Program-made: the position numbers and the translations under genes
Shown: in pieces, positions 1-22,569 of the stretch
Position numbering within the stretch: position 1 is the first letter of the stretch
Layout of the letters: every line of letters starts with the position of its first letter
The notes under the pieces: model-generated
What the model saw: only the letters and a program-made list of their open reading frames with translations
Database searches by the model: none
Told to the model about the DNA's origin: nothing
IMG/VR virus record: IMGVR_UViG_3300042406_001684
Span: 1 to 22,569 of that record
Origin: a virus
Strand: one strand, 5' to 3'
DNA: 22,569 bases

Positions 1-494
1 ATGCAGCTTATTGGAATTACCCTGGGGGTTGGCAGGTTGTTATAGACTGGTTAAATGATCAAGGGTATAAAGTAGTTATGTTATCTAGAGAATCTTTAGG
101 AGATACTTGGCATGATTCTAAATTAGGAGGAACTTTAACAGGAGTAATAGATAAAACAGGAAATAATAGTTTTCAAGAAGTTTTTAACATTATCAACAAT
201 TCTGAACTACTAATAGGTTTGGGTAGTGGACTAACCTGGATAAGTTGGGCCTTAAACAAACCTACAATATTAATCTCAGGATTTAGTGATCCATACACAG
301 AAATGCAAAATTGTATTCGCTTATCAGCTTCATCTAATGTTTGTGGAGGTTGTTTTAATACTCATAAGTTAGATGCTGGGGATTGGGATTGGTGCCCCCA
401 TCATAAAAATACAGAACGTCATTTTGAATGTTCTAAGTCTATAAAACCTGAGCAGGTAGTAAAATCTCTCAAAGAAGTTTTACATATTTATTAA
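1..494 (+). CDS. Heptosyltransferase-like glycosyltransferase (BAHT/TibC type), 5' partial
   Basis: The reading frame is open from the window edge (first full codon at 3) to TAA at 492-494, so the N-terminus is missing. The ATG at 78 is internal: the frame upstream of it encodes protein-like sequence (AAYWNYPGGWQVVIDWL). The visible part resembles the C-terminal nucleotide-sugar-binding half of GT-B glycosyltransferases, with LLIGLGSGLTWISWAL followed by KPTILISGF. Four cysteines (codons at 342, 351, 393 and 429) form CxxC-x13-C-x11-C, like the metal-binding finger of the bacterial autotransporter heptosyltransferases TibC and Aah. Those enzymes O-glycosylate adhesin repeats with ADP-heptose. 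In a phage tail region it could glycosylate a virion fibre or a host surface molecule; the substrate is not visible here. The family call rests on motif memory and is moderate; a generic GT9-like enzyme is the alternative. The next gene begins two bases after the stop. Confidence 0.6.
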   Translation, partial: AAYWNYPGGWQVVIDWLNDQGYKVVMLSRESLGDTWHDSKLGGTLTGVIDKTGNNSFQEVFNIINNSELLIGLGSGLTWISWALNKPTILISGFSDPYTEMQNCIRLSASSNVCGGCFNTHKLDAGDWDWCPHHKNTERHFECSKSIKPEQVVKSLKEVLHIY

Positions 495-495
495 T

Positions 496-747
496 ATGGA
501 ACAAATTCAGTTATTGCAAGAAGAAATAGATCAACTTAAAAATCTTCAAAATTCCCAAACCCAATTAATTAATAACTTTGGTCAGATTGAGTATCAAATC
601 CAAATCTTAAATGACCAAAAAGAAGAATTAATAAAACAATTTAAAGAGTTTCAAAACCAAGAAAATGAATTAGGATTACAACTAACTCAAAAATATGGTG
701 ATGGAAGTATTGATCTAACTTCAGGTTTATTTACTAAATCTAACTAG
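496..747 (+). CDS. Small coiled-coil protein of unknown function
   Basis: This encodes 83 residues rich in Gln, Glu, Asn and Leu. Residues about 2-66 read as one long heptad-like helix (IQLLQEEIDQLKNL, then EELIKQFKEFQNQENELGLQL), so a coiled coil is likely. The tail KYGDGSIDLTSGLFTKSN is non-helical. It starts two bases after the glycosyltransferase stop, so the two are probably co-transcribed and translationally coupled. There is no Shine-Dalgarno sequence; the leader is TTTATTAAT. I do not recognise the family. Its place just before the sheath gene suggests a virion or assembly role, but that is position-based inference only. Confidence 0.65.
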   Translation: MEQIQLLQEEIDQLKNLQNSQTQLINNFGQIEYQIQILNDQKEELIKQFKEFQNQENELGLQLTQKYGDGSIDLTSGLFTKSN

Positions 748-764
748 TTTTTTAAGTCTTTTTT

Positions 765-779
765 AATATTTATTATAAA
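765..779 (+). promoter_or_regulatory. Late-promoter-like box before tail sheath
   Basis: The box TATTTATTATAAA (core 767-775) lies in the 49 bp gap before the sheath gene, 21 bp upstream of its ATG. It matches the TATTTATWA boxes found before other structural genes in this window. No clear -35 element is visible, as in T4-type late promoters. The promoter role is inferred from position and recurrence. Confidence 0.5.
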
Positions 780-796
780 CCAATAATTGAAACAAC

Positions 797-2527
797 ATGG
801 CAGAAGCATTATTATCACCTGGTGTATTTACTAGAGAAAATGACCAGTCTTTTATTCAACAACAACCAGTTCAAGCTGGGGCGGCTATCATAGGTCCTAC
901 AGTTAAAGGTCCTGTTGAAGAACCTACAGTTGTCACTTCTTATAGTGATTTTACAAATAAATTTGGTAGTGTATTTACTAGTGCTAGTAATACTTACACT
1001 TATTTTACGTCTATAGCAGCTTATAATTATTTTAATAATGGTGGAGATAGTTTATTAGTCACTCGTGTTGTTAGTGGAGCTTTTACCTCAGCCACAAGCA
1101 CAGCTATAAGCTCAAGTGACCAACCAAGTTCACAACCTGCTTTTGTTCTAAAAACAATTGCTAAAGGATCTAATCAAAATAGTATCTCATCACAAGATAG
1201 TGATGGAGCCTTAGCTAGTGGTTCCTCAGACAACTTAAGATGGGAAATTTCTCAAACTGATTCTAATATAGGAACTTTTACTCTTTTAATTAGAAGAGGA
1301 GATGATATAACTGATGAAAAAGCAGTTTTAGAAACTTGGGCTAATTTATCACTAGATCCTTATGCTCCTAATTATATATCTAAAGTTATTGGAGATCAAG
1401 TTAAAACTAAAGTTACAGATAGTGCTGGTAATGTTTATCTTCAATATTCTGGGTCTTATCCAAATCAAAGTAGATACATTTATATATCTTCTGTAAAGAA
1501 CGCCACACCTAATTATTTTGATAATAGTGGTAACCCTAAAACTCAATTTACAGGCTCATTACCTTCTACAGGCAGTGGTTCTTTTGAAAATGCTACTGGA
1601 GAATTATTTGGGGCTGGGGCTAGATTTTATGAGACAATAGCTGCTGCTACCAATATTCAAGGATTAGATGCTTATGTATATACTGCTTCCTTAGATATAT
1701 TATCAAATAAGGATGAATATCAATTCAACACCTTAGTAATGCCTGGGATAATTAGTGATCTTGGAGGCACATCAGCTACAACTATCAATAAAGCCCTAAC
1801 TATGGCTATTGAAAGAGGTGATTTCTTAACAGTTATAGACATGGAAACTTATGGAGCTACAGTTGCTAATGTAACATCTGAAGCCCAAACCTATAACAAT
1901 AGTTACACCGCTACATATTGGCCTTGGTGCCAAGTGGCTGATCCTGATACTGGACAGTTAGTATGGGTCCCTGCCTCAACACTAATCCCAGCTGTCTATG
2001 CTTTTAATGACAGAAATGCTGAAGCTTGGTTCGCCCCTGCTGGTTTAAATAGGGGAAGTTTACCAACAGTGATCAGAACTGAAAGAACTTTAACTAAATC
2101 AGATAGAGATACTTTATATTCTAGTAATGTTAATCCTATAGCTACTTTCCCTAATAGTGGTGTGGTAGTTTTTGGACAAAAAACATTACAAAAGAAAGCA
2201 AGTGCTCTTGATCGGGTCAATGTTAGAAGATTATTAATTGAGTTAAAAAATTATATAGGACAATTAGCTCAAAATTTAGTCTTTGAACAAAATACTACAG
2301 CTACAAGAAATGCCTTCTTATCTCAAGTTAACCCATATCTTGAAAGTATTCAACAAAGACAAGGTCTTTACGCCTTTAGAGTAATTATGGATGATAGTAA
2401 CAACACACCTGATGTTATAGATAGAAATCAATTAGTAGGTCAAATATTCCTACAACCCACAAGAACAGCTGAGTTTATAGTACTTGATTTTAATGTTCTT
2501 CCAACAGGAGCTGAGTTTCCATCTTAA
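797..2527 (+). CDS. gp18: Tail sheath protein (gp18-like)
   Basis: The product is 576 residues and forms the contractile outer tube of the tail. The N-terminus has the typical sheath opening LLSPGVFTRENDQS followed by AAIIGPTVKGP and a YSDFTNKFG segment. The C-terminal third (from about residue 400) carries the conserved sheath core with TLIPAVYAFNDRNAEAWFAPAG and RTLTKSDRDTLYSSNVNPI, followed by the KNYIGQLAQNLVFEQN helix. The ending, where an extended strand links neighbouring subunits, is present, so the gene looks complete. T4 gp18 is 659 residues, so this is a shorter version with a reduced outer domain. The start is fixed by an ATG in an A-rich leader (GAAACAACATGG) with no Shine-Dalgarno. 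The tail tube gene follows after 44 bp, the canonical sheath-tube order. Confidence 0.95.
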   Translation: MAEALLSPGVFTRENDQSFIQQQPVQAGAAIIGPTVKGPVEEPTVVTSYSDFTNKFGSVFTSASNTYTYFTSIAAYNYFNNGGDSLLVTRVVSGAFTSATSTAISSSDQPSSQPAFVLKTIAKGSNQNSISSQDSDGALASGSSDNLRWEISQTDSNIGTFTLLIRRGDDITDEKAVLETWANLSLDPYAPNYISKVIGDQVKTKVTDSAGNVYLQYSGSYPNQSRYIYISSVKNATPNYFDNSGNPKTQFTGSLPSTGSGSFENATGELFGAGARFYETIAAATNIQGLDAYVYTASLDILSNKDEYQFNTLVMPGIISDLGGTSATTINKALTMAIERGDFLTVIDMETYGATVANVTSEAQTYNNSYTATYWPWCQVADPDTGQLVWVPASTLIPAVYAFNDRNAEAWFAPAGLNRGSLPTVIRTERTLTKSDRDTLYSSNVNPIATFPNSGVVVFGQKTLQKKASALDRVNVRRLLIELKNYIGQLAQNLVFEQNTTATRNAFLSQVNPYLESIQQRQGLYAFRVIMDDSNNTPDVIDRNQLVGQIFLQPTRTAEFIVLDFNVLPTGAEFPS

Positions 2528-2548
2528 TTAATAAAAATTTGAATTTAT

Positions 2549-2561
2549 AATATTTATAATA
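2549..2561 (+). promoter_or_regulatory. Late-promoter-like box before tail tube
   Basis: AATATTTATAATA (core TATTTATAA at 2551-2559) is centred in the sheath-tube gap, 12 bp before the tube ATG. A dedicated promoter here would fit the high copy number of tube protein and the terminator directly after the gene. It shares its sequence with the boxes at 3120, 4167 and 7375. Confidence 0.55.
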
Positions 2562-2571
2562 AAATACAAAA

Positions 2572-3060
2572 ATGGCAGTATTAGATCCAAACGAAATATT
2601 TTTTACAGCTTTTGAACCTAAAGTTAAAAATAGGTTTATCCTGTATGTTGATGGCATACCTTCTTATCTAATAAAAGGAGTAGGAGCTGTAACTGTAGAA
2701 ATGGGGGAAATTAAACTAAATCATATTAATGTCTACCGTAAAATAAAAGGAAAGGCCAACTGGTCTGATCTTAGCATGACATTGTATGACCCAATTACCC
2801 CATCAGGAGCCCAGTCTGTAATGGAATGGGTTAGATTACATCATGAATCTGTAACAGGTAGAGATGGTTATTCTGATTTTTATAAAAAAGATTTAACTAT
2901 CAATGTTTTAGGTCCTGTTGGGGATATTATTAGTGAGTGGGTTGTCAAAGGAGCTTTCATTAAAACAGCCAATTTTGGTGAATTTAACTGGGACACTGAA
3001 GCTGAAGCTCAAAATATAGCTTTAACAGTTGGTATGGATTATTGTGTATTAAATTTCTAA
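2572..3060 (+). CDS. gp19: Tail tube protein (gp19-like)
   Basis: The product is 162 residues, the same size class as T4 gp19 (163). It forms the hexameric rings of the rigid inner tube through which DNA passes. Recognisable features are the N-terminal FEPKVKNRFILYVDGIPSYL strand pair, the central INVYRKIKGKANWSDLSMTLYDP segment and the C-terminal GAFIKTANFGEFNW plus ALTVGMDYCVLNF strands of the tube fold. It lies between sheath and tail chaperones, as in most contractile phages. It is flanked by its own promoter-like box (2551) and a strong terminator (3081), which suggests a separately tuned transcript. The ATG follows ACAAAA with no Shine-Dalgarno. Confidence 0.93.
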   Translation: MAVLDPNEIFFTAFEPKVKNRFILYVDGIPSYLIKGVGAVTVEMGEIKLNHINVYRKIKGKANWSDLSMTLYDPITPSGAQSVMEWVRLHHESVTGRDGYSDFYKKDLTINVLGPVGDIISEWVVKGAFIKTANFGEFNWDTEAEAQNIALTVGMDYCVLNF

Positions 3061-3080
3061 TAAACAAAATATATCTTAAG

Positions 3081-3110
3081 AAAAGAGTGCTATTATCGCG
3101 CTCTTTTTTT
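3081..3110 (+). terminator. Factor-independent terminator after tail tube
   Basis: A ten-base-pair stem (AAAAGAGTGC at 3081-3090 with GCGCTCTTTT at 3098-3107, one G-T wobble) closes a 7-nt loop TATTATC and runs into a T-rich tract. It starts 21 bp after the tube stop codon and stands 10 bp before the next promoter-like box. Confidence 0.85.
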
Positions 3111-3117
3111 ATTATTA

Positions 3118-3130
3118 TATATTTATAATA
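3118..3130 (+). promoter_or_regulatory. Late-promoter-like box before tail chaperone gene
   Basis: TATATTTATAATA, core TATTTATAA at 3120-3128, lies 10 bp after the terminator stem and 19 bp before the ATG at 3148. It is nearly identical over about 13 bp to the box at 2551 (TATTTATAATAAAAT). Confidence 0.55.
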
Positions 3131-3147
3131 AAATAAAGTTATTAAAA

Positions 3148-3885
3148 ATGAGTGAATTTAAATTTCCCACAGAGACAATTGACTTACCTTCTAAAGGTTT
3201 AGTTTATTCTGAAGATAGTCCTCTATCAAACGGTAAAATAGAAATGAAATATATGACCGCTAAAGAGGAAGATATTTTAACTAATCAAAATTATATTCAA
3301 AAAGGTACAGTATTAGATGAATTATTAAAATCTCTTATTGTCACAAAAATTAATTTTGATGACCTTATTATAGGTGATAAAAATGCTATTCTTATAGCAG
3401 CCCGTATTTTAGGATATGGTAAAGATTATACTTTTATGTATGAAGGAGAAGAGATAACAATAGATTTATCAACTCTTGAAACTACTGAATTAGATGAGAA
3501 AGAATTTGTTAAGGGCAAAAATGAATTCTCTTTTACCTTACCTCACTCAGGAACTAACATTACATATAAACTTTTAACACATGGTGATGAAAGAAAAATT
3601 ACTGATGAGGTAAAAGGCCTTCAAAGACTTAATAAAAATTCATCCCCAGAATTATCAACAAGACTAAAATATATGATTTTATCAGTTGATGGAGATCAAT
3701 CAAAATCTACTGTTAGAAATTTTGTAGACAATTATTTTTTAGCTCGTGATTCTAGAGCATTTAGAGAACACATTAGAAGAACCCAGCCTGATGTAAAATT
3801 AATTTTTGATCATGATGGTCCTAATGGATTTAAATCTGATTTGAATATACCTATTGGAGTTAACTTTTTTTGGCCTGACGCCTGA
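3148..3885 (+). CDS. Tail/baseplate assembly chaperone, G-like (gp26-like)
   Basis: The product is 245 residues. The sequence FPTETIDLPSKGLVY, then IEMKYMTAKEEDILTNQNYI and LDELLKSLIV, fits the T4 gp26-type baseplate hub/chaperone family. It sits exactly where long-tailed phages keep the G chaperone, between tail tube and tape measure. Such chaperones coat the tape measure during tail assembly and are usually absent from virions. The zero-frame product ends NFFWPDA at TGA 3883-3885. The last 40 bases are also open in the +1 frame, which continues for about 94 further codons, and a T7 run lies in that overlap. This is the layout of a G/GT programmed frameshift, and the fusion would be about 335 residues. 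The family call is from motif memory. The start ATG has an ATTAAAA leader with no Shine-Dalgarno. Confidence 0.8.
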   Translation: MSEFKFPTETIDLPSKGLVYSEDSPLSNGKIEMKYMTAKEEDILTNQNYIQKGTVLDELLKSLIVTKINFDDLIIGDKNAILIAARILGYGKDYTFMYEGEEITIDLSTLETTELDEKEFVKGKNEFSFTLPHSGTNITYKLLTHGDERKITDEVKGLQRLNKNSSPELSTRLKYMILSVDGDQSKSTVRNFVDNYFLARDSRAFREHIRRTQPDVKLIFDHDGPNGFKSDLNIPIGVNFFWPDA

Positions 3886-4156
3886 GTATAGGGTAAATTT
3901 GTTCACACAAATACATGAGATAGTGTTTCATGGTAAAGGCGGCTATGATTATAACATTATTTACAATATGCCCATTTGGTTAAGAAATTTTACTTTTCAT
4001 AAAATTAATGAATTTTATGAGAAAGAAAATAAAATGTATGAGGATGCTAAAAAAGGAAATAAAACAACAGTTATAGATCCTCAAGGTCAAGTTAAAGCAC
4101 CTGAATTTATTAAAAAAACAAAAGTAAATTATAATAAAGAAGCATCACAAAAATGA
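3854..4156 (+). CDS. Tail chaperone T-frame extension (probably read by frameshift)
   Basis: This frame is closed by a stop at 3842-3844 and open from 3845 to TGA at 4154-4156. It overlaps the end of the preceding gene. The only start codon before the overlap ends is a TTG at 3854, and the first ATG is at 3968. Starting there would discard the protein-like segment GLTPEYRVNLFTQIHEIVFH, so independent initiation is unlikely. Slippage on the T7 run at 3865-3871 (+1 or -2) joins NFF of the upstream gene to GLTPEYRV, giving a GT-type fusion. The T-part has YNMPIWLRNFTFHKINEFYE and a Lys-rich tail, as expected for a tape-measure-binding module. Its last codons form one arm of a terminator. A one-base sequencing error in the T run, which would make one continuous gene, is the main alternative. 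Confidence 0.7.
   Translation: MELTFFGLTPEYRVNLFTQIHEIVFHGKGGYDYNIIYNMPIWLRNFTFHKINEFYEKENKMYEDAKKGNKTTVIDPQGQVKAPEFIKKTKVNYNKEASQK
3865..3871 (+). other. Candidate programmed frameshift site (T7)
   Basis: Zero frame reads AAC TTT TTT TGG and stops five codons later. A P-site Phe tRNA on TTT 3868-3870 can re-pair with TTT one base forward (3869-3871) or two bases back (3866-3868) without mismatch. Both place the ribosome on GGC 3872 in the tail-extension frame. A short GGC-CTGAC-GCC inverted repeat (3872-3882) follows, too small to be called a stimulatory hairpin. Confidence 0.6.
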
Positions 4157-4165
4157 TGCTTTTTT
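4140..4165 (+). terminator. Terminator overlapping chaperone stop codon
   Basis: AAGCATCA (4140-4147) pairs perfectly with TGATGCTT (4154-4161) around the 6-nt loop CAAAAA and leads into TTTTT. The stop codon TGA at 4154-4156 is the first part of the descending arm, so terminator and coding end are merged. The tape measure promoter-like box begins immediately after. Confidence 0.85.
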
Positions 4166-4176
4166 ATATTTATAAC
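4165..4176 (+). promoter_or_regulatory. Late-promoter-like box before tape measure
   Basis: TATATTTATAAC with core TATTTATAA at 4167-4175, 6 bp before the tape measure ATG at 4182. It abuts the terminator T-tract. If transcription starts downstream of the box, as for a -10 element, the mRNA would have almost no leader. Confidence 0.5.
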
Positions 4177-4181
4177 ATATT

Positions 4182-7100
4182 ATGGCAGCTACTCCTGAGC
4201 AAATAAAAAATACTGAAAAACTTGTAGCTTTATTAAAAGAAGCAGTTGAGTTATCTCAAAGATTAGGTGATACCTCTGGTGCTAGAAGATACAGTGAAGC
4301 TATAAAGGAAGCTAATAAAGCTACCTCAACTACTAGTGATGACCTCAAAAGTATGACTAGAGAGGTTAATGATTTAAAAAGAGAATGGAAAGAATTTAGT
4401 AGTGATTTAAGTGGAGCTAGAGCTAGTTTTAACTCTATATTAGATTCTATAAATAAATCTAACACAGTTGTAGGACAAGTCGTTACCTCTGTTAAAAATT
4501 TAGGTAGTATAGCTAGTGATTTACAAAGCATCCAAAGTGGGTATACTGAGTTAAATGAGAAAAATTTATCTCAAGTTAAAGAAAAAACTCAAAGAGAAAA
4601 ACTTAGTTTAGAAATTGGAAGAAATCTTTTAGAATTTAAAAAAAGTGAGATTGAACAACAAATTGAACTTAATAGAAATATAGCTAAAGATTTAACAAAA
4701 AGTGTTGAGGAAAGAAATGAGGCTAGAAAATCCCAAATTGAATTAAATAAAAAACTTAATGAAAATAATCTAGCCCTAGAAGAAACTAACAATTTACTAA
4801 ATGAAGAAAATTCAGGATACCAGGCTTTATTAAAAGTTATAGATCAACAAGAACAAAAATTAAAAACTGTAAATAAACAATTTGGGCTGGGTGGAAATTT
4901 AATTAAAGGTTTAGGTGAAACTTTAAATAAAATAGGACTAGGTGGTTTAGCTAATCAATTAGGTATAGATGAAGCTGTATCTAAAATGAAAGAATTAGCT
5001 AATGAGGGTAAAATGGTAGATGGTGTTTTTGTACCTACAAATAGTAGAGTTAAAATACTATCTGAAGGGTTAAAGTCCATAGGTAAAAGTTTTATAGATA
5101 CTGCCTTTAGCTTTGAATCTGTTTTTAGTTTTATATTAGATGCTACTTTAAAAACTAGCCAAAATATAGCTGATATAAGAAAACAAACTGGTTTTTCTTA
5201 TGGTGAAGCTACAGCTTTAAACGCCGAAATGCAAGGAGTAGCCATAGCTACAGGAGACGCTTTTATTACAGGAGATAAATTAGTTAAAACTTATGCTTCA
5301 TTAACTAATGAGTTAGGCCAGTCAGCTGATATTTTAGGTAATGAAGCTTTAGTTTCAGCTACCCAACTTGAACAAAAGTTAGGACTTTCAGCTAAAGAAT
5401 CAGCTCAATTAACTGTTTTATCTAGATTGCAAGGTAAAAATACTGAAGAGGTATTAGATAATACTGTAGCAGCTGTAGGAGCTATGAACCAGCAAAATAA
5501 AACAGCTATAAATGTGAAAGCTGTTTTAGGAGATGTAGCTAACGCTTCTGAAGCCATTCAGGTTTCTTTAGGTAAAAACCCTAAAGCTATAGCTGAAGCT
5601 GCTACAGCTGCTCGGCAATTGGGTCTTTCTCTCAGTGAAGTAGATAATGTAGCTAATAGTTTATTAGATTTTGAATCTTCAATTTCTAGTGAGTTAGAAG
5701 CGGAATTATTATTAGGACAAGATATAAATTTAGAAAAAGCTAGGCTTTTAGCTTTAAATAATGATTTAAAAGGCTTAAGTGAAGAATTAAATAAAAATGA
5801 AGAGATAAAAGCAGCTTTTGCTTCAGGAAATAGAATACAACAAGAAGCAGCTGCTAAAGCTTTGGGTATGAACCGAGATCAGTTAGCTAAAGTAGCTTTA
5901 CAGCAGGACCTAAATAATATGGCCGCTGAAGAGTTTAAAAATAAATATGGTGAAGCTACATATGAATCTTTAAAAGCTACTTCAGCCTCAGAATCTTTTC
6001 AAGAAGTCTTAACCAAAATACAAAGTGTTTTAGGTCAAATAGGTATGGCTTTTGCTCCTATTTTAGATGCTATAGCAGCTATTGTTAGTTTACCTTTTGC
6101 TCCTCAAATTATAGCAGCAGCCGCCGCAGCTATTCTTTTAGGTAAAAGTTTTAAGGGTGTAACTGAAACTGTAAAAGAAACTTTTAGTACTGTTAAAGAT
6201 TTAGGTAAAGGTATTTTAGATTTTGCCAAATCCGCTTCTGGGGCTGAAGGAGGTATTATGAGTAAAGTTAAAGCAGGGTTTAAAGGGGCTACTGGAGGAG
6301 GTGGGGGTGGTATTATAGAAACCGCAGGGGGTGTAGCTGAAGGAGCTCAATCTGCGGCTGAAGCTGGTGAAAAGGCTAAAGAGTTAGCTGGGATAAAACC
6401 TGATCTTATTAAGGAAACTATGGGAGCTATAGCTGAGGGGATAAAGAGTTTTGCTGATCCTAAAGTTTTAGGAGGAGCTTTGGTACTTCCTATAGCCGCT
6501 GCAGGGCTAATCCTTCTCCTCCCATCTCTCCCAGTTTTATTTGCTATACAACTTTTAAAAGCTGAACCTTTACAAAAGGGGTTAGAAGCTATAGGTAAAG
6601 GATTATCAACTTTAGGTGAAATGTTAAGGGGACCCCAAGCTGCAGCTATAGGTTTAGGTTTAGTTTTAATAGCTGGTTTAGGAGCCGCTTTAATACCTTT
6701 AGCTTACGCTGCTAATTTAGCAGCCCCCGCTATATCAGCTATAGGAGATGTACTAGTATCAGCCTTTACAGGATTAGGAACAGTAGTTGTAGCTGTAGGT
6801 CAAGCTTTAAGTATAATAATATCAAGTGTAGCTGATAGTTTAATCAAAATGGCTAGCCCTGAGATAGCTATAGGGTTGCTCTCTTTAGTCCCAGCTTTAC
6901 TAACTTTGGGACCTGCCTTAGTAGGTTTTGGAGTTGGGTTAAGTATAGCAGCAGCTTCAATGGCTGTAACAGGAATGTTTGGAAATCCTTTAGAAGCTAT
7001 ACTTAAATTAGCTGATTCTTCTTCAAAATTATTAGATGTTAATAATGCTATAACTGGTATGTCTGTAGCTATTCGTGAATTAGCTAATACTCTAGCAGAA

Positions 7101-7367
7101 GTTGATTTAGAAAAACTAGAATCTATCACCAACCCAGGAATTGGTGGTGTAGCTTTAGGGTTAGGCACCGCTGCTATTGAAGGTGTAACTAGTACTGTTA
7201 AATCTATAACTGGAGGGGGTGGTGAAGGAGGAGATGGGGGTTTAATTAATGAAATGGTAGAAGTAAAAGAAATTTTAAAACAAATTTTAAGTAAAGAAGG
7301 AATAGTTATGCTTGATAGTAATAAAGTAGGTACTTCTCTTAATATGGGAACTTATAAATTAAAATAA
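4182..7367 (+). CDS. Tail tape measure protein
   Basis: The product is 1061 residues. Residues 1-230 are charged, helical and coiled-coil-like (for example SLEIGRNLLEFKKSEIEQQI). The middle (about 330-620) is Ala-rich and helical. From about residue 640 there are several long hydrophobic segments, such as PQIIAAAAAAILLGKSF, LVLPIAAAGLILLLPSLPVL and IGLGLVLIAGLGAALIPLAY, typical of tape measure proteins that may insert in the host inner membrane. The gene follows the two chaperone frames, the canonical place. T4 gp29 is 590 residues for a tail of roughly 100 nm; by the usual 0.15 nm per residue this protein predicts about 160 nm, an inference. It is preceded by a terminator and a promoter-like box and followed by another box, so it may be a single-gene transcript. 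Confidence 0.88.
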   Translation: MAATPEQIKNTEKLVALLKEAVELSQRLGDTSGARRYSEAIKEANKATSTTSDDLKSMTREVNDLKREWKEFSSDLSGARASFNSILDSINKSNTVVGQVVTSVKNLGSIASDLQSIQSGYTELNEKNLSQVKEKTQREKLSLEIGRNLLEFKKSEIEQQIELNRNIAKDLTKSVEERNEARKSQIELNKKLNENNLALEETNNLLNEENSGYQALLKVIDQQEQKLKTVNKQFGLGGNLIKGLGETLNKIGLGGLANQLGIDEAVSKMKELANEGKMVDGVFVPTNSRVKILSEGLKSIGKSFIDTAFSFESVFSFILDATLKTSQNIADIRKQTGFSYGEATALNAEMQGVAIATGDAFITGDKLVKTYASLTNELGQSADILGNEALVSATQLEQKLGLSAKESAQLTVLSRLQGKNTEEVLDNTVAAVGAMNQQNKTAINVKAVLGDVANASEAIQVSLGKNPKAIAEAATAARQLGLSLSEVDNVANSLLDFESSISSELEAELLLGQDINLEKARLLALNNDLKGLSEELNKNEEIKAAFASGNRIQQEAAAKALGMNRDQLAKVALQQDLNNMAAEEFKNKYGEATYESLKATSASESFQEVLTKIQSVLGQIGMAFAPILDAIAAIVSLPFAPQIIAAAAAAILLGKSFKGVTETVKETFSTVKDLGKGILDFAKSASGAEGGIMSKVKAGFKGATGGGGGGIIETAGGVAEGAQSAAEAGEKAKELAGIKPDLIKETMGAIAEGIKSFADPKVLGGALVLPIAAAGLILLLPSLPVLFAIQLLKAEPLQKGLEAIGKGLSTLGEMLRGPQAAAIGLGLVLIAGLGAALIPLAYAANLAAPAISAIGDVLVSAFTGLGTVVVAVGQALSIIISSVADSLIKMASPEIAIGLLSLVPALLTLGPALVGFGVGLSIAAASMAVTGMFGNPLEAILKLADSSSKLLDVNNAITGMSVAIRELANTLAEVDLEKLESITNPGIGGVALGLGTAAIEGVTSTVKSITGGGGEGGDGGLINEMVEVKEILKQILSKEGIVMLDSNKVGTSLNMGTYKLK

Positions 7368-7372
7368 TTATT

Positions 7373-7384
7373 AATATTTATAAC
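7373..7384 (+). promoter_or_regulatory. Late-promoter-like box heading the baseplate operon
   Basis: AATATTTATAAC (core TATTTATAA at 7375-7383) lies between the tape measure stop and the ATG at 7393, 9 bp before that start. No further box or terminator is seen until 14216, so it probably drives the five genes from 7393 onward. Confidence 0.5.
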
Positions 7385-7392
7385 AAAAAGCA

Positions 7393-7599
7393 ATGTCATT
7401 ATTACAAAATTTACCCAATATGAATTTAGGTTTAAGAGGATTAACTCCAAACCAATTCATTTTAGAAGCAGCAGGGTCAAAACTTCACAATCAATACTCT
7501 ATAAATAATAGACCTAAAATTTTAGGTAAACCTCAACCTTCTACTTTAGATTTAGACGGATTAACCCCTTCAAAATATCTAGATAACCCACCCAGATAA
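7393..7599 (+). CDS. Small protein of unknown function in baseplate operon
   Basis: This encodes 68 residues. It contains two related segments, LRGLTPNQFILE (about 14-25) and LDGLTPSKYLDN (about 54-65), separated by a Pro- and Asn-rich stretch with HNQYSINNRPKILGKP. No signal peptide, membrane segment or catalytic motif is visible. It is the first gene after the box at 7375 and ends four bases before the next start, so it is probably expressed with the baseplate proteins and may be a small virion component. I do not recognise a named family. Confidence 0.7.
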   Translation: MSLLQNLPNMNLGLRGLTPNQFILEAAGSKLHNQYSINNRPKILGKPQPSTLDLDGLTPSKYLDNPPR

Positions 7600-7603
7600 T
7601 TAG

Positions 7604-9847
7604 ATGGGTCTTATTGATTTAAAAACAGACTTAAAATCCTTAAAATATGGTAAGGATAAACCTGGGGGGGGAGATAGTAGACAACCTTTTATCAAATCCC
7701 CCATACCGGAAGGATTCTACCCAAAATCTGGGCCTGATTTTCTATTAAGGAATGGATTTTTAAATCCTGTTAGTAGTATTAGAGATGTTTTAAGGATAAG
7801 TAAATTTTTAACTACAGTTGATGGTCTTTTATTTGTAGCTAAACAAGAAGTCTTAGCTTTAACTAATCCTGTAACTATAGGAGGAAGAACTTCAACTAAT
7901 TTTAGACCTGTTTTATATAATCCTTTAAATACTTTAGCCCAAGTAGGGGGTAATTCTATAGGATTCCACACTGAAAGAACTGGCCCCTTCCCAGATATAA
8001 CTAATTTTACTCAAAAATATGAGTATCTTCAAAAGAATTTTTACCAAGGTTCTAATAATAGACTTCAATTATTATTTGAATCTAAAATAAAAGGTAATCG
8101 TACCTCTAATTTTAATGAGGGAAAAGCTAAAGAATTAGGTTTAAATTCAAATGATAGAAATGTTTTATTTGATTATATTGGGGGGCCATCACCTAATGCT
8201 ATTCAAGGGGGTAGAACTAAAATATTAAGAGTTACTTATACTGATAATGAAACAAATCCTAAAACAGGAAATCCCCGCCCTGTTACTATAAATAAAATAT
8301 CATATAGTGGTATAGTTAATAAATATAATTTAGAATATGATTCTAATAACCCAGTTAACCCATTTATATATAAATCAGGTTCTTTAGAAACAGACAATGC
8401 TCAATTAGAATTAAAAAGTAATAGTAAAGTTTTTATTGGTCTTGTTAATTATAGTAAAGCTGTTGGAGCTTCTCAAACTTATTATAGAATAACTGGGATA
8501 GATCCTTCTAGTAATACTTTTAATACAGAAGGTTCTTACTTATATTCTAATAATGTTTACCTCTCAGGATCTCTTAGTCCTAATTTTTTTGTTATTAATA
8601 GTTCTACTCCTAATTATGTGGCTATTAATTATAGCAAAACTTTAGGAGCTAGTAAAAAATATACTACCTACACTGGAGAATCTGTTGGAATTGAAAATAC
8701 TATATCAACTTTAGGTGGATTATTAATATCCCCTAATGTGTATAAACCTAACACATTAGAACCAGATATAGAAAACTTAAATAAGAAAAAAGGATCCCCA
8801 TTTCAATACTTAGGTGGAGATGAAGACAAATTAAAATTATCTTTTTTATATCGAGACCTAACCAATGACTTAACCTTTTCTACAAACGAAGATTTAGGCT
8901 TAGATGGTAATAATAGAGCAACTATAAAAAGTGATGTTTATACTGAATTTCCTAAGACTAGTGAAATAATAGAATCTAATAAAACAGCTACTTGGACTCA
9001 AGAACAATTAATTAATTCTATCCCTGTTTTAAGAGGAAGTACAGCTTTAACTAGTATATCAGATTATAGAAAAAAAGCTAATGAAAATAAACCTAAACAA
9101 ATTCAAGTAGCCTCTGAAGATTATGAGAATTTTAATAGAGAAAAAACTTATTCAGAAGGAAATCCTGGTTTAAGAAACGCTAAAAGAGTTAGTTACACTA
9201 AGGGTCCCCAAGATGTTATAGATGATAGTGAAATAACAAGTGGAAGAGATAAGATTAATTTATACTCAAGTACTGATGTTAGTAATGAAATTGGAGTAGG
9301 AGATATTATTAAATTTAATTTTAGAATTATAAATAATAATTCTTTAAATGATGAATTTATATATTTTAGAGCCTATATAGATGAATTTAGTGATGTTTAC
9401 ACTTCAAATTGGAACTCATATCAATATGTAGGTAGAGCTGAAAAGTTTTATAGATACTCGGATTTTGAAAGAAAAATTACTGTAGGATTTACAGTAGCGG
9501 CCCAATCTAGAGCCGAATTATTACCTATTTATAGAAAAATAAATAACCTTATAGGAGCAATAGCCCCAGATTATAGTCAAGCTGGATTTTTAAGAGGTAG
9601 TGTTGTTAAAATAACTATAGGAGATTATATCACTTCTGAACCTGGTATAATAAATGGTGGGCTTACAATTAGCCCTATTTTAGATGCTGGGTGGGAGATA
9701 GCTAGAAGTGAAGGGGGTAAATTAATAACAGATAGTAATGATATTCAACAACTACCTTTAGCTTTTAAGGTATCAGGTTTATCTATAAATTTAATTCATA
9801 AATTTATACCTAGAAAAGGTCAATCATTTATAGGAAATTCTTTATAA
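7604..9847 (+). CDS. Baseplate tail-tube initiator (gp48/gp54-like)
   Basis: The product is 747 residues. The C-terminal 220 residues look like the tube-like domain of baseplate tube initiators: FIYFRAYIDEFSDVY, WNSYQYVGRAEKFYRYSDFE, RKITVGFTVAAQSRAELLPI, YRKINNLIGAIAPDY, then a GSVVKITIGDYI strand. This domain caps the hub and templates the first tube ring. The N-terminal 500 residues are not recognised; they include an internal duplication at residues 281-327 and 341-388, each starting with NYSK and GAS. The size is about twice T4 gp48 (364) or gp54 (320), so it may combine initiator and wedge or hub-arm functions. The next gene is a LysM adaptor, which fits a baseplate core cluster. The exact T4 counterpart is uncertain. 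The start ATG lies four bases after the upstream stop. Confidence 0.6.
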   Translation: MGLIDLKTDLKSLKYGKDKPGGGDSRQPFIKSPIPEGFYPKSGPDFLLRNGFLNPVSSIRDVLRISKFLTTVDGLLFVAKQEVLALTNPVTIGGRTSTNFRPVLYNPLNTLAQVGGNSIGFHTERTGPFPDITNFTQKYEYLQKNFYQGSNNRLQLLFESKIKGNRTSNFNEGKAKELGLNSNDRNVLFDYIGGPSPNAIQGGRTKILRVTYTDNETNPKTGNPRPVTINKISYSGIVNKYNLEYDSNNPVNPFIYKSGSLETDNAQLELKSNSKVFIGLVNYSKAVGASQTYYRITGIDPSSNTFNTEGSYLYSNNVYLSGSLSPNFFVINSSTPNYVAINYSKTLGASKKYTTYTGESVGIENTISTLGGLLISPNVYKPNTLEPDIENLNKKKGSPFQYLGGDEDKLKLSFLYRDLTNDLTFSTNEDLGLDGNNRATIKSDVYTEFPKTSEIIESNKTATWTQEQLINSIPVLRGSTALTSISDYRKKANENKPKQIQVASEDYENFNREKTYSEGNPGLRNAKRVSYTKGPQDVIDDSEITSGRDKINLYSSTDVSNEIGVGDIIKFNFRIINNNSLNDEFIYFRAYIDEFSDVYTSNWNSYQYVGRAEKFYRYSDFERKITVGFTVAAQSRAELLPIYRKINNLIGAIAPDYSQAGFLRGSVVKITIGDYITSEPGIINGGLTISPILDAGWEIARSEGGKLITDSNDIQQLPLAFKVSGLSINLIHKFIPRKGQSFIGNSL

Positions 9848-9849
9848 AA

Positions 9850-10152
9850 ATGGGCAGATATACTAATATACCAGTTGTAAGATTCCAAAAAGGAGCTAGA
9901 TATTTTGCTGAGGCAAAATACCCAGAAGTGCCTTTATCCCCAAGTGATATATATGTTGTTACTTCAGTAGGAGATAGGCTAGATTTATTAGCTCAACAAT
10001 ATTATGGAGATAATTCTTTATGGTGGGTTATTTCTATTGCTAATACAGAACTACCCCAAAATTCTTTATATATTCCTTTAGGAACCCAATTAAGAATCCC
10101 TACCAATGTAGAAAACATCTTATTCAGTTATAAAAATTTAAATAATGTTTAA
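9850..10152 (+). CDS. LysM-domain baseplate adaptor protein
   Basis: The product is 100 residues. Residues about 35-82 form a LysM domain: YVVTSVGDRLDLLAQQYYGD, then LWWVISIANTELPQNSLYIP and GTQLRIP. Contractile tails carry a LysM protein between tube initiator and hub (P2 gpX, the LysM part of T4 gp53, Pvc7 in injection systems), where it fastens baseplate parts rather than binding peptidoglycan. The gene lies between initiator and hub genes, which supports that role. It starts two bases after the upstream stop, and its own stop shares one base (10152) with the next start. A leader TTTATAAAA stands in place of a Shine-Dalgarno. Confidence 0.8.
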   Translation: MGRYTNIPVVRFQKGARYFAEAKYPEVPLSPSDIYVVTSVGDRLDLLAQQYYGDNSLWWVISIANTELPQNSLYIPLGTQLRIPTNVENILFSYKNLNNV

Positions 10153-13100
10153 TGGCTAACATTTTACAAGAGTCTTTTTCTCCTTATGTAAAAAGACAAA
10201 TCAATATAAGACAACAAAAATTAGGAGCTTTAACTCGAGATAATAATACTTTAGTATTTACAACAAGTAATGCTCCTTTTATTAAACTTACTTCATCGAT
10301 AAATGTGACAGCTAATAAATGTCGAGAAATAGGTTTACCTGATAGCTTTTCAGGGAATAATTTAGCTGAAAAATTTGTTTTATTTGGAGGAACAGTTGAA
10401 GAAGACCATTCAGGTTCACCTATTTTAAAAAGTGGTGTTGCTTCTAGTTATAATGATTTTAATAATTCATCTTATGGATTTTTAACTACTAGTGATTATG
10501 GATTAATTCCAATGCCTGGTATTACTAGTATTGATGTTAAATCTTTAAATAGAGGTTCTTTAAGAGAATGTACTATAAATATAACTTGCCATAGTAAACA
10601 ACAATTTCTTATTATTGAAACTTTATTTTTAAGATTAAAATATAGTTTTTTATTAGAATGGGGACATTCTGTTTATTTTAAAAATGATGGAACTCTTTCA
10701 ACTGAAAATTTTTCTAATAGTAGTTTATTTTTAGGAGGAGGTGATGGTGATGTTAGTGATCAAAATTATATTCTTAAAACTTTAGAAACTTCTAGAAACC
10801 AATCAAATGGTAATTATGATGCTTTTTTAGGATATGTTAAAAATTTTAATTGGACTCTTCGTCCTGATGGTGGTTATGATATAACTGTTTCAGGTATAAC
10901 ATTTGGGGATGTTATAGAATCTCTCAAAATGAATGTTTTAAGATATGATGATGCTGATGTTGAAGAGCAAAATGAAGAAGAAGCTAATTTAGAAGGCCCT
11001 CCAATAGAAAAAGATAAAAATAGAACTACATTAAACCAAATATTTTATGCCCTTAAAAAACTTTCAGAAGAATCAGATGGACTTTTAACAGAAGAAAGTT
11101 TTGTTATAATAGATGAAGTTACATGTTCTAAGTTAAAAGAACTTATACCTTCTCTCCCAGATGTTAATTTAGCTAAATATGCTGGGAGTAAGTTTATAAA
11201 TAATGGTGATGCTCCTATAACACAACCTCAACCTCAACCTCAACCTCAACCTCAACCTAAAACTCCCTCACAAACCCAAGTTCAAGAAGAAGGTTTTTTT
11301 AGTTCTGTTGGGAATTTTATTAGTGAGACTGTTGAAGCTGTTGGAGAGTTTGTTAGTGAGGCTGTTGAAGCTGTTGGAGAATTTGTTAGTGAGGCTGTTG
11401 AAGTTGTTAAAGATTTATTAGAAGAAGATCCATCAACTGATCCTAACAGTAACATTGGAGGATTAAGAGAATATGTAAGAGTAGAATTTTCATTTGATGA
11501 TGAAAATACTGGTGAAGAACAAAGTTATTTAAAATTAGGAGCTCTTTTACGTCTAATTGAGATGTATATGTTATATTATGATTCTAGTAGAGGCTCTGAT
11601 GTACCTATTATAAATATACAATGTGATTATGGTTTAACAGATAAATCAAATGGTACTTATTGTTTTAGATTACCTGAAACTTTCTCAACAGATCCTAGAA
11701 TTTGTTTAGTACCTATATCAAATGAATATTTAGATGGAATAAAAAATAATCAAGGTACATGGAATTGGATTGTTAATGAGGATCCTGGTACTAGTTTAAC
11801 AACATTTAATAATGCTTTAGGTAATGGTTTTAATTCTATGGATTCTCCATATGTTGGGAATATAATGCATATACATGTTAACCTAAACTTTGTATCTAGA
11901 GTGTTAAATGAAAACATAGATGAAGATGGTAATATCTCATTACTAAACTTTATAAACAATATCCTTTCAGAAATTCAACAATCTTTAGGAGGAATAAATA
12001 AATTTTCAGCCATTTTTAATGAAGATACTAATTCATTTAATATAATAGATGACACTTATATACCTGGGTTGAGGGAAGCTTTAAGTAAATCTAAAGTAGA
12101 AGAACCTGCTAGATTTAATGTTAATATTTTAAAAGAAAACTTTGGAAGTTTTGTTGAAAGTGTTTCTATAAAATCTGAGATAACTAAGAATATAGCTAAT
12201 ATGATAACAGTTGGAGCCCAAGCTAATGGTAATGCTGTTGGAGAAAACGCAACTGCTTTTAGTGAATGGAATGTTGGATTAATTGATAGAATAATTAAAG
12301 AAAAACAAGATAGAACTAGTTCAACTACTACAACTGAGGGTGAAGAAAGTAGTAAAAAAACTCCTGAAGAAGTTTTCGCTGAAAATGCTAAAAAGATTTA
12401 TAATTATCTTTTAACTTATATACAATTAAAAGTAGATGAAGAAGATGTAGAGAATTATAAATCAAACTCTAAATCATATTTTAATTATATTACTGGGCAA
12501 TTAAGTCAAAAAGGTTCTGATGGTTCACCTGCCAAAATCCCAGCTATAGGGTTTATTCCTTTAAGTTTAGATATTACTATGATGGGTTTAAGTGGAATGA
12601 AGATATATCAAAAATATTCTATTAATGAAGATCTTTTACCTCCTAATTATGTTAATAAAATTGAATTTTTAACAAAAGGAATATCCCATAAAGTTGATAA
12701 TAAAGGATGGGTTACTTCTATTGATGGTCTTTCTATTCCTAAAAACATAGACGCTAAAACATCCCAAACCCGGACTAAAACATTTAACAGTTCAGCTTTA
12801 CCCTCTAATTCTACAGGTCCTTCATCTAATTCACTTTCACAACCTAATACTTCAAACTCAGCAGCTGCTCAATCTCAAGGAAATTGTTCTACTTTATTAG
12901 CTTCTTCTCCTAAATTCGCTGGAGAACCTCTTCCAAAGTTTAAAGCGGCCAAAGGAAATAATCCTGTAGGATGGACTTTATTTTATGGCCCATTAGGGAA
13001 TAGTCCTGGGGCTATTACATCTAGATTTACAGGTATCAATCCTAGACAAGATATAAAAAGAGCTGCTCCTCATAGAGGAATTGATATAGATATCATTGGT

Positions 13101-13595
13101 ACTGCTACTAAATATCCTCTTTATGCTGTTTGGGATGGTACTATAACCAATGTAAGAGCTCAAGGAGGTAACGGATCAACAGGAGGAGGATTTTATATTG
13201 TAATCCAAATAGATACAAATTCATTAAAAAATGATGCCCCCTACTTATACAACTCTTTAATATCTGAATTGGGTAGAGATAAAAATGATAAAAGGTTTAG
13301 AGTTAAAGATGGAGCTAAACTTTATGCTGTATTTATGCATTTAGAAAAAGCTAATAGTGGACTTTTACCCTGCTTATCTCCAGATTTAACTGTAGGATCT
13401 TCTTTTAAAAGAGGCCAATTACTAGGTATAGCAGATAATAGTGGAGGATCAACAGGAGCACATTTACATTTTCAATTACATACTGTTCCTAAAACTGATA
13501 ACTGGAACTCTTGGCTTTTTGGAGAAAATGAACAAAGAAATCTTTCCCAAATTGATCCTACAAATTGGATATATATAAAAGGACGTAATACTTAA
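10152..13595 (+). CDS. Baseplate hub protein with C-terminal M23 peptidase
   Basis: The product is 1147 residues. The N-terminal 250 residues (STINCHSKQQF-like strand region, then LRLKYSFLLEWGHSVYF) resemble a gp27-type hub. Residues about 355-420 are a linker of Pro-Gln repeats followed by three 11-residue repeats of VGEFVSEAVEA type. More hub-like sequence follows to about residue 880, then a Ser/Asn/Thr-rich linker. The C-terminal domain from about 965 is an M23 (lysostaphin-type) zinc endopeptidase: H974 and D978 in HRGID, H1063 in FMHLE, and H1104-L-H1106 in AHLHFQ. All the usual ligand and catalytic positions are present, so it is probably active against peptide cross-links of peptidoglycan during injection. 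In T4 this job belongs to the lysozyme domain of gp5. The ATG overlaps the upstream stop by one base. Confidence 0.88.
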   Translation: MANILQESFSPYVKRQINIRQQKLGALTRDNNTLVFTTSNAPFIKLTSSINVTANKCREIGLPDSFSGNNLAEKFVLFGGTVEEDHSGSPILKSGVASSYNDFNNSSYGFLTTSDYGLIPMPGITSIDVKSLNRGSLRECTINITCHSKQQFLIIETLFLRLKYSFLLEWGHSVYFKNDGTLSTENFSNSSLFLGGGDGDVSDQNYILKTLETSRNQSNGNYDAFLGYVKNFNWTLRPDGGYDITVSGITFGDVIESLKMNVLRYDDADVEEQNEEEANLEGPPIEKDKNRTTLNQIFYALKKLSEESDGLLTEESFVIIDEVTCSKLKELIPSLPDVNLAKYAGSKFINNGDAPITQPQPQPQPQPQPKTPSQTQVQEEGFFSSVGNFISETVEAVGEFVSEAVEAVGEFVSEAVEVVKDLLEEDPSTDPNSNIGGLREYVRVEFSFDDENTGEEQSYLKLGALLRLIEMYMLYYDSSRGSDVPIINIQCDYGLTDKSNGTYCFRLPETFSTDPRICLVPISNEYLDGIKNNQGTWNWIVNEDPGTSLTTFNNALGNGFNSMDSPYVGNIMHIHVNLNFVSRVLNENIDEDGNISLLNFINNILSEIQQSLGGINKFSAIFNEDTNSFNIIDDTYIPGLREALSKSKVEEPARFNVNILKENFGSFVESVSIKSEITKNIANMITVGAQANGNAVGENATAFSEWNVGLIDRIIKEKQDRTSSTTTTEGEESSKKTPEEVFAENAKKIYNYLLTYIQLKVDEEDVENYKSNSKSYFNYITGQLSQKGSDGSPAKIPAIGFIPLSLDITMMGLSGMKIYQKYSINEDLLPPNYVNKIEFLTKGISHKVDNKGWVTSIDGLSIPKNIDAKTSQTRTKTFNSSALPSNSTGPSSNSLSQPNTSNSAAAQSQGNCSTLLASSPKFAGEPLPKFKAAKGNNPVGWTLFYGPLGNSPGAITSRFTGINPRQDIKRAAPHRGIDIDIIGTATKYPLYAVWDGTITNVRAQGGNGSTGGGFYIVIQIDTNSLKNDAPYLYNSLISELGRDKNDKRFRVKDGAKLYAVFMHLEKANSGLLPCLSPDLTVGSSFKRGQLLGIADNSGGSTGAHLHFQLHTVPKTDNWNSWLFGENEQRNLSQIDPTNWIYIKGRNT
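11223..11258 (+). repeat. Six tandem CAACCT hexamers (Pro-Gln linker)
   Basis: Six uninterrupted copies of CAACCT inside the hub gene encode an alternating Gln-Pro stretch. It is an in-frame microsatellite, so copy number can change by slippage without breaking the frame. It marks a flexible, extended linker in the protein. Confidence 0.95.
11307..11405 (+). repeat. Three tandem 33-bp repeats (11-residue helical unit)
   Basis: Copies at 11307-11339, 11340-11372 and 11373-11405 encode VGNFISETVEA, VGEFVSEAVEA and VGEFVSEAVEV. Copies two and three differ by only two bases, and copy one is more diverged, pointing to stepwise duplication. The 11-residue period suits a right-handed coiled coil or amphipathic helix. 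Confidence 0.95.
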
Positions 13596-13598
13596 AAA

Positions 13599-14216
13599 AT
13601 GCCTTATTTTCCAAAAAGTCGAATTCAAACTAATTTATATACTGCCGGAGGTGAATATATTATAGCTTCCACAGGTGAGCACTATATTGGCCCTTATTAC
13701 AAATTATTTAATGGGCTAGTTTTTACCGGTAAAACCCCATATGATGGTGTCAGTAAAAGACTATACCCAGAATATGATGGAGGAAAAGATATAACTAATG
13801 TTCCAATTGATCAACAATTAACTTTTTTAAATCCTGAGTCTGATAATTATAATAAAATTTTAAATAAAGGAAAAATTAGTCTTGAAATATACCCACCTCA
13901 ATATATAAAACCCAAACCTACATCTACAAATTACCAATTAGGAGAATTTACTAGATATTTTTTTAAAAAAAGAAACGAGTTAATCTATATTGAAACTAAT
14001 GAAGAAAATTATAACAATGCTATAAAAAATAAAAAAGGTAGTATATATGCTTTATATAAACCTTTTAAACTTAATTGGAAATTAACTGGGGATGAAAAAG
14101 AAGTATGTAGGATAAATACTTCTATAGTATTATTAAAACAAAAAAAAGACAATTTTCCTAAATTAAGTTTATTTTTAAAAAACTCTTTAGAATTTTATAT
14201 ACCTAACAATAATTAA
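13599..14216 (+). CDS. Unknown protein at end of baseplate operon
   Basis: The product is 205 residues, basic and rich in Tyr, Asn and Lys. The N-terminus MPYFPKSRIQTNLYTAGGEY and following YIGPYYKLFNGLVFTGKTPYDG are Gly/Tyr-rich and look like a beta-structured virion protein. No catalytic motif, signal peptide or membrane helix is visible. It starts three bases after the hub stop with the leader ACTTAAAAA, so it is expressed with the baseplate genes. I cannot assign a family. A baseplate or tail accessory role is inferred from position only. Confidence 0.75.
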   Translation: MPYFPKSRIQTNLYTAGGEYIIASTGEHYIGPYYKLFNGLVFTGKTPYDGVSKRLYPEYDGGKDITNVPIDQQLTFLNPESDNYNKILNKGKISLEIYPPQYIKPKPTSTNYQLGEFTRYFFKKRNELIYIETNEENYNNAIKNKKGSIYALYKPFKLNWKLTGDEKEVCRINTSIVLLKQKKDNFPKLSLFLKNSLEFYIPNNN

Positions 14217-14218
14217 GA

Positions 14219-14250
14219 TTGGCCTTTTAAAAATTATTTATTAACTTTAA
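14219..14250 (+). promoter_or_regulatory. Promoter-like element before DNA polymerase gene
   Basis: TTGGCCTTTT, six bases, then TATTTATTAACTTTAAA, ending 7 bp before the ATG at 14257. The same arrangement with the same spacing occurs before the SSB gene at 16872. Within it, TTG (14219-14221) and TAACTTTA (14242-14249) are 20 bp apart, close to the Bacteroidota promoter pattern TTG / TAnnTTTG. Promoter function is inferred. Confidence 0.5.
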
Positions 14251-14256
14251 ACTTGA

Positions 14257-15507
14257 ATGTTTTGGTTAATAGAGACAGAAGAGAAGTTAAGAGAGTTTAG
14301 GGAGAAAAAGTTTAAGAAAGTATTTGTAGAGATAATTTCATTAAATAATAAAATTCACCCTACACAAAATGATATTTCTTGTATCTATATTAGAGAAATA
14401 GATGATAATAAAGGATATATAGTATCTATCAATCACTCTGAATCTCTCCCTATAGATATACAACATATCTACCAAACACTCCAGGGATTTGAGGAGATAT
14501 TTGTTAGAGATAAGAAGGAATTCCTACATTATTTTCTATTAAAGCAAGTTAGTGATTTGTATTTTATATCACCTTTTGATATACAAACTCAACTCCCTAT
14601 TTATGACCATTTTTACAACCAATATTCTAATATAGGTAATATAAACTCAATCATTCCTATAGTTAAACATTATGAATATTGTGAGCTAATATTTTTTCAG
14701 GTAAAACATATTTTTAACCTTGAGAAACCACCATACTTTGAATTTTACAATAATAAAGCCACTTCAGTATTTTGGTGGATTGAACAAGAAGGCATTAAAG
14801 TAGATCCTATTTTATTTAAGGAATATTTTGGAATTAAGACAGATAAAACATTCACCCAGTTCAATCTTAAAACTACTACAACTCGTCCTTCAAATAGTTT
14901 TAATAATATTAACTATGTTGCCTTAGATAAAAAATCAGGTTGTAGAGACGCGTTTATAGCCGAAAATGATTTTCTATTAGAAATAGATATTAGTGCTTAT
15001 CATCCTACTATTATAGCTCAAATGATTGGGTATAAGTTTGAACATGATGATATTCATCAATCATTTGCTGAGATGTATGGAGTTGATTATCAAACTTCTA
15101 AGGAACTTACATTTAAACAATTGTATGGTGGTGTATTTGAGGAATATAAAGAATTAGATTACTTTAAAAAAGTAGACCAATACTTAGAAGACTTAAATTC
15201 TAAAGAAGAAATAGTCTGTAAATCAGGATATGTTTTTAAAACTAAAGAGTTAAAAAAACAAAAATTACTTAATTATATCCTTCAAAACACAGAAACATAC
15301 TACAATATTCTTATTTTAGAAGAAATAATAAAAATTATTAAAAGTAAGAACACTAAAATAATTCATTATACTTATGATTCCTTTTTATTTGATGTAGATA
15401 AAACCGAAAGAGATATAATTGAGACTATACTAAAAGTTTTTAAAGCTTATGATTTTAAGGTAAAAATGTCTTGGGGGGTCAGATATGGTTCTCTAAAGTC
15501 CGTGTAA
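14257..15507 (+). CDS. Short family A DNA polymerase, degenerate exonuclease region
   Basis: The product is 416 residues. Family A polymerase motifs occur in order: a Thr/Arg region equivalent to TGRLSS (KTTTTRPSNSFNNINYVAL), CRDAFIA, motif A with D244 in LEIDISAYHPTII, motif B with K282, F286 and Y290 (spacing K-x3-F-x3-Y as in Pol I K758/F762/Y766), and motif C with D374 in HYTYDSF. In motif C the usual HDE is YDS. The first 150 residues lack clear DEDD exonuclease acids; a strand VFVEII sits where DxE is expected. The protein is far shorter than Pol I (928) or T7 polymerase (704), so thumb and fingers are reduced. It likely performs genome replication and needs a separate proofreading exonuclease. 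I recall, unchecked, that phage RM378 splits polymerase and exonuclease. T4 itself uses family B gp43. Confidence 0.82.
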   Translation: MFWLIETEEKLREFREKKFKKVFVEIISLNNKIHPTQNDISCIYIREIDDNKGYIVSINHSESLPIDIQHIYQTLQGFEEIFVRDKKEFLHYFLLKQVSDLYFISPFDIQTQLPIYDHFYNQYSNIGNINSIIPIVKHYEYCELIFFQVKHIFNLEKPPYFEFYNNKATSVFWWIEQEGIKVDPILFKEYFGIKTDKTFTQFNLKTTTTRPSNSFNNINYVALDKKSGCRDAFIAENDFLLEIDISAYHPTIIAQMIGYKFEHDDIHQSFAEMYGVDYQTSKELTFKQLYGGVFEEYKELDYFKKVDQYLEDLNSKEEIVCKSGYVFKTKELKKQKLLNYILQNTETYYNILILEEIIKIIKSKNTKIIHYTYDSFLFDVDKTERDIIETILKVFKAYDFKVKMSWGVRYGSLKSV

Positions 15508-15562
15508 TATGTATACCCCGGATATTAATCACACATTTCCCTAGATCAAGATTAAAAATTAA

Positions 15563-15949
15563 ATGAATAATAAATTATTTTGCACTTTTACTACGCTAGA
15601 GGGTTTGGATGACCTAGTGCAAGAAATACAATATAATTACGACATACTTTATAATAAAATTTTTATCCTTTACATAAAAAGTAATGATGAGTATGTCTGC
15701 ACATACAACGTAGACCCCGCTAGTATGAATAACGTATTACCTAATACTATACTAGTTCATAGAAAGAAAGAATCTAATACGCTTTATACAATAAATGCAC
15801 TAAATGAGTTAATAAAGCGATTAAATGGAGGAGTTGTTGATATTTATTATAAAGTGAATTGGCAACATTATAAGAATACTATATTGTTGACTCAACATAA
15901 TGAATTAAAACAACTAAAAACTAAAATACATCAAATAATAGAATTATGA
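15563..15949 (+). CDS. Unknown protein between polymerase and SSB genes
   Basis: The product is 128 residues. The N-terminal half alternates strand-like segments (KLFCTFTTLEGLDDLVQEI, NKIFILYIKSNDEYVCTYNV), followed by NTLYTINALNELIKRLNGG and a C-terminal basic helix. It has two cysteines, no metal motif and no membrane segment. The 55 bp before it hold no other gene. Its last four bases overlap the next start (ATGA), indicating translational coupling. I do not recognise the family; it does not look like T4 RegA or UvsY. Its place in the replication block suggests a replication or gene-control role, by position only. Confidence 0.75.
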   Translation: MNNKLFCTFTTLEGLDDLVQEIQYNYDILYNKIFILYIKSNDEYVCTYNVDPASMNNVLPNTILVHRKKESNTLYTINALNELIKRLNGGVVDIYYKVNWQHYKNTILLTQHNELKQLKTKIHQIIEL

Positions 15950-16836
15950 ATAATTTTGACTTAAGAAAGTATTTGGCTGAAGGAGGTTTAAAAGCCAGAC
16001 TAAACGAAAACTTAGACCCAGACCCTGAGCTCTATCCTGATGGTTATGATTTTGGAGATTTAGATGAAGGAGAAGATAAAGATGTAGAAAAAATAGCTAA
16101 ACTTTTCCTTGAAGAAGGAGATAATGACTATATGGAAGAAGCTATAACTGACGAAGAAGTCAATGAATCTTTCTTAGATGAAATGGCTCGTACATCAAAC
16201 ACTTTTATGTTAGCTAAAGATGCTAGTACAGCTGATGTTAGATCTTTCATGAATAAAGTTAATAACCTCCTCAAAACCTATAAATCACCAGGTCAGAAAA
16301 AACCAAAGAGCAGATTTACTCCTGAGGATATGGATAGATTAACTAGTGTTTTAAAGAAAGCAAACTTTACTTCTAAAGAAGTATTAGATGCTATTGAAGG
16401 ATGGAATAACTCAGCTCAAGCTAATACCTTTCTTAAAGTTCTCCAAGATAAAGGATATATATTAATTACCTCAGAACTAAAGAAATTTAGTAAACCTGAA
16501 AGAGATCCTAATGCTCCTGAAACCAGAGGTAGAAAAAAGAAAGTAAAAGATGATGATGGAGAGGATAATAAAAAAGGAGATAAAGAACCTACTGACGCTC
16601 AAATCAAAAAAGCAGCTAAAAAAGCTGGTTTAGATGAAAATGATAGGTTCTTAAATGAATTTTTAAAAAAAAAACTTTTAAGTGAAATTCAATCTGAAGA
16701 GGAAGTCGCTGATTTATTAGATGATTTTTATCAAGAAAGAATAAACACTTACCCAAATGTTGAAACATTTGCTGATGAAGTAAGAACAGCCTTAGATGCT
16801 CTTACTATGAAATATAGCGATGATGTTGATATGTAA
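15946..16836 (+). CDS. Acidic/basic unknown protein with AT-hook-like patch
   Basis: The product is 296 residues. It opens MNNFDLRKYLAEGGLKARLNENL, then a very acidic stretch (about 25-70), a helical middle (FTPEDMDRLTSVLKKANFTS, then KEVLDAIEGW), and a basic low-complexity region. The patch ETRGRKKKVK (R194-G195-R196 and Lys) resembles an AT-hook, so DNA binding is possible. A further Lys/Asp-rich segment and an acidic C-terminal domain follow. No enzyme motif is visible. The ATG overlaps the upstream stop by four bases, and a strong terminator 21 bp after its stop ends the unit. I cannot name the family; a scaffold-like or nucleoprotein role is possible but not shown. Confidence 0.75.
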   Translation: MNNFDLRKYLAEGGLKARLNENLDPDPELYPDGYDFGDLDEGEDKDVEKIAKLFLEEGDNDYMEEAITDEEVNESFLDEMARTSNTFMLAKDASTADVRSFMNKVNNLLKTYKSPGQKKPKSRFTPEDMDRLTSVLKKANFTSKEVLDAIEGWNNSAQANTFLKVLQDKGYILITSELKKFSKPERDPNAPETRGRKKKVKDDDGEDNKKGDKEPTDAQIKKAAKKAGLDENDRFLNEFLKKKLLSEIQSEEEVADLLDDFYQERINTYPNVETFADEVRTALDALTMKYSDDVDM

Positions 16837-16857
16837 GTAAAAACAAATATAAAAAAG

Positions 16858-16883
16858 AAGGCCAACTTAGTTTGGCCTTTTTT
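16858..16883 (+). terminator. Factor-independent terminator before SSB gene
   Basis: AAGGCCAA (16858-16865) pairs perfectly with TTGGCCTT (16872-16879) around a 6-nt loop, followed by TTTT. It separates the polymerase unit from the SSB-to-RNR unit. Its right arm is also the left part of the promoter-like element at 16872. Confidence 0.88.
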
Positions 16884-16904
16884 ATCATATTTATTATCTT
16901 TAAA
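16872..16904 (+). promoter_or_regulatory. Promoter-like element before gp32-like SSB
   Basis: TTGGCCTTTT, six bases, then TATTTATTATCTTTAAA. It is the second copy of the element at 14219, with identical spacing. TTG (16872-16874) and TATCTTTA (16895-16902) are 20 bp apart. The ATG at 16935 follows a 31 bp A-rich leader, longer than for other genes here, leaving room for the translational autoregulation known for T4 gp32. That regulation is not shown by the sequence. Confidence 0.5.
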
Positions 16905-16934
16905 AGAAAAAATTTTTAAACAAAACGTTATATC

Positions 16935-17750
16935 ATGGATTTAAATGCAATTAAAAGTAAGTTGAATTCCCTTCAACAACAACAAACTAAGGGAGGTGGA
17001 ACAGACAAAAACATTTTTTGGAAACCAAGTGTTGGTAAACAAGTAGTTAGAATTGTTCCTAGTAAATTTAATAAGTCTAATCCTTTTACTGAGGCTTATT
17101 TTCATTATGGAATTGGAGCTCGTACAATATTTTCTCCTCTTAATTATGGAGAAAAAGATCCAATTGTAGAATTTGCTAAACAATTACGTCAAACTAGTGA
17201 TAAGGAAAATTGGCGTTTAGCTAAAAAATTGGATCCTAAAATGAGAGTATTTGTACCTGTTATTGTTCGAGGTGAAGAACATGAAGGTGTAAAATTGTGG
17301 CAATTTGGTAAGGCTTTGTATCTTGAAATGTTGAGTATGGCAGATGATGATGATATTGGTGATTATACTGATATTATGTCTGGTCGTGATATTACTGTAG
17401 ATACAATTGGACCAGAATCAACAGGTACAGCTTATAACAAATCATCAGTTAGAGTTCGTACTAAACAAACTCCACTTTCTGAAAATAGTAGTGAAGTTGA
17501 AAAATGGTTAAATGAACAAAAGAATCCTCTTGATTTATTTCAAAAGCATACTTTTGATGAGATTAAAGATTTCCTTCAAGAGTTTTTAAGCCCTGAAGAT
17601 GAGGCTAAAGAAGGAGATATCATTGATGATGAAACATCAGAAGATGAGAGTGATCTCCCTTTTGATAAAGGGGTGTCCCAAACAAATTACAATTTGAAGG
17701 CACCCCTAAAACAAAATAAACTTGATAAATTTGATGAACTCTTCAGCTAA
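16935..17750 (+). CDS. gp32: Single-stranded DNA-binding protein (gp32-like)
   Basis: The product is 271 residues, against 301 in T4 gp32. It coats single-stranded DNA at forks and recombination intermediates. The core begins FWKPSVGKQVVRIVPSKFNK and continues through RVFVPVIVRGEEHEGVKLWQFGKALYLEML, matching the gp32 OB-fold pattern. The C-terminus is strongly acidic (IIDDETSEDESDLPFD and LDKFDELFS), as expected for the domain that recruits partner proteins. There is no cysteine in the whole protein, so the structural zinc site of T4 gp32 (one His, three Cys) is missing; the matching segment reads NYGEKDPIVEFAKQL. The N-terminal cooperativity region is short and Gln-rich. The stop overlaps the uvsX start by one base, coupling SSB and recombinase. 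Confidence 0.88.
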   Translation: MDLNAIKSKLNSLQQQQTKGGGTDKNIFWKPSVGKQVVRIVPSKFNKSNPFTEAYFHYGIGARTIFSPLNYGEKDPIVEFAKQLRQTSDKENWRLAKKLDPKMRVFVPVIVRGEEHEGVKLWQFGKALYLEMLSMADDDDIGDYTDIMSGRDITVDTIGPESTGTAYNKSSVRVRTKQTPLSENSSEVEKWLNEQKNPLDLFQKHTFDEIKDFLQEFLSPEDEAKEGDIIDDETSEDESDLPFDKGVSQTNYNLKAPLKQNKLDKFDELFS

Positions 17751-18826
17751 TGGCAAGAAAAAAATCACTAACTGAAGCAGTCTCTTCAGAATTACAATCA
17801 GGATTTGACCTAAATAAATTTAAGGAGAAAAAACTTCTTAAATCAAATGTCAAATTTAAAGACCAAGCTTGGATTCCTCTTTCTCAAGCATTCCAAGATG
17901 TAACTTCAATTCCTGGTATCCCTATGGGTCATATAACCTTACTTAGGGGCCACTCTGATACGGGTAAGACAACCGCCTTGATTGAGGCGGCTGTCTCTGC
18001 CCAAAAGAGAAATATACTCCCAGTATTCATCATTACAGAGATGAAATGGAATTGGGATCATGCTATACAAATGGGACTTGAAGTTGATCTTAAAGTAGAT
18101 AAAGAAACAGGTGAAATAAATGACTATGAAGGTTTTTTTATTTATGCTGATAGAGGATCACTAAATACAATTGAAGATGTAGCCGCATTTATTTTAGATT
18201 TAGTAGATGAACAAAAGAAAGGTAATTTACCTTATGATCTATTATTCCTTTGGGATTCTATTGGATCTGTTCCTTGTGAACTCTCAGTTCGTTCTAATAA
18301 AAACAATAATGAATGGAACGCTGGAGCTATGAGTACTCAATTTGGAAATAATGTTAACCAAAAGATTCTACTCTCAAGAAAAGAATCATCACCATATACT
18401 AATACATTAGTTTGTATTAATAAAGTATGGACAGCTAAAGCTGAAACACCTATGAGTCAACCAAAATTAATGAATAAGGGAGGTTGGGCTATGTGGTTTG
18501 ATGCTACTTTTGTAGTAACATTTGGTAATGTTTCTAATGCAGGTACATCTAAAATTAAAGCTATTAAAGATGGTAAACAAGTAGAATTTGCTAAACGTAC
18601 TAATCTTCAAATTGATAAAAACCATATTAATGGAGTAACAACTAGAGGTAGAATAATAATGACACCCCATGGTTTTATCAATGATACTGAAAAAGAACTT
18701 AAAGTTTATAAAGATGCTCACTCAAAGGAGTGGAGTCAATTACTTGGAGGTATGGATTTTAATGTTATTGAAGAAGATTCAGAAGATATTCAAGACATAA
18801 CTTCATATACTGAAGAACCAGAATAA
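17750..18826 (+). CDS. uvsX: UvsX/RecA-like recombinase
   Basis: The product is 358 residues (T4 UvsX 391). It is the ATP-dependent strand-exchange protein for recombination-dependent replication and repair. The Walker A motif is G67-H-S-D-T-G72-K73-T74-T, closer to the RecA consensus than the unusual T4 version. The Walker B region is LLFLWDSIGSVP with D169. The segment LMNKGGWAMWFDATFVVTFG matches the UvsX core after the DNA-binding loops. A short acidic C-terminal tail (EEDSEDIQDITSYTEEPE) is present. The start ATG shares a base with the SSB stop. The exonuclease gene starts two bases after its stop. Confidence 0.92.
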   Translation: MARKKSLTEAVSSELQSGFDLNKFKEKKLLKSNVKFKDQAWIPLSQAFQDVTSIPGIPMGHITLLRGHSDTGKTTALIEAAVSAQKRNILPVFIITEMKWNWDHAIQMGLEVDLKVDKETGEINDYEGFFIYADRGSLNTIEDVAAFILDLVDEQKKGNLPYDLLFLWDSIGSVPCELSVRSNKNNNEWNAGAMSTQFGNNVNQKILLSRKESSPYTNTLVCINKVWTAKAETPMSQPKLMNKGGWAMWFDATFVVTFGNVSNAGTSKIKAIKDGKQVEFAKRTNLQIDKNHINGVTTRGRIIMTPHGFINDTEKELKVYKDAHSKEWSQLLGGMDFNVIEEDSEDIQDITSYTEEPE

Positions 18827-18828
18827 AA

Positions 18829-19866
18829 ATGGGCAAAAAAGAGTACCTTGAAATGCTCAATAAAATTGAGCAGGGGAATGATTCACCTCAATTAAATAGA
18901 CATGATAGGGTCTTGGTTATAGATGGTTTAAATTTATTTTTAAGGAATTTTGCTGTACTAAATTTTGTAAACGAGGAAGGTACTCATATTGGAGGTTTAG
19001 CTGGTTTTTTAAGGTCTTTAGGTTCTCTTATCAAACAGATTCAACCAACATCTGTTTACATTATATTCGATGGAGTAGGTTCTTCCACTAATAGGAAGAA
19101 CTTACTCCCCGAATATAAATCAGGTAGAAATGTTAGGATTACTAATTGGGACATATTTGAAAACCTTGATGACGAACATGACTCTAAAGTAGACCAAATA
19201 GTACGTCTAATCCAGTATTTAAAATGCCTCCCAGTTAAAGTCATATCAATCAATAAGTCAGAAGCGGACGATGTTATTTCCCACTTATCTACAACTTTAG
19301 ATAAAGAATATAATTCTAGAGTTGTAATAGTATCAAGTGATAAAGACTTTCTTCAACTAGTTAATGATAATATTACAGTCTATAGACCTATAGAAAGAGA
19401 TTTTTATGATACTAAAACTGTAATTGATAAGTTTGGTGTTCCTCCTCATAACTTTATTTTCTATAAAACCTTAGTTGGAGATACTTCAGATAAAATCTCA
19501 GGTGTGAAAGGTGTTGGAAATAAAGGTGTATTGAAAAAATTTCCTGAATTAGCTGGAGATAGATTAGAACTTCAAGACATATATGATCTAAGTGTGAAAC
19601 GATTAAAAGAAGGAGTAGTATACGCTCGGATTCTTCATGACTGGACAAGTGTTGAAAATCATTATAAAATTATGGATTTAGGTAATCCACTTTTAGATGA
19701 TAATGAAAAAGAATTTATAGATAATAAAATTAAAGAAAAAGTAGCTAGTTTACGCGTATTAGATTTCTTAACTTTATATAATGAAGATGGGTTAAACCAT
19801 ATAATTAAAAACACTGAATTTTGGGTTAAAGACACTTTTTCTAATTTAAAGATTTATGACGCTTAA
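18829..19866 (+). CDS. rnh: 5'-3' exonuclease / flap nuclease (T4 RNase H-like)
   Basis: The product is 345 residues (T4 RNase H 305). It removes RNA primers and flaps from lagging strands. The FEN-type metal-site acids are all visible: D32 in VLVIDGLNLF, D81 in YIIFDG, E145-A-D147-D148, D171 and D173 in SSDKDF, and D218 with D221 in GDTSDKISGVKGVG, which leads into the helix-hairpin-helix. The basic region between D81 and E145 (NRKNLLPEYKSGR) matches the helical arch. About 25 extra residues precede the first strand. The gene begins two bases after uvsX and overlaps the helicase start by 11 bp, so both are probably translated from one mRNA. Confidence 0.92.
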   Translation: MGKKEYLEMLNKIEQGNDSPQLNRHDRVLVIDGLNLFLRNFAVLNFVNEEGTHIGGLAGFLRSLGSLIKQIQPTSVYIIFDGVGSSTNRKNLLPEYKSGRNVRITNWDIFENLDDEHDSKVDQIVRLIQYLKCLPVKVISINKSEADDVISHLSTTLDKEYNSRVVIVSSDKDFLQLVNDNITVYRPIERDFYDTKTVIDKFGVPPHNFIFYKTLVGDTSDKISGVKGVGNKGVLKKFPELAGDRLELQDIYDLSVKRLKEGVVYARILHDWTSVENHYKIMDLGNPLLDDNEKEFIDNKIKEKVASLRVLDFLTLYNEDGLNHIIKNTEFWVKDTFSNLKIYDA

Positions 19867-21214
19867 TACTTTACAATCATACGGTACTGGTTTTCAAATC
19901 AAAGTACTATCTTCATTACTTACTCATAAAGAATTCCTCCAAAATATCCATGATGTTTTGAGTGACGAATACTTCGATAACCAAGCTCATAAGTGGGTTA
20001 TTCAACAGATTCTCCAATATTATGATAAGTATCACACCACTCCTACAATGGAGGTATTAAAAGTTGAAACTAAAAAAGTAACTAATGAGGTACTACAAGT
20101 ATCAATTAAAGAACAATTAAGAGAAGCTTATCAATCATCTGAAGATGATTTAAAATATGTTGAGGAAGAATTTTCTAATTTTTGTAAAAATCAACAATTA
20201 AAAAAAGCACTTTTAAGTTCTGTAGATTTATTGAATGCTGGTGATTATGACTCTATTAGAATATTAGTTGATAATGCTTTGAAGGCTGGTGGAGATAAAA
20301 ACTTAGGCCATGAGTATAATAAAGATACTGAATCTCGATATAGAGAAGAATCTAGAATTATAGTTCCAACACCTTGGGAAAAGTTTAATAATATAATGCA
20401 AGGTGGTTTAGGTAATGGGGATTTTGGATTAATATTCGGCAACCCGGGAGGTGGCAAATCATGGACATTAGTTGCCTTAGGAGGATATGCTGTTAAATTA
20501 GGATTTAATGTTCTCCATTATACTCTAGAGCTAAGTGAAGATTATGTAGGTAGAAGATATGACGCCTATTTTACTGATATAGGTGTTGATTCTATTTCTA
20601 AACATAAAGATAAAGTTCAATCCTTAGTTGATAAATTACCAGGCCAACTAATTATTAAAGAATTTGCCACAGGTAAAGCAACTATTCCAATGCTTAAATC
20701 ACATATACAAAAATGTATTGATTTAGATTTTAAACCTGATTTAATTCTAATTGATTATGTTGATCTTCTTTCTTCAAGAAAACGAGTTCAAGATCGTAAG
20801 GGAGAAATAGATGATATTTATATAAGCACTAAAGGATTAGCTAAAGAGCTCCAATTACCAATCTGGTCAGTTTCTCAAGTTAATCGCGCAGGTGCAAAAG
20901 ATAATGTCATTGAAGGTGATAAAGCAGCTGGTAGTTATGACAAAATCATGATTACTGATATAGCTATATCGCTTTCAAGAAAAAAAGAAGATAAAGTAAA
21001 CGGTACTGGTAGATTTCATATAATGAAAAATAGATACGGAATGGATGGAATGACTTTTTCAGTTAAGGCTGATACTTCAACAGGTCACTTTGAAGTTCTG
21101 GATGAACACTTTGATGACGATAACGAAACACCAGTAAGAAAAATTGAAGGAACCGATTTTAATACTTTAGACAGAGATCTTTTGGCTCAACAATTTTTTC
21201 AACTTAGCTTATAA
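19856..21214 (+). CDS. gp41: Replicative DNA helicase, DnaB/gp41 type
   Basis: The product is 452 residues (T4 gp41 475). It is the hexameric 5'-3' helicase at the fork. An N-terminal helical domain (about 1-150) with TPTMEVLKVETKK precedes the RecA-fold motor. The Walker A motif is G195-N-P-G-G-G-K201-S202, the Walker B motif is DLILIDYVDLLS with D300, followed by the helix GLAKELQLPIW and the sensor segment SVSQVNRAG. The C-terminus has FHIMKNRYGMDGMTFSV, typical of DnaB helicases. No primase domain is fused. The ATG lies inside the end of the exonuclease gene (11 bp overlap), and this frame is closed soon upstream, so the start is well fixed. NrdB follows after 11 bp. Confidence 0.93.
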   Translation: MTLNTLQSYGTGFQIKVLSSLLTHKEFLQNIHDVLSDEYFDNQAHKWVIQQILQYYDKYHTTPTMEVLKVETKKVTNEVLQVSIKEQLREAYQSSEDDLKYVEEEFSNFCKNQQLKKALLSSVDLLNAGDYDSIRILVDNALKAGGDKNLGHEYNKDTESRYREESRIIVPTPWEKFNNIMQGGLGNGDFGLIFGNPGGGKSWTLVALGGYAVKLGFNVLHYTLELSEDYVGRRYDAYFTDIGVDSISKHKDKVQSLVDKLPGQLIIKEFATGKATIPMLKSHIQKCIDLDFKPDLILIDYVDLLSSRKRVQDRKGEIDDIYISTKGLAKELQLPIWSVSQVNRAGAKDNVIEGDKAAGSYDKIMITDIAISLSRKKEDKVNGTGRFHIMKNRYGMDGMTFSVKADTSTGHFEVLDEHFDDDNETPVRKIEGTDFNTLDRDLLAQQFFQLSL

Positions 21215-21225
21215 CAAACAAAAAA

Positions 21226-22209
21226 ATGGCAAAATCAAATCTTTTGCAGGAGAGAGTCGTCTATAAACCATTCGAATATCCTGAAGCACACGATTACTGG
21301 CTAAAACAACAACAAGCACATTGGCTCCATACTGAAGTACCAATGATGAGTGATATAAATGACTGGAAACAAAATTTAACAGAAACAGAAAAAAATATAG
21401 TTGGTTCTATATTAAAAGGTTTTGCTCAAACCGAAACAATTGTAAATGATTATTGGAGTGGTCTTGTAACTAAATGGTTCCGTAAGCCTGAAGTTATCAT
21501 GATGGCTACCACATTTGGAGCATTTGAAACTATTCACGCTGAAGCATATTCTTTATTAAATGAAACACTTGGACTTGACAACTTCTCAGAATTTCTCGAG
21601 GATGAAGCTACAATGGCTAAAATTGAAAATCTTATGTCTACTAGGGATAATTTCGATGGTGAAGATGATTTGCAAGATATTGCTAAATCACTCGCTATCT
21701 TCTCGGCGTTTACCGAAGGAGTTAATTTATTCTCTTCGTTCGCCATCTTATTATCTTTTAAAATGCGAAATAAACTTAAAGGGGTCGGCCAAATTGTTGA
21801 ATGGTCTATTAGAGACGAATCAATGCACTCCGAAGCAGGATGTTGGTTATTCAGAACACTTATCAAAGAAAATCCTCACCTCAACACTCCGGACCTCAAA
21901 ACAGCGATAAATGAAGCAGCTTTATTATCTCTAAAATTAGAACTTGATTTTATTGATAAAGTTTATGAGTTAGGAGATCTTGAAGGTTGTTCTAAAGATG
22001 ATTTGGTTGCCTTTATTAAAAATAGAGTTAATACTAAATTAGGAGATTTAGGTTATGGACCTATCATTGATGGAATTGATACCAATGCTCTTAAAAGAAT
22101 GAAATGGTTTGACTCTCTATCAGCAGGTAAACAACACACAGATTTCTTTGCCTCAAGAGTAACTAATTACTCAAAGGGACATTTACAGTGGGACGAATCA
22201 ATATTTTAA
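21226..22209 (+). CDS. nrdB: Ribonucleotide reductase class I, small (beta) subunit
   Basis: The product is 327 residues. It holds the diiron-tyrosyl radical cofactor for dNTP synthesis. Visible ligands are E70 (AQTETIV, probable first ligand), E101 and H104 (FETIHAEAY), E164 (FTEGVNLF), and E198 with H201 (RDESMHSE). Y108 lies four residues after H104, as in E. coli Y122 after H118, so a tyrosyl radical is likely. The C-terminal tail HLQWDESIF would dock on NrdA. The start has the leader AACAAAAAAATGG and no Shine-Dalgarno. The nrdA gene follows after two bases, so the subunits are made from one mRNA. Other frames through this gene are shadows. Confidence 0.95.
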   Translation: MAKSNLLQERVVYKPFEYPEAHDYWLKQQQAHWLHTEVPMMSDINDWKQNLTETEKNIVGSILKGFAQTETIVNDYWSGLVTKWFRKPEVIMMATTFGAFETIHAEAYSLLNETLGLDNFSEFLEDEATMAKIENLMSTRDNFDGEDDLQDIAKSLAIFSAFTEGVNLFSSFAILLSFKMRNKLKGVGQIVEWSIRDESMHSEAGCWLFRTLIKENPHLNTPDLKTAINEAALLSLKLELDFIDKVYELGDLEGCSKDDLVAFIKNRVNTKLGDLGYGPIIDGIDTNALKRMKWFDSLSAGKQHTDFFASRVTNYSKGHLQWDESIF

Positions 22210-22211
22210 AA

Positions 22212-22569
22212 ATGGACGGAAATATAACTATAGACACAGCAAATTGGGTAAAAGGAAAAGATTACCCTGAATGGATGGATGAAGTAGGAGTAGCTACTAT
22301 ATCTAAAGGATACCTACTCCCAGATGAAACACCTAAAAAGGCATATAGAAGAGTAGCTCATTCTATAGCTACAAGAATTAATAGACCTGACCTTGAAAAT
22401 AAATTCTTTAAGTATATTTGGAATGGTTGGATTGGTTTAGCAAGTCCTGTCTTATCTAACACTGGAACTGATAGAGGTTTGCCTATTTCTTGTTTTGGGA
22501 TTGATACACCTGACTCTATTAGAGGTATTGGTTTAACAAATGCTGAATTGATGAAATTAACCGCCCTTG
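22212..22569 (+). CDS. nrdA: Ribonucleotide reductase class I, large (alpha) subunit, 3' partial
   Basis: The frame from ATG at 22212 runs off the window end after 119 codons. The segment LASPVLSNTGTDRGLPISCFG (quoted in two parts: LASPVLSNTG and TDRGLPISCFG) is the class I/II RNR active-site region; C94 would be the substrate-side redox cysteine (E. coli C225). Only about 75 residues precede this block, whereas E. coli NrdA has about 200, so the N-terminal ATP-cone that turns the enzyme off with dATP is absent. That fits a phage enzyme working at high dNTP demand. The leader ATTTTAAAA is A/T-rich with no Shine-Dalgarno, two bases after the nrdB stop. The catalytic radical-transfer tyrosines lie beyond the window. 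Confidence 0.9.
   Translation, partial: MDGNITIDTANWVKGKDYPEWMDEVGVATISKGYLLPDETPKKAYRRVAHSIATRINRPDLENKFFKYIWNGWIGLASPVLSNTGTDRGLPISCFGIDTPDSIRGIGLTNAELMKLTAL

Follow-up and report, generated by a model that had tools for sequence, protein, structure and literature searches.

The T4 replisome contains one polymerase. Among the accessory polymerases of family A, Pol theta and Pol nu possess an inactive exonuclease domain; both keep the thumb and carry insertions, not deletions. In Pol I the thumb grips the duplex. A viral accessory gap-filling polymerase without a thumb is DNA polymerase X of African swine fever virus (PMC5330486). It shows that a repair polymerase may do without a thumb, but it belongs to family X and, with its unrelated fold and host, serves as an analogy only. 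A direct homologue of the protein described here is gp001 of Flavobacterium phage Immuto (31% identity over 95%, same operon), listed in GenBank as 'DNA polymerase family A', so that the family assignment as such is not new. The Immuto genome, however, also encodes a 777-aa PolA, gp199, with an exonuclease domain.

Searches of the open-access literature found no study of Immuto gp001 and no description of the missing thumb, of a main polymerase beside the short one or of the operon, and the 2020 paper on Baltic Flavobacterium phages does not mention Immuto. A survey of Far-T4 phages covers phages of related appearance and discusses their DNA polymerases, queuosine genes and phoH; the short polymerase is absent from its account (PMC4360716). 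The queuosine genes and phoH of Immuto resemble those of the Far-T4 phages (PMC4360716); QueC, QueD, QueE, QueF, FolE and a DpdA-like DNA guanine transglycosylase are annotated at 18607–37015 of NC_055915.1, which suggests that Immuto DNA contains 7-deazaguanine. A PolA survey of viromes demanded a DNA_pol_A domain match of at least 325 aa at 1e-10, a threshold that the short family would probably fail.

The window, i.e. the whole stretch of 22,569 nucleotides analysed here, corresponds to positions 1–22,569 of the IMG/VR virus record IMGVR_UViG_3300042406_001684 and is probably a fragment. At 14257–15507, on the plus strand like its domains and motifs, g205, g128 and the genes for gp32, UvsX, flap nuclease, helicase and nrdB, it encodes a 416-aa protein which sequence, profile and predicted fold identify as a short family A DNA polymerase, exonuclease-dead and thumbless. 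The reading frame is real and under purifying selection (dN/dS of about 0.12–0.17 between close relatives); conservation, dN/dS and fold together exclude chance. Contractile-tail genes (sheath, tube, tape measure, baseplate) precede g205 (13599–14216), a conserved gene with no assigned function found in 197 of 218 loci. One of the tail proteins (1147 aa, 10152–13595) bears a metallo-endopeptidase/endolysin-like domain at its C-terminus. The polymerase is followed by g128 (15563–15949), which codes for a conserved 128-aa protein also without assigned function, a variable 296-aa gene, a gp32-like single-strand DNA binding protein (16935–17750; Pfam gp32 1.1e-11, PHROG_1192 8e-20), a UvsX-like recombinase (17750–18826; PHROG_97 5e-14), a 5'-3' exonuclease or flap nuclease (18829–19866; Pfam 5_3_exonuc_N 6e-34), a DnaB/gp41-type replicative helicase (19856–21214; PHROG_19 2e-77) and the ribonucleotide reductase small subunit nrdB (21226–22209; Pfam 6e-65). 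The Pfam and PHROG matches thus bear out the first-pass annotation, which had placed gp32, UvsX, a flap nuclease and a gp41-type helicase next to the polymerase.

This operon is nearly invariant. Counted over loci with enough flank only, g128 is the next gene in 215/216 cases, and gp32 (168/168), UvsX (130/130), the flap nuclease (105/106), the helicase (93/94) and nrdB (51/55) recur in the same manner. The 296-aa gene between g128 and gp32 (15946–16836) is a variable insertion, present in 6 of 197 testable loci.

At least 543 IMG/VR stretches were confirmed as encoding relatives of the short polymerase; 312 relatives were counted in the Immuto clade and 109 in the Microcystis-phage clade, all of them sets from IMG/VR that may overlap. 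The family comprises more than 500 viral contigs. Among 50,697 annotated phage records clear homologues occur only in Immuto, in Microcystis phage Mel-JY01 and in LR756508, a 484-kb uncultured phage; Pelagibacter phage HTVC033P gave one further match, a weak one (E 0.9). Bacterial MAGs contributed only five matching contigs, and the LR756508 protein as query retrieved no relatives from IMG/VR. Complete homologous reading frames fall into a tight range of 403–452 aa, and the small size is therefore a feature of the family and not a truncation. In the record of Mel-JY01 (PP395634.1) the flap nuclease (55792–56832) is labelled 'DNA polymerase I' and the real short polymerase (50397–51623) 'hypothetical protein'.

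Taken alone, the window protein gave a weak single-sequence match to PHROG_17 "DNA polymerase" (E 2.7e-6, residues 197–407) and one to PHROG_15971 "DNA polymerase I" (8e-4); a Pfam search with it matched no family, and a single-sequence PDB search returned chance matches only. With PF00476, Immuto gp001 reaches 42.7 bits at a cut-off of 34.3, whereas the window protein and the homologues from contig L030, Mel-JY01 and LR756508 stay below it. Profiles were required: with one built from 127 sequences the only PDB matches were Pol I-type polymerases (best E 0.006).

Alignment with E. coli Pol I confirms the motif residues D244 (A), K282, F286 and Y290 (B) and D374 (C) that had been read from the 416 residues beforehand. 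Motif A (D244–H249, DISAYH, 14986–15003) retains D705 of the E. coli enzyme as D244, while its steric-gate residue E710 is replaced by an invariant histidine, H249. In motif B, the O-helix (Y278–G291, 15088–15129), K758, F762 and Y766 are kept as K282, F286 and Y290, and R754 is changed to Y278. Motif C (Y373-D374-S375, 15373–15381) keeps D882 as D374 between two replaced neighbours, H881 (Y373) and E883 (S375). Outside these motifs R668, N845 and Q849 are preserved as R210, N339 and Q343. The four substitutions are family-wide (H, Y, Y and S/A, respectively). Among 42 representatives with less than 70% identity, D244, K282, Y290, G291, Q343, Y373 and D374 as well as H249 are invariant, F286 occurs in 41 and Y278 in 40, and motif C reads YD[S/A], so that the earlier observation of YDS in place of HDE holds for the family with alanine as a variant. 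Judged by the usual marks of family A, the protein shows the two catalytic aspartates in palm motifs A and C and the K-x3-F/Y-x3-Y-G pattern of motif B, but lacks R754, the steric-gate E710 and the HDE of motif C, with Y278, H249 and YD[S/A] instead.

From these sequence comparisons the replacement of E710, R754, H881 and E883 may render the activity altered or weak. It also raises the question of a changed chemistry, in which the enzyme would use rNTPs, make short primers, bypass lesions or synthesise without template, and would serve the start of recombination-dependent replication or damage tolerance. The family-wide exchanges speak for this, as do the dead exonuclease, a trait of translesion family A enzymes, and the adjoining genes for UvsX and gp32; because the steric gate is replaced, a changed nucleotide specificity is a possibility. 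Histidine, however, is still bulky at the steric gate, the long genomes tested have a separate DnaG-type primase, and the profile matched only DNA polymerase I in the PDB, and no RNA polymerase. We rate a changed chemistry as rather unlikely. The YDSF of motif C recalls HDSF, the motif of single-subunit RNA polymerases; kinship with these was considered and rejected, as Pol I accounts for every PDB profile match. A role as primase was likewise dismissed in view of the DnaG-type primase, which is present in all tested records of at least 150 kb (7/7).

Structure prediction, one of the checks that had been recommended, gave an AlphaFold2 model of high confidence (pLDDT 94.4, pTM 0.91) which matches Pol I large fragments along the whole chain. 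In a VIA-align comparison against the PDB, residues 1–414 of the model superimpose on residues 300–876 of Bst Pol I with Z 26.1 (390 aligned, 4.0 Å rmsd). Every listed Foldseek match in the PDB is a family A polymerase (E 7e-16), the best being apicoplast Pol, Taq, Pol I, Pol nu and Pol theta; the two accessory polymerases named above thus appear among the structural matches. Motifs and predicted fold together support the initial description, namely a family A polymerase that is reduced in size and lacks a proofreading site. Similar to the large (Klenow-type) Pol I fragments of Bst, E. coli and Taq, the protein shows the whole-chain fold, motifs A, B and C and the catalytic aspartates; in contrast to their approximately 540–605 aa it has 416, with the thumb deleted, the fingers shortened and E710, R754, H881 and E883 replaced.

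Residues 1–160 (14257–14736) correspond by structure match to Bst Pol I to a 3'-5' exonuclease-like domain without the DEDD acids. In the region of the ExoI D-x-E motif most sequences read [E/I/V]-x-[I/L/V/F], with a hydrophobic residue in place of the second acid, and the family conserves no set of acidic residues. According to the model, the N-terminal third is a vestigial Pol I exonuclease fold that has lost its catalytic acids. The Bst and Taq fragments likewise retain the fold of the exonuclease domain without its active site. The first-pass annotation was right in stating that DEDD acids are absent from this third; the region is, however, not empty. In a sequence-profile comparison residues 1–160 alone gave no alignment with Pol I exonuclease domains, and the residue register of this domain is therefore uncertain.

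The largest loss concerns the thumb and had gone unnoticed in the first description of a short polymerase, which was correct as to size. Measured from the conserved glutamate E176 (E541 in E. coli) to the arginine R210 (R668), the junction that stands in place of the thumb subdomain (residues 176–210, 14782–14886) spans 34 residues in the window protein and 23–43 across 275 homologues; E. coli Pol I has 127 residues there and the full-length PolA of Immuto 217. No helix is present between residues 192 and 228 of the AlphaFold2 model. The Pfam DNA_pol_A profile matches the short Immuto enzyme only from position 103 and the full-length one from position 25. A further reduction (53 vs 83) concerns the segment between motif B and Q849. 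The short polymerase is hence a divergent family A homologue without a thumb and not a canonical member.

The short gene had initially been interpreted as the replicative polymerase itself, a non-orthologous replacement of gp43 that depends on an exonuclease in trans. Such a replacement fits the location of the gene among those for gp32, UvsX, flap nuclease and helicase in the replication operon, and no other polymerase is found within the 22.6 kb of the window. To see beyond this fragment, 33 records with the short gene were searched for polymerases of families A and B. A separate full-length polymerase was found in 23 of them and in 16 of the 17 records of at least 100 kb, although some of these 17 contigs are closely related and do not represent independent lineages; the contig of the lone exception (G014) ends about 4 kb beyond the short gene. 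The first-pass annotation itself had named a full-length polymerase at another place in the genome as contrary to its proposal; the relatives show just that, the window itself being only a fragment. In Immuto the second polymerase lies 37 kb downstream of the short gene and carries PF01612 exonuclease and DNA_pol_A domains. The Immuto clade thus has a full-length family A enzyme as companion; in the window's clade the short polymerase shares its genomes with T4 gp43-type family B enzymes (PHROG_262), which differ from it in polymerase family, are full-length or split and have their own exonuclease domain.

In L310, L313 and L314 the gp43-like companion is unsplit, with 860–909 aa; in L311, L312 and L315 it is divided into two parts of about 560 and 308 aa. 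The first half from L315 matches PHROG_262 at 1.6e-116 together with the exonuclease domain PF03104. The split, at L315:2711–4390 + 4653–5576 and likewise in L312 and L311, lies between KxxxNSxYG and the YxDTDS motif C and belongs to the nearest clade of the window, the other clades having the unsplit form. L010 and L052, the nearest relatives on long contigs (62–65% identical), carry the gp43-like enzyme in two genes, and a family B exonuclease domain was detected in the contig of L010. After the PolB of the nearest long relatives, at the position where the sliding clamp is expected, lies a conserved gene that codes for about 250 aa. In LR756508 the family B polymerase is distributed over two reading frames about 3 kb apart (L317:3364–6414 + 9423–11285); intein-like sequence at the break suggests a split intein, and the gp44-like clamp-loader frame at 12679–14001 also looks intein-bearing.

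A maximum-likelihood tree places the window in a group of five rows with the PolB-bearing L010 and L052 (support 100/100). All rows with PolA group in a single clade, flanked on both sides by PolB-bearing rows; the tree is unrooted and L037 sits on a long branch. With a root outside the Immuto clade, the tree would imply an exchange of the main polymerase in that clade and retention of the short one, the reverse of the original idea. An exonuclease in trans is not required either, since the main polymerases scanned have proofreading domains of their own. The search for a stand-alone RNase_T/DEDD exonuclease (PF00929), which had also been suggested, was negative in 11 of 12 genomes, with LR756508 as the only match. 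Besides this absence and the full-length companions, the gp43-like PolB and putative clamp gene of the nearest long relatives as well as the missing thumb and exonuclease site argue against a replacement of gp43, which is largely refuted in the relatives already and which we regard as highly improbable. As a full-size polymerase is present in nearly all long relative genomes, the short one looks like a dedicated second enzyme.

The constant neighbour g128 and the short polymerase share their distribution among annotated phages, each being present in the same three kinds. Its product is strongly conserved but matches no family. The predicted model (pLDDT 93) has a ferredoxin-like N-terminal half, with weak structural matches (Z 6.9), and the protein is a possible partner or regulator of the short polymerase. 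Two specific functions were rejected: a thumb provided in trans, as the model is alpha/beta with a ferredoxin-like first half (weak, Z <7) and not a helical thumb, and a RegA-like translational repressor, for which a PDB profile search gave no match. The strict pairing with g128, the loss of thumb and exonuclease and the several active-site substitutions could also indicate a structural subunit of little or no catalytic activity that is kept for protein contacts, such as a factor for DNA binding or for loading of the main polymerase. Across 127 sequences, however, both metal-binding aspartates and the equivalents of K758, Y766, N845 and Q849 are invariant, which would be unexpected if catalysis were lost; a structural subunit is in our view quite unlikely. 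Unlikely, too, is that the proteins constitute a new thumbless family A subfamily with rebuilt nucleotide pocket (His steric gate, Tyr for R754, YD[S/A]) and g128 as dedicated partner, performing a chemistry beyond gap filling, e.g. rNTP use, synthesis of very short primers or lesion bypass, within the UvsX/gp32 recombination–replication module.

We consider it fairly probable that the short enzyme is a second, accessory family A polymerase of a large group of T4-like phages, distributive and non-proofreading. Bulk, proofread replication would then be performed by the other polymerase, gp43-like family B in most clades and full-length family A in the Immuto clade. Primer extension is the most likely activity, because the enzyme keeps the residues with which Pol I binds metal (two aspartates) and the nucleotide (a lysine and a tyrosine). 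Without a thumb a weak hold on DNA and the addition of few nucleotides per binding event are to be expected, and without a working exonuclease no proofreading. We infer catalytic activity, low processivity and pathway in this way. The accessory enzyme would carry out short-patch synthesis and fill gaps after removal of flaps or primers; together with the flap nuclease it could resemble a Pol I divided between two proteins for primer replacement. Alternatively, it might extend recombination or repair intermediates on DNA coated with gp32 and UvsX, and the present data do not separate the two. Lying beside replication genes is no proof of gap filling.

Since the main polymerase varies between families B and A while the operon position of the short one does not change, a distinct, non-redundant task can be argued for the latter. 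The short polymerase would be one of the smallest family A cores in nature and, as far as found, the first without a thumb; such a core would test how much of Pol I catalysis needs. A conserved second polymerase in hundreds of contigs of aquatic T4-like phages would change the view of the T4-type replisome.
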